Positions 1 to 64,000 of a stretch of 64,000 bases of DNA are shown piece after piece. Made by a program: the position numbers and the translations under genes. The notes under the pieces were generated by a model. It had not been told where the DNA came from. It saw only the letters and a program-made list of their open reading frames with translations, and made no database searches. Position 1 is the first letter of the stretch; each line of letters starts with the position of its first letter. Origin of the DNA: Candidatus Hydrogenedentota bacterium (GTDB taxonomy: Bacteria > Hydrogenedentota > Hydrogenedentia > Hydrogenedentales > SLHB01); NCBI GenBank assembly GCA_029552745.1, contig JAKPDK010000184.1, forward strand, positions 186,001 through 250,000. Reading direction: 5' to 3'.

Positions 1-1130
1 TTGTCGGGTCGAACATTGCGCGTCAATTCCTCAATTTTTGTACGTATAGCGGGATTCTCGATGGGCAAAGTCTGGCGGTCGTTTAACACTCCATCCTTGA
101 ATACCACCGTGAAATAAAACGCACCGCCCGGTTTATTGACGAGAACGCAGTCCAAATCTTTGAACACGTCGTATGCCTCTTGGGCACGACGCTCAAACAT
201 CTGTTCCCGGCACGTGAGGTGCTTTTCATACCGCGGGTCGCCCATAACCCGTGGAATGGTGAGCTGAGGAAGTGTTGTGGAAGAGACTTCCAATCGTTTG
301 GCGGCTAACAGACTCCGGACATAAGTGGCGAAATTTTCGTCCTTGCCACGATTTAGGATCTCGATCCAGCCGCAGCGCGCCCCAGGCCAAGGATACTCTT
401 TGCTAATTCCCCGCATGGCGATCGCCGGCACATCACCCACCCACTCGCTCATGTGAAGCCGTGGGCTTCCGTTGTAAACAATGTGGACATAGATCTCATC
501 GGCTATTAAAAACAAATCATACTCGCGCGCCACAGCGGCAATTTCTTCCAACAATGCGCGCGGATACACCGCCCCTGTCGGATTGTCCGGCGACAATAAC
601 AAGATGCCGGCGATGGAGTCGTTGTACTTGACCTTGTTCCGTATGTCGTCCACATCAGGGAGCCAACCGTTGTAAGGATCCAGTTCGTAGGTGACGTGGC
701 TATACCCGCTGTGAGCGGCTTCTGCTGAAGAATGGGTACTGTATGCCGGCGACGGTCCCAAAATCCTCGCCTCTCTCCGTAGAAAACCGTAGACCTTCGC
801 CACGGCATCTCCCAGTCCATTGAAAAACATAATGTCGTCTGGCGTGATTTGGACGCCGCCGGGGCGTCTGTTCACTTGCTCGGCAAGGAACTCACGGACT
901 TCCGGGACCCCGGCCGTGTCGCAGTATGCCCATGATTGCGGATCATCTACGAGATTATGAACGATGGCTTGGATCCACTCGGGCGGCGTTTCACCTTTTT
1001 GTATAGGATCCCCAATGTTTTCCCAAATCAGTTCCTTGCCCGCCTTCCGTATCTCATGCGCAATTTGAACAATCTCTCGAATCTCATAGTGCAGTTCGCC
1101 TGCGCCCATGTGAACAATGTTTCGTCTCAT
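1..1130 (-). CDS. Class I/II PLP-dependent aminotransferase (C-terminus cut by window edge)
   Basis: My translation of the minus strand from the ATG at 1130 stays open for 376 codons and runs off the left edge, so the C-terminus is missing. It reads as a fold-type I aminotransferase: SPDNPTGAVYP (substrate/PLP loop), FLIADEIYVHIVYNG (Asp and Tyr that hold PLP), and SKEYPWPGARCGW, where the Lys would form the Schiff base. Family members transaminate an amino acid with a 2-oxo acid in the cytoplasm; the amino acid used here cannot be read from sequence. GGAG lies 10 bases before the ATG. An intergenic gap of 189 bases separates it from sdhB upstream on the same strand. Confident about family, not substrate. 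Confidence 0.88.
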   Translation of the reverse strand, partial: MRRNIVHMGAGELHYEIREIVQIAHEIRKAGKELIWENIGDPIQKGETPPEWIQAIVHNLVDDPQSWAYCDTAGVPEVREFLAEQVNRRPGGVQITPDDIMFFNGLGDAVAKVYGFLRREARILGPSPAYSTHSSAEAAHSGYSHVTYELDPYNGWLPDVDDIRNKVKYNDSIAGILLLSPDNPTGAVYPRALLEEIAAVAREYDLFLIADEIYVHIVYNGSPRLHMSEWVGDVPAIAMRGISKEYPWPGARCGWIEILNRGKDENFATYVRSLLAAKRLEVSSTTLPQLTIPRVMGDPRYEKHLTCREQMFERRAQEAYDVFKDLDCVLVNKPGGAFYFTVVFKDGVLNDRQTLPIENPAIRTKIEELTRNVRPD

Positions 1131-1319
1131 AATAGTTGTATTGTACTCCTATTTGCTTTCTCCTGCATTACTGAAAAAGCCGATGTCGTGTTTTGGAAAA
1201 AGAAAAACGAAATCAGTCTGCAGGCGATAAAAGAAAGATTTTAAGCGACTTTTGTCGATAATTCAAAAACAGAAGAAAACCACGTAAGGAAAACCCGCTT
1301 TTCAGCCGATTTGTCGTCT

Positions 1320-2123
1320 TTATACGGACGGTGGCAAAACCTTGATGTCGGGGTATTCGCCAAACAATCTCGCGCGAAACGCCGCTAGCAGGTGTTCGCG
1401 ATTCAACCGCGCGATGTTGGCTACCCGAATCCCTTTAGGACACGCCGCCTCACATTCATAATGGTTGGAGCATGCCCCAAACCCTTCCGCATCCATTTGA
1501 CGTACCATCTTTTGAACACGGCGCCACCGCTCGGGACGGCCCTGCGGCAGCAAAGACAAGTGGCTTACTTTGGCTGCGACAAAAAGCATCGCAGACCCAT
1601 TCGGACAAGCCGCCACGCATGCGCCGCAGCCGATACACTGCGCGGCTTCGAAGGCGGCATCCGCATGCTCTTTCGAGACCGGAAGGGCGTGGGCGTCGGG
1701 CGCTTGTCCTGTACGAACGGAAATGTAACCGCCTGAAGCGATGATGCGGTCGAGCGCAGACCTATCCACAATTAGGTCTTTGATAACAGGAAACACACGG
1801 GAACGCCAGGGCTCTATAACAAGAACATCGCCGTCGCGGAACTTTCTCATGTGAAGCTGACAAAGCGTCGTCTCCCGCTCGTGTCCGTGAGCGTGGCCAT
1901 TTACCACCGCACCGCAGGAACCGCAGATTCCTTCCCGACAGTCATGGTCAAACGCAATAGGCTCTTTTCCCTGAAGGGTCAGTTCCTTGTTCACTATATC
2001 AAGCATTTCTAAAAAGGACGCATCGGTACTGATATTCCGCGCCTCGTACGTTTCAAATCTTCCTGGCTCGTTCGGACCTTTTTGACGCCAGACCTTCAAA
2101 GTCAACGAAATCGTCTTGGCCAT
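1320..2123 (-). CDS. sdhB: Succinate dehydrogenase/fumarate reductase iron-sulfur subunit
   Basis: Carries electrons between the flavoprotein and the membrane quinone site. Three cluster motifs are visible in order: [10 protein letters not shown] with a later Cys for [2Fe-2S], [12 protein letters not shown] for [4Fe-4S], and [14 protein letters not shown] for [3Fe-4S]. The start at 2123 ([16 protein letters not shown]) matches where Bacteroidetes/Chlorobi-type SdhB proteins begin and has GGAG 11 bases upstream. An in-frame ATG at 2171 overlaps the sdhA stop as ATGA and would add 16 residues; I judge it less likely because those residues do not resemble the family. Third gene of sdhCAB. Direction of catalysis (succinate oxidation or fumarate reduction) is not decidable from sequence. 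Confidence 0.93.
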
Positions 2124-2167
2124 GGACAATCTATCTCCGTATCTCGCATATCCTGCGACGCGCCTGC

Positions 2168-4081
2168 TCATTTGTAGCTGCGTGCCGCGGGGTGCACTTC
2201 TTCAAATACGAGCGGCTCTTTATGCAATTGCGGTGCGACATCATCGCCTTGATATTCCCAAGCCGCCACGTACGCGTATTCCGCGTCGTTTCTCTGGGCT
2301 TCACCGTCCGGTGTTTGATATTCCTCTCGGAAATGACAGCCACAAGATTCTTCCCGATGAAGCGCGTCACGCGCCATGAGTTCTGCAAACTCCAGGAAGT
2401 CCGCAACCCGCCCGGCTTTCTCCAGACTTTGATTCAACGTCTCAGCCTCACCCGGAACAAGGACGTTTTCCCAAAATGCTGCGCGCAACTCAGGAATCTT
2501 CTTCAGGAGCATTTCCAAACCCGTCCTGTTTCGCGCCATCCCACAATAATCCCACAGCAATAACCCCAATTCGCGATGAAACTCGTCGACCGTCTTCTTA
2601 CCTTTGATCGAAAGCAGCTTTTTCGTGCGCTCCTCAGCCAAAAGAGTAGCCTGTCGAAACTCTTCGCGGTCCGGGGTCACCGGCTCGAGGCTTTGACTTG
2701 CCAGGTAATTTCCCATCGTATAAGGGACAATGAAATAGCCGTCTGCCAAACCTTGCATCAACGCGCTTGCCCCCAGACGGTTCGCACCATGATCCGAAAA
2801 GTTCGCTTCACCGAGGACAAATAACCCGGGCAAATTGCTCATCAGTTCATAGTTAACCCAAAGTCCCCCCATGGTGTAGTGAGGCGCCGGGTAAATCATC
2901 ATCGGGGTGGAATATGGGCTTTCGCCGACGATTTTCTCGTAGATAGCAAATAGATTGCCATACAAATCGTCTAACGTCTGGCGTCCCAACCGTTCGAAGG
3001 CATCACGCAGATCCAAGTACACCGCCATTTTTGTCGGACCTACGCCATACCCGGCATCGCAAACCGCTTTTGCGGCACGCGACGCCACGTCCCGCGGCAC
3101 CAGATTGCCATAGGACGGATATCGGCGCTCCAAATAATAGTCTCGTTCTTCTTCGGGTATTTCCGAAGGCGGTCGGGAATCGCCTTTTTTCTTTGGAACC
3201 CAAATTCTTCCATCGTTACGGAGGCTCTCGCTCATCAAAGTCAGTTTGGATTGATAATCGCCGTGTACAGGTATGCACGTCGGATGAATCTGGGTGAAAC
3301 AAGGATTTGCCATCAAGGCGCCCCGCTTGTACGCCCGCCATATCGCCGTCACATTGGATGCCTTCGCATTCGTGGACAAATAGAAAACGTTGCTATAGCC
3401 TCCGGTCGCCAACACCACTGCATGTCCCGCGTACGACTCCAGCGCCCCGGTAATGAGGTTCCGGCAAACGATCCCCCGCGCTTTGCCATTCACCACAATC
3501 AGGTCCAACATTTCCCGCCGGGGAAACATCTTGACTTGGCCTGAATTGACCTCTTTCATGAGGGCACCATATGCCCCCAGCAACAGTTGTTGGCCTGTTT
3601 GTCCGCGCGCATAGAACGTTCGACTGACTTGTGCCCCGCCAAACGACCGATTATCCAATAACCCCCCGTATTCGCGGGCAAACGGCACTCCCTGGGCAAC
3701 GCACTGATCAATAATGTTGCAGCTCAACTCCGCCAGACGGTACACGTTCGCCTCACGTGCCCGAAAATCACCGCCTTTGATGGTGTCGTAAAACAGACGA
3801 TAGACACTGTCTCCATCGTTTTGATAATTCTTAGCGGCGTTGATCCCGCCTTGCGCCGCTATACTATGGGCACGTCGAGGACTGTCCTGAATGCAGAATA
3901 CCTGGACGTTATAACCCAATTCGGCAAGAGTTGCAGCTGCCGACGCACCTGCCAACCCCGTACCCACCACCAGAATGGTGTATTTCCGTTTGTTGGCAGG
4001 GCTGACCAGACGGACTTCTGCCTTGTATCGAGACCATTTTTCCGCCAAAGGACCGGCGGGTACCTTCGAATCGAGCATCAT
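2168..4081 (-). CDS. sdhA: Succinate dehydrogenase/fumarate reductase flavoprotein subunit
   Basis: 637-residue catalytic subunit that interconverts succinate and fumarate on covalently bound FAD. Visible: dinucleotide fold [18 protein letters not shown] near residue 40, the FAD-attachment region [15 protein letters not shown], a substrate-site segment [12 protein letters not shown], the catalytic-Arg region [10 protein letters not shown], and [12 protein letters not shown] toward the capping domain. Length and motifs fit the Bacteroidetes/epsilonproteobacterial (type B) group rather than the E. coli SdhA group, which agrees with the single cytochrome b subunit encoded upstream. Two bases separate it from sdhC. 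Confidence 0.96.
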
Positions 4082-4083
4082 AG

Positions 4084-4782
4084 CTACACTCCCACGCCCA
4101 CGGTCAGGTGGCGGATAACAACATATAAAGGAATCATACTGTACCCCAAGGCAACCAACACACCAATCAAATTGCTCACCCGTTCAATGTACGGCGTCCA
4201 TTGACTGTGATTAATGCCCAACGTTTGAAGAAAACTCTGAATGCCGTGACTCAGATGCATACCCAACATACAGACCGCACCGATATACAACACAACCCGC
4301 CACGGCCGCAGAAATGACATCCATACCAATCCAAACAAGCCCAAACTGGCATCTCCATTAACCCCGGGAATCACAGTGCGCGGGCCGGTTTTCGACGCAA
4401 AGGTAAAGTCTGACAAGTGCGTAACCACAAAAAAGAATATCAAGCCACCCGTGAGAATCATCGTGCGTTTTGCAAACGTCGTGTTCCCAAAATCCGCATA
4501 AACCGCATACGGAGTACCTCGGGCGTTGCGATTCTCCAAATACAGGCTGAACGTAAGCGTAATGTGGACACTGACGGCAACTAACAGGATTGCGCGCGCC
4601 GCCCAAAGGATCGGCCCCAACCTATGAAGATCCTCGGCATAACCATTAAACTTTTCGGGTCCCCCAAACAACATGAAATTGCCGCCCAAATGAACCAAGA
4701 TGAATCCAACGAGCATCAGACCCGTGATGGCGACAATCTGTTTCTTACCAACAGAACTATATTTGAAGATGTTTACGCGCAC
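4084..4782 (-). CDS. sdhC: Succinate dehydrogenase cytochrome b558 subunit
   Basis: Membrane anchor that binds heme b and quinone. From the GTG at 4782 it has 232 residues and about five hydrophobic segments (around 13-33, 63-83, 103-123, 153-173 and 195-220) with His residues in or next to them ([34 protein letters not shown]), as in the b558 family with a single fused anchor. I chose GTG 4782 because GGGAG lies 10 bases upstream, the protein then starts [13 protein letters not shown] as in relatives, and a good promoter (4856-4883) lies inside the longer reading frame that begins at 4914. First gene of sdhCAB. Confidence 0.9.
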
Positions 4783-4855
4783 GATCGTCGGGCTCCCTTC
4801 GGACGGCGAGCCTCGATACCGCTGAGACCGGTGCCGACCCTCAACTTGAAGAAAA

Positions 4856-4883
4856 ATTATACCAATTCCACCAACAGATTCAA
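4856..4883 (-). promoter_or_regulatory. Sigma-70-type promoter of sdhCAB
   Basis: On the minus strand, -35 TTGAAT (4883-4878), 16-base spacer, -10 TATAAT (4861-4856). Transcription would start near 4850, giving a leader of about 68 bases to the GTG of sdhC. The match is close to consensus and supports the short sdhC start. Confidence 0.7.
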
Positions 4884-4896
4884 ATGAGATGGATTG

Positions 4897-5218
4897 GTTC
4901 AATACCTTTGGCACTTTTTCTTGTATTGGATAAGGAATTCAAGAGAAGATTCTCCCGGAAGGCCATTAAAGGAAAGGTGCCGACGCATGGCACTCCCTCT
5001 TGCGCTACGCACTCAGGTTGTCATTGCGAGGAGTGCCAACAGGCACGACGTGGCAATCCCCTCGGAGATTCAGGGATATCCTCGATTCTGCCCTAGGCCC
5101 TTTTGCGCTACGCGGACCAGGGGATTGCTTCGTCGCTTCGAAGACTCGCTCCTCGCAATGACAACCGGGCGTACAAGCCTAGTCTCCCTCCTGGGTGCAG
5201 TGCCAAAGGTTGGTGAAC
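4897..5218. repeat. MITE-like composite palindromic repeat, copy 1
   Basis: About 320 bases bounded by inverted ends: 4897-4914 (ends CTTTGGCAC) and 5200-5218 (begins GTGCCAAAGG) are near-perfect reverse complements. Inside are two mutually inverted motifs, TCATTGCGAGGAGTGCC (near 5021-5037) and GACTCGCTCCTCGCAATGAC (5144-5163), each next to GGCAATCCCC or GGGGATTGC blocks. The same layout recurs at 10.8, 16.4, 46.3, 48.3 and 60.7 kb. No transposase is encoded. The reading frames within it are by-products of the palindrome. Confidence 0.75.
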
Positions 5219-5556
5219 TTGTACACCTAGTTTTTTTGCTAGCAAATAAAAGACGTCAATCGTTTTTTTGCGAATTTCCCTAGTGTATTTGCTCAATTTC
5301 CAGAGTTCTTGTGGTAACCATCAAGTCGCTTTTCCACAGGGATGTTTTCAAATTCAAGCCAAATCGTTGTCAAGTCCTTTTTTGCGCTTTCTAGGAGACA
5401 GGTGATATAGTTTTGGAAATACCGGTGCGGAACAACCCGAACGGGGTTCTTGTTATCTTCACTCAAACCCTGTTTGGACGAAGTTATTGTCTTTCCGCAT
5501 AAAGTTATGGGAACCAGAAAACCGGTCTGACAGGTTTTGTACAGAAAAGAGACATC
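5219..5556. other. Intergenic region upstream of nadA
   Basis: No gene seen. It is AT-rich with several T-runs (5231-5237, 5264-5270, 5378-5383). A TATAGT at 5406-5411 with TTGCGC 18 bases upstream is a weak promoter candidate for nadA. No recognised riboswitch or NadR/NiaR-type operator was identified. Confidence 0.4.
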
Positions 5557-6642
5557 ATGACCACTTTAAGTTGTTCTCCGAAAAGAATCCAAGACGCGGA
5601 AACCCCTGCAGAAACCGCTGAGCTTATGAGAATGCGGCTGAAAGGGATTGTGCCGGACGTCGAAATTTCGTTAAAAGCCGACCTGGTTTTTGAGATCAAT
5701 CGTTTAAAAAAAGAGCGCAATGCCATCATTCTGGGTCACAACTACATGGAACCGGCGTTGTACTATGGCGTACCGGACTTCACGGGAGACAGTCTGGAGT
5801 TGGCACGGATATCTTCGAAAACCGATGCGCCGATCATTGTTTTTTGTGGGGTACAGTTCATGGCGGAGACGGCAAAGGTTCTCAATCCCGAAAAGACTGT
5901 GCTCATCCCCGCTGAGAAGGCTGGCTGCTCGTTGGCAGAGGGCATCACCAAAGAAGATGTGCGGCAGTTGAAGCGGCGTTTTCCGGGAGCGCCTGTGGTG
6001 AGCTACGTGAACACGTATGCGGATGTGAAAGCCGAGTCTGACTATTGTTGTACGTCTGGCAATTCGTCTGCTGTTCTTCGGTATTTGTTCGATAAGGGAC
6101 ACGAACAGGTGATCTTTCTTCCGGACGAGTATTTGGCGCGAAACACGGCCCATGAACTCGGCGCGGCGTTTGTGTGCGGGTGGGACACGTCGGTAGACGG
6201 CATGGACCTCAAGGGCGCTCGCACTGTCATCGGCTGGAAAGCCCGATGTGAAGTCCATGAATTATTTACGGTAGAGGATGTTCTCACGGCCAGACGACAA
6301 TTTCCTGACGCCATCATCATCGCTCACCCGGAATGCAGCCCGGACGTCATTCGTCTGGTCGACGTGTCGGGAAGCACCAAGAAGATGGTGGAGTACGTGC
6401 GGCAGTCGCCGGCAAAACGATTCATTTTGTTCACGGAATGTAGCATGGGTGACAATATCGCGGCGGAAAATCCGGAAAAGGAAATGGTGCGTCTCTGCAG
6501 CCATACGTGTCCTTACATGAAGTTGATCACGTTGGAGGACACATTGGAGTCATTGCGACGGCTGCAGTTCGAGATCACCCTTCCAGAAGATGTCATTCGA
6601 CGGGCGCGTTTGCCGATAGATCGCATGCTTGAAATCCGTTGA
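5557..6642 (+). CDS. nadA: Quinolinate synthase A
   Basis: Condenses iminoaspartate (from L-aspartate oxidase) with dihydroxyacetone phosphate to quinolinate in de novo NAD synthesis, using an oxygen-sensitive [4Fe-4S] cluster. 361 residues. Conserved blocks: AIILGHNYMEPAL (substrate His and Tyr), GDSLELA, AGCSLAEGI with one cluster Cys, YVNTYADVKAESD, and CSHTCPYMKL with cluster Cys. The family has three sub-types by Cys pattern; this one lacks an extra C-terminal CxxCxxC. No nadB or nadC is adjacent. The M16 peptidase gene follows after 43 bases and is probably co-transcribed. Confidence 0.96.
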   Translation: MTTLSCSPKRIQDAETPAETAELMRMRLKGIVPDVEISLKADLVFEINRLKKERNAIILGHNYMEPALYYGVPDFTGDSLELARISSKTDAPIIVFCGVQFMAETAKVLNPEKTVLIPAEKAGCSLAEGITKEDVRQLKRRFPGAPVVSYVNTYADVKAESDYCCTSGNSSAVLRYLFDKGHEQVIFLPDEYLARNTAHELGAAFVCGWDTSVDGMDLKGARTVIGWKARCEVHELFTVEDVLTARRQFPDAIIIAHPECSPDVIRLVDVSGSTKKMVEYVRQSPAKRFILFTECSMGDNIAAENPEKEMVRLCSHTCPYMKLITLEDTLESLRRLQFEITLPEDVIRRARLPIDRMLEIR

Positions 6643-6685
6643 AACAACCGTTGCGCACGGAGTCGCTGTGAATGAGGTGACATGA

Positions 6686-9463
6686 ATGAGTAGATGGAGA
6701 TTGGGTAGCGTGCTGTTGATTATGTGTTCGTTGGGGGCGGCAGAAGACAAGACGCTTCAACTGTATCCGTTTCAGGAACATGTGCTTTCCAACGGGCTTC
6801 GAGTCATCACGTTGGAAGATTTTTCTTGTCCCATCGTTGCCGTGCAGGTTTGGTATCACGTGGGTTCCAAAGATGAACATCCGGACCGGCAGGGTTTTGC
6901 CCATATGTTTGAGCATATGATGTTCCGCGGGACAGACCTGCTTGGGCCGGAAGGGCATTTTGATTTGATTCGTAGAACGGGTGGGTATGCGAATGCCTTT
7001 ACGTCGTTCGACTACACCGCGTATGTCAACGTAGTGCCGTCGAATCAACTCGAATTGGCGCTCTGGCTCGAAGCCGACCGCATGATGTTCCTCAAAATTG
7101 ATGAAGAAAACTTTACCACCGAACGCCAAGTGGTTATTGAAGAAAGACGACAGGATTTGAATGAACCGTACGGGACGGTCTTTGAACAGATTATGCCTGT
7201 TGTCTTTCCCAACCACCCATACCGTTGGCTCCCGATTGGTCAAATCGAGGCGCTCAATGCCGCCCATGCCGATGAATTGAAATTATTCTGGGACACTTAT
7301 TACATCCCGGCTAACGCTGCGTTGGTCATCGTGGGCGCAGTAAAACACAAAGAGGCAGTTTCCCTGGCAGAAAAGTATTTTGGTTGGATGCCGCCCCTTC
7401 CGCCGCCGCCTCGGGTGGAAATCGATGAGAAGGAACCGTTTGAGGCTCGCGAAATCACAATTGACGAAGGCAGAGGACCTGCCCCTTTGGTCAGATTTGT
7501 CTATCGTACTGTGCCGGAGAATCATCCGGATTATATCCCCCTGCGAATTGCTGCGGAAGTACTCGGCGGAGGGGAAAGCAGTCGGATTTATCGGGACCTT
7601 GTTAAAAAGGAAAAGATCTGTCAAGACGCATCGGCGTATCTTTATGCGCTGGAAAAAGCGGGCGTCTTGTTTGTGGGGGCAGAACTCATGCCGGGCGGTG
7701 ATACGGAACCCGTGATTGCCGCATTGGAAAATCACATGACTCAATTGTGCCGTGAATCAATCACGGAGCGGGAATTGGAGAAGGCAAAAAACCAATTGCG
7801 CCGCAACCTTGTCACGGATTCTCTCACGGTGATGGACAAAGCCAGACAGTTGGGACAAGCCGCACTGACGCATGGCTCCCCGGACTGGCTCAATAGGCAG
7901 TGGGGTATTATTGGAACAACCACGCGCGAAGATGTGCAACGCGTTGTTTCAAAATACGTAACTCCTGATCGTCGGGTTCTGGTACGCGTCTTACCCAAAC
8001 CCAACGCCGTGTATGTTCCTCCCACAATTCAACCTGTGCCAGGCGGAGCGCCATGGCAACCGCTAAAGCAAGGGGTCGCCAGGCCAAAAGACTTTCCTAT
8101 TCAACCTCCGATACGAGAGTTGAAGGAAGCCTTGCCCAAAGCACGGCTCTACACAAGGTTCTTGGACAACGGATTGAAAATCGTCGTGGTGCCCAATGAC
8201 GAGACGCCGTTTTTCACGATGATGTTAGGGCTAAAAGAAGGACCTTGGACGGAGAATCCACAACAGCCGGGAGTGGCTTCTGCAGCGTTGGAAATCCTCA
8301 CTCAGGGTACGGAAAAATACACGGCAGAGGAACTGGCGGAACTGCTTGATTTTCATGCGCTGACCCTTCGCGGTACAGCCGAAGCTGGCGGACGACCCAC
8401 CATGGATGTCGGTCAAGTCGCAGCGACGGGGCTTTCGGAGAAATTCCCGCTGGCAATGGAACTCCTCGCTGAGGTCATAAGAAGACCTACCTTCCCCGAA
8501 GAAGAAACCAACATATTTAAGGATCAAAGGCGGCTCACCCTGTCTGTTAAGGAAAAAGACCCACGTTACATTGCAGACCGCGCCATTTATGAACAATTAT
8601 ATCGGGACCATCCCTATGCTAGACCTGTCACCGGAACGCTGAAAGACATCGATCTAATCACTTCGGAAGCCATGAGGACATGGTGGAACACTCATGTGAA
8701 ACCGAGCACCTGCACCCTATACGTTGCGGGCGACGTTAAACCGAAAGACGTTATGCGTTTGGCAAAGCAGTTCCTCGGAGATTGGGAGAACAGCTCTTCA
8801 TCTGACTTACCCAAGGCGTCTATTCCGTCGAGGACGCCCCTCCAAATCTTCTTAGTCAACGTCCCGGGAGCAGTCCAAAGCCAAATTCGTGTCGCCCAGA
8901 CAAGTATCACTCGCGGCCACCCCGACTACCACAATGCCCGCGTCTTCAGTCAAATCTTCGGAAGCGATTTCAACAGCCGATTGAATCGGGTTATCCGCAT
9001 CGAAAAAGGACTGACTTATTCAGTATGGGGCATGTTTGTGCCGCAACGGTTTTCTGGAGAGTTTCTCTGCTCCACGTTTACGAAAACCGAGTCTACTGCG
9101 GAGACTGTCCGCGCCCTTCTCGAAGTAATCAAAGGAACGAAAGACGCGCCCCCTTCGGAGGACGAGCTAGCAGGCGCCAAGTCCTATTTGGTCGGCGGGT
9201 TCGCAAAACAATTGGAAACGCCGCAAGACTTTCTGGAGTATCAGTGGATGATAGAGTACAATGAACTGCCCAAAGATTATCTCAAGCGGGCAATTCATGC
9301 ATACAAAATGGCGACTATCGAAGATATGACGCGCGTGGCTTCCACCCTGATAGACCCTGAGAAGCTGAGTATTGTTGTAGTCGGTGATGCCGAGCGTATC
9401 CGAAAGGACCTGGAGTCCATCGCGCCTGTTTCTGATATTACGGATCGGAACATAACGGAATAG
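6686..9463 (+). CDS. M16 (pitrilysin/insulinase) family zinc peptidase, two-module, exported
   Basis: 925 residues, two M16 modules fused, as in periplasmic or surface processing peptidases. An N-terminal hydrophobic stretch (RLGSVLLIMCSLGAA) looks like a signal peptide. The first module has the inverted zinc motif H73-x-x-E76-H77 and the distal Glu in VVIEERRQD about 76 residues later, so it is the active half. The second half, from about residue 450, has M16 C-type sequence without HxxEH and should form the other wall of the chamber. GAGGTG lies six bases before the ATG. Substrate unknown. The family degrades peptides or processes signal sequences. Confidence 0.93.
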   Translation: MSRWRLGSVLLIMCSLGAAEDKTLQLYPFQEHVLSNGLRVITLEDFSCPIVAVQVWYHVGSKDEHPDRQGFAHMFEHMMFRGTDLLGPEGHFDLIRRTGGYANAFTSFDYTAYVNVVPSNQLELALWLEADRMMFLKIDEENFTTERQVVIEERRQDLNEPYGTVFEQIMPVVFPNHPYRWLPIGQIEALNAAHADELKLFWDTYYIPANAALVIVGAVKHKEAVSLAEKYFGWMPPLPPPPRVEIDEKEPFEAREITIDEGRGPAPLVRFVYRTVPENHPDYIPLRIAAEVLGGGESSRIYRDLVKKEKICQDASAYLYALEKAGVLFVGAELMPGGDTEPVIAALENHMTQLCRESITERELEKAKNQLRRNLVTDSLTVMDKARQLGQAALTHGSPDWLNRQWGIIGTTTREDVQRVVSKYVTPDRRVLVRVLPKPNAVYVPPTIQPVPGGAPWQPLKQGVARPKDFPIQPPIRELKEALPKARLYTRFLDNGLKIVVVPNDETPFFTMMLGLKEGPWTENPQQPGVASAALEILTQGTEKYTAEELAELLDFHALTLRGTAEAGGRPTMDVGQVAATGLSEKFPLAMELLAEVIRRPTFPEEETNIFKDQRRLTLSVKEKDPRYIADRAIYEQLYRDHPYARPVTGTLKDIDLITSEAMRTWWNTHVKPSTCTLYVAGDVKPKDVMRLAKQFLGDWENSSSSDLPKASIPSRTPLQIFLVNVPGAVQSQIRVAQTSITRGHPDYHNARVFSQIFGSDFNSRLNRVIRIEKGLTYSVWGMFVPQRFSGEFLCSTFTKTESTAETVRALLEVIKGTKDAPPSEDELAGAKSYLVGGFAKQLETPQDFLEYQWMIEYNELPKDYLKRAIHAYKMATIEDMTRVASTLIDPEKLSIVVVGDAERIRKDLESIAPVSDITDRNITE

Positions 9464-9516
9464 TTAAAAATCGAAATTTGTTTTTGTAAAAGACTCGGTG
9501 AGTATAACGAGGTGGT

Positions 9517-9738
9517 ATGCAGTACTTTCGAGCAAGCCAGCCCATTCCCGGAAAAGGCGATGCCTGGGTTTACTATGAGTGTACGGATGATCAGAAAATT
9601 GTGCGCCAATTGACCTATATTCCGGCAACAGGCGAAATTGACAGAGTGCCTGACCCCATCGTCAAAAAACTGTATAAGCCGGAATGGCTGGAACCAGCAA
9701 CTCAAGAAGACTTTTGCAAACTCTGGGATACAAAATAA
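9517..9738 (+). CDS. Small hypothetical protein (73 aa)
   Basis: A 73-residue soluble protein with GAGGTGGT just before its ATG, set between the M16 peptidase and the DUF1858 gene with short gaps on the same strand. It has no signal peptide or membrane segment, and only two Cys (residues 22 and 68). Composition is ordinary and slightly acidic, with several aromatic residues (YFRASQPIP, WVYYECTDD, KPEWLEP). I do not recognise a family. Codon use and spacing argue that it is real. Confidence 0.72.
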   Translation: MQYFRASQPIPGKGDAWVYYECTDDQKIVRQLTYIPATGEIDRVPDPIVKKLYKPEWLEPATQEDFCKLWDTK

Positions 9739-9762
9739 GATACCCATAGGAGATATCGCATC

Positions 9763-10011
9763 ATGGCAGACACGGAAACCAATGGAAAAACATCACACTT
9801 TAACTTGGACATGACGGTGGGTGAAGCCCTTAGTATGCACCCGCGCGTTCGCGAGGTATTCGCCGCGTTCCATCTGGGAGGATGCGCGCATTGTGCCATC
9901 AACCAATACGAAACGATTGGACAGGTGTGTGCAGGCTACGGCGTCGACCCTGACATGCTCTTAGATGTATTGGAAAGCCTAATGGACAAGGCGGAAACCA
10001 AGTCAGAATAA
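9763..10011 (+). CDS. DUF1858 / hybrid-cluster-protein-associated redox disulfide domain protein
   Basis: 82 residues. FNLDMTVGEALSMHPRV followed by GGCAHCAINQYETIGQVC matches the DUF1858 domain, a short helical domain with a CxxC found alone or fused to ScdA/Ric-like or hybrid-cluster proteins and thought to sense or handle redox state. Here it stands alone, 24 bases after the 73-aa gene with an AGGAG upstream. No hybrid cluster protein is in the window. Function of stand-alone members is not established. Confidence 0.88.
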   Translation: MADTETNGKTSHFNLDMTVGEALSMHPRVREVFAAFHLGGCAHCAINQYETIGQVCAGYGVDPDMLLDVLESLMDKAETKSE

Positions 10012-10045
10012 CGACTACCAGGTTCTCTCTTCTATTTTTTGGAAC

Positions 10046-10702
10046 CTAGTGGCGCGAAGAGCTTTCGCTGACGGGTGGTCTCTGAGTTCGAAAAGCGGTG
10101 AATTGAACGACGGCTCCCGCCAAGGAAACAAACGCCCATATAACCACGAGCAGCGTATTCTCCACTAGAAATCCAGGAGTCCTTTCAAAAGGCGCACTGA
10201 CATGAGTACCCGTCAGTAGGGCAGCGCCTGCGCCTACGAGCAGCCATGAGCCGATGACGGCTGTCGCACATGTCATGATGAACTTTTCGAGAAAAAGGGC
10301 TAACACGCCTCCGCCAACCCCTATAGCGACGACAACCCATGGCGCCCACTCGGCGGAGTTTGCAGCGAGAAATGCTTGAGCGATCAAAAACGTCCCCACA
10401 GCCCCCAAAACGAAAATCCCTGCTTTGTATAAAAAAAGAAGAGCCAACGCTCCACACACCCCGCCCAAAATAACAGCAAGAAAAAAGTATACGTGATTCT
10501 CCGGTACCACAACGGCTGCCAACACCGCAGCAGCCGTCGCCGCCAGTAAAAAGCCACTGAGAGCGATGACAAACTTCAACGTACGGTAGCCAAGAAAACA
10601 ATATAACATGCCGGTTGCCAGCAAAATGACACCAATAACGCCATCATCAGAAAAAGCTGAATCAGAAATCAGCAGGAATATGTCAGCGATGTATTTGTCC
10701 AT
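10046..10702 (-). CDS. DUF4203/TMEM198-like multi-pass membrane protein
   Basis: 218 residues from the ATG at 10702 (GGGG eight bases upstream); the frame extends to 10732 but those ten residues look unlike a start. Seven or so hydrophobic segments alternate with glycine-rich turns (VILLATGMLYCFLGYRTLKF, AVILGGVCGALALLFLY, ALFLEKFIMTCATAVIGSW), which fits the DUF4203 pattern. Function unknown for the family in bacteria. It is convergent with the DUF1858 gene, with 34 bases between the stops. Confidence 0.8.
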   Translation of the reverse strand: MDKYIADIFLLISDSAFSDDGVIGVILLATGMLYCFLGYRTLKFVIALSGFLLAATAAAVLAAVVVPENHVYFFLAVILGGVCGALALLFLYKAGIFVLGAVGTFLIAQAFLAANSAEWAPWVVVAIGVGGGVLALFLEKFIMTCATAVIGSWLLVGAGAALLTGTHVSAPFERTPGFLVENTLLVVIWAFVSLAGAVVQFTAFRTQRPPVSESSSRH

Positions 10703-10772
10703 TCTGAAGACCCCAATACGAGTCTGGGACATTATAACCCGTTTTTGGTTAAGACCCTAAATCCGAGTATTC

Positions 10773-11150
10773 GTCCAGTACCCTCGGCATTTTTTGTCTT
10801 GTTGGATGAGGAATGGAGGAGAAGATTTTCAAGATGGCAGAGGCATTCTTACCTGAGACGCAACAATCCCCTTAGAAAGTCGGAGAATTCCCCGTCTTTG
10901 CACGGTGCCCTCTTGCACTATAGACCAATCCCTGTCAGTGCGAGGAGTGCCAATAGGCACGAGGTGGCAATCCCCTCAGGTGACAGGGGATAACCCAGAG
11001 GCGAGATAGGACGTACAGCCTTGCACCCCTACAAAAGTCAAGGGATTGCGTCGTCGACTCGGGGACTCGCTCCTCGCGATGACAACGAGGCGTATGAGCC
11101 CTCGTCCACCTACTCGATGCGGTACCAAAGGTTTGTGCACTTACGCACCG
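10773..11150. repeat. MITE-like composite palindromic repeat, copy 2
   Basis: Shares with copy 1 the left block (TTTTTGTCTTGTTGGATGAG against its counterpart near 4915), the AGAAGATT block, GTGCGAGGAGTGCCAATAGG near 10938, GGGGATAACC and GGGATTGC blocks, GACTCGCTCCTCGCGATGAC near 11064, and the end CCAAAGGTTTGTGCACTTAC (11125-11144). The terminal inversion is weaker than in copy 1. The rest of the gap, 11151-11268, has no gene and holds the region just before dppD. Confidence 0.7.
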
Positions 11151-11268
11151 AGCCCCACTAAATTATAACCGTTGTGTAAGATACTTCGGACTGAAATGAG
11201 AAACGTTGTCATGATAAGATGAGCGTAAACGTAACTAGTTTTTGCGAGAGGTATAAAGGTTAGTTCTG

Positions 11269-12291
11269 TTGGATTCTGTCGTCAGCATCAAAGACCTGAA
11301 GACGTATTTTTTCACGGATGCAGGGGTTGCCAAAGCCGTAGACGGCATCTCGTTGGATTTACCGGTGGGAAAAACGACAGCGCTTGTCGGCGAGAGCGGC
11401 TGCGGCAAAAGCGTGACCGCACTCTCGATTTTGCGCCTTATACCAAACCCCCCGGGTCAAATCGTTGAAGGGGAAATCTGGTTTCAAGGAAAGAATTTAC
11501 TTCGAGAGTCGGAGGAGCACCTCCGCCGAGTGCGGGGCAACGGGATTTCCATGATCTTTCAAGAACCTATGACCTCCCTCAATCCGGTTTTTCGCGTTGG
11601 AAATCAAGTGGCTGCGGCTATTCGACACCACCGCAAGTTAACAAAACAAGAAGCATTGGACGAAACGATAGACCTATTCAAAAAGGTCGGCATTCCGGCT
11701 CCAGAGACGCGGATTTATGAGTATCCCCATCAGATGTCTGGAGGCATGCGCCAGCGCGTGATGATCGCTATGGCGTTAGCATGCCGTCCCGCATTGCTGA
11801 TCGCCGATGAACCAACTACCGCATTGGATGTGACCATTCAAGCACAAATCCTTGCCCTTTTGAGACATCTGCAAAACGAGTTAGGCATGGCTATTCTCCT
11901 AATTACACACGATTTGGGAATAGTTGCTGAAAATGCAGACCATGTCGCAATCATGTATGCAGGCAAAGTTGTGGAACAGACAACGGTTTCCCGTTTATTT
12001 CAGGATCCCAAACATCCCTATACTCAAGGACTTTTTGAATCATTGCCGGGACGCCACAAAGCTGGTGAGCCACTGAAGAGTATTCCCGGCCAAGTACCTG
12101 CGGCAACGCAATTCCCCGCCGGTTGTCGCTTTCACCCGCGTTGCCCCCACGCCATGGAGATATGTACAATCACGGAACCGAAGCTGGAATCGGTGAACGA
12201 CGGTCATACGACGGCATGTTGGCTGTACCAAGAATCGAACATGAAGACAGAAGAAACGAATCCAATTCGTAAAAAACTGCATGACTCATGA
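11269..12291 (+). CDS. dppD: Oligopeptide/dipeptide ABC transporter ATP-binding protein (DppD/OppD type)
   Basis: 340 residues. Walker [10 protein letters not shown]-loop [11 protein letters not shown], signature MSGGMRQR, Walker [14 protein letters not shown]-loop LLITHDLG, then the C-terminal oligopeptide/HPY extension with Cys residues ([14 protein letters not shown]) that is typical of DppD/OppD and can hold an Fe-S cluster. Start is TTG with AAAGG about ten bases upstream; no ATG fits. Energises peptide or related solute uptake with DppF. The permeases and binding protein are not adjacent, so the substrate is not defined. Overlaps dppF by ATGA. Confidence 0.92.
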
Positions 12292-13313
12292 ACAACCTTG
12301 TAGATCCCCACGACGTGTTATTACGCGTCGAAAACCTGAAGAAATACTTCCCCATTTACACTGGGGTTTTCTCTCGGGTCACGGGCGTCGTGAAGGCAGT
12401 CGACGGAATCTCCTTTAGCGTACAACGAGGCAAAACGTTGAGCCTGGTTGGTGAAAGCGGCTGCGGAAAGACTACGGCTGGACGATGTATTTTGCGACTT
12501 ATTGAACCCACATCCGGCACCACAATCTTCGACGGGATTTCCATCAACACACTCAAACCTCATGACCTTCGTAGGCTTCGCCGCCGGATGCAACCGGTGT
12601 TTCAAGATCCTTTCGGTTCTCTCAACCCACGTATGACCGTCTACTCCGTTCTTGCGGAGATCTTGGCGGTACACAACCTTGTTCCACGCAATAAGAGAAG
12701 AGACCGCATTTACGAATTACTCGAGATGGTGGGTTTGTCGCCAGAGAGTGCCGACCGCTACCCCCACGAATTCAGCGGTGGCCAGAGGCAGCGTATCGGC
12801 ATAGCCCGAGCACTGGCCGTGGAGCCGGAACTGATCGTTGCCGATGAGCCCATAAGCGCGCTAGACGTCTCGATTCAGGCTCAGATTCTGAACCTGCTAA
12901 TGGATCTGCAACGCAGACTAGGTCTAACGTATATTTTCATCAGCCATGATCTCAGTGTTGTCCGGCACATTTCCGATCATGTTGCCGTGATGTACTTAGG
13001 AAAGATTGTTGAAATAGGAAGCGCCGAAGATATCTTTGAGAGGGCGGTCCACCCTTATACCAAAGCGCTGTTGGCGGCAGCACCTACCCCTGACCCAGAC
13101 CGCAAACGTACACGGATCATTTTGCAAGGCGATGTACCCAGTCCAATAAATCCTCCGTCGGGATGCCCCTTTCACCCCCGTTGTCCCGATGCAAAAGACT
13201 CATGCAAACACCAAGACCAAGTTCTCACTGCCGTGACGGAAGAACACGCCGCTGCATGCCATATCCACGTACCAAGGGAGAGACACGCTCGAGACGAAAT
13301 CTACGCACGATAG
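12288..13313 (+). CDS. dppF: Oligopeptide/dipeptide ABC transporter ATP-binding protein (DppF/OppF type)
   Basis: 341 residues, partner ATPase of DppD. Walker [10 protein letters not shown]-loop [12 protein letters not shown], signature [15 protein letters not shown], Walker [22 protein letters not shown], and a C-terminal Cys-rich [14 protein letters not shown] segment. Its ATG overlaps the dppD stop, so the two are translationally coupled. Its last 13 bases overlap the end of the convergent pyrC gene, leaving no room for an intrinsic terminator between them. Confidence 0.92.
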
Positions 13314-14581
13314 ACAATGCGGCCATCGCAAATCGTGTAGCGAACCACACCGCGCAAGTGCATACCCCCGAACGGCGTATTACGACTTTTGGAAGCAAAC
13401 TCTTCTGGACGGACGACCCACTCGGCGGTCGGATCAAATACCGTAATATCGGCAGGGCCGCCCACTCGGATCTCACCGGCGGGGAGCCCCAGGATTCTCG
13501 CCGGAGCACTCGTCATCAGCTGGACAAGCTTCTCCAACGCCACCACGCCGGGCTCCACTAACCCGGTAATTCCGAGTGCAAGCGCTGTCTCCAGCCCCAC
13601 AATGCCAAAGGGTGCCAACTGAAATTCAACGTCCTTTTCTGTGAACGTGTGCGGGGCATGATCGGTAGCAATGCAGTCAATGGTGCCATCGGCGAGTCCC
13701 TGCTTTATCGCCATAATATCTTCAAAAGTGCGCAAAGGAGGATTCATCTTCGCGTTGGTGCCAAACCGTTCTACGGCTTCATCCGTCAGCGTCCAATAAT
13801 GGGGTGCTGTCTCACACGTCACGCGAACCCCTGTCGATTTGGCGCGCCGAATGATTTCCACGCCCTCTACCGTACTGACGTGGCAAATATGCACATGGGC
13901 TCCCGCTAATCGCCCCAAACGAATCACCCGATCAATAGCAATCTCTTCCATTTCGCGCGGCAGCCCCGGCAACCCCAAGCGTGTAGAAGTGTACCCTTCG
14001 TTCATGGCGCCGCCTTCCATCAGAGACGCATCTTCACAGTGCGCCAGATAAACGAGGTCGACCATGTTCGCATATTCGAGCACACGCCGCATGACCCAAC
14101 TAGAAGCGATATCATTTCCATCATCGGTTATGGCTACCGCACCGGCATCTTTTAGGTCTGCCATTTCGGTCATCTCGAGCCCTGCCCGCCCCTTCGTAGC
14201 GGCAGCGGCAGGCCAAACCTTGATACAGGCGGTTTCACGAGAACGGCGATTCTGCAGTTCCACCATGCCACCGTTGTCAATCGGTGGATTTGTATTGGGC
14301 ATGGTCACAACCGAAGTAAACCCCCCTCGGGCTGCGGCACGGCTCCCTGTGGCAATCGTCTCTTTGGATTCAAAACCGGGTTCACGGAAATGGACATGAA
14401 GATCAACGAAACCGGGGCAGACTATACAGCCCGCAACATCAAAGCTCTCATCTCCACGAAGGTTCTTGCCGATCGCTACGACCTGCCCCCCGTCAATGAG
14501 AACATCTCGTTCCTCCGACGTTTTCGATACCGGATCGATTAACCGACCGTTTTTTAAAACCACACTCATTGTTGTCTTCAT
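13301..14581 (-). CDS. pyrC: Dihydroorotase (class I)
   Basis: 426 residues. Closes carbamoyl-aspartate to dihydroorotate in pyrimidine synthesis. Zinc-site motifs: [12 protein letters not shown] (HxH), a Lys/Asp-rich region near [30 protein letters not shown], and [10 protein letters not shown] with the catalytic Asp. The HVHFREPG form and length mark the class I enzyme that often associates with PyrB. Its ATG overlaps the pyrB stop as ATGA. Last gene of pyrR-pyrB-pyrC. Confidence 0.95.
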
Positions 14582-15552
14582 CCCTGGGGTTTGTTTACCA
14601 ACAGGTGCATAACCGCCATGCGGACGGCGACGCCGTTCGACACTTGCTCCAAAATCACGTTGCGAGGACCATCTGCCACGCTCGCCGACAGTTCCACATC
14701 ACGGTTGATTGGACCCGGATGCATCACAATAGCATGGTCGGGCGCAGCTTTTAATGATTCCTCATCAATACGGAATAACCGCACATACTCGCGAAGACTT
14801 GGAAAAAGACATTTCTGTTGCCGTTCCAACTGGATGCGCAAGACATAAACCACATCGACATCTTCGAGCGCTTCACGGAGTTTAGTGGTCACCCGCACAC
14901 CCATCTTTTCTATCTCAACGGGAAGTAGCGTGCTGGGACCACAAACGGTGACGCTGGCGCCCAGTTTCTTCAGGCACCAAATGTTGCTACGGGCTACGCG
15001 ACTGTGAGCAATGTCTCCAATGATTGCCACCCGCACACCGTCTAATCCCGCGTTTTCTTCTTGTCTCAGCCGACGAATATGCTGCCGCATTGTGAAAGCA
15101 TCGAGAAGCGCTTGCGTGGGATGTTCGTGAGCACCGTCGCCCGCATTAATCACACTGGAAGGATGACGATCGGCAAGGATCTTTGCCGCCCCCGCATAAC
15201 TATGACGAATGACAACGATATCGCTGTGCATGGCCTCGATGTTATACAAGGTATCATGAAGGGTCTCGCCTTTCTTGGCGCTGGAAACGGCGACGTTCAT
15301 GGTAAGCGTATCGGCACTCAGTCGTTTCGCTGCGAGTTCAAAAGAGGTCCGTGTACGGGTACTGGGTTCGAAAAACCAATTGACGACTAGGCGCCCTTGC
15401 AACAGGGGAACTTTCTTAATCCCGCTTTCCCGTTGCGACACCGCGACAAACTGCGGCGCCAAATCGAGGATCATCTCAATCTCGCTACGGCTGAGATCCT
15501 CAATTGCCACCAGGTCTTTACGCGACCATAACCTTATCCCCTGCTCCGCCAT
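14578..15552 (-). CDS. pyrB: Aspartate carbamoyltransferase catalytic subunit
   Basis: 324 residues. Joins carbamoyl phosphate and aspartate, the first committed step of pyrimidine synthesis. Carbamoyl-phosphate site EPSTRTRTSFELAAKRL, catalytic HPTQALLDAFT, and HPGPINRDVE near the C-terminus are all intact. No pyrI regulatory subunit is adjacent, which fits control by PyrR instead. 15 bases separate it from pyrR upstream. Confidence 0.96.
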   Translation of the reverse strand: MAEQGIRLWSRKDLVAIEDLSRSEIEMILDLAPQFVAVSQRESGIKKVPLLQGRLVVNWFFEPSTRTRTSFELAAKRLSADTLTMNVAVSSAKKGETLHDTLYNIEAMHSDIVVIRHSYAGAAKILADRHPSSVINAGDGAHEHPTQALLDAFTMRQHIRRLRQEENAGLDGVRVAIIGDIAHSRVARSNIWCLKKLGASVTVCGPSTLLPVEIEKMGVRVTTKLREALEDVDVVYVLRIQLERQQKCLFPSLREYVRLFRIDEESLKAAPDHAIVMHPGPINRDVELSASVADGPRNVILEQVSNGVAVRMAVMHLLVNKPQG

Positions 15553-15567
15553 GACGTTCCGACCACC

Positions 15568-16152
15568 TTATTGTTCCTGCGCCTCTTCTACGCCCCGCTC
15601 CAGCAACACTACATCTTCTCCGTCTGTCTCTACAAGCCTGACCGAGACATGGTCTGCTGGCGTGGTTTCCACAGACCAGCCCAAAAAATCCGCCTGAATG
15701 GGTAATTCACGCAAACGACGATCCACGAGACATGCCAATTGGATCCGCTTGGGACGGCCATAATCGATAATTTCATCCAAGGCAGCCCGTACCGTGCGCC
15801 CTGTGGAAAGCACATCATCCACGATGACAACATTGCGTCCATCCACGTCAAAATCGAAGTGAGTTCCCGTTGTCCCCGTAATCCCCGTCACCCTGCCGGA
15901 ACGAAGGTCGTCGCGGTACAACCTCGTGGAAAGCGAACCCACAGGCACGGAAACGCCGGTCATCTCTTTTATTTCCCGGGCGATGCGGTCTGCAAGCGGC
16001 CTTCCCCGTTTTAACACGCCCAACAGTGCCACGCTGTGAATGTCGGGGTTTGCGGCCACGATTTCTTGCGCCAAGCGATGGACGGACGAACGGATCAGGT
16101 CAGCGTCCATAATGATGGTTTTTTCAAGTTCCTCAGAAGACGCATTGGTCAT
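15568..16152 (-). CDS. pyrR: Bifunctional pyr operon regulator / uracil phosphoribosyltransferase
   Basis: 194 residues from the ATG at 16152. PRPP-binding loop VVIVDDVLSTGRTVRAAL and the basic LSTRLYRDDL segment are typical of PyrR, which binds pyr mRNA when UMP is high and usually also makes UMP from uracil. The frame extends to 16242 but those 30 residues are unlike PyrR. As first gene of pyrR-pyrB-pyrC it probably regulates its own operon. I could not identify a convincing PyrR-binding loop or attenuator in 16153-16345, so the mechanism (attenuation or translational block) is unproven. Confidence 0.94.
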   Translation of the reverse strand: MTNASSEELEKTIIMDADLIRSSVHRLAQEIVAANPDIHSVALLGVLKRGRPLADRIAREIKEMTGVSVPVGSLSTRLYRDDLRSGRVTGITGTTGTHFDFDVDGRNVVIVDDVLSTGRTVRAALDEIIDYGRPKRIQLACLVDRRLRELPIQADFLGWSVETTPADHVSVRLVETDGEDVVLLERGVEEAQEQ

Positions 16153-16396
16153 AGGGCAAATCTTTCTGTTACTTGTCAAGGTTAAGCCTGCCTCGCTCCT
16201 CCTTCTAAGATCGTTCGATTTTAGCAGTGCGCCGTCATGCATTCAATTTCCTATACATATCCAACAACTTTGGCACGCCTGTCGTTTTACCCCTCGCACC
16301 GCGTCACTCTATCTGATAGTGTCCATGACGTTGAAAGTATAACGTAACACACGCGTACCGCCTCGCCCTTTCTTGTCCTCTTTCCACACCTCCTGC

Positions 16397-16608
16397 TGTC
16401 ATTGCGGGAAGCGACTCCCCCGACGCGACGAAGCAATCCCCTCAACCACAATAGTGCAAGAAAACCCAGGGTAAGATCTCGCTCCTCCCGGGATACCGGG
16501 GGATTGCCACGTCGTGCCTACGGCACCCCTCGCAATGACCACCGGGCGTATAAGCCCAGGTCTACCTCCTCGAGGTGCTACCAAACTTGTAGAAACTTAC
16601 GCAACCTC
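16397..16608. repeat. MITE-like composite palindromic repeat, copy 3
   Basis: Begins GTCATTGCGGGAAGCGACTC (16397), then GACGAAGCAATCCCCTC, a central unrelated stretch, GGGGGATTGCCACGTCGTGC, CCCTCGCAATGACC near 16530, and the tail ACCAAACTTG...AACTTACGCAACC (16581-16608). It ends at the stop codon of the RDD gene. The remaining gap 16153-16396 is the leader side of pyrR and holds no gene that I can support. Confidence 0.7.
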
Positions 16609-17420
16609 TATCTGCCCGAGTTTTTTTCTGGAACATGCGCGGACAAAGGCGGCCCAGGCACGGCAGGTTGAAAAAGAATCCCGACGGCATTACGGACATA
16701 TTGCTCGTCGGTCAGTCCATACGTTGCCTCTTCGGGAAATTGCACCAATTCGCGAAAGTATCGGGCAATCTCTGAAAACAGCCGCAGGCGCGCCTCGTCA
16801 ACAAAGTCATTCCTGCGAGCAAGGGCGTCCCATGCCAAGAAAGCTGCCTCCGCAGACACCAACTGCCGTAACCGGGCGCAAAGATGGGGATAATCTCGGA
16901 AGGAGTTGTATTTCTCGGGTTCGAAGCGGTCAAAACGATGGGCAACCGTTTCAGGAATGCGTATGACAACCGTGTTTGCCGCGTAATCACCTAGACGCTG
17001 ACTTTTTTTGCTGATAAAACAACAAATCCCGCCCACAAGGTAAAAAACAGGAAGCGCGTCCACAACCCGAATGAGATTGCGTATTACAATTTGGTTGAAT
17101 TTCAGCGGTAACCCTGCCTCATCCATAACCCGCAGGCGGAAAAGGCGCTTTCCCAGGGTCTGGCCTCGCCAAAACCATTCCAGGACGATGCTATAGCCTG
17201 TGGACACGAGGAAACTTATCAGAATAATAGCGCTCGTAGCCAGGTCGGGAAACAAGGTTACCACCGGTATGAATAACCGACTAAAGGCAGCCAGACTTAC
17301 CCCCACCACCGCCTGATCCACCAGCCAGGCTGAAAAACGCCGCAACAAACCCGCCAGTACCAGGGAAAAGGTCACCCCATCTGGTGTGTGGATCTCAATG
17401 CCGTGCGCGAACGAGTTCAT
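16608..17420 (-). CDS. RDD family membrane protein
   Basis: 270 residues. The RDD domain is seen at FSLVLAGLLRRFSAWLVDQAV (Arg and Asp of the RDD name) with three hydrophobic segments up to about residue 140, including FWRGQTLGKRLFRLRVMDEAG, a family hallmark. The C-terminal 120 residues are soluble and unassigned. The start at 17420 overlaps the upstream stop as ATGA. Last gene of the long minus-strand block and next to the SpoIIM-like gene, the common RDD-SpoIIM-DUF58-MoxR order. Molecular role unknown; some RDD proteins are ion transporters. Confidence 0.88.
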   Translation of the reverse strand: MNSFAHGIEIHTPDGVTFSLVLAGLLRRFSAWLVDQAVVGVSLAAFSRLFIPVVTLFPDLATSAIILISFLVSTGYSIVLEWFWRGQTLGKRLFRLRVMDEAGLPLKFNQIVIRNLIRVVDALPVFYLVGGICCFISKKSQRLGDYAANTVVIRIPETVAHRFDRFEPEKYNSFRDYPHLCARLRQLVSAEAAFLAWDALARRNDFVDEARLRLFSEIARYFRELVQFPEEATYGLTDEQYVRNAVGILFQPAVPGPPLSAHVPEKNSGR

Positions 17421-18448
17421 TCGAATCTGCCCCAACTCGGCACACGAACATCAGAACCGCTACTAGGGCGCCCCAACAAAGAAAAATACAGTATTAATAA
17501 AACCAGCTCACAAATCCCGAATAGTATTTTCACCCAATAGGGCAGCAGAGGCTCATGATACTGAGAAAAGAAGGCTTCCACGATTCCAGCCCATACCAGC
17601 ATCAGCGTCACTCCCAACAGAAACGTTACGACAATTGGGCCAATTCTTCGCAATCGAACTTTGAGAGGTTCGCGGCTTTTCCAACCAAGCAGCGCCCACC
17701 CCAGTACCAGACTACTCTGACCGGCAACAAGAATTGCGGGGATCTCCACCGCTCCATGGGGTAAAAGCCAGCCCAACAGAAAAGCCGTTTCTCCTGCCCG
17801 AATATAGTCCACCGCTACCACCCCCAGGAGAACGCCGTTAAAGAATAAAAGCATAATGGACCCGATTCCCCACGTAATGCCTAGCGCAAACACATAAATG
17901 GACACGCGGGTATTGTGTGTCATATAAAAGGCGCTACCAGAAAGTTGCCGACCTGCCACGTCCTGCCCCGCATGAGCCTCTTCCTCAGAAACCCGTTCGG
18001 AAGGGTTCTGCTGGAGTTCAGGGTAAGGTAACAAAATGGTTTTAGCCCCGGGATCAACCAGTATCACCGCCCCGCCAAAAACGGCTCCTAATAACGTCGC
18101 GAAAGCCGCAATCTCGAACGCACGGAAATGCGCTCGAAAGGTCCGCGGAAAGGTCACAAAGAACCAGTGAAATGGATTGAATCGTAAGGCGCGGTTGCGT
18201 GTTTCATGAATCTCACCGTATGCCCGTATGGCGAGAGACTCAAGATACACTCGGAGTTCGGGTTCCACCGAGACACCGCACAACCTCGAAACGTCCGTAC
18301 ATACGCGGCGATAAAGATAATACAGACGACGTACCTGAGCCAGGGTCAAACGAGGAAAAGCCTCCTTATCTAGTGCCGACAGAAGAGACTCCAGCTCATC
18401 CCAGTAAGGTTTCTCAACGTCAATAAATCGCTTGATATCAATGATCAA
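17417..18448 (-). CDS. SpoIIM/DUF95-family stage II sporulation protein M homolog
   Basis: 343 residues from a TTG at 18448, which overlaps the DUF58 stop as TTGA; the open frame continues upstream to 18577 inside DUF58 and lacks family sequence there. An N-terminal soluble helical part (FIDVEKPYWDELESLL, LYYLYRRVCTDVSRL) precedes about five membrane segments from residue 115. Outside spore formers the family is common beside MoxR-DUF58-RDD genes; no sporulation is implied. Function unknown. Confidence 0.88.
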   Translation of the reverse strand: MIIDIKRFIDVEKPYWDELESLLSALDKEAFPRLTLAQVRRLYYLYRRVCTDVSRLCGVSVEPELRVYLESLAIRAYGEIHETRNRALRFNPFHWFFVTFPRTFRAHFRAFEIAAFATLLGAVFGGAVILVDPGAKTILLPYPELQQNPSERVSEEEAHAGQDVAGRQLSGSAFYMTHNTRVSIYVFALGITWGIGSIMLLFFNGVLLGVVAVDYIRAGETAFLLGWLLPHGAVEIPAILVAGQSSLVLGWALLGWKSREPLKVRLRRIGPIVVTFLLGVTLMLVWAGIVEAFFSQYHEPLLPYWVKILFGICELVLLILYFSLLGRPSSGSDVRVPSWGRFE

Positions 18449-19809
18449 AGCAACTGCCTTCTTTTTACAGTCAAATACTGTGCCACCAGTTGAGCACAAG
18501 CCGTCTCGTTGTTCAATAGATGCAGGGCAATACCCTGCTGCTTCAAAACGTGCTGGAGCTCGCGCAGCTCTTGCCACCGCAAATGGCCTGCCAACACTCT
18601 GTAAATCTCTTCGATGGAATGGGCGTTCCCTTTAGAAAACAGCGGCGCAACACCCTGCGGACAAAACACATTGACGAGCACAAGATGACGTCGGGCAACC
18701 AGAGAAATGCTTCGCACAAACTCCTCCGCCAGTACCGGGTCATCCAGGTTCGTCAAAATGAGTACCAACGAGCGACGGGTCAGACGAAGACGCAAGAAGG
18801 TGCACAGTTCCTGAAAATCCGGATTCACAGGCCGTGCCTCCAGGGTATATAGTGCGTCACGGCATACTCCGAAATGCGTTTTACCAGTTGCCGGTGGAAT
18901 GAATCGGCGGACGCGATCGTCAAAGACTACTAAACCAAAGCGGTCCCCCTGTCGCTGCGCCACAGAACCCAACAATAACGACGCTGCAATGAACCGCTCC
19001 AGGAAAGAGTCGCTCTTCCACTTTTTCGCATTCTCCTCGGCAGAAGAAAAAGACTCGCCATATCTGCCGCTCAGACGAGCAGCGTCCAAAACGACGTATA
19101 TTTCTTGCGTCCGCTCCAGCTGAAAAACTTTGGAAACCAGTTTGCCGCGTTTTGCCGTTGCTTTCCAGTGAATGTCCTCAACCGCATCGCCGGGAATGTA
19201 TTCTCGAAGTTTTTCGAACTCCCTTCCTTTGCCCACCTGACGTTGGGCATGCACACCCAAAAAGCCGTGAATAAGAAACACAGCGGCGAGCCTTTTGCGC
19301 TCTTCAAAAAGGTTCGGATATACACGGATATCGGCATGTTGCGGAAACGTTTTGCGAATATTCCATAGCCCCAACCGCGACGCACGTTCGACATACACCT
19401 TATGGAGCAAGAAACGCCCTCGCTTCTCCGGCGTACAGCGCCATGAGGCGGAAAACCTCTTTTGTTCAGGGTCCAGCCGCAACACCAAGTACTCGTTTAC
19501 CGAACGAAACGAAACCGGTAAGGAAATACCTAAGACCATTTGAACAGGTTTGTAAAAGCTGTGTTGAACAACGACGTCTATGGAACCCTCTCGTTTTCTA
19601 ATGAGGCGGATGGTGCCTGGCACAGAAATCAGCAGCCCATCAAGTGAGCGCAACGAAAGAGCCGCGTCCAACCCGACCGGCACAAGGGAAAACAGAAGGA
19701 CTAGTCCGCAAAGATAATAGGCGCCGGCGTGGGCCATTCCCATCGCCGTTAGCAAAGGCAACCAGACGATACACGCATAAAGAATAAGACGAAAACCGGG
19801 AACAATCAT
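18445..19809 (-). CDS. DUF58 domain protein with VWA-like fold
   Basis: 454 residues. Two N-terminal membrane segments (residues about 8-48), then an Ig-like part and the DUF58 signature FEKLREYIPGDAVEDIHWKA followed by VVLDAARLSGRYGES, a VWA-like metal-site region. DUF58 proteins act with MoxR ATPases, probably as the client or adaptor of a chaperone-like complex at the membrane. Overlaps the moxR-type gene by ATGA. Confident about the family; cellular role is inferred from the conserved gene pair. Confidence 0.92.
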   Translation of the reverse strand: MIVPGFRLILYACIVWLPLLTAMGMAHAGAYYLCGLVLLFSLVPVGLDAALSLRSLDGLLISVPGTIRLIRKREGSIDVVVQHSFYKPVQMVLGISLPVSFRSVNEYLVLRLDPEQKRFSASWRCTPEKRGRFLLHKVYVERASRLGLWNIRKTFPQHADIRVYPNLFEERKRLAAVFLIHGFLGVHAQRQVGKGREFEKLREYIPGDAVEDIHWKATAKRGKLVSKVFQLERTQEIYVVLDAARLSGRYGESFSSAEENAKKWKSDSFLERFIAASLLLGSVAQRQGDRFGLVVFDDRVRRFIPPATGKTHFGVCRDALYTLEARPVNPDFQELCTFLRLRLTRRSLVLILTNLDDPVLAEEFVRSISLVARRHLVLVNVFCPQGVAPLFSKGNAHSIEEIYRVLAGHLRWQELRELQHVLKQQGIALHLLNNETACAQLVAQYLTVKRRQLL

Positions 19810-20771
19810 CGGGGTACCGGTACCTCTTGTAAGATTTGCGCAATGACCTCAGCGATTGTCAATCCCTCGATCTCATACTCCGGACGCAACACCAAACGGT
19901 GTTCCAACACAGGACGCGCCATCTCCTTCACGTCGTCCGGAATGACGAAACTTCTCATGTTGAGTATTGCAGAAGCCCGAGAAGCCAGTAGCAAGGCTTG
20001 TGTGGCTCGCGGTCCCCCGCCCACCAAGATGCCGTTATGCTGCCGTGTTTTACGGACGATGTCTACCACATAAGAAATAATCTGTTCCTGCACGGTCACT
20101 TCACGAAGACATGCCCGAAGATGTGTCAGGAGACCGTCTGTAATGACCTGTTTGACGGCGCCCGAAGCCAACGTTTCCTCAGGAGAATCTGTTCCCAGCA
20201 TGCGGCGCGCTAAGTCTAGTTCCTCCTCTCGGCTGGGACACTCCATGATGATCTTCAGCATGAAACGGTCTTTTTGTGCTTCAGGAAGCGGATAGGTCCC
20301 TTCGTACTCAACCGGGTTTTGAGTGGCAAACACCGTGAAATTCGGAGAGAGAGGATAGGTAGTGCGGTCAATCGTCACGGCGCGCTCCTGCATGGCTTGG
20401 AGCAGGGCGGATTGAGTTTTTGCCGGAGAGCGATTGATTTCATCTGCTAGAAGAAACGTTGTGAAGATGGGACCTTTCACCAACACAAACTCCCCCCGCT
20501 GCAAATTGAAAACGTTTGTGCCTGTGATGTCCGCAGGCATGAGGTCGGGCGTAAACTGAATGCGGGCGAAATCACAGCCGAGCACCCGCGCCAACGTCCT
20601 GACCAGAAGCGTTTTCGCCACACCTGGCACGCCTTCCACCAGCGCGTGATGATTGGTGAAAATCGCTGTCAGTGCTTGATCAATTACATGGGACTGACCA
20701 ATGATGACTTTTCCCACTTCCGCCCTAATCTGCGTCAAGACGTCCTTCAAATAATCGGTATCAAATTGCAC
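19806..20771 (-). CDS. MoxR family AAA+ ATPase
   Basis: 321 residues. Walker A GVPGVAKT, Walker B FLLADEINRS, sensor region FATQNPVEYEGTYPLPEAQKDRFM split across residues 130-155, and the C-terminal lid. MoxR ATPases are thought to remodel or insert metal or cofactor into partner proteins, often VWA proteins such as the DUF58 partner encoded next. Start is GTG with GGAG 11 bases upstream; three bases separate it from the upstream stop. Confidence 0.95.
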   Translation of the reverse strand: MQFDTDYLKDVLTQIRAEVGKVIIGQSHVIDQALTAIFTNHHALVEGVPGVAKTLLVRTLARVLGCDFARIQFTPDLMPADITGTNVFNLQRGEFVLVKGPIFTTFLLADEINRSPAKTQSALLQAMQERAVTIDRTTYPLSPNFTVFATQNPVEYEGTYPLPEAQKDRFMLKIIMECPSREEELDLARRMLGTDSPEETLASGAVKQVITDGLLTHLRACLREVTVQEQIISYVVDIVRKTRQHNGILVGGGPRATQALLLASRASAILNMRSFVIPDDVKEMARPVLEHRLVLRPEYEIEGLTIAEVIAQILQEVPVPR

Positions 20772-20774
20772 GAT

Positions 20775-22190
20775 TTACTTATCTCCTATCCTCTGATTGT
20801 TTGGCGTCAACCGTTGGGTACCCGCATCCACGCCCGACAATCCCCCATAAGGGAGGGTTTTGCCAAGTTCCAGCATGGCGATCCGCTGCACTAACCTATT
20901 GAAATGTTTGACAACGTCCGCCTCCCCTCTGCCCTTTTTGGGAGCAAACGAAACGGTCTGGCGTAATGTCTCGGAAACACCCATCGTGGTTTCCCATTCC
21001 TTCAGACACACCTCCATCAAGTCAGCCGGTGGAACACCCCGACGAACGAGATTTATCAGACAGTCCTGTCCGGTCATATTCTCTACTTCCAAAATCTCGG
21101 TCTGTTCGCTTTCCGAGTATCGGGGAACAAACGGCATCGCGTTTTGCCAGAGCCATAACAAAAAAACAACGGCAAAGCCTACCAAAAGACCGTTCAGACG
21201 GAACCGTTTCACCAACGTCATAATGCCAGGGTTTTCGCGGATTCCTTTCAAATACTCATCAAACACGATGTGTCTTTTGGAATCTACCAACCAGACAAGT
21301 AATCCCGTATATTTTTCGCGCCAAAGCCCCTCGTTGCTAACAAAATAGGTATCTCCCACCATCACGATGCTGCCATCGCCCCAGGATCTTTCCGCGATAA
21401 CGGGTTTGTCATCCCGCCGGTAGAGCGTCCGCCACTCGGGCGACAAATCGGAGAAATATAAACCGCTATACCAAACCAACCGCTCCGGCAAAGCCGAATC
21501 TGCATTATCACAACGAACCGCAGAATCCGGAGAAAATTTTCCATCATTCCCACGAGGCAAACTTGACCAGGCGCAAGTCACTCCCCAACGTTCAGGAAGC
21601 CTCACGGTTTCGACGGTTTCGTCCGATGCCACTTCCTTTGGACGCAAAAGAGGCTCCTCACCCTCGCTATCAGCTCCATGCTCCGTTGAAGCACCGGAGC
21701 CGTTGCTTTCTTCAGACAAGGATGTCCCTTCATTAGCCTCTTCGTGATCGGTTTCGCCGCTTTCATCGGAGGTGTAAGCCTCGCTATCCTCGCTGTCCTC
21801 TTCAACAAAGGATGGCCGAGAAGCATGAGGATAAAAGGCGATGACGACACGTGCCCCCTGCCGGGCAAGATTCTCAAGCGGCTCGATGACCTCCTTCTCC
21901 ACTTCATTTGCGTCGCCGTAGGTTTCAACGCCCAGTAGTAAGAAAGCCAAATCCGTCTTGGCAACCATATCGGAGAAAGGTCGGGTGTTGCGCGAAATTT
22001 CAAGCCCCGGAAGTTCTTTGAGCGCCTCATAAAATACCCGAGTTCCAAGCGGGTCGCTGCGAAACGACGAGTATTCCGGATAAATCTCATCTAAGTTCGT
22101 ATGAACAAAAGGCAAGCGAAACAAAGCGAAGACCGCAACAAAAAGCACCACGGCGCCAATCACCAGAAACAGCCTATTTTGCTTGCTCAT
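20775..22190 (-). CDS. DUF4350 domain membrane protein
   Basis: About 471 residues from the ATG at 22190 (GTG at 22196 is also possible). One N-terminal membrane segment, then the DUF4350 region (PLGTRVFYEALKELPG, FLLLGVETYGDANEV, VVIAFYPHASRP), an acidic Ser/Glu-rich insert around residues 145-190, and a second membrane segment (LLVGFAVVFLLWLWQ) near residue 340. It has the classic sequence of a protein that sits between MoxR and DUF4129 genes in many phyla. Overlaps the DUF4129 gene by 17 bases. Confidence 0.85.
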   Translation of the reverse strand: MSKQNRLFLVIGAVVLFVAVFALFRLPFVHTNLDEIYPEYSSFRSDPLGTRVFYEALKELPGLEISRNTRPFSDMVAKTDLAFLLLGVETYGDANEVEKEVIEPLENLARQGARVVIAFYPHASRPSFVEEDSEDSEAYTSDESGETDHEEANEGTSLSEESNGSGASTEHGADSEGEEPLLRPKEVASDETVETVRLPERWGVTCAWSSLPRGNDGKFSPDSAVRCDNADSALPERLVWYSGLYFSDLSPEWRTLYRRDDKPVIAERSWGDGSIVMVGDTYFVSNEGLWREKYTGLLVWLVDSKRHIVFDEYLKGIRENPGIMTLVKRFRLNGLLVGFAVVFLLWLWQNAMPFVPRYSESEQTEILEVENMTGQDCLINLVRRGVPPADLMEVCLKEWETTMGVSETLRQTVSFAPKKGRGEADVVKHFNRLVQRIAMLELGKTLPYGGLSGVDAGTQRLTPNNQRIGDK

Positions 22191-23997
22191 AGACACCCGC
22201 TTGCTTCACCCAGTCCGCAAATTCAGATAAGACATAAACAGTGGCAGAATCTCTTCCATACCATACACAGTCGAACACATGCACGCATTTTTCAAAGATT
22301 GAGATAACGTTTTTATCATCGCGCGCCTTTCGAACGGCTTCCCGAAGATATTCCCGATTGGTTTTACAAGGCGCTGCGGTAATAAAGCCCCTGCGGGCTA
22401 AATGGGATAGGAAGGCGAGAAAAAGAGCCCGCAACGCAAGCCGATTCTCTCCGCGTTGCATCAGCTCTTGAGCCAATTCGAACCATTTCTCTTCCGGCAG
22501 GTCATCGGGACGAATCTCCTCGCCCTCGAGATCGGGCACGGGCGTTTCGGACACCTGCGGGGTAACAACCGCGCTACGCTTCGTGCGGATCAATGCCCGC
22601 ACTAAAACAAACAGACATATCACAGCCAACAAGACGGCAAGCGCGTAAAATGTCAAACGGGTGACACGTACCCAATTACTGTCCGTCTCTTCAAGACCCG
22701 GAACGGCAGGCAGACGATTGATTAGTCTGCGAATGTATTCGATCACATTGCGAACGGCTTGGTCGATCCACCTAAAAACCTTAAGAATACCCTCCCGAAA
22801 ATCACGAATTAGCCTGAATAAAAGGTTTTCCTGGACGTCGAAGTCCTCGACTCGTTCATGCGGAAACCTCCATACAAACTCCTTTCGGTTCAAAACCTGA
22901 GTTATGGCATGGTCAAGTTCTTGAGGAAGAATCGCCTTTAGATCCTCGGGCGAAGACGTGAAATCTGCCGTAGAGTTGTCTTCAGCTGCAACCGCGGACG
23001 AGAGTAACACGGCAAGAAGCCCCATCGCTAAGAAAACAGCGGCCTTTCCGGCAGATGAAATCCGTCTGAACGCGATACAAACGTCTTCCCCTGTCCGAAT
23101 CGAGTCTCCGTAAAAACAGCGCAACACGTACGCAGCTTTAAGGAAGGGATCCATAATCAAATAGACCAGCCCGCAGACCACCGCCCAAAACACCGAAGAA
23201 AACCAAAAAGACGGCACTTGGGTCAGTATCGTCTCAATTCCTAAGAAAGTTTTGACAAACCACGGTATAGCGATGAGAGTCACAGCAACATTCAGAGACA
23301 GAATAACCCCCACCGGACTGAGAGGTATGCACAGAAGCAAAAGAAGGACTGCCACAAGATCCAAAAGTTCTTGACCGAAATCAAGTAATAAATTGGAGAG
23401 GATAGGTAGAAAACACAGATAGAAAACAGCTGTCGCCACGAGTACCATGGGACTCATCAACCAAACGAGCACAAGGTTCTGCTTTTGCCAGAGAGTTGCA
23501 TGGTGCTTTGCCCTCTGAATCAAGGTGCGCGCATCCATCTTACCATCATCTAGAACCGTAAGGTTTTGATAAAAGGCGTGTGCTTCCCCAAAAGGAAAAA
23601 GTAGCGACAACGCAACAGGTAAAACAACAAAACCTGTCGGTTGGAGGGCTAATTGGTTGCTGACTAACCGCATGATACGCCGCCATGTCCACTCGGAGTT
23701 CCCGTTCCCCGCGACACGTGCCCGTAGTAGTTGGGCGTACGCACTTTGCCAACATTTCATCCAGATAAAAAGCAGCGTCAGCAGACTCGCCCACGCGCCG
23801 CAACGATTCCCTAAGGCTCCCCATCGCCGCATTTCCGACCAAAAATACAACACAGAAACGACAAACGGCATCGCACCTACGTAGTACACAACAAGGTCGC
23901 GCGGGAATCGGCGAATCAAATGAAACGCCTGATCCCCTAAATCGAGACCACTCCTAGCCTGCATACCGAGCTCGCGAGATTTCGACCGGAGAACCAT
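22174..23997 (-). CDS. Multi-pass membrane protein with C-terminal DUF4129
   Basis: 607 residues. The N-terminal half has about six hydrophobic segments. Residues 330-450 are periplasmic or cytoplasmic with a coiled stretch and end in another membrane segment (LTFYALAVLLAVICLFVLV). The C-terminal 90 residues (WFELAQELMQRGENRLALRA, REYLREAV, VWYGRDS) match DUF4129. GAGG lies seven bases before the ATG. DUF4129 proteins go with MoxR, DUF58 and transglutaminase-like genes; no transglutaminase gene is seen here. Confidence 0.87.
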   Translation of the reverse strand: MVLRSKSRELGMQARSGLDLGDQAFHLIRRFPRDLVVYYVGAMPFVVSVLYFWSEMRRWGALGNRCGAWASLLTLLFIWMKCWQSAYAQLLRARVAGNGNSEWTWRRIMRLVSNQLALQPTGFVVLPVALSLLFPFGEAHAFYQNLTVLDDGKMDARTLIQRAKHHATLWQKQNLVLVWLMSPMVLVATAVFYLCFLPILSNLLLDFGQELLDLVAVLLLLLCIPLSPVGVILSLNVAVTLIAIPWFVKTFLGIETILTQVPSFWFSSVFWAVVCGLVYLIMDPFLKAAYVLRCFYGDSIRTGEDVCIAFRRISSAGKAAVFLAMGLLAVLLSSAVAAEDNSTADFTSSPEDLKAILPQELDHAITQVLNRKEFVWRFPHERVEDFDVQENLLFRLIRDFREGILKVFRWIDQAVRNVIEYIRRLINRLPAVPGLEETDSNWVRVTRLTFYALAVLLAVICLFVLVRALIRTKRSAVVTPQVSETPVPDLEGEEIRPDDLPEEKWFELAQELMQRGENRLALRALFLAFLSHLARRGFITAAPCKTNREYLREAVRKARDDKNVISIFEKCVHVFDCVWYGRDSATVYVLSEFADWVKQAGVYEQAK

Positions 23998-24006
23998 GAA
24001 AAAACC

Positions 24007-24372
24007 TCACGGGGATGATTCCGGTAGAGAAGCATCCTCGTCCGAAAAGAACGAATCATTCCCCAAGTTTTGCGCGTGAAAGGGGGTACTAGGTATCGCC
24101 GCAATTCCCAGCCCAAAACTATAGAAAATCAACCAAGTCAATATAAAAGAAGCGACGCACAAGAACGCTTTCCCGATGACGGGAAAAATCTCCCGTGAGG
24201 GTTTTTGACTTCGCGCCTGAAGAGACGCCAAGCACAAAGCGCATATCATCTGGGACTCATGTTCGGTAACGCACTCTCGGCAAAAAAACCTTTGGCAACG
24301 AGGGCAGAGCGCCACTGCCTCACGTGAAGGATGATTGTAGCAACGCTTGAGAATCAGTTGTTCCGTATTCAT
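24007..24372 (-). CDS. B-box-type zinc finger membrane protein (121 aa)
   Basis: Residues 10-50 hold CYNHPSREAVALCPRCQRFFC and a CVTEHE...CALC tail, a B-box-like zinc-binding module; one hydrophobic segment (IGKAFLCVASFILTWLIFYS) follows. The acidic C-terminus (DSFFSDEDASLPESSP) is probably disordered. Bacterial B-box modules in front of membrane segments occur in many rhomboid-like and RDD-like proteins; this one has no catalytic domain. Overlaps the next upstream gene by ATGA. Confidence 0.8.
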   Translation of the reverse strand: MNTEQLILKRCYNHPSREAVALCPRCQRFFCRECVTEHESQMICALCLASLQARSQKPSREIFPVIGKAFLCVASFILTWLIFYSFGLGIAAIPSTPFHAQNLGNDSFFSDEDASLPESSP

Positions 24373-25415
24373 CTCTTTTCGCCAGCGTTTGATTCAACCC
24401 CTGCTCCAAGCGCGGTAACGCGATGCAACAACACGCCGGACATTCCCACCATGCCCAGAACGGCCCAAACAAAGGCTGCAATTCCATAAAAGCCCGTAAA
24501 ACTTTCCTGAAATGACAGAGTTGTCTCATCCGTCATCGGCAAACCCAACGCGAGAAACAAATTGAGATAACCCTCAAAAACCATAACCGTTATGCTGCCT
24601 AAAACAAGGGCAATCCATGTGTATGTTTGTAACCACAACGGCATTGATGTGTTACGCTGTGACGCCAATGCTAGCAACAAGACACTGACCATGATTAGGA
24701 AACACGCACTTGCAAGAACTGAAACCCATTTCCATTCCGGAAACTGGGAACCCATTAAATAAACTCCCGAAAGTACCAGCATCAGGGCAAACGCAGTAGC
24801 ATGGCGTCCACCCTGGTAGAGACGGATCGATCGGGTCGAGGAAGACCGCACGGGAGGTGCTATCCGTTCCCGGAGATAGGCTACGGCTTCGGTCGGGTCC
24901 AACTTTCCCTGGACATTTTCGATGCGCTCTCGGATTTCGCGAAACACACGACGTGCCACCCGCAGGCGTCGGACAGAACCGAGTTCCGTCGACTGCACCG
25001 CCGTATGCACATGGCAGATACAGGTCGGACCTCGTGCGCTATTGATAATCAAAACCGCCAACCACGGCGTGACAAGTGCTAAGGTAAGATAGAGTGTCGG
25101 AGGTTCTAAGGGACTGTAGCCATACGTTCCGATGCCCCATAAAACCAGAAAGGTAAACAAAAGACCCGCCATGCAAACCGCGTTGACACGCCACCTCGTC
25201 AGGGTGGGACTACAGGACAATGCTTGAATATCCTTGTAATACAGCCGCCTGCTGGTCTCTCGGTAGTCCGAGGTACGCATGACAATTAGATGGTCACCAG
25301 CATCCCATAGACTATGACGAACGGGGACTAACAGTCCCATCTGAGAAACCGACCGCGTTAACCGACGGTACTTCTGTGGGGGTTCAGATTGTGTTGACCT
25401 TTCTGTCATTCCCAT
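24369..25415 (-). CDS. Hypothetical multi-pass membrane protein (348 aa)
   Basis: No family recognised. The N-terminal 65 residues are soluble and may form a PH-like or YcxB-like small domain (HLIVMRTSDYRETSRRLYYK). Two hydrophobic segments follow (around 78-98 and 105-125), then a charged linker with CICHVHTAVQ and a helical LRVARRVFREIRERIENVQG, then four more hydrophobic segments. It lies between two zinc-finger membrane proteins in the same operon, which suggests a shared membrane complex, but that is inference from position only. Confidence 0.75.
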   Translation of the reverse strand: MGMTERSTQSEPPQKYRRLTRSVSQMGLLVPVRHSLWDAGDHLIVMRTSDYRETSRRLYYKDIQALSCSPTLTRWRVNAVCMAGLLFTFLVLWGIGTYGYSPLEPPTLYLTLALVTPWLAVLIINSARGPTCICHVHTAVQSTELGSVRRLRVARRVFREIRERIENVQGKLDPTEAVAYLRERIAPPVRSSSTRSIRLYQGGRHATAFALMLVLSGVYLMGSQFPEWKWVSVLASACFLIMVSVLLLALASQRNTSMPLWLQTYTWIALVLGSITVMVFEGYLNLFLALGLPMTDETTLSFQESFTGFYGIAAFVWAVLGMVGMSGVLLHRVTALGAGVESNAGEKR

Positions 25416-25445
25416 AGGATGGCAACATCCCTTCCCTGGAATGAA

Positions 25446-26030
25446 CTAGTAGTAAAAAGAAACATTATCTATTACCGTAACAATCCACATGACTACTAAG
25501 AAAACCGCCAAGAAAGAGAAAACCATCGAGAGATACCAACGCCAACGTCCCCTGGGTACCGCACTCAACGGAGTGCGCCAATGTTTTATAACATAATACA
25601 GTGACGCTGGCACGGTGAAAACTACTAAACAGGGAATAAACAGTGAAACGATAGCCAATACAAGCGCTAACTCATCGTAATGAAAAAACCGGTTTTCTAG
25701 TTCGGGTGTTTTCTTCTGGGAAACCGTTTTATCAAGACACACGGAACAAAAATGGGCTCCCCGAAACTCCAAGTCACACACCGGACAAAGAAAACGGCCA
25801 CAAGTATCGCAAACAACCTCTGCTCGATTGGTCGGATGAAAAAAACACGTACTCTCCTCTGGAAGCGCGGTACTTTCCGGAAGCGGCTCCGGCCTGCCGA
25901 ACAACGCTGGAAACACCCATACGGCGACGGGTCCCCCACATGAAGGACAGGTCTCAATGTCAGACGAGTTCAACATGCCTTCCGGTAAAGGCGCCTTGCA
26001 CTTGCCGCATCTTAAGGTTTCCAAGAACAT
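25446..26030 (-). CDS. Zinc-ribbon plus B-box membrane protein (194 aa)
   Basis: Two zinc modules are visible: CGKCKAPLPEG...CPSCGG (residues 8-33), and the B-box CFFHPTNRAEVVCDTCGRFLC with CDLEF...CSVC. Two or more hydrophobic segments follow (ALVLAIVSLFIPCLVVFTVP and YLSMVFSFLAVFLVVMWIVT), resembling DUF4190-like tails. GGAAG lies six bases before the ATG. Part of the same minus-strand operon, 12 bases after the GYF-RDD gene. Function unknown. Confidence 0.8.
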   Translation of the reverse strand: MFLETLRCGKCKAPLPEGMLNSSDIETCPSCGGPVAVWVFPALFGRPEPLPESTALPEESTCFFHPTNRAEVVCDTCGRFLCPVCDLEFRGAHFCSVCLDKTVSQKKTPELENRFFHYDELALVLAIVSLFIPCLVVFTVPASLYYVIKHWRTPLSAVPRGRWRWYLSMVFSFLAVFLVVMWIVTVIDNVSFYY

Positions 26031-26042
26031 CCCAAGCTTCCG

Positions 26043-26852
26043 TTAGGTGCGAATCACTCGCGTGTCACAAATCTGGTCGTGCCACGTCCGCCTTTCTTCG
26101 TCAAATGCCGCCACCAAATATCCAATGTACAACACCAAAGCACTGATCATTTCCGCAAAATAGCGTCCTAAAGCCCTCCACGCCGACACGCGATTTCCCG
26201 TCGACGTGACGACACGAAGTCCAAACGCCATTTTGCCTAGCGTGGCGCCATACCGCGCCAAGAAAAACACGTTATAAACGATAGGAATAGTAAACGGTAA
26301 AACAAAGAGATAAAAACCGCTCAGCGCTACGTATCCCAGCGTGGGTGAGTCAGCACTGCCATTCAATCCTAAAAGTTCGGTCAACCATAGAAACAGTTGC
26401 GCCACCAACGCGTTGGCAGCACCCACAATAACAACTTGGTCTATCAACTTCGCCGCGGCGCGCTGCCCAAATGTGCCGTACATCGGCGCTCCCGGCAAGG
26501 GCGCACCTTCACGAAGAGCCTGAAGAAAAAGCGGCTTACAGTGAACGCAAACCGTCCGTTTCAGCACAAACACGGTAAAGTTCGGTGGTACCATGTGTCC
26601 ACAGATGGAGCATGTTTCCACCGGGGGAGTTGAAACTTCAGAGCCGATTTCGGGAAGAGGCGATAGCTGAGGCAATGCGGATAGGGAAGCCAGCGACATC
26701 CAGTGTTCCGCTCCAGGACGCCACACCAGAGCACGGTCTGAAATACCCTCGGACGCAAGCGTATCTTGAAGCTCTTCCCAAGATAAGGGACCCTGAGGCG
26801 CCTCCTTTAGATCAAAGACCCACCAGATTTTGGGAGACGTTTCTATACTCAA
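26043..26852 (-). CDS. GYF_2 domain-zinc ribbon-RDD membrane protein
   Basis: 269 residues from a TTG at 26852, chosen because GGGGAGG lies seven bases upstream; another TTG at 26873 has no such site. Domain order: GYF_2-like (IWWVFDLKEAPQGPLSWEEL, residues 8-60), a zinc ribbon CSICGHMVPP...CVHCKP (about 83-112), and a C-terminal RDD domain (FGQRAAAKLIDQVVIVGAAN, YGATLGKMAFGLRVV). This architecture recurs in Planctomycetes- and Acidobacteria-like genomes. Second gene of the putative operon, 64 bases after the NrdD-like gene. Role unknown. Confidence 0.85.
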   Translation of the reverse strand: MSIETSPKIWWVFDLKEAPQGPLSWEELQDTLASEGISDRALVWRPGAEHWMSLASLSALPQLSPLPEIGSEVSTPPVETCSICGHMVPPNFTVFVLKRTVCVHCKPLFLQALREGAPLPGAPMYGTFGQRAAAKLIDQVVIVGAANALVAQLFLWLTELLGLNGSADSPTLGYVALSGFYLFVLPFTIPIVYNVFFLARYGATLGKMAFGLRVVTSTGNRVSAWRALGRYFAEMISALVLYIGYLVAAFDEERRTWHDQICDTRVIRT

Positions 26853-26916
26853 CCGGTTTCCTCCCCGCGTCAATCAGGGAACCTCATGAAATTGGGCAAC
26901 GCCGAATACTTTACCT

Positions 26917-29235
26917 TCAAGGAACTTGGATCCTCAACCTACGGACCGGCGTGTCAGAAAAGACCTTGTACAGGAAGGCAACGAGCGAATCAGGATTCAC
27001 CTCTTCCTCCGGCAAGCGAACCTGTATCGTCTCTGGCAATCGAAAACCCATGTAAATCTCCGACTCCAACCGCACCTTTTCGAATGGAGTGACCTGAGCC
27101 TCTTTTGCCAAGCCGCCGCCGGGAGTATACGAGAGATCATGAGTTACAGGATCGTTCTTTACATAGTGGCGCGCTTCTTTCGGAAATGCTTTGAGGTCGA
27201 GCCGTGCAAAACGACCCGCAAGCGATTCATCCCATGTGCAAACAGGTTCCAAAAATAGGTCCAGTTGCTCGCCCATCTCCGCACAGTACGCTGCAATGTA
27301 CCGTGTGATCCGAACGGCAAGTTCGTGGGCGTGCGGGTGTTCCTGTATCTGATAACCACACAGGACTTGCACACACTCGTTTAACCCAACTAGACCTACG
27401 CGACAGATCGCTTTTTCGGGAAGGAACAAGGGCTTTGCCTCCCACTGTTGGGTTAGAAACTGCAAAGGTCCCTGAGGACCAGCCGACAGAAGACGCTTGA
27501 TGAAAGCCCGTTTGGCATGATAAGCACGCCCGACGATATCCAGCATCCCCTGGATTTCTTCATACAACCTCGATTCCTGCTTAGCCCGGTAAGCTGCACG
27601 CGGTAAATTCAAAGAAACCTCTTCCAAACAGGGCAACTTCACACAGAACTCGTTGTCTTCCGTGAAAAGGTCATCTTCCCGATTAAAAATAATGTCAACA
27701 AAGCGCGAGCTACCCGGTTTGTGTCTTTCCTTTCTACGCAAACCAAGTATTTCATCTACCAATGTGCCCAAGAACTCTCGTCCTTGCGCTGTACGGAAAG
27801 AGGACACCCCTAGACAAAAAACAGGAAACCAATCTGTCGCCGGCGTAAGTGTCCCCTCCCCGTCGCTCAAGACCCGAAATGCCGCAACAGACATCCTTGA
27901 AAGGGTCTCTTCAATCAAGGTGGGTGTCTTATCAAATTCTTCCGCGACCCGTTCCACAAAGAACCGGGAAACGTGACCGGGAATTTCTATCTCCGTCTTG
28001 GGCACACCTTGTTGCGCACTTTCGGAACGTAGTCCGAGGAGGAAACCTCGGAGAAACCGCTCCAGCGCGAGGTCCCCGAAGTCAGCCGCAAAGGGGGCTG
28101 CATAACCAAAGGCATTTTCCCATACGATCCGTTCGGAACAATAGGGTCGCAGGATATCCGCCAAACGCGCCGACTGCGTCAAGAAGGAATCGGCATGGCG
28201 CGGTGGTTTACAAACCCTCCCAAAAGGCAATTCGGATATGCCGTATCGTATTATATGAGCCAATAAAACGCGAAAACTATGAAGACGGTCGATATACCCT
28301 AAGTGATGAATGAAAATATCACCCCGTATATGGGCATCTGACTCATGCTCCGAAAAAACGCACGTGAAGGCAAACTCCTTTTTTACCCTCTCGGCGATTT
28401 TTAGATCGGTGGTTTCGGGATTGGCAGGAACCAACGACTCACCGGAATTGGGCACACAAATGATACGTTCCGCGTCAAAAAGAGGAACCCCCAGTCTCAT
28501 GTGCCGTCTTCGGTAGGTCTCATAGCCTCGCTCTATCAGCTTTGCATCTACGAGTTCCCGAATTAAGGAAGCCGTGAGCGTCTTCAACCCGCAGTTTACA
28601 ATAATTTGTTGAACTTCGGAGGCGATACCCCGTGCCAATTCGGAAGGCATTCCCGTCTCACGGACAAGCGCCGCCACGATCCGCTCCGGGTCCCACACCA
28701 TTAAGGCGTCTTCGCTTGTACGCACCCAAATCGAGTCCAAACCAGCACCTTCGTGAGCATCCGGGCTAGTCGCCCCCGTCTCCCGAAACCTCTCACCGGC
28801 AACGTCGCGGCTCAACTCTCTAGCTCGATTGCGTTTTTCCCGATACTGGCGATATGCAAAAGCAACTGGCGTATGTCCCAGCTCGTTCAAGACCATTTCC
28901 ACAGCGGCGCTCACGTCGTCCACTGTCGGGATAGAGCCACGTGCTGCCTTAGCCAAGTAAATAGCCACACCCGTGGCGACATACTCTGCACGGTAGGGGT
29001 CTCTATCACCGACGGATTCGGCAGCACGCCGGATCGATAACGTGATTTTGGCTTTATCAAAAGGCTCCTCACGCCCGTCCCGCTTACGTATACGGGTCAG
29101 CGCAGGCGCGGGACCCGCAATCGGTTCGGGGAAACGAAGTTGTGCATCATATTTCCCTTCGGGGTCCTGAGGGTTTGTGGACGGGTCGAACAGTTCGCCT
29201 TGGTGTCCGAACATTTTGGAGTCCAACTTCGCCAA
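26917..29235 (-). CDS. NrdD-like protein with two ATP-cones and no glycyl-radical domain
   Basis: 772 residues. Residues about 45-141 form an ATP-cone (IRKRDGREEPFDKAKITLSI), and 168-260 a second, more diverged cone. The rest resembles the class III ribonucleotide reductase core: RGDIFIHHLGYID against SGDLHIHDLGFLG of the true NrdD in this window, LEEVSLNLPRAAY against GVVTINLPRIGY, and VGLVGLNECVQVLCG against IGIVGMNEALLNFMG. It ends at VRRLRIQVP, matching the point just before the zinc finger and radical loop, so both are absent. It is therefore unlikely to be a reductase. Start is TTG; ATG at 29214 is possible. A 64-base gap leads to the next gene. Confidence 0.82.
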   Translation of the reverse strand: MAKLDSKMFGHQGELFDPSTNPQDPEGKYDAQLRFPEPIAGPAPALTRIRKRDGREEPFDKAKITLSIRRAAESVGDRDPYRAEYVATGVAIYLAKAARGSIPTVDDVSAAVEMVLNELGHTPVAFAYRQYREKRNRARELSRDVAGERFRETGATSPDAHEGAGLDSIWVRTSEDALMVWDPERIVAALVRETGMPSELARGIASEVQQIIVNCGLKTLTASLIRELVDAKLIERGYETYRRRHMRLGVPLFDAERIICVPNSGESLVPANPETTDLKIAERVKKEFAFTCVFSEHESDAHIRGDIFIHHLGYIDRLHSFRVLLAHIIRYGISELPFGRVCKPPRHADSFLTQSARLADILRPYCSERIVWENAFGYAAPFAADFGDLALERFLRGFLLGLRSESAQQGVPKTEIEIPGHVSRFFVERVAEEFDKTPTLIEETLSRMSVAAFRVLSDGEGTLTPATDWFPVFCLGVSSFRTAQGREFLGTLVDEILGLRRKERHKPGSSRFVDIIFNREDDLFTEDNEFCVKLPCLEEVSLNLPRAAYRAKQESRLYEEIQGMLDIVGRAYHAKRAFIKRLLSAGPQGPLQFLTQQWEAKPLFLPEKAICRVGLVGLNECVQVLCGYQIQEHPHAHELAVRITRYIAAYCAEMGEQLDLFLEPVCTWDESLAGRFARLDLKAFPKEARHYVKNDPVTHDLSYTPGGGLAKEAQVTPFEKVRLESEIYMGFRLPETIQVRLPEEEVNPDSLVAFLYKVFSDTPVRRLRIQVP

Positions 29236-29352
29236 ACCAATCTCTTTCTAACTTTTTTGACAGTTCACTGGAATTTCCCGTGCAGTCCCGGTAGTCTATC
29301 CAACTCAGATGAAGGAAGACAAGGGAAAACTCCTCGACCAACAGGTAGAACC

Positions 29353-29913
29353 ATGGGAAAACGTCACGTTTATTTTAGATGCCATCATACACTACATTGT
29401 TGCACGGATGTGGTTTGCCTACCCACACCATGGGACGTCATCCAAATCGTTAAAAAGACAGGAATATCTCCTTACGAATTCCTAACCTTCATTACGCCAG
29501 AAGACATCTCCGAGGTCTATAAGAGTGACCCCACCTGGCTGAAATGTCATGGGAAACGTTATATCATGGCTCTAAAACGACATGCAGGCAAAGGTTGCTT
29601 CTTTCTAGACCCGGTTCGTAAGGTTTGTACCGTCTACGAGGTTCGCCCCATCCTATGTCGGCTATATCCTTTTCGATTGGAAACAACGCGAGACGGAGAG
29701 TTCCGTTCTTTTGGTCTACATAAGGACGTAGGCTGTCCTCGTCACCGAGATGGTAAGGTTCCTGTGGAACCGTTATACCAAGCCTATCTGGAAGACGAGA
29801 AACACCAGCAAGACTATGCAGACCTTGTCCGCGTGTTTAATCGGAAACGGTATCGGGACAAACGTCCGGAGGACTTCATCAAGATGTTCTACCAGGAAGT
29901 GCCCAATAAATAA
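29353..29913 (+). CDS. YkgJ-family cysteine cluster protein
   Basis: 186 residues from the ATG at 29353. YFRCHHTLHCCTDVVCLPTP is the N-terminal Cys cluster; GCFFLDPVRKVCTVYEVRPILCRLYPF is the second half, both of the YkgJ type, which is thought to bind Fe-S or zinc. The frame stays open upstream to 29140 but overlaps the divergent NrdD-like gene. A different frame just upstream (ATG 29310) encodes a plausible family-like lead-in, VEPWENVTF, immediately before the Cys cluster, so a one-base frameshift is possible. No good ribosome site precedes 29353. Confidence 0.8.
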   Translation: MGKRHVYFRCHHTLHCCTDVVCLPTPWDVIQIVKKTGISPYEFLTFITPEDISEVYKSDPTWLKCHGKRYIMALKRHAGKGCFFLDPVRKVCTVYEVRPILCRLYPFRLETTRDGEFRSFGLHKDVGCPRHRDGKVPVEPLYQAYLEDEKHQQDYADLVRVFNRKRYRDKRPEDFIKMFYQEVPNK

Positions 29914-30009
29914 ACGCGTTCCCAGTAAGCTAATTTCTATATATTGTATCCTTTATGAACGATTACACTATATTTAGCACAAGAAAAAATAACAAAACGA
30001 TTTTTAAGA

Positions 30010-30038
30010 TTGACATCAGGGTTGGAGCATGCTATAGT
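30010..30038 (+). promoter_or_regulatory. Consensus sigma-70-type promoter of the M23/bactofilin pair
   Basis: TTGACA (30010-30015), 17-base spacer, TATAGT (30033-30038). Start of transcription near 30045 would leave a leader of about 158 bases before the M23 gene. The site lies in the gap after the YkgJ-type gene. Confidence 0.8.
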
Positions 30039-30202
30039 ACAGGCGTCCCCGAACTGGTTGAACTTGGGGCCGAGATGGGGACAATGCCATCGCGATTTGC
30101 GGAAGGCAAGGAGTTGTTTCACGGTGGATACACCCCCCAGCGAAATGACACATTGCTTCAAAGAGAGCTTTCTGGTCTGAAAAAACCGGGAGCAAGACAA
30201 CG

Positions 30203-31252
30203 ATGAAGCGTTGGGCCGTAATGCTGGTGCCCCACGGTTGCGGGAAAACACATACCCTCGACGTGAGCATCGCGCACGTCTGGACGATAGTGGCAGTATT
30301 TTTGTTCACTACCGTGCTGGCGGCGTGTCTAGCATTTACTACAACTTTCCTCGTCGAACGTTACAGTGCGGTTCAAGCGGAACTGAAAGAACTCCGCCGG
30401 GAAAACCGCGACCTCGCTGAAAAAGTTAGCGCGAAAATAAGTAGTGCGGAGGAAGCGCTCGCCCAAGCGGAAAGGGAAGAAATCGAGCGGAAAGTTCGGG
30501 AGGAATATGAGGCGAGCAACCGGGCGATTGCCGGTGAACTTGCCGACCTCCGGGACATTGAAGCGCAGATCCGAGAGATTCAGGGATTGCGCCCGCGAGT
30601 GAATTCCGCAGCGGACTATATTTCAGCCTCTACGGCATCTGAAAACGGAAAAGGTGGCGCCCCCGGGTTGTTAGGAACGGCGGCTGATTTGGAAAGAACG
30701 GAAAGACTTCGTCCTTCCAGCATTATCTACGGCCTATCCAAGCCGGCAACGGACCTTATCATTCAGGAAATCCGTTTACGGACTCAAAGTCTTTTGGACT
30801 TGAGAGACGCCCTTCTGGCGGACCGCGAGCGCACCCAACGGAAGCCCGCGATAATACCCGTGGCGAATGCTCGGGGCATTTCGTCCCGCTTTGGCTATCG
30901 TCGTGACCCGCTCACCCCCACGGTTCGTCACCATGACGGTTTGGACATTGCGGCGCCGTACGGTAGCACGGTCGTTGCCACCGGACGGGGCGTGGTCATT
31001 TCAGCGGCTTATGAAAGCTATCTTGGAAACACCGTTCGCATTGATCACGGCGACGGACTGGTTACGGTGTACGCTCACTTGAGTTCGATGTCTGTATCCG
31101 TTGGGGAACATGTTAACCGCGGGGACGAAATTGGAAAGGTTGGCACATCCGGGCGCACCACGGGTGCACACCTCCATTACGAAGTGAGGATCAACGGTCA
31201 ACCCACGAATCCGGAATTGTACCTGCCCCGTATGAAACTGGCATATCAGTAA
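30203..31252 (+). CDS. M23 (LytM) peptidase with membrane anchor and coiled coil
   Basis: 349 residues. A single membrane segment (about 27-50) is followed by a long Glu/Lys/Arg-rich coiled coil (55-125) and a C-terminal LytM domain. Metal residues are intact: HHDGLDIAAPYG (HxxxD) and HLHYEV (HxH). The family cleaves or regulates cleavage of peptidoglycan cross-links in the periplasm. The first 25 residues are cytoplasmic, and 40 bases downstream is bactofilin; an M23 gene followed by bactofilin is a known pairing, for example in cell-shape control of Helicobacter and Proteus (Csd1/CcmA-type). GGGAG is ten bases before the ATG. Confidence 0.93.
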   Translation: MKRWAVMLVPHGCGKTHTLDVSIAHVWTIVAVFLFTTVLAACLAFTTTFLVERYSAVQAELKELRRENRDLAEKVSAKISSAEEALAQAEREEIERKVREEYEASNRAIAGELADLRDIEAQIREIQGLRPRVNSAADYISASTASENGKGGAPGLLGTAADLERTERLRPSSIIYGLSKPATDLIIQEIRLRTQSLLDLRDALLADRERTQRKPAIIPVANARGISSRFGYRRDPLTPTVRHHDGLDIAAPYGSTVVATGRGVVISAAYESYLGNTVRIDHGDGLVTVYAHLSSMSVSVGEHVNRGDEIGKVGTSGRTTGAHLHYEVRINGQPTNPELYLPRMKLAYQ

Positions 31253-31292
31253 CAGGAAAAATCAGAATACGAAGAGGACCTAGGGTAAACTC

Positions 31293-31757
31293 ATGCTTGA
31301 CTCAGGGAAAAAACGTCCATTGAATGACACAAAAGCGCTTACTATCATCGGACAAGGCACCTCCATCAGTGGGGAAGTGCGTTCCAAAGGTACCATCCGT
31401 ATCGAGGGCTATCTTCAAGGGAAAGTCCATTGCGAAGATACGATTGTGGTGCAGGAAACCGGCAAAGTGAAGGCAGAGCTCTTCGGGGCTCAGGTCATCA
31501 TCAGCGGAGAAGTTGAAGGGAACGTTACCGCGACGGAACGCCTTGAAATTACAACAAATGGTAAACTCATCGGCGACATAACGGCCCCGAAAGTCAGCAT
31601 TGCCGAGGGAGTGATTTTTGAGGGCAAATGCACGATGAAACCAGTAAGTCCGAAACCTGTTACGCCTGCCTCTCCCCCTCTGGAAGGTGCACCAAAACAG
31701 GAACTGCAATCTGCCCCCCGGCCTGCATCCCCGCCAACCTCACCCGATAAAAAGTAA
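31293..31757 (+). CDS. Bactofilin (polymer-forming cytoskeletal protein)
   Basis: 154 residues. The central beta-helix repeats are seen from about residue 17 (TSISGEVRSKGTIRIEGYLQ, GKVHCEDTIVV, AQVIISGEVEGNV, LIGDITAPKVSI), flanked by a short N-terminal tail and a Pro-rich C-terminus (KPVTPASPPLEG). Bactofilins polymerise without nucleotide at the inner membrane and place cell-wall enzymes. The upstream M23 peptidase is the likely partner. Confidence 0.94.
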   Translation: MLDSGKKRPLNDTKALTIIGQGTSISGEVRSKGTIRIEGYLQGKVHCEDTIVVQETGKVKAELFGAQVIISGEVEGNVTATERLEITTNGKLIGDITAPKVSIAEGVIFEGKCTMKPVSPKPVTPASPPLEGAPKQELQSAPRPASPPTSPDKK

Positions 31758-31772
31758 TACTTTATTCAAACA

Positions 31773-31813
31773 AAAACCGCCGACGATCGCCACAATCGAC
31801 CGCCGGCGGTTTT
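31773..31813. terminator. Bidirectional intrinsic terminator after bactofilin
   Basis: AAAACCGCCG (31773-31782) pairs exactly with CGGCGGTTTT (31804-31813), with a loop of 21 bases that can itself pair in part. T-runs lie on both outer sides, so it can end bactofilin on the plus strand and the DUF4380 gene on the minus strand. Confidence 0.85.
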
Positions 31814-31827
31814 CTTATAACATGAAA

Positions 31828-32829
31828 TCAAGGGGCGCCGACTTTCGTCTTTTCAACCAAAGGTAACAACGCCGCGTCAATTTCTGCGTCGGTCTTGCCC
31901 ACATCTGACCGGAACAAGTGCCACGTCTCAACGTGCTCCACCGACCCTCCGTCCGCTGCCAACTTCGTCAATGGCCCAAGCGATTCAATTTCTAACATGT
32001 CTTCATTGGTAAAAGTTTCAAAATTGCACCCATAATCGGGGTAAGCGGCACCTTCTTGGTAACCAAACCGCTTAATGAACACTTCCCTATTCAGCGCATA
32101 AGCAACCCAGCCTTGCTTATTTAACAGCCCCACTTTTTGTTTGGTGGTAGCTTTTGGGTTTTGCTGCAACTGGATGTACTTTGAAGTAAACGTCCAACGG
32201 GGGTCGGAAAGGTCTGTATAGTGCCAAAGCACCATCGGGCGGGCTGGCAGCAAATAGTCCGGATGAGGACGAAACGGCTCCTGGGGGTAAATGCCGCGGC
32301 CATTCTTTGCCATGACCGTCAATGCCCACGCCGCCAACTCCACATCCCATAAATTGCGATTAATGAGCCGATGAAGTACGTTGACTCGGTTCTCGTTCTC
32401 AGCCAACGTAATCTCCATTTCTTTCTGGATGCCCGTGGTTTCCTCGGTAGGCTGCGTGATTTTTAAGGTTTTGCCGTCCCAAGACGCTGAAACAGGGCCA
32501 TTATCAAGCGCATACGTGCGAGGCATTGCCTCTGGAGCATGCCACAAACGATGGCCACCGTAAATGCGCCATTCTTCGCCACCTGTTTTGCCCATCTGGT
32601 CTGCAAACTCCGAAAAGAAGTTTTGCCCCCCCACGAAGCCCAAACGAATCACTCGGGGACCGACATCCGTTGTTACAATGAGTTCGATATCCCCATTGCT
32701 CAACCGAATGCAGTTTGGCCAACCGCCATAAGAGACTTTTTCTTGCATTGTCACCTCTCCTGCTTGTGCCCATACACTAAGAACCATTAATGTGCCACAA
32801 AAGATACCTAACATCGTTTTAGTTTTCAT
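31828..32829 (-). CDS. DUF4380 domain exported protein
   Basis: 333 residues from the ATG at 32829, where GGAG lies nine bases upstream; in-frame ATGs at 32838 and 32844 sit within or before that site. A signal peptide is visible (MLGIFCGTLMVLSVWAQAG). The body matches DUF4380 (LIVTTDVGPRVIRLGFVGGQ, GGHRLWHAPE, VNVLHRLINRNLWDVELAAW), a beta-sandwich similar to galactose mutarotase or carbohydrate-binding folds. It is frequent in Planctomycetes- and Hydrogenedentota-like genomes; substrate unknown. Confidence 0.88.
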   Translation of the reverse strand: MKTKTMLGIFCGTLMVLSVWAQAGEVTMQEKVSYGGWPNCIRLSNGDIELIVTTDVGPRVIRLGFVGGQNFFSEFADQMGKTGGEEWRIYGGHRLWHAPEAMPRTYALDNGPVSASWDGKTLKITQPTEETTGIQKEMEITLAENENRVNVLHRLINRNLWDVELAAWALTVMAKNGRGIYPQEPFRPHPDYLLPARPMVLWHYTDLSDPRWTFTSKYIQLQQNPKATTKQKVGLLNKQGWVAYALNREVFIKRFGYQEGAAYPDYGCNFETFTNEDMLEIESLGPLTKLAADGGSVEHVETWHLFRSDVGKTDAEIDAALLPLVEKTKVGAP

Positions 32830-32912
32830 CGATCGCATCTCCATACTCTCGTTGTCGGTTCGTGGTATTTTCCAAAAAACCACAGCCGACTTCAACAAGC
32901 CACCCGAGCCAG

Positions 32913-33143
32913 CTATTTCTTCAAAAACCACGTGAACGCATTCAATAACAGCGTCAGCAAAAGACTTAACACCAGACAAGTGACGATTGGAAAATAGAAG
33001 GAATATCGTTCCCGTTCAATTCGGATATCTCCCGGAAAATTGCCGAAAGGAAAGCCTATCTTGCCGAAAAACCAAATGCTGCCCCCTATCACAATCAGTA
33101 AGACCCCTGAAATGATAAGAAATTTCCCCATATCGCTTAGCAT
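32913..33143 (-). CDS. DUF2905 small membrane protein
   Basis: 76 residues. Two membrane segments (FLIISGVLLIVIGGSIWFFG and YFPIVTCLVLSLLLTLLLN) flank the signature GNFPGDIRIERERYSFYFP, which defines DUF2905. I use the ATG at 33143 because GGAGGAG lies nine bases upstream; ATG 33149 is too close to it. Family function is unknown; members often lie near ruvB or tRNA-modification genes, but not here. Confidence 0.9.
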   Translation of the reverse strand: MLSDMGKFLIISGVLLIVIGGSIWFFGKIGFPFGNFPGDIRIERERYSFYFPIVTCLVLSLLLTLLLNAFTWFLKK

Positions 33144-33265
33144 CGGCATCTACTCCTCCGCCAGTCGAACGACCATCAGGAACGGATTTCTAATTGAGGC
33201 ATCTACAAGACAACGCAGAAATCTAGCTGGCTCAAAACGCAACAATACATGGGCATAAAGAAAAA

Positions 33266-33341
33266 TGGTGGAGATGATCGGAATCGAACCGACGACCTCT
33301 TGTCTGCCAGACAAGCGCTCTCCCAACTGAGCTACATCCCC
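33266..33341 (-). tRNA. tRNA-Ala(GGC)
   Basis: 76 bases, read on the minus strand from 33341. Acceptor GGGGATG pairs with CATCTCC and carries the G3:U70 pair that marks tRNA-Ala. D arm GCTC/GAGC, anticodon stem CTTGT/ACAAG with loop CTGGCAG (anticodon GGC), T arm GTCGG/CCGAT with TTCGATT. The 3' CCA is encoded. Confidence 0.97.
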
Positions 33342-33395
33342 ACATCGTCAATAGGAATGGCTGCGTGATTCGCAGCGATTTGCAATCGTGTCGCT

Positions 33396-33424
33396 ATTCT
33401 ACCAAAAAGTGCGTTGACTCGCAA
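33396..33424 (-). promoter_or_regulatory. Promoter of tRNA-Ala
   Basis: On the minus strand, TTGCGA (33424-33419), 17-base spacer, TAGAAT (33401-33396). Start near 33389 places the mature tRNA end about 48 bases downstream. Confidence 0.6.
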
Positions 33425-33437
33425 CATCTAGGACCGA

Positions 33438-34379
33438 TTACAAATCGTCTACCATGATCATTTCGTCGTAGAACTCTCTGTAACTATTACCGTGAACCCC
33501 TTTCATAAATGCCATCGCCGCCCGGGGATGCTTGTTCAGAATCCCTGTGATGGCATAAGGAATCTCGTAACCCCAACGTAATTCCTTTTGCATGGGTTCA
33601 AAATGTTTTTGGATCAGGTCAAAAACGGGTCTCACATCGAACTTGGGATTCTTCAGAAAGCCAATGAGTAACTCCAAAGGACAGTTCCCGGCGGCTCTGC
33701 CGATACCATACACCGTGGCATCGAGGCGATTCACTCCTTTAATAATTGCTTCTATGGTATTCGCGAATGCCAACTGCTGGTTGTTATGACAATGAACCCC
33801 GATCTGTTTGCCGGGCAATTTTGCCAAATATTTTTCAACCAAATAATGGATCTGTTCTGAGTAGAAATAGCCAAAACTATCTACGAGGTAAACCATTTCA
33901 AAATCTGTCTGAGCAAGCTGGTCCAATGCCTCATCCAGGTCAGGCTCTAAAGCATGGGACACCGCCATGATGTTTATAGACACCTCGTAGCCAAGAGATT
34001 TTAAGTGTTTGCCCAAGTGGATCGCTTTATCAATGTCTTTGACGTAGGTAGCCACCCGCACTAACTTCACAATTGATTCGGAAGCGGGGAGAAAATCGTC
34101 ATAATCCGTTCGCCCGACGTCGCACATGATAGACACTTTGGTATCGCACTCGTAGGCGACTTCTCGGATGATTTCTTCGTCGCAATATCGCCAAGGCCCA
34201 AATTCGGAAGGTGGAAACTGTTTCTTGTCGGCACGATACCCGAGTTCCACGTAGTCAACACCTGCTTGGGCAAGTCCGTGGAAAAGGTCCTTGACAAGTT
34301 CCTTGTCAAATTTCCAGTCGTTCATGAGACCGCCATCTCGGATAGTGCAATCTAGAATTTTGATTTCTGGTCGGTACAT
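33438..34379 (-). CDS. DRE-TIM metallolyase family aldolase (HMGL-like)
   Basis: 313 residues. The DRE-TIM signature is ILDCTIRDGG at the N-terminus; metal-binding GVHCHNN and the following barrel strand (LDATVYGIGRAAGNCPLE) are also present. It resembles the 4-hydroxy-2-oxovalerate aldolase branch of this superfamily, often annotated only as 'aldolase catalytic domain protein'. Such enzymes cleave or form C-C bonds next to a 2-oxo acid with a divalent metal. No acyltransferase or dehydrogenase partner is adjacent, so the substrate is unknown. AAAGGGA precedes the ATG. Confidence 0.87.
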   Translation of the reverse strand: MYRPEIKILDCTIRDGGLMNDWKFDKELVKDLFHGLAQAGVDYVELGYRADKKQFPPSEFGPWRYCDEEIIREVAYECDTKVSIMCDVGRTDYDDFLPASESIVKLVRVATYVKDIDKAIHLGKHLKSLGYEVSINIMAVSHALEPDLDEALDQLAQTDFEMVYLVDSFGYFYSEQIHYLVEKYLAKLPGKQIGVHCHNNQQLAFANTIEAIIKGVNRLDATVYGIGRAAGNCPLELLIGFLKNPKFDVRPVFDLIQKHFEPMQKELRWGYEIPYAITGILNKHPRAAMAFMKGVHGNSYREFYDEMIMVDDL

Positions 34380-34409
34380 TGCAGGGTCCCTTTCTCAGTC
34401 CGATACCAT

Positions 34410-34438
34410 AATGTACAGCAAAACACGGGTCAGATCAA
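34410..34438 (-). promoter_or_regulatory. Probable promoter of the aldolase gene
   Basis: Minus strand TTGATC (34438-34433), 17-base spacer, TACATT (34415-34410); start near 34403, 24 bases before the ATG. Match to consensus is moderate. Confidence 0.5.
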
Positions 34439-34492
34439 TTACACGGGAAATTACACGTTCAGACTTTACGAAAACAGCATTTGAAAACGCCA

Positions 34493-36139
34493 TCAACTCC
34501 CGTACGGAGTTGACTCTGACGACTCGGGCGCCATCGGCAAGATAGGTTGGTTGTCCGAATTTCGGCTTTCATTCGCACTAGTTATCCGAATCGCGGCTCG
34601 GTCCGAAAATACACACACATTTTCGCACATACCGCAGCCGATACAACGGTCAGGGTCTACTTGAGGTTGTTTTAACACGGTCGTCTTCCCGTTGGGAAGT
34701 CTAACCTCGCGCTCGACCAAATAGATCGCCTTTTGAGGCACCGGGCAATGTTCCTCGCAGATAATGCAGCTCCGTCCGTAAGCGTATGGCAGACATCGCG
34801 TTGTGTCTATGGTCGCCAAACCTAGTTTGACTTGTTGCTTCTCTTCGAGCGCCAAGGATTGTATGGCACCCGTGGGGCAAACTTGACCACAAAGGTTGCA
34901 GTTATATTCGCAGTAACCTATCTTTGGGATAAGCCGTGGTGTCCATAACCCCTCTAAGCCAGATTCGAACCCACAGGGGTGAAGCGCGGTTGTAGGGCAG
35001 ACACGCATGCACAAGCCGCACTGAATGCATTTCTGCAAAAATTGCCTTTCTCGTAGTGCGCCCGGCGGTCTTATCAACTCTGGATTATAGTTTTTTTCTT
35101 GGGCTTGAGGCGTCAAGCGCATGAGAAATATGCCGGTAACGCCAGCCAATGCCGCCTGAACCGCAGTACGTCTCGACAAATCCAACCGCCCCATAGCGGG
35201 ACGAGGAAATGGGGAACGAAACTCGAACGAGATCGCCTTAAAATTGCATGCTGCCACACAGTTCCAACAGCCAAAACACTCCGTCGGTAGCCAATCCCCC
35301 CGTTTGTCAGGTTGTGCAGCGGCAGGACATGCGGTACTGCACTTGCCGCAATTGTTGCAAAGACTCTCCTCGTTGCGAAGTCGCATGACGGGGCGCTGCG
35401 CTAACACGCCTAAAAGGGCTCCCAACGGACAGATATATCGGCACCAAAAACGCGGCTTCACCCAATTTAGGACCAGCACAGCAACAAAAAGTATTCCTAC
35501 GCCAATGCTTCCATAGAAGGCTTGCCCGGGGGCGCGAAAAACCTGGTCTCGCAGGAAACGGTACACGGGTTCCGACACGGAGGTAGCGCGGAAGGGTCCA
35601 ATCTTGGGATCGGCAACGTAGATCGCGGTGGAGGCGTCCTCAACACCGTATTGAATCGCCGGAAGAACAGCAGTGACGCCGCTCCGATATAGAAAGGAGA
35701 ACGGGTCGAGCACCCCAATCCAATGAACACCAAAAAGCGCCATCACCAGGAGAGCAATCAAAACGATATACTTTGCACGTTGCCAAGGACTTCGGGTCTC
35801 CGGGGGAGTTGGCGTTTCCCTGCGACTCCGCAACCAAGAAAAGATGTTATGAAGGGTTCCGAAGGGACAGAACCAACCACAAAAAACCCGTCCCAAAAGT
35901 AAGGTTACCCCCACCGTGATAAATGCCACTAAAAGCGCGGCAGGTACGGCGTGACTTGACAGCCATGTAGCGGTCAGCACCAGCGGGTCTAGTTGAAAAT
36001 AGAAACGCAGCAGAGGGGGGACATTGTCCACCTGCGCCAAGTGGGTTACGACCAAAGTCCAAACAAACAAAAGCAGAAACACCGCCTGACAAAGACGGCG
36101 CACCCACTGTGTCCAGGATCGGGGGCGAAGGAAACTCAC
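34493..36139 (-). CDS. Membrane polyferredoxin, NapH-like half fused to NapG/MauM-like ferredoxin half
   Basis: 548 residues. The N-terminal half has about four membrane segments and two NapH/NosR-type CxxxCP motifs (FCGWFCPFG near residue 72, WCRYICPLG near 230). Then come CNNCGKCSTACP and CFGCWNCVAAC, a hydrophobic Arg-Arg segment (LSRRTAVQAALAGVTG) near 330, and further clusters CIQCGLCMRVCP, CEYNCNLCGQVCP, CIICEEHCP and CIGCGMCENVC. It would pass electrons across the membrane through several [4Fe-4S] clusters, probably from quinol or toward a periplasmic acceptor. No nitrate or nitrous oxide reductase is adjacent. Overlaps the DUF362 gene by ATGA. Confidence 0.9.
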   Translation of the reverse strand: MSFLRPRSWTQWVRRLCQAVFLLLFVWTLVVTHLAQVDNVPPLLRFYFQLDPLVLTATWLSSHAVPAALLVAFITVGVTLLLGRVFCGWFCPFGTLHNIFSWLRSRRETPTPPETRSPWQRAKYIVLIALLVMALFGVHWIGVLDPFSFLYRSGVTAVLPAIQYGVEDASTAIYVADPKIGPFRATSVSEPVYRFLRDQVFRAPGQAFYGSIGVGILFVAVLVLNWVKPRFWCRYICPLGALLGVLAQRPVMRLRNEESLCNNCGKCSTACPAAAQPDKRGDWLPTECFGCWNCVAACNFKAISFEFRSPFPRPAMGRLDLSRRTAVQAALAGVTGIFLMRLTPQAQEKNYNPELIRPPGALRERQFLQKCIQCGLCMRVCPTTALHPCGFESGLEGLWTPRLIPKIGYCEYNCNLCGQVCPTGAIQSLALEEKQQVKLGLATIDTTRCLPYAYGRSCIICEEHCPVPQKAIYLVEREVRLPNGKTTVLKQPQVDPDRCIGCGMCENVCVFSDRAAIRITSANESRNSDNQPILPMAPESSESTPYGS

Positions 36140-37071
36140 GATACCGATACCTCTCGGAAGGCGAGCTTGCGGTAATCCGCGCGCCCAAGTCCTCTGGCTT
36201 CCCCTCGGCGAACAGAGGGAAGGTCTTCCGCCTTATGACCGAGCAATTCGGCGCCAAATGCGTCCAGCGCCACGATATCCGTGCCTGCGGCTATCGTGTT
36301 CATACGTTTCACATCCGCCACATTACCTCCGGTTGGTCCATTTGCTGTCAGGATACGAACCGCATCCAAAACACAAAGGCGGGGTTTCATAAATGCAGTC
36401 ATATCGCACAGGTAACCGGCAAAATCCTGGTGCCACTGTCCCCGAGAACCGCCAATGACTCCCATGTAGTTCTTCATACACAACGTAGCAGTCGAAAGGC
36501 TGTGATGTTTGACAACCGGGACATTGATTACCAGATCACTCTCAATGATTTCGGGATAAACCTCCCACTCCTTGAGAACTTCTCCGTTGATGGACATTTT
36601 GCGGAACCGATTGTTATCCACGTAAACCATCTTGCCGCCTGCTTTACGGACTGCGGCCTCAATCCCACTCATGGGGTAGGTTTGTTTGGCGTCGGCACAC
36701 GTGTTATCGCCGACCTTCACGATTTTGGCGCCTGCTTCGAGACACAAACGCACCAACGTTGCTACCACATCAGGATTCGTATTCGCCGCTTGTTCGGGGG
36801 TGCGATTCCAGGCAATATTGGGCTTAATCCAAACCGTATCGCCTTTGCTCACAAATCGCTGCATGCCGCCCAGCGCTTGAATTGCTTGTTCCGTGAGCTT
36901 TGATGCCACAACGGCGTCGTCATAGGCAGAGGTCTCACCTTGCCACCGAGCCACGCACATATCTACAGGACTGGCGTTTTCTTGAGAAAAACCGACTGGA
37001 TGAATAAAAGCAGCGGTTGCGGCACTTGCCGTGATTCCCAAAAAAGTGCGTCGACTGGTTTTCTTCATCAT
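36136..37071 (-). CDS. DUF362 domain protein with Tat signal
   Basis: 311 residues from the ATG at 37071, seven bases after GGAGG. It begins MMKKTSRRTFLGITASAATA, a twin-arginine signal, so it is exported folded. The body matches DUF362 (WIKPNIAWNRTPEQAANTNP, VGDNTCADAKQTYPMSG, VPVVKHHSLSTATLCMKNYMG). DUF362 proteins are often Fe-S-linked, but I see no ferredoxin motif here, so clusters would come from the partner encoded next. The pair recurs in several phyla; the substrate is unknown. Confidence 0.9.
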   Translation of the reverse strand: MMKKTSRRTFLGITASAATAAFIHPVGFSQENASPVDMCVARWQGETSAYDDAVVASKLTEQAIQALGGMQRFVSKGDTVWIKPNIAWNRTPEQAANTNPDVVATLVRLCLEAGAKIVKVGDNTCADAKQTYPMSGIEAAVRKAGGKMVYVDNNRFRKMSINGEVLKEWEVYPEIIESDLVINVPVVKHHSLSTATLCMKNYMGVIGGSRGQWHQDFAGYLCDMTAFMKPRLCVLDAVRILTANGPTGGNVADVKRMNTIAAGTDIVALDAFGAELLGHKAEDLPSVRRGEARGLGRADYRKLAFREVSVS

Positions 37072-37546
37072 AGTCATGCCTCCTATTAGTTTCTTACATA
37101 CATGTCCAGGACGATGATTCACATGAGACAGAGGCGTGAACTGCAGTGCATCAATCTCGTACTCAACTTCTAGCTCAGTCTAAAGAATGTAACCCCTTTT
37201 TTCAAACTTTGTTCGACCAGCCATGTTTAAGGAAGTCGCGGGGGTGTATCCCCACGCTGAACAATTATGAGAAAAGATGAGGCACGGTGCTGAGAAGTAC
37301 TCGGCTAATCAAGCAAAAAACGGGGCAACTCTAAAATACGTTTGAGATCGTTCAAAAAACTACTATAACGCGCTATAAAGAATCACCGAAGTCTAAAAGC
37401 TGACGTCACGTGTTTGCTCAAAAAGATTCTCAGAACGTGAGAAAAGAACAGAGGTTTTGTTAGTTTCGGACAATTTGTTATAATGGGCGGCAGTAATCGA
37501 ACCTTAAAAGAAACACGAGACATGCCGAGTCAAGGAGTAGTGTTAC
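37072..37546. other. Intergenic region between divergent DUF362 and zinc-ribbon genes
   Basis: No gene seen in 475 bases. 37233-37252 (GCGGGGGTGTATCCCCACGC) folds as a short stable hairpin, and 37290-37306 (GCTGAGAAGTACTCGGC) as another, about 40 bases apart; they match no RNA family I know. A promoter for the plus-strand gene lies at the right end (37457-37484). Confidence 0.4.
37457..37484 (+). promoter_or_regulatory. Promoter of the zinc-ribbon protein gene
   Basis: TTGTTA (37457-37462), 16-base spacer, TATAAT (37479-37484). Start near 37491, about 56 bases before the ATG. Confidence 0.65.
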
Positions 37547-38026
37547 ATGCCGGGAAAGTATGAATGTCCGAAATGTGGCCGGAAGTTCACCGCTTGGGGT
37601 GCAGAAAAACTAGGGTATAAGTGTCCTCATGACAAATGGTGTCCGGCTGATGCGACCGGCGATATCGAATTGGTGCCTGCGGAGACGTTGGAAGATCGTA
37701 GCGGCCGACGAGCCATTCTGCGGCGGTCTCTACGCAGACATCCCCTTATGCCGAAACCCTCGGAAGTGGACGCTGATGAGGCGCTGGTACCTGATGTGGA
37801 AGAGTTTGACGTGGAACGTCCGTTCGTTGAAGAAGAAGACGAATATCATTACATTCCCACCGACGAAGATGTTTTGGAACCGCCGCTTGTTGCCCACGAT
37901 GAGGAAACGATAGCTGAGGACGTGCCCTTAGATATCGAAGAGGCAATGCCTTTCCAGGATGATATGGCGGAACCCGAAGGGCCTATCGAACGAATGGACG
38001 AGTCAGACGATACTTGGCCGCGTTAG
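37547..38026 (+). CDS. Zinc-ribbon protein with acidic, disordered tail (159 aa)
   Basis: Residues 5-35 hold CPKCGRKFTAWGAEKLGYKC followed by a further Cys (KWCPA), a treble-clef-like zinc site. The remainder is strongly acidic (FVEEEDEYHYIPTDEDV, DDMAEPEGPIERMDESDD) and probably disordered. No family recognised. AAGGAGT eight bases before the ATG, a good promoter and a downstream terminator show a monocistronic gene. The layout, a zinc module with an acidic tail, suggests a nucleic-acid- or polymerase-associated adaptor, but that is only a guess. Confidence 0.82.
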   Translation: MPGKYECPKCGRKFTAWGAEKLGYKCPHDKWCPADATGDIELVPAETLEDRSGRRAILRRSLRRHPLMPKPSEVDADEALVPDVEEFDVERPFVEEEDEYHYIPTDEDVLEPPLVAHDEETIAEDVPLDIEEAMPFQDDMAEPEGPIERMDESDDTWPR

Positions 38027-38066
38027 TTTAGCCTCGATATTGCCTGAAAACAATTCCGACACACGG

Positions 38067-38090
38067 CCGGCGATAAATCGTCGGTTTTTT
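38067..38090 (+). terminator. Intrinsic terminator after the zinc-ribbon gene
   Basis: CCGGCGA (38067-38073) pairs with TCGTCGG (38078-38084) with one G:T pair and a TAAA loop, followed by TTTTTT. Confidence 0.8.
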
Positions 38091-38094
38091 GTAT

Positions 38095-38907
38095 TTACTG
38101 CTGGGGAGTTTGGGACTCTTGCGACCCCGCGGGCGTAACGGTTTCTGTTTGCCCAGGTGCCGCCTGAGAAGAGTCCGAGGGCGCAGCGGGTTGGGCTGGT
38201 GGAGGAGTCGTTTTCGCCAACACTACAGCGCCCCCACGCTCATAGACTACCCGCAAGTAATCAAAAGATGAAGTGAGCGATTCCAATACCGCGGCAGCGG
38301 TTGTGCCGGGCTTCGACTCGAAGGTCCATGCGCGTTGTGCTTCGGGAAAGGCGCGTATAGATTCATCAATCGTAATCGATGCCTGCGCCCTTCGTCCTAC
38401 TTCTTCCAAAATGGTAATGAAATCTTGCTGTTCGTACTTGAGAGGAGGATCGGAAATATCCTTAAGAAACTGAGAAGGCATTTCGTGTCCCGGCAATAGG
38501 AGGGGTTCATTTTTCGCTGAAGCGGCTTGTGCAGGTTTCTTTTCACCCCGTGCCGGATTATAATCGTCATATTCGACCGATTCGACCTGCCGGCGCGGTA
38601 TACGCATTGTAACACTACCTTCCACCACCTCCACTTCGTAATAGGTGGGCGTCTCTCGAACAATCTGCAATCCTTCCAAGACACCCCCGGATTTCAAAAC
38701 GATTTTGTCACCTTTGGGGTTGTCCTTTTCGCTTGTGGATGGAGCCGCGGGCGCACTGTTTTCTTGAGAGGTCCCGGCCGGCTCCGAAACGGCAGTGCCT
38801 TCAGGTTTCTGATCCGAAGCTGCATTCGGCGACGCTGCCTGCTCCTGAGAAAACCCAACCAGACATACCCCTAGCACACAAACAACAAGGAGAAATGACC
38901 GTGACAT
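38095..38907 (-). CDS. Exported protein with secretin/TonB-short-N-terminal-like domain (270 aa)
   Basis: A signal peptide is visible (FLLVVCVLGVCLVGFSQEQ). Residues 22-65 are Ser/Ala/Pro/Glu-rich and disordered. A small beta domain (DKIVLKSGGVLEGLQIVRE) contains RIPRRQVESVEYDDY, common in exported proteins of planctomycete-like bacteria. Residues about 160-235 (FITILEEVGRRAQASITIDE, AWTFESKPGTTAAAVLESL) resemble STN/secretin N1-type domains. The tail is again Pro/Gln-rich. There is no pore domain, so it is not a secretin; it could be a periplasmic accessory. GGAAGGAG precedes the ATG. Confidence 0.72.
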   Translation of the reverse strand: MSRSFLLVVCVLGVCLVGFSQEQAASPNAASDQKPEGTAVSEPAGTSQENSAPAAPSTSEKDNPKGDKIVLKSGGVLEGLQIVRETPTYYEVEVVEGSVTMRIPRRQVESVEYDDYNPARGEKKPAQAASAKNEPLLLPGHEMPSQFLKDISDPPLKYEQQDFITILEEVGRRAQASITIDESIRAFPEAQRAWTFESKPGTTAAAVLESLTSSFDYLRVVYERGGAVVLAKTTPPPAQPAAPSDSSQAAPGQTETVTPAGSQESQTPQQ

Positions 38908-39217
38908 ACTAAGAACTCCTTCCCAGTTTTGAGTCCGGGCTGTCCATCACGCCGTTCACAACTGCCCCCGTCTCGATTCTACTTCATTCTAGAAGCGAAA
39001 ACACACTAAGTCAAGACAATGATAATGACCTCCCTCTGTCCCGGCAGTCCAATAATCGAACTGCGTTTTCTTTTCCGTCCCAGGCGTAGGTGATCATACT
39101 GGAAACCCGAAAGACCAAATTATCGTTGGGTCTAAAACATACCAAGATGCTCAGAGACTCACAGTAGGAAGGGTCGCCTGTGCTATACTGTAAAAAACGT
39201 CAGGATGAAAACGGAAT
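38908..39217. other. Intergenic region upstream of the response regulator
   Basis: No gene seen in 310 bases between divergent genes. An extended -10 (TGCTATACT, hexamer 39184-39189) lies 28 bases before the response-regulator ATG; no -35 is visible at the expected place. Nothing else recognised. Confidence 0.4.
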
Positions 39218-39592
39218 ATGGCCTCAATTTTGATTGCCTCAGATGACACGGCGTGGGCAGATCAGGTTGCACATTGCGTCGAAGCAGAAGGGTATGAGCC
39301 GGCATGCGTGACAAATGGACTGGAGGCGTGTGAGCAAGCAGCTGGGTCGCCTCCTGCTTTAGCATTCCTAGACGTCAATTTGCCTGTTTACGACGGATTC
39401 GAAACATGCCGGCTCCTACGTGCTGAACCTGGCGTGCCGGCAGCTACCCCTATCTTTCTGGTAGGCAATATACGTCCCGCCGCAAAACAACTGGAAAACG
39501 TGGGAGCTACCGGCTATCTTTCCAAAACACTCGATGTCGTCGCTCTCCGCGACTTGCTTATAGAACACTTACAAGGTTACAGAAACAGATAA
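39218..39592 (+). CDS. Stand-alone response-regulator receiver protein
   Basis: 124 residues, a CheY-like receiver without output domain. Phosphoacceptor D52 (LAFLDVNLPVYDGFE), acid pocket D9 and D10, and the conserved Lys K103 (GYLSKT) are present. The usual Thr/Ser switch residue after the fourth strand is missing: PIFLVGNIR has Val/Gly there. Signal output may therefore differ from CheY. No histidine kinase is adjacent. Confidence 0.9.
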   Translation: MASILIASDDTAWADQVAHCVEAEGYEPACVTNGLEACEQAAGSPPALAFLDVNLPVYDGFETCRLLRAEPGVPAATPIFLVGNIRPAAKQLENVGATGYLSKTLDVVALRDLLIEHLQGYRNR

Positions 39593-39609
39593 GACAACGT
39601 GTTCTGCCT

Positions 39610-40671
39610 CTACTTGATTAGGATTTCTTTGTTTTTCCGGGACGATTCGTAGATGGCGTCGATGATTTTCTGAATCTGTAACGATTCCTCCGGCTTCACT
39701 CTTACGGGCAAGTTTTTCTCGATACATTCCGTAAAGTGTCGGATTTCGCCCCGATGTCCCTCTAGAGTTGGGAGCCAATCAAAACGTGTCGATGTTAGGG
39801 CGTTCTTTTCATAGCCATATACACCCAACGGATTGGTCGAAAGACCTGCTTTATCCCCCAAAATACTCACCTCGTTGCGTTCCTCAGGGATATTGGCAGC
39901 CCACGAGGCCTCGACTCTCATGGTGATATCATTTTCGCAACGAACCAGGGCAATTGCATAGTCTTCCACGTCAAATTCTTTCGGAGGATAGGGCTCTCCC
40001 CAACTTCCATTAACCAAATCCTTCCGGTCACCAAACATGCGATAGACCTTGCCCATGACGGCTTTGGGCTTCGGAAAACCCATCAGCCACATGCAAAGGT
40101 CCATCATGTGCACACCGATATCAATCAACGGACCACCCAAAGACTCTTTACGGATATGGAATTTGCCCCAGCCGGGGATGCCGCGACGGCGTAGCCAAAC
40201 AGCAGAAGCGGTGTAAATCTGACCCAACGTGCCGCGTTCCACGACGTCCTTGAGCTTTTCGTGAGGCGCTTCAAAACGCATGTGCTGCGCTACCATTAAT
40301 TTCTTGCGAGATTTATGCGCTGCTTGAATCATGGCTTGGGATTCTTTGGCGTTCATTGCCATGGGTTTTTCTACCAAAACATGAGCCCCCGCCTTCAGCG
40401 CATCGACCGTCATAGGACAATGCCACCGATTGTGAGTACATATATCTATGATGTCATACTGGTCTTCCCGCAACATCTTCTTGTAGTCGGTGTAACCTTT
40501 CCGTGCGCCGAATCGCTCTTGTCCTACAGCAACCCGACTCTTGATGAGGTCGCAGACACCCACAAGTTCGACGCGCCCCTCATTCTCGAGCTCCTGCCAA
40601 TAAGGCAGATGACAAGCCACTGCAATACCACCGACGCCAATCACTCCTACTCGCAACTTCTTACTCGCCAT
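39610..40671 (-). CDS. Gfo/Idh/MocA family oxidoreductase
   Basis: 353 residues. N-terminal Rossmann fold VGVIGVGGIAVACHLPYW, the EKP motif (HVLVEKPMAMN) near residue 100, and the C-terminal beta-sheet domain with LGGPLIDIGVHMMDLCMWL. Family enzymes oxidise or reduce sugars, inositols or their derivatives with NAD(P). GGAGAAGGAG lies upstream of the ATG. The DUF4091 glycosidase-like gene lies 52 bases upstream on the same strand, so the pair may be an operon for a sugar pathway. Confidence 0.93.
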   Translation of the reverse strand: MASKKLRVGVIGVGGIAVACHLPYWQELENEGRVELVGVCDLIKSRVAVGQERFGARKGYTDYKKMLREDQYDIIDICTHNRWHCPMTVDALKAGAHVLVEKPMAMNAKESQAMIQAAHKSRKKLMVAQHMRFEAPHEKLKDVVERGTLGQIYTASAVWLRRRGIPGWGKFHIRKESLGGPLIDIGVHMMDLCMWLMGFPKPKAVMGKVYRMFGDRKDLVNGSWGEPYPPKEFDVEDYAIALVRCENDITMRVEASWAANIPEERNEVSILGDKAGLSTNPLGVYGYEKNALTSTRFDWLPTLEGHRGEIRHFTECIEKNLPVRVKPEESLQIQKIIDAIYESSRKNKEILIK

Positions 40672-40723
40672 GACAAAATGCTCCTTCTCCTTTTTTGTTG
40701 TGCGTTGTGACCCTTGAAATCAA

Positions 40724-42853
40724 TTATCGATTAAACGTTTCTTCGCTCTTCTTCGCTCTTATTTTCGCGAGAGCCCGCCCAATTCCTATACGAACCGTTT
40801 CGATCTCCTTCGCCAGTTGATCAAGGGTCTCAACCCTCTGATCGTACGCAAAGGTACGCGGCGACGCAACCCAGTCGTGCACCTGCGGTGTGGTTTGCAT
40901 GACGACATTCCCCGACCGTGGATAAACTGGTCGAAAGTCCGGGCGAGTTTTGCCCTGCTTGTCGCGAGGAATTAGACAAAGATACTCGTAATCTTCCATG
41001 CCGTCACGTAACCGTTCACAACGAATGGAAGACAGAAGACTACCCTTACCGGGGTAAAATAAGAATCCATCGCCCGTTGCCGCATCACGCCAAACCAGGG
41101 GAGGCGAATCAACCGGCTTTCTCCATTCTTTTGGACAGCTGTTGGCGGAACCCAAGACGACACCTGTCGCACCATGACCAAAACAAACCCACGGTACCAC
41201 GCGGGCTTCTATCGGATGGGCATCGACTGCAAGCGATGGAAAGTCGCCAGGCACGATTTCCAGCCATGTCTCTGTGGGCTTTATCCGAGCTAACGTCGCG
41301 GGGTCGGGCGCCACGCCGAACTCCAGCTCGGTGATGCCCACAGGGACGTCATGCGCGGCTTGTTGCAGTTCAAATCGAATCGCTCGAAATGTCTTGACCA
41401 TTTTGAACGTCCCTTCGGAATAACTCGCATCGTAAGGACCTAGCGGACGATAATGACGCCAAGAAACAGACGCGTCACCAAATAGACTCCCATCGACGGA
41501 GGTCCGAACCTTTAACAGATCGGCATCTCTTCCTGGCACCCAACCTATGACAAAGCGATCTGTTTGAATGGGTTCCGTGAAAGAAACCTGAAGCCATTCC
41601 GGATGGTTCGGTTCCGGCACGCGTCCAGAAATCCACCCGGTGAATAGACACCCGTCATAGGCGTCTTGGGGCAGTGTCTCGTAGCCACCCACCTCCTCAA
41701 AGACGCCGCACGAAGAGGCGCTCACCTGCTCAGCAGGAAAAGGCAACTCGGCAGATAACGAAATACCTTCACGAAGTCTTTGCCAAGCGATCGGATGATA
41801 GGCTCTCAGGGGCATAGCCCAGATCTCAGCATAACGCTCAAAAAACGGATGGGGAGGGCCAATGTACAACCTTTTGATACGCGGGTCTGCCCGCCCCGCA
41901 CGAAAATAGGCATCCCGCAGTGTCTGCCATTTGGGACGTTCCGGAAGGGCGCCGCCAATCACGTACGCGGAGTCAAGAAAACGACGTTCCGCAAGCCAAT
42001 TCCCCATCTCATGGAGATAAGACTGCAAAGGATCTTGTTGTAGGGGGTCATGAGGTTGGGGAATAGCCGCACAACCTGAAGAAACATCGGACAGCTCAAT
42101 CGCACTCGGACTTAGTGCATTTAGCAGATACCCCAGATGTTCCCGAATGTTCTCTGTTTTTGACGTTAGGAGACGGTCAGGTTCACTCCGTCCAAATGAA
42201 GGATCCAGTTGAACAATCGCCGGAGCCAGTCGCGTATATTGGAAAGAGTCGTAAAACGGTCGCCACGCCTCCAGATCGTCTCCTTGAATACCATATAAGG
42301 AACGCAAGACATCACGATGGAGCACAATGCGAGTTTTCAACGACGGTCGCTGAGGAATCTCAAAATCAAAGACTTCCAAGGTGACTTTTATATCCCATTT
42401 TCGGCTAGAACCCGCGGCGACAGTCAGTACCCCTGACTTGATACCCGCTTTTGCAGTTGACGGCACGTGATAAGTGACCCATAACGAGGCTGTGGTATCA
42501 GAAGCGACAGTGAATGGTACGGCAGGCAACAACGGATCCGGAACTTCTCCGACGCGACAGAAAGCGCGAGGCGACGACTGCCCTATTTGAAGATACCCCA
42601 CGCGCCGTATCGTCGGCACGTCAATGTCTTCATCCAGCGGTGTTGCATGCACCACTATATTTTCAAGCGACTTTGACAAAGGTCGAATACAAATTTGAAA
42701 CGATTCTTGTTCGCCCCGTGCCGCATATAATCGAATTTCTGCCTTCGCCCTTGGTGAAGGCATTCTATCTGGAAAAACATCGATGAGGCTGGATTCCGTC
42801 CAGACAACAGGAGCGCCATACATAACGCAAAGAAAGAGAGCCGTTGCAATCAT
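40724..42853 (-). CDS. DUF4091 glycoside-hydrolase-like protein with discoidin-like module
   Basis: About 709 residues from the ATG at 42853; an earlier ATG at 42913 adds 20 residues without signal-peptide character, while the later start gives MIATALFLCVMYGAPV. An N-terminal beta-sandwich (DTTASLWVTYHVPSTAKAG) leads into a barrel-like region, a discoidin/F5-8-like module at about 430-550 (WLQVSFTEPIQTDRFVIGWV), and the C-terminal DUF4091 domain (GFLFYPGKG...RCERLRDGMEDYEYL). DUF4091 proteins are glycoside-hydrolase-like and abundant in polysaccharide degraders. Active-site acids cannot be assigned confidently. Confidence 0.85.
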   Translation of the reverse strand: MIATALFLCVMYGAPVVWTESSLIDVFPDRMPSPRAKAEIRLYAARGEQESFQICIRPLSKSLENIVVHATPLDEDIDVPTIRRVGYLQIGQSSPRAFCRVGEVPDPLLPAVPFTVASDTTASLWVTYHVPSTAKAGIKSGVLTVAAGSSRKWDIKVTLEVFDFEIPQRPSLKTRIVLHRDVLRSLYGIQGDDLEAWRPFYDSFQYTRLAPAIVQLDPSFGRSEPDRLLTSKTENIREHLGYLLNALSPSAIELSDVSSGCAAIPQPHDPLQQDPLQSYLHEMGNWLAERRFLDSAYVIGGALPERPKWQTLRDAYFRAGRADPRIKRLYIGPPHPFFERYAEIWAMPLRAYHPIAWQRLREGISLSAELPFPAEQVSASSCGVFEEVGGYETLPQDAYDGCLFTGWISGRVPEPNHPEWLQVSFTEPIQTDRFVIGWVPGRDADLLKVRTSVDGSLFGDASVSWRHYRPLGPYDASYSEGTFKMVKTFRAIRFELQQAAHDVPVGITELEFGVAPDPATLARIKPTETWLEIVPGDFPSLAVDAHPIEARVVPWVCFGHGATGVVLGSANSCPKEWRKPVDSPPLVWRDAATGDGFLFYPGKGSLLSSIRCERLRDGMEDYEYLCLIPRDKQGKTRPDFRPVYPRSGNVVMQTTPQVHDWVASPRTFAYDQRVETLDQLAKEIETVRIGIGRALAKIRAKKSEETFNR

Positions 42854-43049
42854 GTCTTTATTATCCGTTGCGCCACGAACCCTCGCAACCTTAATGAGCT
42901 CAGCCCCAGACATTTTGTATCGTCCAAAGAAAAATCATCACCGTCTCCTGCCTCCTTTTCACGAATTCGTTCGGACGTGATACAATTTGAAAGAATCGGA
43001 ATACTTTATTGGATAGCTTGGTCTTGAAAGAAGGAGCATAAAATCTTTT

Positions 43050-44483
43050 ATGGCGTCGACTATCTCCGTCGCGATGATCATCAAAAACGAAGCCCATAAC
43101 CTCCGAGAATGTCTGGAAAACATCCGCGGTCTCGCCGACGAAATCTGCATTGTAGACACGGGTTCCACAGACGATTCTTTAGCAATAGCCCGAGAATTTA
43201 AAGTAAAAACAAGCGTCTTTATTTGGTGTGATGATTTCTCCGCCGCCCGAAACGAATCGCTGCGCTTATGCACGAAAGACTGGATCTTTATCTTTGACGC
43301 GGACGAACGAATAGACCCCAAGGACATTCAACAAATCCGGGCGTTATGCTCAGGACCGCGAAATGTGTGCTATTGGTTGCCCATTCGGAATTACACCAAC
43401 ACCACCTCCGTCAGCGAGTTCACGGCATGTACGCCAAATGACCCCCACGCGCGCGGCTTCCTGGGTTGGTACCCTACCCAGCGCGTTCGGCTTTTCCCAA
43501 ACGGATTAGGAGCGCGGTTTGAAGGTAAAGTACACGAACTGATCGCGCCATCCTTGGAAAGGCTAGGAATCAAAACACGTGAATGCCCTGTCATAGTCCA
43601 CCACTATCCCTTGCTCAAACCCACCGAAGACCACATAAAAGATAAACAGGAATTATATTTGCGGCTGGGTCATGAAAAGATAAAACAGGATCCCACGGAT
43701 GCAAAGGCATTCGCAGAACTGGGAAACCAATACGCGGAGGTGCGTGACTATGAAAAGGCTGCTGCTGCCTACCGCGAAGCGCTGAAAAGAAATCCCAGTG
43801 ACCCCGAAAATCTCAAAAACTTGGGTGCTGTCCTCCATCTCATCGGAAGAAATGATGAAGCCAAACAAGCATTGAAATTGGCATTGGAGTTCGATCCCAC
43901 GCTGGCGGATGCCTATCGAAATCTTGGCGTGGTATTTGCCGCCGAGAAAGAGTGGCAAGCCGCCCTGGAATGTTTTCAGGAAGCCATGAAGTTCCGCCCC
44001 GATTGGATAGAAGGACACCGATTTGTTGCCGTGGCGTTGGAAGGACAGGGTAAGTTCATCGAAGCCGCCGCGGAAGCCGAAAAGGCTTTTTTGGCAATGC
44101 CCACCTCGTTGGATTGTCTGCGCCTTTATATCCATCTGATGCTGCGCCTGGAACGACGGACAGAGGCGCGAAAAAAAATCCTGGGCGTGATCCAATCGGG
44201 ACTGGACACACCGGACCTCCGAAATGCCCTGGGAGAAATGTGTTTTTATGACAACCTGTTCGACGAATCCAAAGATCATTTTCGTAGAGCATGCGAAATG
44301 GGGTACGCCTCCGCTTATAACAACCTGGGCGTTGTCCACTTCCGCCTTCGCGAATATGGCGAGGCAAAGAAGGCCTTTGAGCGCTGTCTGGAGCTGGAAC
44401 CTAACCACCGAGGCGCTCAGCGTAACCTGGAAAAGGTCCTCTCTCTAGAACATCCTGAAACGCCTCCGCCGACACAAGGCTAA
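43050..44483 (+). CDS. Family 2 glycosyltransferase fused to TPR repeats
   Basis: 477 residues. GT2 domain: AMIIKNEAHNLRECLENIRG, IVDTGSTDDSL, and the metal-binding FIFDADERI. From about residue 210, at least six TPR units follow (AFAELGNQYAEVRDYEKAAA, NLKNLGAVLHLIGRNDEAKQ, AYRNLGVVFAAEKEWQAALE, AYNNLGVVHFRLREYGEAKK). The gene ends directly against the flagellin promoter, and its stop codon is part of that promoter. GT-TPR proteins next to flagellin often glycosylate flagellin; that role is inference. GGAG lies 13 bases from the ATG, a long spacing. Confidence 0.9.
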   Translation: MASTISVAMIIKNEAHNLRECLENIRGLADEICIVDTGSTDDSLAIAREFKVKTSVFIWCDDFSAARNESLRLCTKDWIFIFDADERIDPKDIQQIRALCSGPRNVCYWLPIRNYTNTTSVSEFTACTPNDPHARGFLGWYPTQRVRLFPNGLGARFEGKVHELIAPSLERLGIKTRECPVIVHHYPLLKPTEDHIKDKQELYLRLGHEKIKQDPTDAKAFAELGNQYAEVRDYEKAAAAYREALKRNPSDPENLKNLGAVLHLIGRNDEAKQALKLALEFDPTLADAYRNLGVVFAAEKEWQAALECFQEAMKFRPDWIEGHRFVAVALEGQGKFIEAAAEAEKAFLAMPTSLDCLRLYIHLMLRLERRTEARKKILGVIQSGLDTPDLRNALGEMCFYDNLFDESKDHFRRACEMGYASAYNNLGVVHFRLREYGEAKKAFERCLELEPNHRGAQRNLEKVLSLEHPETPPPTQG

Positions 44484-44507
44484 AGTTTCTCAAGTTTCGG
44501 CCGATAA
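44481..44507 (+). promoter_or_regulatory. Sigma-28 (FliA) promoter of flagellin
   Basis: TAAA (44481-44484), exactly 15 bases, GCCGATAA (44500-44507): a perfect match to the bacterial sigma-28 consensus. The TAA of the -35 is also the stop codon of the upstream glycosyltransferase. Transcription would begin near 44515, about 75 bases before the flagellin GTG. Confidence 0.93.
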
Positions 44508-44589
44508 TGTGTGTGGGGTTGAGAATAGAAGACAAGCCCCGAACCAATGCAAGGATGCAAAGGTCAAGGCGATCAAGGAGGATAAAGCC

Positions 44590-45411
44590 GTGGGTCTTCG
44601 AATTAACACCAATGTCGCCGCGCTCAACGCAGCCCGAATTCTCAGAAATTCCACCATCGACCTCAACAAAAGCCTCGAACGTCTCGCGACAGGACTCCGA
44701 ATCAACCGCGCCGCAGATGACGCTGCGGGCTTGGCCATTTCGGAGTCATTTCGAGCAATCATTCGAGGAGCACAAGTCTGCCAAAGAAATTCACAAGATG
44801 GTATCAGTCTCATGCAGACTGCAGAAGGTGCCCTTCAAGAGACTACCAACATGATCCAGCGTATCCGTGAGCTTGCTGTCCAAGCGGCAAACGGCACGCA
44901 AAGTGACGAAAACCGGGCTGCTCTCAACGCCGAAGTGCTTCAATTACTGGAACAGATTGACAATATCGCTTGGCAGACAGAGTTCAACGGCGTTTTCGTC
45001 TTGAGCACGACACAGACGATCACGCTACAGAACGGCGTACACGCGGGTCAGGCTCTCTCCATTGCAGTGGCAGGCGCCAGCACAAGACAACTCGGCATCA
45101 GCAATGTGTCTGTGTCCACAATGACACTTGCTGTCTCCGCATTAAGCACACTTGACATTGCATTGCGTAGCGTAACTACGTTACGAAGTGCGTTCGGTGC
45201 ATACCAGAACCGTCTGGAATTCACCATCAATACGTTGGCAATTCAAGAGGAAAACATGTCGGCGTCCGACAGCGCGTTGCGCGATGCCGATATCGCCCGC
45301 GAGACCATTCGCTTCACCCGCAACCAGATCCTGGTGAGCGCGGGCACGTCGGTCTTGGCGCAGTCAAACGTCATTCCGCAGACCGCCCTGCAATTATTAG
45401 GAGGCAGATAA
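44590..45411 (+). CDS. fliC: Flagellin
   Basis: 273 residues, short for the family. It starts at GTG 44590 (protein GLRINTNVAALNAARIL), eight bases after a perfect AGGAGG; the upstream open frame is promoter and leader. The N-terminal D0/D1 part (SLERLATGLRINRAADDAAG, RIRELAVQAANGTQSDENRA) and C-terminal D1/D0 part (NRLEFTINTLAIQEENMSASD, ARETIRFTRNQILVSAGTSV) are complete. Only about 80 residues, Ser/Thr-rich, lie between, so surface domains D2/D3 are almost absent; those Ser/Thr are potential glycan sites. Polymerises into the filament after type III export. Confidence 0.96.
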   Translation: MGLRINTNVAALNAARILRNSTIDLNKSLERLATGLRINRAADDAAGLAISESFRAIIRGAQVCQRNSQDGISLMQTAEGALQETTNMIQRIRELAVQAANGTQSDENRAALNAEVLQLLEQIDNIAWQTEFNGVFVLSTTQTITLQNGVHAGQALSIAVAGASTRQLGISNVSVSTMTLAVSALSTLDIALRSVTTLRSAFGAYQNRLEFTINTLAIQEENMSASDSALRDADIARETIRFTRNQILVSAGTSVLAQSNVIPQTALQLLGGR

Positions 45412-45470
45412 AGCCCGCGGGCGAGCGGTGACGTAAATAGAATCTAAGCAAAAAATATCCCATCTCAAAG

Positions 45471-45505
45471 ACCACCGGCAGTAAAATGCCGGTGGTTGCG
45501 TTTTT
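45471..45505 (+). terminator. Intrinsic terminator after flagellin
   Basis: ACCACCGGCA (45471-45480) pairs exactly with TGCCGGTGGT (45487-45496), loop of six, then TGCGTTTTT. Confidence 0.9.
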
Positions 45506-45659
45506 ACACAGACTTTGCCCCCACTTTGCCGACTTCCCATCTGCTGTCCAAAAAAATCATAGAAAACTCAAGAGAAAAGCAAAAGTCTTTTGATGCCCTC
45601 CTCGGATAAATTACAGCACCAGAAGGCAACAATCCTGGCTCATGAAAGGGAGAAAAAGC

Positions 45660-46040
45660 ATGGAACAGAAAAACAAATCACGCGCCGAAAGGCATAAAGT
45701 TCTATTGCCGAACGAAATGTTGCAGGCGATTCGCAACGAGGACAGTGCATGGTATGAAAACGCCGATGAAATCGAACGGGGTCTCCAGTGGGGTAAAGAG
45801 AAGAAAAGACTTTTAGCGTGGGTGCGAAAAGAGATGCAGCGTCGTCTCACGAAGAAAGAGAGACGCTACTTGGAACTGTACTTCTTTGAGGGGCTGAGTT
45901 ACCGCAAGGCAGCAGAACGAACCAAGACAGAACCTTCATCAGTCTTGCGCGGTATACGCCGAGCAATCAAGAAGCTACGGGTTTCCGCCAAGGAAAATAA
46001 CATGGTCATAAGGCGTCCCTTTCACAAACCAAAACCGTAG
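45660..46040 (+). CDS. Small helix-turn-helix protein resembling sigma-70 region 4
   Basis: 126 residues from the ATG at 45660 (GGGAG seven bases before; another ATG at 45642 has no site). The middle has LTKKERRYLELYFFEGLSYR followed by KAAERTKTEPSSVLRGIRR, a sigma region 4-type helix-turn-helix. The N-terminus is charged and helical, without region 2. It could be a transcription regulator or a stripped sigma-like factor. Very basic C-terminus (VIRRPFHKPKP). No target is known. Confidence 0.78.
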   Translation: MEQKNKSRAERHKVLLPNEMLQAIRNEDSAWYENADEIERGLQWGKEKKRLLAWVRKEMQRRLTKKERRYLELYFFEGLSYRKAAERTKTEPSSVLRGIRRAIKKLRVSAKENNMVIRRPFHKPKP

Positions 46041-46287
46041 TCACCGTAATTGACAACAACGGCTAGAGGGAAAGCAACACTTGAGAGAGGCTTCTTGGTG
46101 TCCATTGATCGTCACCCAGTACCTCAACCCAAGTGACCATCCACTGCCATGATCTTCTTTCTAGAAGCAAGCCAGCTACGCGGCTCACGCGGGTATGCCG
46201 GTACCGGCAAAATCTCCCCTGTAAGGGTGACTCACCGCTACGCCCGAGATCGTGCTTGCCGGGGGACCGCCCCTTTTCTCCCAGTGT

Positions 46288-46628
46288 CCATGTGTTGTCA
46301 TTGCGAGGAACGGCGTCTTCGAGGCGGGGAAACAATTTCCTTCTCTTTTTGTAGAGGCGCCCCCCGTGCTCGCCCTCCCCTGTCCCTTCTGTGCACATCC
46401 CCAGTCTCCCCCCGTAGGGGCGAGCATACCTCGCCCTTTCTTATTTTCTTCCCCGTGTGCTTGGCTGTCATTGCGAGGAGCGAGTCCCCGAGCGACGAAG
46501 CAATCCCCTCAACCGCGTAGCGCTAGAGAGCCCAGGCTAGGTCATCCCCGAACTCACAAGGGGATTGCCACGTCGTGCCTGCCGGCACTCCTCGCAATGA
46601 CAAAGACGAGGGTAACGGACTTATACAG
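46288..46628. repeat. MITE-like composite palindromic repeat, copy 4 (two nested units)
   Basis: A first GTTGTCATTGCGAGGAACGG (near 46294) starts one unit. A second begins CTGTCATTGCGAGGAGCGAG near 46467, followed by GACGAAGCAATCCCCTCAAC, AGAGCCCAGGCTAGG, and the right block GGGGATTGCCACGTCGTGCC ending CTCCTCGCAATGAC. The last 69 bases (46560-46628) are repeated directly at 48565-48633 beyond the RCC1 gene. Confidence 0.7.
46560..46628 (+). repeat. Direct repeat flanking the RCC1 gene, left copy
   Basis: 69 bases, identical in length to 48565-48633 and differing at four positions. The final 30 bases (ending GGTAACGGACTTATACAG) are identical in both. Confidence 0.9.
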
Positions 46629-46923
46629 CCTCTTGACGAACCGTACGTTTTGTCTTATTCTACTTGCTGTTGGACTTGACCCGTTGGTATAGGGACAGTG
46701 CCACAGGCATGTGCGGACGCTGTCACGGTGAACGGAGAGCGGTGGGTAGTATGGATTGCGACACTATGTGACGCAGGGTACGATACAGAAAACGGGAACC
46801 CCTGACATATTGCCCCCATGGACAGTTCTACGCTATCACCCAGCAAAGGCAACGGGCACATTTTAGAAAGTATTTTTGCAAAAAGTGAAAAACGGCATAC
46901 GCCAAGTTGAGGAGGGCAATTCC

Positions 46924-48120
46924 ATGAAGAGAAAGTTCGGGCTCTTGTTTTCGGTTTTTGCAGTGGTGCTTCTGGTTTCCGTGGCTGCGCTGGGAGACGT
47001 GCCGGCGGGACGTATCGTCGGGTGGGGAGCCCAAGTAGTTGGTGTGGACCTTTCGAACGGGTTTACAGCCATTGCCGCCGGGTATGGTCACAGTTTAGGA
47101 CTCAAGCAGGATGGCTCGGTGGTCGCCTGGGGGGGTAACGCGTCCGGTCAGTGTGATGTGCCGAGTCCCAACACGGGATTTGTGGCGATTGCCGCCGGGT
47201 GGGTGCACAGTCTGGGCTTGAAGCAGGACGGGTCGGTGGTCGCCTGGGGGTGGAACCACGAGGGTCAGTGCAATGTGCCGAGTCCGAACACGGGGTTTGT
47301 GGCGATCGCCGCCGGGCTAGAGCACAGTCTGGGCTTGAAGCAGGACGGGTCGGTGGTCGCCTGGGGGTGGAACAACACGGGTCAGTGTGATGTGCCGTCT
47401 CCGAACACGGGGTTTGTGGCGATCGCCGCCGGGAATTATCACAGTTTAGGACTCAAGCAGGACGGGTCGGTGGTCGCCTGGGGGGGTAACGCGTCCGGTC
47501 AGTGTGATGTGCCGTCTCCGAACACGGGGTTTGTGGCGATCGCCGGCGGGGGGTGGCACAGTCTGGGTTTGAAGCAGGACGGGTCGGTGGTCGCCTGGGG
47601 GTCGAATACAGACTGGGGCGGCAGTTACACAGGTCAGTGTGATGTGCCGAGTCCCAACACGGGATTTGTGGCGATCGCCGCCGGGGGGTATCACAATTTA
47701 GGACTCAAGCAGGGTGGTAACGTTGTGGTGAACGTGACGCCGGATACGGCGAGCTGGACGGTGGCGGGTCCTGCAGGGTTTGAAGGCAACGGCACGACGT
47801 ATACCGGCGACCACACGTTCACCAACGCGCCCATTGGCGATTACACGTGGACAGGGAACGCGCTGACGGGGTATAACACACCTGCGGCACAGACCCAGAC
47901 ACTGACCGACGGCGCCACCATCACCTTCACAAAGACCTGGACAGCTACCGGTGGTGGAGGTGGCACTCCGGGGGGTTGTACGAAACAGTTGGCGATGGGC
48001 GTGAACGAAACTCAGACATATGCAACCTTGCCGGCGCCGGCGGATGCCATGTTGTTGCTGGGTAGCAGTGCCGTGTTGGCTCTAGCGGGTAGAAACACGA
48101 GCAGGCGTAGGAAGAGATAA
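46924..48120 (+). CDS. Exported RCC1-repeat protein with PEP-CTERM-like sorting tail
   Basis: 398 residues from the ATG at 46924 (GAGGAG nine bases upstream). A signal peptide (FGLLFSVFAVVLLVSVAALG) precedes five full RCC1-like repeats of about 39 residues (pattern HSLGLKQDGSVVAWG...GQCDVPSPNTGF) plus one partial, enough for a beta-propeller. A small beta domain (ASWTVAGPAGFEGNG) follows. The C-terminus APADAMLLLGSSAVLALAGR followed by an Arg/Lys-rich end looks like a PEP-CTERM signal, but with PADA where PEP is usual. It is expected to be cell-surface or exported. The exosortase is not in the window. Confidence 0.88.
   Translation: MKRKFGLLFSVFAVVLLVSVAALGDVPAGRIVGWGAQVVGVDLSNGFTAIAAGYGHSLGLKQDGSVVAWGGNASGQCDVPSPNTGFVAIAAGWVHSLGLKQDGSVVAWGWNHEGQCNVPSPNTGFVAIAAGLEHSLGLKQDGSVVAWGWNNTGQCDVPSPNTGFVAIAAGNYHSLGLKQDGSVVAWGGNASGQCDVPSPNTGFVAIAGGGWHSLGLKQDGSVVAWGSNTDWGGSYTGQCDVPSPNTGFVAIAAGGYHNLGLKQGGNVVVNVTPDTASWTVAGPAGFEGNGTTYTGDHTFTNAPIGDYTWTGNALTGYNTPAAQTQTLTDGATITFTKTWTATGGGGGTPGGCTKQLAMGVNETQTYATLPAPADAMLLLGSSAVLALAGRNTSRRRKR
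47059..47720 (+). repeat. Tandem DNA repeat inside the RCC1 gene
   Basis: Five units of about 117 bases (one has an 18-base insertion) plus a partial unit. The units are almost identical at the DNA level (for example GGACGGGTCGGTGGTCGCCT recurs), so they arose or are homogenised recently. Variation is concentrated in two or three codons after ATTGCCGCCGGG and after GTCGCCTGGGGG. Confidence 0.92.
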
Positions 48121-48147
48121 ATCCAATCATATACAGAGAGTTTTCTT

Positions 48148-48186
48148 GCCGCCGATGTCCACGAAGGCTTCGGCGGCATAACTTTT
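48148..48186 (+). terminator. Probable terminator after the RCC1 gene
   Basis: GCCGCCGA (48148-48155) pairs exactly with TCGGCGGC (48170-48177); the T-run after it is short (ACTTTTAT). Confidence 0.6.
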
Positions 48187-48257
48187 ATGTATGGGGTTGT
48201 TTTTCCCCATTACGGACCGACTCTGTTAGATATCCCCTCTTTTCGTTTTGTTCCCCT

Positions 48258-48633
48258 GGCTGTCATTGCGAGGAGCCCCGTAAAGGCGACGTGGCAATCC
48301 CCTGAGGATTTCGGCGATAACCTTGCCCTGGGTTCTCTTGCGCTACGCGGTTGAGGGGATTGCTTCGTCGCTTCCAAGACTCGCTCCTCGCAATGACACC
48401 GCGGGGGCTTTTTGTCCCAGTTACACGGTTCAGCCCCCTGTACCCCCCGCATGCGGGGGGAGCGCGACCACGCGCAACGTCCCAACGACCGACGACCCTG
48501 TATCGTCCCACGGGCGGGCGGACCTAACGTTAGGCAACCGCGGGGGCGCTCCTACAGGAACCCAGGGGATTGCCACGTCGTACCTGGCAGCACTGCTCGC
48601 AATGACAAAGACGAGGGTAACGGACTTATACAG
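48258..48633. repeat. MITE-like composite palindromic repeat, copy 5
   Basis: GGCTGTCATTGCGAGGAGCC (near 48260), GACGTGGCAATCCCCTGAGG, then GGGGATTGCTTCGTCGCTTC and GACTCGCTCCTCGCAATGAC, an 18-base perfect palindrome CCCCCCGCATGCGGGGGG (48443-48460), and a right block ending CGCAATGAC. The part 48320-48398 is the inverse of 46467-46545 in copy 4. The remaining gap, 48634-48763, is the leader of the HDOD gene. Confidence 0.75.
48565..48633 (+). repeat. Direct repeat flanking the RCC1 gene, right copy
   Basis: Partner of 46560-46628: 69 bases, four mismatches. It lies just inside the right end of repeat copy 5. Confidence 0.9.
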
Positions 48634-48763
48634 GGGCTTTACTTTTTTATTTTCCTCGTATATACTACTGGTGGTAGTTACTAACCGCTTTAAGAAAGTA
48701 GGGTACAAAAGATAGTGGGGAATATCGGTACGTCATTGACCGAAACCTATGGGGGGACATCTG

Positions 48764-49792
48764 ATGAGTACTTGCCCTTTTTGTTCTGCCGTTATGATAC
48801 AAGCCCAAAAAGCGACGCGTGCTGGCGGACTCTACGCTTGTCTGAATTGCATGAATGGCTGCCTTGCTTTCCGTAATGGGTATGAGGTGGAATGTCGTGA
48901 AATCGAGAATTTCATGGACGTTCGTTTTTTGGCGCCAAAAGGCACCCCTGACGGGACAGTATTAGCACAAGTCACCAAAGCGCTTGATGACTTACCGACT
49001 TTGCCGAGCGTGCCGCAACGAATCATGCGCATGGTGTACGATCCCATGACCTCCGTCTCGGATATCGCGCGTGTGGTGAATGAAGACCCTGTCCTAACGC
49101 TGAAAATCCTGAAACTTGCCAACTGCGCCTTTTATGGCGGAAGACAGCCCATTACCTCTTTGGAAGTTGCATGCTCTCGTCTGGGCATAAAAATGATCGT
49201 CAAAGTCGTACAAGCCGTGGGAAGCAAAGAAGTATTCAAAACCCGTTCAAAAGAACTCCAAGACACCATGCGAAGTCTGTGGAAACATTCTGTGGTCACG
49301 GCGTATTGCGCCGGCGAAATCGCTTCCCTCATGCCGATTCTTTCAAGTGATGAAATCTTTCTTGCGGGTCTCGTGCATGACATCGGGAAAGTTGTTCTAT
49401 TTAATGTCTTGAATCAGTTGTATACGGAGGGGAAACTATGGGCAAAGCCCGACACGGACTCGTTTGAACAACTGGTAAAATCCTACCACACCCTGTCGGG
49501 CCTGCACGCCTCCCAAAACTGGGAGCTTTCCACTGAACTCCGTGCGGCGACTTTTTTCCACCACTTTCCAGAATATACCCCGCTAGAAGAGTGGAAACCG
49601 CTTGTTTACATCGTTGGACTTGCCAATCTCATGGCTACAAAACTCAGCTATGGCGGACTCGACAAAACGGATGAACCTTACGAAACCCATGCCGCTGTAT
49701 CTTTTTTGAAGCTCGACCCTTGCCGAATTCAGCAAACCCAAGACTATATCGAGAGTCAAGTGGAAGACCTTTTGAATGCCATGGAAGATTAG
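48764..49792 (+). CDS. HDOD domain signalling protein with N-terminal zinc ribbon
   Basis: 342 residues from the ATG at 48764, which follows GGGGGG. An N-terminal zinc module CPFCSAVM...YACLNCMNGC (residues 4-38) precedes the HDOD domain from about 70 (LPTLPSVPQRIMRMVYDPMT, NEDPVLTLKILKLANCAFYG, FLAGLVHDIGKVVLFN). HDOD proteins are signalling scaffolds related to HD hydrolases; the HDIGK motif is retained here. A zinc ribbon in front of HDOD is unusual. Convergent with nrdG. Confidence 0.9.
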   Translation: MSTCPFCSAVMIQAQKATRAGGLYACLNCMNGCLAFRNGYEVECREIENFMDVRFLAPKGTPDGTVLAQVTKALDDLPTLPSVPQRIMRMVYDPMTSVSDIARVVNEDPVLTLKILKLANCAFYGGRQPITSLEVACSRLGIKMIVKVVQAVGSKEVFKTRSKELQDTMRSLWKHSVVTAYCAGEIASLMPILSSDEIFLAGLVHDIGKVVLFNVLNQLYTEGKLWAKPDTDSFEQLVKSYHTLSGLHASQNWELSTELRAATFFHHFPEYTPLEEWKPLVYIVGLANLMATKLSYGGLDKTDEPYETHAAVSFLKLDPCRIQQTQDYIESQVEDLLNAMED

Positions 49793-49794
49793 AA

Positions 49795-49810
49795 CGGCTC
49801 CGAAGCCGGC
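49795..49810. terminator. Possible hairpin between convergent HDOD and nrdG genes
   Basis: CGGCTCCGAAGCCG forms a short stem in the 21-base gap between the two stop codons. There is no good T-run on either side, so termination is doubtful. Confidence 0.35.
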
Positions 49811-49813
49811 TAC

Positions 49814-50554
49814 TCATCCCGAAATGGCAAGAGTGGAGTTTTTAACAGAGGCAAATCCCCGTAAAGTACACTCCGCAACATATATCGAAGCCTTCTTCGC
49901 CATTTCGCGGACTATCTCCATCGGCAACGGGGTGTGCAACGTACGGAGGTCGGCGGTGGCACCGTAAACCGGCGGTTTCCGGTACTGCTGTAGCACATAC
50001 CGCTTTGCCCCATGTATACGAGCTGCTATCTCGAGGATGTCAAGTTCGCTCAATTGAGGCACAACCGTCGTACGAAACTCGTAATCCGGCGCAAGCGTTA
50101 TGATTGCGTGAATACTCGCGTCAATGTCTTCCTGGGAAACCTTCGCTCTGCAGATGGAATCATATTTAGTCCCGGATGCCTTGACATCCATAGCGACATA
50201 GTCAAAAAGCGAGTCCGTCAGTAATTTCTCAAGCCGCCGAGGTTGCGTGCCGTTGGTGTCCAATTTTGTCTTAAAGCCTAGGTTGCGTACCTGCCGAACA
50301 AACTCTTCCAAACCGGTTTGAAGCGTCGCCTCCCCCCCAGAAAATACGACCCCTTCCAAAAAGCCGCGCCGCATTTCCAACCAACGGAGTATCTTCGTAA
50401 GCTCCGCACGCGTTTGTTCCCCGTTTCCCAGAGAAACAAGGTGGCGGTTGTGGCAATAGTAACAATCCAAATTACAACCAGGCGTAAAAAGGACCGCAAC
50501 CACATGCCCTGGCCAATCCACAAAAGAACATGGTTCTATGCCCGCAATCCTCAT
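49814..50554 (-). CDS. nrdG: Anaerobic ribonucleotide reductase activating protein (radical SAM)
   Basis: 246 residues. The [4Fe-4S]/SAM motif is CNLDCYYCHN (CxxxCxxC) at about residue 28, with GGEATLQ and downstream SAM-binding strands. It makes the glycyl radical on NrdD. Sequence and length match the NrdG2-type subgroup. The ATG overlaps the nrdD stop as ATGA, a coupled pair. Confidence 0.94.
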   Translation of the reverse strand: MRIAGIEPCSFVDWPGHVVAVLFTPGCNLDCYYCHNRHLVSLGNGEQTRAELTKILRWLEMRRGFLEGVVFSGGEATLQTGLEEFVRQVRNLGFKTKLDTNGTQPRRLEKLLTDSLFDYVAMDVKASGTKYDSICRAKVSQEDIDASIHAIITLAPDYEFRTTVVPQLSELDILEIAARIHGAKRYVLQQYRKPPVYGATADLRTLHTPLPMEIVREMAKKASIYVAECTLRGFASVKNSTLAISG

Positions 50555-52671
50555 CGCACCACACCCGCTCCCTCAAGCTGACGCGTTCCCAGTTCATATT
50601 TACGTCGCTCAAAATACTCTGCTTTCTTGCCATCGTTGAAATTGGCTACGGGACGTAGGTAGCCGGTCACACGCGACCACACTTCCGTTGGTTTTCCACA
50701 CTCGGGACAGACAAAGTGCTCCCCACGAATGTAGCCGTGAGAACCGCATACCGTGAACGTCGGCGTTATCGACAAGTAAGGCAGGCGGAACTGGGTGAAG
50801 GTTTTCTGGATCAGCCGTTTACACAAGTTGATGTCCTCGATGCTTTCACCCAAGTAGACGTGCAAAACCGTGCCGCCCGTATACATCGTTTGAAGTTCGT
50901 CTTGTAATCGCAACGTTTCAAACAAGTCTGTGGTATATCCTACGGGCAATTGCGTGGAATTTGTATAATATGGTGTCCCGTTCCCCGCAGCGCGGATATC
51001 GGGATAACGGGACTTATCGAGTTTTGCCAAACGATAGGCTGTCCCTTCCGCCGGGGTAGCTTCCAGATTGTACACGTGACCGGTCTCATTCTGGATTTCC
51101 AACAAAAGCCGCCGCAGATAGTGCATGATCTCCAGGGCAAATTTTCTGCCTGCTTCTGAACCGATGTCACATCCCATGAAATTGAGCAGGGCTTCATTCA
51201 TCCCCACGATGCCGATAGTGCTAAAATGATTGTGCCAGTATTCTCCGGTCTTCTCTTTGATGTGGCGGAGATAATGGGCAGAATACGGATAGAGCCCATT
51301 TTCTGTTTCCCGCTCGATTATCTTCCTCTTAATCTCAAGTGACGTCTTAGCAATTTGCACCATACGATACACGCGGTCTTTGAATTCCTCTTCAGTCCTG
51401 CTAAAGTAACCGATTCTGGGCAGATTTATGGTCACAACGCCAATGGAGCCGGTTAACGGATTACTTCCAAAAAGCCCCCCGCCACGTTTTCGGAGCTCGG
51501 AAGTATCCAGACGAAGACGACAACACATGGACACGGCATCTTCCGGCGAAAGGTCCGAATTCACATAGTTTGCAAAATAGGGAATGCCGTATTTGCAGGT
51601 GATTTGCATGAAGGCATCCACAGCCGGCGAATTCCAATCGAAATCTTTTGTAACGTTTATCGTGGGAATCGGAAACGTGAACACGCGCCCTTTGGCATCC
51701 CCTTCCATCATGACTTCGCAAAACGCCTGATTGAAAATATCCATCTCTTTTTGAAATTCGCCATAGGTGACGTCCTGAAGTTTACCACCGATGATGACGG
51801 GTTGATCCCGCAAGGTCTTGGGGGGAGTCAAATCAAAGGTGAGATTCGAAAAAGGACATTGAAACCCGACGCGTGTCGGCACGTTGATATTAAAGACGAA
51901 TTCTTGCAAACACTGGCGCACTTGTTGATAGGTGAGACCGTCAGAACGAATGAATGGAGCACAATACGTATCAAAGTTTGACCAAGCCTGCGCCCCTGCC
52001 GTCTCCCCTTGTGTCGTGAACGTTGAATTGACTATTTGCCCAAGAAATGAGCGGAGATGCCTCGCGGGACGACTTTCCACTTTACCCGGAACACCGCCAA
52101 AACCTTCCATTAACACCTGCCTAAGATCCCAGCCTGCACAATACGGACCCAAGAAACCCAAATCATGGATGTGAAGGTCGCCGGATTCGTGTGCCTCACG
52201 CACCTCAGCAGGATACACCTCATGAAGCCAGTAGTTTTTCGTAAAAAATTCTCGGACATAGTTGTTTAAACCGTTGATACTTTTTTGGGTGTTGGCGTTT
52301 TCCCGTACCCGCCAATCTTTCTCCTGCAAATAATCGGAAAACATGCTGATCGTCGCGCCGATTAGCGCGTTCAAGTTACGCGCACTCGCCCGCTTTTCCC
52401 GGTAAAGAATATATGCTTTCGCAGTACGTGCATGGCCGTTTTCTATGAGTACCTTCTCTACGATGTCCTGAATACCTTCCACTTCAGGTACACGATTGCC
52501 ATATTTTTTGAGCGCCAAATCAAGGACCTGACGACACAGCTCCTCCGCTCGCGAATAATCGCTGCCACCGCAAGCCACCGCCGCCTTAAAAATCGCCCGC
52601 GTTATTTTCTCAGCATGAAACGGCTCCAAGCGTCCATCACGTTTTCGAATCATCTCAAACATATCGTTCAA
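50551..52671 (-). CDS. nrdD: Anaerobic ribonucleoside-triphosphate reductase (class III)
   Basis: 706 residues. Reduces ribonucleotides to deoxyribonucleotides with a glycyl radical, so it works without oxygen. N-terminal ATP-cone (IRKRDGRLEPFHAEKITRAI, residues 6-97) for allosteric control; core with SGDLHIHDLGFLGPYCAGWD and MCCRLRLDTSELRKRGGG; a C-terminal zinc site (CGSHG and CPECG); and the radical loop RVTGYLRP with G670. All expected elements are intact, unlike the NrdD-like protein at 26.9-29.2 kb. Confidence 0.96.
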   Translation of the reverse strand: MNDMFEMIRKRDGRLEPFHAEKITRAIFKAAVACGGSDYSRAEELCRQVLDLALKKYGNRVPEVEGIQDIVEKVLIENGHARTAKAYILYREKRASARNLNALIGATISMFSDYLQEKDWRVRENANTQKSINGLNNYVREFFTKNYWLHEVYPAEVREAHESGDLHIHDLGFLGPYCAGWDLRQVLMEGFGGVPGKVESRPARHLRSFLGQIVNSTFTTQGETAGAQAWSNFDTYCAPFIRSDGLTYQQVRQCLQEFVFNINVPTRVGFQCPFSNLTFDLTPPKTLRDQPVIIGGKLQDVTYGEFQKEMDIFNQAFCEVMMEGDAKGRVFTFPIPTINVTKDFDWNSPAVDAFMQITCKYGIPYFANYVNSDLSPEDAVSMCCRLRLDTSELRKRGGGLFGSNPLTGSIGVVTINLPRIGYFSRTEEEFKDRVYRMVQIAKTSLEIKRKIIERETENGLYPYSAHYLRHIKEKTGEYWHNHFSTIGIVGMNEALLNFMGCDIGSEAGRKFALEIMHYLRRLLLEIQNETGHVYNLEATPAEGTAYRLAKLDKSRYPDIRAAGNGTPYYTNSTQLPVGYTTDLFETLRLQDELQTMYTGGTVLHVYLGESIEDINLCKRLIQKTFTQFRLPYLSITPTFTVCGSHGYIRGEHFVCPECGKPTEVWSRVTGYLRPVANFNDGKKAEYFERRKYELGTRQLEGAGVVR

Positions 52672-52896
52672 ACCTCCCCGGGGCCTAACACCTGAAAAGG
52701 TCCCATAAACAGATTACACCTAATAAAAAACAAGTCTGTTGCACGGACAGATAGGTTTCAGATGAGCCACGCCTCACCATCCTCGATATGTCGGCCAGTC
52801 CATTCCCCACTCGACAGCCACCCAAGTGCCTCAGCAACGGCTTGCCCAAGGGATCAACACCGGCTGATATAGTCACTTCATGTTCCTCCGTCCGCA
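52672..52896 (-). other. Long nrdD leader (about 225 bases)
   Basis: From the predicted transcription start near 52896 to the nrdD ATG. It does not match the conserved cores of cobalamin, TPP, SAM, glycine or purine riboswitches as far as I can see. A frame of 70 codons is open here without convincing protein features. A structured RNA or a leader peptide is possible but not shown. Confidence 0.4.
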
Positions 52897-52897
52897 A

Positions 52898-52948
52898 ACC
52901 CCATTATATAGTGGTGTTTATATTCTGTCAATACAAAATATATGGTAA
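52898..52948. promoter_or_regulatory. Probable tandem NrdR boxes over the nrdD promoter
   Basis: Box 1: ACCCCATTATATAGTGGTGT (52898-52917), a near palindrome matching the published NrdR consensus acaCwAtATaTwGtgt at most positions, covering the -10. Box 2: weaker, around ATACAAAATATATGGTAA (52931-52948), covering the -35 and upstream. Centres are about 33 bases apart, close to three helical turns, as usual for paired NrdR sites. NrdR itself is not in the window. Confidence 0.55.
52903..52931 (-). promoter_or_regulatory. Consensus sigma-70 promoter of nrdDG
   Basis: Minus strand: TTGACA (52931-52926), 17-base spacer, TATAAT (52908-52903). Both hexamers are perfect. Start near 52896. Confidence 0.9.
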
Positions 52949-53281
52949 ATTCCAAAAACATAAGGCTTTGATAGAAGACTATTTACACCAGAAAAATCGA
53001 AATTCACTATCAAAAAAGTTCTGGTTTTGTATGAAACGGCTGGTAAAAACTTGTTTGAATTATTGTTTTATCGCTTTTTTAGTAGCAATGATTTGGCAAA
53101 GACCCGCAAATTGATGACCTTCGGGAGAATCACAGAGAGTCGATGCAAAAAAATAATCCCAAAATCCTGGAGTTTTGTACTCCCGCGAGAATTATGTTCG
53201 TTCTCTAAGTAAAATTATTTCTTGACAAAGAAAAGACGTGACCCGTTTGGACCATACGGGAAGAATAATAACATGGAGCAT
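52949..53281. other. AT-rich intergenic region
   Basis: No gene seen. It is more AT-rich than neighbouring coding DNA. A TTGACA at 53222-53227 on the plus strand has no -10 partner. On the minus strand CCCGT...ACGGG (53265-53247) is a possible weak terminator for the ABC transporter genes. Confidence 0.4.
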
Positions 53282-54226
53282 CTACGCTTTGAAGGCGCCC
53301 GAGGTAACCCCTTGAATGAATGTACGGGTAGAGAACACGAAGAGCAAAAGAAGAGGGATACTCGAGATCATATAGGCAGCGAATAACGTGCTGTAATTGG
53401 CGGCGTGGGGTGAAGTGGCAAGGACATAAAGCCCCGAAGCAATCACGTGATATTTGCCTTCGGTATTTGTGATAAAAGGCCATAGGAAGTTATTCCATGT
53501 CCCCATAATATTGATAATGAATACTAATGAAAAAATGGGTTTGGACAAAGGTATGACAATATGACGGTAACATTGCAAATGCCCAGCGCCGTCGAGTCGC
53601 GCCGATTCGAACAACTCTTCAGGAAGTCCATCGAAGAAGCCTTTGAATAGAAACAGAGCGAAAACTTGGCCTGATGCCACATACGGCAGAATCATGACCC
53701 AATAGGTGTCCAGCAGACCGAGTCGTTTTACAAGAAGAAAACTGGGCACCAGCGTGAGAATTCCGGGAAACATCATCGTTCCAATGATGTAGTAAAAGAT
53801 GAGTTTGGCGCCCGGAAAACGATATCGGGAGATTACATATGCCGACAAGGAAGCCAGAAGAACCACCCCCACAGCTGTAGACAGACACACCACAAATGAA
53901 TTTACAAGATAGGGGGATATGACCTGCCAGGCGTAACGATATCCTTTGGTCATCGTACGAAGATAAAGATTTATAGCAGGTTTCGGCGGGGCTTGCACGG
54001 GTTCTCCGGCATCATTTTCTGCATGAAAGATAATGTCTTTTCCGGTCAAATCCGCATGTATTGCCCGAACAGCGTTCAATAAGTTTTGCGGAAGCCCGAA
54101 AAACGTATGGTAGAGTTCGGAGTTGGTACGAAATGAGTTGTTGACAACAAAAAAGAAGGGCAACAGGGTTAAAAGGGTCAGAATGACGAGGATCGTGTGC
54201 AAAACTAAGCTATGCTTGTTACTCAT
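53282..54226 (-). CDS. Carbohydrate ABC transporter permease, MalG-like
   Basis: 314 residues, six membrane segments. The EAA loop ESARLDGAGHLQCYRHIVIP near residue 205 contacts the ATPase. A periplasmic insert of about 60 residues follows the first segment, as in MalG-type proteins. Start overlaps the preceding permease stop as ATGA. Third gene of a binding protein-permease-permease operon. Confidence 0.92.
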   Translation of the reverse strand: MSNKHSLVLHTILVILTLLTLLPFFFVVNNSFRTNSELYHTFFGLPQNLLNAVRAIHADLTGKDIIFHAENDAGEPVQAPPKPAINLYLRTMTKGYRYAWQVISPYLVNSFVVCLSTAVGVVLLASLSAYVISRYRFPGAKLIFYYIIGTMMFPGILTLVPSFLLVKRLGLLDTYWVMILPYVASGQVFALFLFKGFFDGLPEELFESARLDGAGHLQCYRHIVIPLSKPIFSLVFIINIMGTWNNFLWPFITNTEGKYHVIASGLYVLATSPHAANYSTLFAAYMISSIPLLLLFVFSTRTFIQGVTSGAFKA

Positions 54227-55152
54227 GATCCGCTTTCCAATTGTTCCGTTGACTTAAAATATCTGAAGTTCAATAAGGTCAAACCAAAAATAAGGACAAA
54301 GAGTACAACTCCGATGGCACACGCGTAACCCATGCGTTGAAAACTGAACGCATTTAGGTACATCCACAACCCAGGAACCGTAGTCTTAAACCCAGGACCG
54401 CCTCGGGTCAGAATGAAAAGGCCTTCAAACCCCTGAAACCCGCCGATGATGGTCAGGATCAAAATCAGTTTAAGCTGACTCATCACCATCGGTATGTCGA
54501 TAAGGAAAAACTTTTTCACCCCGGAGCATCCTTCCAGCCACGCTGCCTCGTGAACGCTTTCGGGAATGTTGGACAATCCCGCGTAGTAAATGAGCACATC
54601 AAACCCGCCTACGAATGGGAAACCAATGCAAGCCACGGCAAACAAAGCCGTTTGCGGATTGCTGAGCCACCCCTGCGTCCAACTTTCAAGACCTAAGGCG
54701 CGTAATGTCTCATTGACGATCCCATGCTCCGCATAAACCAACCCGCCCCAGATCAATTGAATGGCGACACCCGGTACAACAATTGGAATCAGAAAAACAA
54801 TACGGTAAAAATACCGGTAACGTTCTTTGGGTACAGAATGAATGAACTTCGCCACCACCAAGGGCACAGTCAAACGGACACAAACAGCGAAGAAAGTAAG
54901 AAATATCATATTGCCAAAGGCAGGCCAGGTGACGGGGTCTTTGAACAAAAAATCCACAAAGTTGTCCAAGCCCACAAACTCAGACGCCCCGCCCACCTCA
55001 AAACGAAATAGAGAACCGATAAATGCCCACGTCACCGGGACGTAGACAAATACAGTCAGAAGCAGGAGACTTGGAATCAGAATGGCGTAACAGATTGCCG
55101 CCTGTCTTACACGATGACCCACGCCTAGGTAGAAATCAGACTCATTTCTCAC
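54223..55152 (-). CDS. Carbohydrate ABC transporter permease, MalF-like
   Basis: 309 residues, six membrane segments, EAA loop EAAWLEGCSGVKKFFLIDIP near residue 200. Start is GTG 55152 after GGAGAG. Works with the other permease and the binding protein encoded upstream. No ATPase is encoded here, so a shared MsmX/UgpC-type ATPase elsewhere in the genome is expected. Confidence 0.92.
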   Translation of the reverse strand: MRNESDFYLGVGHRVRQAAICYAILIPSLLLLTVFVYVPVTWAFIGSLFRFEVGGASEFVGLDNFVDFLFKDPVTWPAFGNMIFLTFFAVCVRLTVPLVVAKFIHSVPKERYRYFYRIVFLIPIVVPGVAIQLIWGGLVYAEHGIVNETLRALGLESWTQGWLSNPQTALFAVACIGFPFVGGFDVLIYYAGLSNIPESVHEAAWLEGCSGVKKFFLIDIPMVMSQLKLILILTIIGGFQGFEGLFILTRGGPGFKTTVPGLWMYLNAFSFQRMGYACAIGVVLFVLIFGLTLLNFRYFKSTEQLESGS

Positions 55153-55218
55153 AGCCGAACAACTCTCCTACATAACTTGAATGACTACCGGAAACCCGGC
55201 GTTCTGGAGCAACAAGCC

Positions 55219-56793
55219 TCACTGCGCATCAGGCGGGAGATCCGTCATAGAAGCCCGAAACGGCTTGCGCGCCTCCCACGCCTTTTCCAATCTTTCGAGA
55301 TCCACTCTCTTGCGTTTCATATGATTCTCACATGCCGCGGCCAGATTGTCCTCCTGCCATCGGATGTAATCGTCCAGGGAAATACCGTCATTGAGATACA
55401 AATCAAGCATGCGCCGCTGAATTTCTGCATAGCGAAGGTCAAAGGTGAAAATCCATTTCGTGGTGGTATATCTCCGTTTGAGAATCTCATCAAAGGGCTT
55501 TAATGGTTCCAACACGGGCACATTGCGGATGTTGGGGATGAAGCAGGGGTATTCATTGACAACCTTCTCACAGTTTTCTGGAAGACACAGAAATTGCAGA
55601 AAAGCGATAACTCGACGCAGTCGCTCGGATGTTTCGGGATTGCCGGTGTCACTATATGCGCTATTTGTGACCTCCAGCTGCGTAGCAGCACCCCCAATGA
55701 CACACATTTCCTCTCCTGACGCATATTTTGATGTGTTTGGCGTAAATTTTGGTGGATAAAAAACCCCCCATTCAAAACCTAAGTTTTTGTCTGCTACCAA
55801 ACGGAACGTCATTGCGCTGGAGTTCCAGAACATCACCGCGCGTTGGGAGACAAACTCTTGCATAGGGTCAATGACCAGATTTCGGTTCGCATGGCGGCGG
55901 AACTCTTTCATGATGCGCCACATTTCTCGAAATCGCGGGTCCAGATGTGTGAAAAACCCCTTATAAAAAAGGTAAAGGATTTCGTCTGCGTCCAGATAGC
56001 CTTGAAGGTAGGGCTCGCGAAGTGGATCTTGCAACAGATCGATGCCCGGCAATAAGGGATAATATAACTGATCAAAGAATAGGTCCGTGCACCAGTCGCT
56101 GAACGTGTCCAAGTTCATCAGGACAGGAGTTAGCCCCGCTTCCCGAATTTTTTCACACAGGGCGTCCAACTCATCCCAATCCTGTGGAATTCCTAGATTC
56201 AGTTTTTCAAAAAGGGTTTTGTTATAGAAAAACCCAGTTTCCACCATGTCCAAACTAAGGCAATACATCAATCCATCGGGGGCAGCCTTTCCCCGACTAA
56301 TCGCCTGATATTGAAACATGTCCCACCATTGTTTGGCGCCAGGTTCGTCGGGATTTCGTTCCGCAACAAATGGATTCGGCTGCTCTAAAAAACGATCCAG
56401 CGGGACATACCAGCCCTTTTGGACGTCTGTCCAGACATCTTCGACATTCACGTTCAGAATGTCCGGTGCGCGACCACTGCTCAGCTGCGTAACAAGATAC
56501 TCTCGAACGCCAGGCACGTTGATAAACTCGATTTTTGTGTCTGGAAAACGCTTTTCGAAAGCTGCAGCAACCTCCTTCAGTCCTTTCAGGGGTTCCCCAA
56601 ACCCAAAAGGAATGGTGTCAGGCAAATAGGACGGGCCTGGAGCCACTTTTAAGACGAATTTGACCGTGGACTCATTACCGCCTTCGGGAGATTCGCTCTG
56701 ACGAGTTGTCCCCTTTTCACTACAACCAATAAATGTGAGGCATAATATGATAGAAAACAACAAGACTTTGATTCTTGATGAACTAGAAATCAC
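55219..56793 (-). CDS. Extracellular solute-binding lipoprotein, family 1
   Basis: 524 residues from the GTG at 56793 (GGGG seven bases upstream); the frame extends to 56907 without signal character. Signal and lipobox: VLLFSIILCLTFIGC, Cys anchored to lipid. Family 1 features: FEKRFPDTKIEFINVPGVRE, DILNVNVEDVWTDVQKGWY, AVMFWNSSAMTFRLV. It is about 80-100 residues longer than typical MalE-like proteins. Captures a sugar or oligosaccharide for the two permeases. Confidence 0.92.
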   Translation of the reverse strand: MISSSSRIKVLLFSIILCLTFIGCSEKGTTRQSESPEGGNESTVKFVLKVAPGPSYLPDTIPFGFGEPLKGLKEVAAAFEKRFPDTKIEFINVPGVREYLVTQLSSGRAPDILNVNVEDVWTDVQKGWYVPLDRFLEQPNPFVAERNPDEPGAKQWWDMFQYQAISRGKAAPDGLMYCLSLDMVETGFFYNKTLFEKLNLGIPQDWDELDALCEKIREAGLTPVLMNLDTFSDWCTDLFFDQLYYPLLPGIDLLQDPLREPYLQGYLDADEILYLFYKGFFTHLDPRFREMWRIMKEFRRHANRNLVIDPMQEFVSQRAVMFWNSSAMTFRLVADKNLGFEWGVFYPPKFTPNTSKYASGEEMCVIGGAATQLEVTNSAYSDTGNPETSERLRRVIAFLQFLCLPENCEKVVNEYPCFIPNIRNVPVLEPLKPFDEILKRRYTTTKWIFTFDLRYAEIQRRMLDLYLNDGISLDDYIRWQEDNLAAACENHMKRKRVDLERLEKAWEARKPFRASMTDLPPDAQ

Positions 56794-57208
56794 TGAAAAC
56801 CCCTTGGCCACTACGTAACCGAAGTCAATCCAAAACGTCCGGCTTCCGAGATCCTTTGAATCTTTATGGCGTAGGAGCCCCGCAAGGACATTAAGGATAG
56901 ACGCCACTAAAGCTGGAGGAACTCCAACCTCTTAAATCAACTTAAAAAACAAGATCGCTACCGATAAATTGAAACTATGATAATACAAGAAGAGCGGAAC
57001 TATCAAAATATATTGGCAACTTGCACAAAAAGGTTTTTCCGAACGTACTCACCGCCTGTTTGCCAGGTTTTAGTCCGGGAGTCGGGTCCATGTTCCGCTT
57101 TCGAAGGGTTAATGATGACACAAGCCATCTCAGATGGACCTTTGCGGAGAGGACTCCGCCCGCGGCGGTTGAAGCCGGTCGTGCCTCTGATTCTTTTTTT
57201 ATCAAGCC
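56794..57208. other. Intergenic region upstream of the ABC operon
   Basis: No gene seen in 415 bases. On the minus strand TATTAT near 56990 with TTTGAT 16 bases upstream is a moderate promoter. 56915-56931 holds the inverted GGAGTTCC/CCAGC pair. No clear LacI-type operator was found. Confidence 0.4.
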
Positions 57209-59905
57209 TTACGGTATAGTCTGTGGTTCCTTCGGCGTAATCTCGATCACCAGAGGACTCATCGGGGGAACACTCAATTGCAGATGAAGCAGCCCTGAAG
57301 GTTTTTCCACGTCGGCCATGGCTCCCACGACATTCACTTCGTCCTCACCCATATTCAATTGGTTCAATGCCAGCGTAACTGACCGTTCCATCGGTTGATC
57401 ACTGAGATTGAAAGCCAGGAGAATGCCGCCCTTTCGAGAGGAGAGCACATGGAGATGCAACATCTCATCCAACCCCACAAAACGTCCGCGGACGAACCAC
57501 TCTCGCCACCGGGCGTAAGTCTGCATCGCCTGCTTGTAATGCGCCCAGCGAGTCATGTTGTCGGCCTGCCCATCGAGACCCTTTCTTCCTCCGATGCCGA
57601 GATGCCGTACGGTCGATGCATACCACCAAAAAGCGAGGCAGGCGTCGTTGTCCTTTTCCATTGTGATATGGTCATACAGAGGGATTTCGCAGGCGAGATT
57701 GTAGTAATAAAGACAGATTGCACGCCCGCTGAGGAGATCCTCGATGGGGTTCCACATAAATTCAAACCCCCAGTTCTCATCATAGCTGCCAGGCCGAAAC
57801 GTGGGATCAGTAGTCTGGTCGAAGTAGATCGGTAGGTAGCGGACAAACCAGGGCCATACGGGATCGTGCGCCTCTACCAAAATGCCCGGCACTCGCTTCT
57901 TGACCTCGCGGATAAGACCGTACACTGCCCGCACGTGGCCCTCCGGCGTACTCGGCACAACATGACCGTGCGACTCGTCGTAACAGGGGCCCCGCCAATC
58001 AAATTCATCAAACATAATGAACCGCATACCTTGGGCGGCGATAGCCGCGATACGTTGCACTTTTTCCTTTTGCCACTCCGGAGATTGCGTGCAAACTTCC
58101 CAGAAACCAAGGGGAGGACTCTCCTGCATTTCCAGTACGCGCCGTTCCGGACGCGTCGACCATTCTCGAGGTTCTGCTTCATAGATCTCAATCTCATCAA
58201 TCCGAACACTTCCCGAGATGCTCTCAAGAACTTCGACTCGAACATACCGGGCTACTTGTGGCAAGAAATCAAACCGTCGCGTACCGCGGATGGAGTCGCC
58301 GTGATGCTCCGCAACGCACTTCCATCGTGGTTCATTATCCCCCACGGACTGCCTACCCACGAGAATCCGCAATTTACAAGGCAACCTATCCCCGAAAACC
58401 GGCGTATGCTCACTCCCGAGACAGACACTAGAAATCTGGTATTCGTTTCCAAGGTCAATTTGTGCCCAGGACGGCTCCCCCGCTGAGACCCAGCTTGCCG
58501 AGTTTCCATACCACCCGTCGTTCAAATGACGCGCCTGATGGATGGCATACCCAGGCAATGTACTAGAAACGCTGGCTACTGCCTCCGGCAAAAGCGCAAG
58601 ATTCCGCCGTCCTTGCGTGTCAGTAAACGGCACCGGCTCGAGTAATGGAGGCACCAACGGACGTTCATATGCTTTCTGTTCTTGGTTCCGGCGCAGATAC
58701 CATGTATTTGGAAATTCGTCACGGTAGACCCGGCCTATGGTGCGAAAACCAAGCCCAAGCCCAAAACGGGCGTCCAATTCCCGCGCAAGCTCTGAAACAG
58801 GACCTAGACGTTCCGTATCCCAGAGGGTAGTCCCTTCACAAACCTCCCAGCCCGGATCGAGATAGAGCAGATCCGCTCTGATCTCATGCGCCTTGGCCGC
58901 CTCGTTCAACAAAGCATCTCGCGTGTAGTGCTTCTGCAATTCCTCTCGATTTGAATGATACCAGCCTATATCAAACAGCTCATTCCAATTAACCGGAGGG
59001 TCATACGCCGGCGAGAGACCATGACCCAGTTCATTTAGCAAGTCCCGGTATTTCTCATACCCCACAGACCAATCGCCCATCACTCGTAAATAATAGGTGC
59101 GTCCCAGCGTCGCAGCTGACCATGGGGCTAACTGCTGCATGCATTCAGGCTCACGGTAGAGAGCAAAACTCGACCCTCCAAACACCAGGCACGGCGTAGG
59201 GTGCGACCGCCACTCGAGCATCGAGTATTCGATGTTTGCCTGATTGTATTTAGCGACCAGCAATGACGACTGCATTTCGGAAGAAGTCCCGGTCAACACC
59301 CACGCCTCGGATCGTAGCCGTCCCGCCGGCGAATCGGCCAAAGGAGGACAAACTACCGCAGCGTCATTCTTCCAGTCCACGTTGCGTCCTTTACCCTCCC
59401 GAAGATCAGATAATGACCAATCGCGCCGTGACCCGTCCACCTGGACACGAAACGGCACCGCAACCACACGGAGATCCCCCCGCGCGTCCGGTCGCCGGGT
59501 CAGCCCAAACCGATAGTCTTCGATTTTCAACGTTTCGGGTGTCTTGTTTTTCACACTAATTTGTTCAATAAAGCCATCGCCAACGGGTCGAGTCCAGATG
59601 TCGTGCAAGATCTCCAGTGTCCCATTATCGGCTATGATCCGACATCTGGAACCGTCAAAGGAAATGAGACGCCCCGGAAGTCGCTCCACCTGCCGGCCCG
59701 CAATCTTGACCTCGTAGAGACACTCGCCTCTAGCAAACTCGAGACCAGCAGAATCGTCGATAGCAATCCATACCCCTTCGGGATTCTGTTTGGCACTAAA
59801 ATGAAGTGTTTTTCCCGCCGTTATGTCAACGGCTTTGGGCGATTCCGCTGGTCCCGCTAAGAATGTGCTTACCAGAGTCATAGACATCAAAGATGTGCAA
59901 TACAT
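57209..59905 (-). CDS. Large exported glycosidase-like protein with internal discoidin module
   Basis: 898 residues from the ATG at 59905 (GGAGGA six bases upstream). A signal peptide is visible (LMSMTLVSTFLAGPAES). The N-terminal 290 residues form a beta-sandwich. Barrel-like sequence begins near 300 (NWNELFDIGWYHSNREEL, LLYLDPGWEVCEGTT), is interrupted by a discoidin/F5-8-like module at about 455-595 (SWAQIDLGNEYQISSV, VRVEVLESISGSV), and resumes with FWEVCTQSPEWQKEK and MRFIMFDEFDWRGPCYDESH. The DPGW and FDEFDWRGP segments recall the clan GH-D (alpha-galactosidase-like) catalytic Asp regions, but I cannot prove the family. Confidence 0.82.
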   Translation of the reverse strand: MYCTSLMSMTLVSTFLAGPAESPKAVDITAGKTLHFSAKQNPEGVWIAIDDSAGLEFARGECLYEVKIAGRQVERLPGRLISFDGSRCRIIADNGTLEILHDIWTRPVGDGFIEQISVKNKTPETLKIEDYRFGLTRRPDARGDLRVVAVPFRVQVDGSRRDWSLSDLREGKGRNVDWKNDAAVVCPPLADSPAGRLRSEAWVLTGTSSEMQSSLLVAKYNQANIEYSMLEWRSHPTPCLVFGGSSFALYREPECMQQLAPWSAATLGRTYYLRVMGDWSVGYEKYRDLLNELGHGLSPAYDPPVNWNELFDIGWYHSNREELQKHYTRDALLNEAAKAHEIRADLLYLDPGWEVCEGTTLWDTERLGPVSELARELDARFGLGLGFRTIGRVYRDEFPNTWYLRRNQEQKAYERPLVPPLLEPVPFTDTQGRRNLALLPEAVASVSSTLPGYAIHQARHLNDGWYGNSASWVSAGEPSWAQIDLGNEYQISSVCLGSEHTPVFGDRLPCKLRILVGRQSVGDNEPRWKCVAEHHGDSIRGTRRFDFLPQVARYVRVEVLESISGSVRIDEIEIYEAEPREWSTRPERRVLEMQESPPLGFWEVCTQSPEWQKEKVQRIAAIAAQGMRFIMFDEFDWRGPCYDESHGHVVPSTPEGHVRAVYGLIREVKKRVPGILVEAHDPVWPWFVRYLPIYFDQTTDPTFRPGSYDENWGFEFMWNPIEDLLSGRAICLYYYNLACEIPLYDHITMEKDNDACLAFWWYASTVRHLGIGGRKGLDGQADNMTRWAHYKQAMQTYARWREWFVRGRFVGLDEMLHLHVLSSRKGGILLAFNLSDQPMERSVTLALNQLNMGEDEVNVVGAMADVEKPSGLLHLQLSVPPMSPLVIEITPKEPQTIP

Positions 59906-60374
59906 GGACAGTCCTCCATCTTCTCTCTTCGGTCCGCATCTCTTGGGGTCTCGGGCGATAATCCGTCCTAACGGCGACACCGAAGGTAACCGAATCCCTT
60001 CCTATAAACACCCCCGCGAAAGTAGGATATGCAGAGCTTTTCCTTTCCCAGGTGCGAGTGCGGGCTCCAAAGTCGCCCAACCGAGCGTTGTTTATGGGAC
60101 AGCGTTTGGCTTCGGCGCACACGCCTAAGGGGTCAATGCCGATGCGTCTCCAATCGCGCCTTTTATGATGGCCATCCACCGATACAACGTTTTCCAAAAT
60201 ACCCCAAAAATATCTATAGTTCAAACCGAGCCATGTTTGTCAAAAAAAGGGATATTCAGTTGATTCTGACAATCTTCGTGCTGCATACGTCAACGATACC
60301 CGTTCGGAGCCGATCGAAAAAACCTGAATCCGGCACCGTTTTTGACATATGCTTGCCTGTTCGTCTATCTACGC
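59906..60374. other. Intergenic region upstream of the glycosidase gene
   Basis: No gene seen. Overlapping frames here are short and without family features. It must hold the glycosidase promoter; I found no consensus pair. Confidence 0.4.
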
Positions 60375-60405
60375 GATGCAGCGCCAGAGGTTTGTGAACT
60401 TATGC
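60375..60405. repeat. Isolated terminal block of the MITE-like repeat
   Basis: GATGCAGCGCCAGAGGTTTG followed by TGAACTTATGC matches the right ends of copies 1, 2 and 6. The rest of the element is absent on its left, so it is a remnant. Confidence 0.6.
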
Positions 60406-60413
60406 ATAAAAAA

Positions 60414-60622
60414 CTCTAACTCCCCCGCACGCCGGGGATGGAAATGTAGGGGCGGTTCGCGAACCGCCCGTGCGGTGCCCCCCCACGCAGGGGAGTAAAA
60501 AGGCAGCAGGGCAGGAAAGGGGCATCTGAACTCTGATTCCCCCGCGTGCGGGGGATGCAAGTAATAAGCATAATTTACGCCTCCTGTTCGTCTCTGATTC
60601 CCCCGCGTGCGGGGGATGCAAG
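60414..60622. CRISPR. Decayed CRISPR-like palindromic repeat cluster (questionable)
   Basis: Two identical 31-base units (CTCTGATTCCCCCGCGTGCG, completed by GGGGATGCAAG) start at 60531 and 60592, a period of exactly 61, with a 30-base spacer. Diverged units lie before them: around 60469-60500 (61 bases earlier) and 60414-60446 (about 56 bases earlier). The core CCCCGCGTG...GGGGATG resembles type I-E repeats, and 61 is the I-E period. A separate perfect 20-base palindrome (60450-60469) lies in the first gap. No cas genes are in the window. It may instead be an intergenic hairpin family. Confidence 0.4.
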
Positions 60623-60663
60623 GGGGCTGCGCAAATACGCAGGAAGCATAATCCGCCCTTTGC

Positions 60664-60870
60664 CGCCATTGGGAGAAGTGCCGTCAGGCACGACGTGGCA
60701 ATCCCCTAGGGCTTCCTACAATTCATCAACCTCTGCTTTGCGCCTTCCTATGCAACGCACACAAGGGGATTACTTCGTCTTTCGAACACTCGCCGCTTCC
60801 AATTACAGCAGGTTTACAAATACGGCGGTTTAGGCCCTCGATGCAACGCCAAACGTTTGTGAACCTATCC
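60664..60870. repeat. MITE-like composite palindromic repeat, copy 6 (diverged)
   Basis: GCCATTGGGAGAAGTGCC, GGCACGACGTGGCAATCCCC near 60688, AAGGGGATTACTTCGTCTTT near 60762, and the tail CGATGCAACGCCAAACGTTTGTG (in two parts, near 60838-60860). More diverged than the other copies. The gap 60871-61201 after it shows no gene that I can support. Confidence 0.6.
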
Positions 60871-61201
60871 CGTTTGACGTTGCACGTCTTATCAGCAATC
60901 TAATTAGAACAGTTTTGCAAGAAGTATTAAGAGTCTTTTTGGGAAGTTTTTTCAATGAACGCCCCTCCCACTTATGCGCGTCATCGGCTAGAAGCACGCA
61001 TAAGGAGGCATTCTGCATCATAGAACCGAGACAGTTCCCGTTGGTTACCTTGGCGAGGTCCAACGTAAAAATCTTTCAGGATGAGAACCTGTACCACGAC
61101 GCCGAGAAAACATACTTTGGCAATTGAATGTCCTGTTATAAGCCATTCACGAGCTTATAACCGCATACCTGCGGGGCAAAGCCTGCGCCGGGCTACAAGC
61201 A

Positions 61202-61834
61202 TCAAAGCCTCCCTGCAGCCCACAGGATACCCCGCCGAAGCACTTCTCGAAAATGGCCACTGCTCCATGCGATTTGGTCGTGCCCAGCCTGGAAACAGAA
61301 GACACGGCTTCGGCCGTAGGTGCGTGTCCAGGCAATGCTTTTCATGCTTCTCGGGTGCTCCGTGGTCAACAGCTGCTCACAGTTTTCGTCTGGTTCTTGC
61401 ATGGTGTATGTCTCATCCTGCATGTTCCAGGGCTGAAGACCGGAAACAATCGGATGATCGGGTGCAGTTACTTGTACGGTATAGGTTTGATCCACGTGAT
61501 ACTCGAAAGCACGATCAGCGATTCCCGTGATATCCGACCATATCTTTTCACCGGGCCATGCGAGAATAGCGTGATGAAGCACGACGATTCCCTGTTGGGT
61601 GGTACCCAGCCACTGAATGGATTTACGCGTGGCATCTTCAGGGTCCGCCGGCAAGTCAAAGTGAAAGTTGTAAAACAAGGCGACGTCGTATATTGCCCGG
61701 CATTGTCCCCAATCCCAGACCCAGTTATCCAGAGATTGAGGATAGTACTCTATACCCTCCATGGACCGGAACAGTCTGTGCCAGCCCGGAACATCGTATG
61801 GGTGCGCCCCGTCGATTACCGCTATCTTCAACAC
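61202..61834 (-). CDS. ThuA-like domain protein
   Basis: 210 residues, a glutamine-amidotransferase-like fold of the ThuA type: IAVIDGAHPYDVPGWHRLF, VVLHHAILAWPGEKIW, YTVQVTAPDHPIVSGL, SIAWTRTYGRSRVFCFQAGH. Found with sugar-utilisation genes in trehalose and other carbohydrate operons; catalytic role not established. Start is GTG 61834 after GGAA. It lies 46 bases downstream of the dehydrogenase on the same strand. Confidence 0.88.
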   Translation of the reverse strand: MLKIAVIDGAHPYDVPGWHRLFRSMEGIEYYPQSLDNWVWDWGQCRAIYDVALFYNFHFDLPADPEDATRKSIQWLGTTQQGIVVLHHAILAWPGEKIWSDITGIADRAFEYHVDQTYTVQVTAPDHPIVSGLQPWNMQDETYTMQEPDENCEQLLTTEHPRSMKSIAWTRTYGRSRVFCFQAGHDQIAWSSGHFREVLRRGILWAAGRL

Positions 61835-61880
61835 ATTACGTTCCTTTCACTCATTTTCTTGGTCAAAATACCTCACCCAT

Positions 61881-62828
61881 CTACCAGACAAAAACCGTGC
61901 CCAACAATTCCGCGGGTGTGTCACGCAACTGGTCATACAGTCTTTGAGCTTCGGTTACGGGGAGTACGTCCTGGATCAACAGCGCAATCCGAACTTGGCC
62001 TCGCCGAACGAGGCGGCACAGATTAGCAAGGTCGCTGTTATCGAAGTGACTGTTCTGTTTGATAGTGATTTCGTGTATTTGCCCTAAGTTGAAGGTGTAC
62101 TTGACGTCGTTGCGGCCAGCAATCAACATGATGCGACCGCGTGTTTTTGCTGCCGCGATAAGACGGTCTTCCATGCCCACGACCCCAGCTAGATCAAGTA
62201 TGGCGTCAAATGAAAAGTCTTGGATATGATCGTCCCAGCCTGTTCCATTGCTATTAAAAACACACTCTGCAGCACCGATGCGTCTCGCCAGATCAAGCCG
62301 GCGCTCATCGACATCACAAATAGTCACCGATGCGCCCATTGCATTGGCAATCTGAGCTGCTATTTGGCCAATGATTCCCGCGCCCACGACCAACACGCGT
62401 TCTCCAAGTCGCAGATCAGCATTTCGGCAAGTGCGCATCGCTACACTCGCCATACCGAAGAGGGCGGCTTCCTTCGGGTCTATCTCCGGCGGTAGCTTTA
62501 TATACAGCCAGTTCTCTGGGATCACGGCAAACTCAACATGGTCAGCGCTTGAGTAAATGACATCCCCAATTTTGATTTCCTTCACATCGGGACCCGTTTC
62601 GATAACCCGTCCGACGTTCTGGTACCCCCACGTGGCGGGCAGATCCTCGTCTTTATGGGCATAGTTTCCGCCCAATAGATCATTGCGTTCCGTGCCATTC
62701 GTCACCCCAGAAAACAACGTTTGCGTCTTAAATTGGTTTGCCGCTAGCGGGGGAGGATCCGGCCAGTTGTCAAGAAGCACTTTTTCCCGCTTCCCATCCT
62801 GTCTCTTTCTCGTTACCAAGGCCTTCAT
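61881..62828 (-). CDS. Medium-chain dehydrogenase, zinc-type alcohol dehydrogenase-like
   Basis: 315 residues. Rossmann motif VLVVGAGIIGQIAAQIANAM, NAD-binding Asp (TICDVDERRLDLA), and a GroES-like N-terminal domain (SGVTNGTERNDLLGGN). The usual catalytic-zinc Cys and the four structural-zinc Cys are absent, so it may be a zinc-free member, similar to some sugar dehydrogenases and BchC-like proteins. Probably co-transcribed with the ThuA gene. Confidence 0.88.
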   Translation of the reverse strand: MKALVTRKRQDGKREKVLLDNWPDPPPLAANQFKTQTLFSGVTNGTERNDLLGGNYAHKDEDLPATWGYQNVGRVIETGPDVKEIKIGDVIYSSADHVEFAVIPENWLYIKLPPEIDPKEAALFGMASVAMRTCRNADLRLGERVLVVGAGIIGQIAAQIANAMGASVTICDVDERRLDLARRIGAAECVFNSNGTGWDDHIQDFSFDAILDLAGVVGMEDRLIAAAKTRGRIMLIAGRNDVKYTFNLGQIHEITIKQNSHFDNSDLANLCRLVRRGQVRIALLIQDVLPVTEAQRLYDQLRDTPAELLGTVFVW

Positions 62829-63375
62829 CGTCCATAACCCTCAAACGTTCTACCGTGATACACCCGTTTTATAAACACGTAACAATGTAGACGTCGGCAC
62901 ACCGACGTTCTTCCTGAATTTTACAGACGCAATTCCTGAAATCTAGGCAGACTGCTATTGGATTCAAAAGATTTCCTCGGACATACTGCTTCAATGCAAG
63001 AAAGAAATCAAATCCAACCGATGCAATACAGATAAAACAAGATAAAATAGGCCGTTTGCTTAAAAGTTTCGTGTATATTCTCCAGTTCCGTTTTTATTGT
63101 CTGGCGGCATCCTCTTCAGGGTGCTTTTTGGAGGCCTTCTCATACCCCCTAAAATCTTGAAAACCTCTAGTTCGTTTTTGCTAGTTTTACAGAGACTAAG
63201 AAAACTTTGCCGACTCAGAATTTCAAGAGACTGTTTATTTTGCCGCTTTTGGTTTTAATCAACGATAGGAAGAAATTGTCCCCTAGAGAGGAATAAACCT
63301 ACATCGGTTTGATCGCCTGCCCTGGCCAGACATAACTAACGCATTGATATAAAATAACTTAAGACTTGGTGTGTT
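62829..63375. other. Intergenic region upstream of the flagellar operon
   Basis: No gene seen in about 550 AT-rich bases. Divergent side for the dehydrogenase. It would hold the enhancer sites needed by a sigma-54 activator for flgB; I could not identify a specific binding motif. Confidence 0.4.
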
Positions 63376-63392
63376 TTGGCACGCGCGTTGCA
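63376..63392 (+). promoter_or_regulatory. Sigma-54 promoter of the flgBC operon
   Basis: TTGGCACGCGCGTTGCA: TGGCACG, four bases, TTGCA, a perfect -24/-12 match. Start near 63403, about 46 bases before the flgB GTG. Confidence 0.92.
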
Positions 63393-63448
63393 AGTCTTTA
63401 CCCGCCGGAGAACAGAAACCACAGAGTTTAGCGGAAAGGAGGGCAGAC

Positions 63449-63844
63449 GTGGCATCCTTCGCGGGGGTAGACATGATTCGCTTGCTTCAAGGCGCGATGA
63501 AAACGGCGGAAATGAATCACCGCGTTATAGCCAATAACGTTGCGAACGTGGACACACCCCATTTTACGCCGCAGCGGATGGACTTTCAGGAGACTCTGCG
63601 AGGCGTACTAGCGGGAGGGGACCGTATTTCGCTCCGCAAAACGCATCCCCGCCATCTAGACGCTTCGCGCAGCGTAGTAGGCATAAAAGCTCTTGCCAAC
63701 TCTTCGAAAAATGATTATAATAAAATTGACATTGACGAAGAAATGGCAAAACTGAGCGAGAACACAGGCCGTTACGTGATGTATAGTACCCTGATGGTCC
63801 GCTATTTCCGAAGCATACGGGATATGCTTAACAACGTAAGATGA
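63449..63844 (+). CDS. flgB: Flagellar basal-body rod protein FlgB
   Basis: 131 residues from the GTG at 63449, five bases after AAGGAGGG; the longer frame from 63371 contains the sigma-54 promoter and is not a gene. Rod signature MNHRVIANNVANVDTPHFTP near the N-terminus, and a C-terminal helix (ENTGRYVMYSTLMVRYFRSI). It forms the proximal rod with FlgC and FlgF. Confidence 0.94.
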   Translation: MASFAGVDMIRLLQGAMKTAEMNHRVIANNVANVDTPHFTPQRMDFQETLRGVLAGGDRISLRKTHPRHLDASRSVVGIKALANSSKNDYNKIDIDEEMAKLSENTGRYVMYSTLMVRYFRSIRDMLNNVR

Positions 63845-63914
63845 CTTGATTTTCTGACAACAACAATATATAGTAAGACATAGTGAACAGACACAACTGA
63901 TTGGGATAAGGAAA

Positions 63915-64000
63915 ATGCTTGAGGCAATTTCTGCTCAAGATATTGCGGTGATGGGGTTAAAAGCCCAGCGAGTTCGCATGAACATCATCGCAAACAACAT
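63915..64000 (+). CDS. flgC: Flagellar basal-body rod protein FlgC (start only)
   Basis: The ATG at 63915 follows AAGGA. 28 residues are visible, MLEAISAQDIAVMGLKAQRV then RMNIIANN, the rod-protein N-terminus of FlgC; the rest lies beyond the right edge. Follows flgB after 70 bases. Confidence 0.88.
   Translation, partial: MLEAISAQDIAVMGLKAQRVRMNIIANN

Follow-up and report, generated by a model that had tools for sequence, protein, structure and literature searches.

A phylum-wide ribonucleotide reductase pseudoenzyme of the Hydrogenedentota and its probable role in nucleotide sensing

Ribonucleotide reductase (RNR) is essential. The ATP-cones of RNRs change the oligomeric state on binding ATP or dATP, and NrdR, the repressor of RNR genes, is itself an ATP-cone protein whose control is only partly understood. 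Among class III enzymes, the active site of the NrdD of P. copri includes Cys416, Cys171, Gly711, and an NxN flap (PMC11226230). Here, we describe an NrdD paralog, which we call X, encoded in a 64,000-nucleotide stretch of Hydrogenedentota DNA (the window). The closest catalytic kin of X are not the canonical NrdD of the same window but the long two-cone class III RNRs of other phyla (NrdD of WOR-3, Desulfobacterales, and Eisenbacteria; TIGR02487/PF13597). X resembles them in domain order, in its two cones, and in its barrel fold, with 30-33% identity across nearly the full length, but differs in lacking every catalytic element tested as well as the Zn/glycyl domain, in its relaxed barrel, and in a new tail motif. 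X thereby recalls pseudoenzymes in general, in which a dead enzyme copy is retained as a regulator. In the literature searched, we found no description of X, of an NrdD or other RNR pseudoenzyme, of a dead RNR copy kept as a regulator, or of RNR in Hydrogenedentes.

Fold and active site of X

The frame of X begins with a TTG start codon and runs from 29235 to 26917 on the minus strand. The features of the window discussed below are the following.

26917..29235, minus strand: gene X, a 772-aa NrdD paralog predicted to be catalytically dead (pseudoenzyme), defined by ORF, Pfam, TIGR02487, Foldseek, and alignment
29188..29202, minus strand: QGELF, residues 12-16, a second QxxLF-type sequence, weak and present in some members only
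29122..29160, minus strand: residues 26-38 (EGKYDAQLRFPEP), the conserved motif of the N-terminal tail, with EGxFDxQ[LM]x[LF]P as the family consensus and a likeness to the Hda/clamp-binding motif in most families other than f1
28801..29097, minus strand: ATP-cone 1, residues 47-145, with the nucleotide-binding signature KRDG...F...KI intact (Pfam, alignment)
28486..28740, minus strand: ATP-cone-like domain 2, residues 166-250 (second Pfam stretch, AlphaFold2 model, alignment)
26920..28428, minus strand: relaxed RNR barrel in which the catalytic Cys, the Cys-loop sequence, the Glu, the NxN flap, the Zn finger, and the glycyl loop are all missing (alignment)
16608..26873, minus strand: downstream membrane-protein cluster (RDD ... 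SpoIIM, RDD), judged to be no conserved partner of X
50551..52671, minus strand: canonical NrdD of the same genome, used for comparison
52899..52946, minus strand: two NrdR boxes whose starts are 32 bp apart, located upstream of the canonical NrdD

Pfam recognized the ATP-cone (PF03477) in two stretches of X (E 2.6e-20) and NRDD (E 4.7e-36), and the score against TIGR02487, the NrdD equivalog, was 122.9 bits, below the 326-bit cut-off. An AlphaFold2 model built from 36 family members had a mean pLDDT of 82.7. When this model was compared with the PDB by Foldseek, the best 36 matches were all class III RNRs, from S. thermophilus, P. copri, T. maritima, and phage T4, and the RNR/glycyl radical enzyme barrel fold was present. 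Structure prediction and structural alignment thus recovered a class III RNR fold, in agreement with the two ATP-cones and NrdD-like core that a preliminary description of this DNA had reported.

We then considered the catalytic residues. When X is aligned with long two-cone NrdDs from other phyla, the Cys of the first barrel strand is seen to be replaced, and the ISECCRL loop, which bears the thiyl-radical Cys, is deleted. The EQTPAES motif has lost its Glu, and the NxN flap is changed. X has neither the Zn finger nor the glycyl loop RVxGY, which is missing at the C terminus of all members read. The preliminary description had noticed that X ends ahead of the Zn site and the RVTGY loop, and this holds against the window's NrdD at 50551-52671, but it had overlooked that the two catalytic Cys, the Glu of the active site, and the NxN flap have gone as well. 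The catalytic residues are lost in every aligned X and kept in all canonical long NrdDs. With no radical glycine, no Cys for the thiyl radical, no second Cys, no Glu, and no substrate flap, X is almost certainly dead as an RNR and unable to reduce ribonucleotides, judging from its sequence. Pfam would nevertheless label it an anaerobic RNR, which X cannot be, an annotation trap.

About 40 homologs show the identical loss and nearly all of them have intact frames of 740-800 aa, so neither chance nor decay accounts for it; pseudogene decay, considered as a candidate, was ruled out because the long frames remain intact across many genera. All members examined share this form of inactivation, and none has an intact radical loop. 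Split NrdDs do occur in Omnitrophota-type genomes, and X might likewise have been one half of a two-part RNR with its glycyl-radical domain on a separate protein. However, searching the phylum with the domain of a split NrdD as a query revealed no free-standing glycyl-radical domain; the matches were long NrdD frames, together with two shorter frames that overlap truncated NrdD matches. In addition, X has lost both Cys, and we give the two-part arrangement a negligible probability.

Several other class III loci had unusual architectures of their own. In L086 (12325-12651), L147 (~13531-13840), and L097 (~14954), NrdD stops after the Zn finger, and a downstream ORF of ~100 aa encodes the glycyl-radical domain on its own, as a detachable glycyl subunit of NrdD. 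L147 also contains a large in-frame insert with intein-like features exactly at the first catalytic NrdD Cys, beginning after PY and finishing with HN before C. The Eisenbacteria-type NrdDs of L100, L101, L102, L125, L151, L085, and L111 keep both catalytic Cys and either end at the radical glycine or have Asp there; in L102 and L125, the next ORF begins with a thioredoxin/glutaredoxin-like sequence (VFYVKEDCDACKNAKEK).

Distribution, ancestry, and constraint

Profile searches for homologs with the same truncation found them throughout the phylum, with clear X homologs in 56 of 68 Hydrogenedentota genomes and divergent ones in 6 more. These genomes were assigned by position, the family profile at E<=1e-30 matching 63/68 genomes, some of them through canonical NrdD alone. 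On genome contigs, a single-sequence scan gave no match and an alignment query retrieved the homologs. The genomes without X are incomplete ones, with the exception of G052 (94% complete). Highly divergent X-like proteins without the tail motif were seen in L072, L073, and L074 (family f6 and part of f10).

In a phylogenetic tree, the X members form one clade (SH-aLRT 100), the neighbors of which are two dead, long-branched relatives from Acidobacteriota and another bacterium. These NrdD relatives, L149 (Blastocatellia) and L127, have lost Cys and the glycine and kept the Zn finger. We conclude that X is a genuine RNR pseudoenzyme, spread across the phylum and descended from a class III RNR of the long type with two ATP-cones.

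The pattern of constraint was read from mean pairwise identities. Cone 1 is as conserved in X as in its canonical relatives (0.59 versus 0.60), and cone 2 is at 0.57 in X and 0.52 in the relatives. In contrast, identity in the barrel is 0.33-0.35 in X versus 0.56-0.68 in the relatives, and at the C-terminal end it is 0.27 versus 0.67. The tail motif shows the opposite, with 0.66 in X and 0.19 in the canonical relatives; within the tail of X, this value belongs to residues 26-36 and falls to 0.14 and 0.30 in the flanks. X is therefore under selection, with constraint on the cones and the tail and a relaxed barrel. Since the cones are as conserved as in active relatives, the barrel is relaxed, and a new N-terminal motif is conserved, X is best regarded as a selected pseudoenzyme, most likely an ATP/dATP sensor. 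We consider it probable that X is a regulator that reads the ATP/dATP level of the cell and acts by nucleotide sensing. The earlier proposal of a nonreductase NrdD paralog, likely a nucleotide sensor, is thus supported by the lost catalytic Cys and the constrained cones.

Genomic neighborhood and RNR repertoire

As the preliminary description stated, X is followed by ten minus-strand genes separated by small gaps or overlaps. They encode a GYF/RDD protein, a B-box protein, a 348-aa membrane protein, a second B-box protein, and DUF4129, DUF4350, MoxR, DUF58, SpoIIM, and RDD proteins. The same description had proposed that X heads and serves this membrane operon, linking it to a membrane or envelope machine. 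The common strand, the short gap, and the lack of any predicted terminator-like site in the gap after X are in line with that proposal. However, the flanks of 40 X homologs, read up to ~14 kb where contigs allowed, contained no homolog of the ten downstream genes, of pyrRBC, or of the upstream genes by BLASTP at E<=1e-3 (the database was verified with a known query). Furthermore, SpoIIM was detected in 34 genomes, but its gene and X lie on a common contig in the window genome alone. Conservation of the neighborhood is thus absent for the membrane cluster and the link to an envelope machine is not supported: the operon beside X is a local accident, and a role of X in its service is highly improbable.

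In family f10 (L055, L062, L068, and L071), X is preceded on its own strand, at a distance of 10-105 bp, by the gene of a conserved membrane protein of 640-730 aa.

We next compared the distribution of X with that of active RNRs. The main RNR of the phylum is a monomeric B12-dependent RTPR, present in 61/68 genomes, whereas canonical NrdD was detected in 39/68 and strong class I/II barrels in 8. Many genomes seemed to be without class I/II RNR by PF02867 at E<=1e-30, an impression that we rejected as a model artefact, as monomeric RTPR scores weakly there. About 16 genomes that are at least 90% complete have X and no canonical NrdD at the search threshold, so X is no mere NrdD accessory; X also persists without detected RTPR in G056 (98% complete) and G002, and it therefore depends on neither enzyme.

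These distributions bear on two ways in which X might act directly on an RNR. In the first, X would form mixed dimers with canonical NrdD as the inactive partner, and the common fold and the presence of both genes in the window genome would suit such a role. The ~16 high-quality genomes that have X without canonical NrdD argue against it, as does the relaxed barrel of X, and we consider mixed dimers very unlikely. In the second, the ATP-cones of X would serve in trans as the activity switch of the monomeric class II RTPR, which has no cone of its own. RTPR is widespread enough for this, Pfam detects no ATP-cone in the window genome's own RTPR, and class I RNR is regulated by cones on another subunit, according to one report (PMC5794259). 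Yet X is kept in G056 and G002, where no RTPR was detected, it lies away from RTPR in the loci read, and it stands outside the NrdR-box regulon; moreover, the co-occurrence of two near-universal genes carries little information. A switch of RTPR by X accordingly seems improbable to us, if less so than mixed dimers.

The NrdR circuit and the N-terminal tail

In 13 genomes, belonging to families f1, f3, f4, f7, and f11, nrdR lies directly upstream of X on the same strand. The gene order was rsmD-nrdR-X in 9 checked cases, and a promoter-like TTGTnT-N17-TAnACT was found in the nrdR-X gap in most of the 9 loci read. G052, the only high-quality genome without X, is also the only one without NrdR. 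In 11/16 genomes, the thyX-RTPR operon is preceded by two 16-bp NrdR boxes, 30-32 bp from start to start, and such a pair also precedes the window's NrdD (52899..52946). The published spacer of NrdR boxes is 15-16 bp (PMC12051234). The boxes before the window's NrdD were found by a looser pair scan, a search for the E. coli-type NrdR box, with as many as 3 mismatches allowed, having given no match in the window. No comparable pair was found before X. By this distribution of boxes, X adjoins a regulator gene and yet is no NrdR target, unlike real RNRs.

At the RTPR loci (L189-L204), thyX lies just upstream of the B12-dependent RTPR in the window genome (L189), and the NrdR-box pair of the 11/16 genomes is located 0.7-1.3 kb upstream of RTPR or directly before it.

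The best overall explanation, which we favor by a little over an even chance, is that X is an ATP/dATP-responsive regulator in the NrdR circuit controlling RNR expression; for the placement in the NrdR/dNTP circuit taken by itself, we hold the chances to be even. In this circuit, the two conserved cones of X would bind ATP/dATP, the conserved peptide in the disordered N-terminal tail would dock a partner, and X could modulate NrdR, e.g., by cone-cone contact or by a changed nucleotide state seen by NrdR. X and NrdR have an ATP-cone in common, in addition to the adjoining genes and the proposed circuit, but X has a large RNR-like body and no DNA-binding Zn ribbon. Against the placement, X and nrdR are apart in most genomes, by ~60 kb in the window genome; their synteny may represent inherited gene order and not a working pair, and their joint absence is based on one genome.

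The tail itself offers an indication of a possible partner. It precedes cone 1 and is predicted to be disordered. Searched as DNA in the 68 genomes, the tail pattern occurred about once per genome, nearly always inside X, versus 2/68 genomes matched by a reversed control pattern. No second recurrent owner of the pattern was found, the other matches read being unrelated singles. We compared the tails with the published beta-clamp-binding motif (PMC3836487, PMC4703070, PMC11139829), using the pattern Q-aliphatic-x-[LM]-(x)-[FL] in a disordered segment. Outside family f1, 14/18 tails matched strictly (shuffled mean 0.6, maximum 3), and several of them read exactly QLSLPL, the motif of Hda, whereas none of 34 NrdD relatives matched. 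The Hda motif likewise lies in a disordered N-terminal segment (PMC3836487, PMC11139829). IMS-type (Y-family) polymerases of the phylum bear the usual clamp motif QLRLF or QMSLF, so the phylum's clamp uses this motif code.

These observations suggest that X might be a nucleotide sensor docked on the sliding clamp, with a tail that would bind the beta clamp as in Hda and cones that would signal the ATP/dATP state to the replisome or to the control of DnaA. However, family f1, which includes the window protein, gave 0/19 strict matches, its tails reading QLSFPA or QLRFPE (QLRFPE in the window protein), and the conservation reaches upstream (EGxFD), beyond the needs of a clamp motif. We therefore regard clamp docking as possible but rather unlikely. 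Hda, a clamp-bound DnaA regulator, resembles most X proteins outside f1 in its disordered N-terminal QLSLPL-type motif and its nucleotide-binding body; it differs in fold, X being unrelated and without an AAA+ domain, and the motif has drifted in the window's family. A broader proposal, in which an RNR pseudoenzyme held on the sliding clamp by an Hda-like tail reads ATP/dATP through its two cones and ties both replication and NrdR-controlled RNR expression to the dNTP pool, is more doubtful still.

If X is kept as a regulator, it would be a case of the ATP-cone and the RNR scaffold being turned to sensing alone, and NrdR would gain a possible partner. Should the clamp motif hold, X would connect the supply of dNTPs physically and directly to the replisome.
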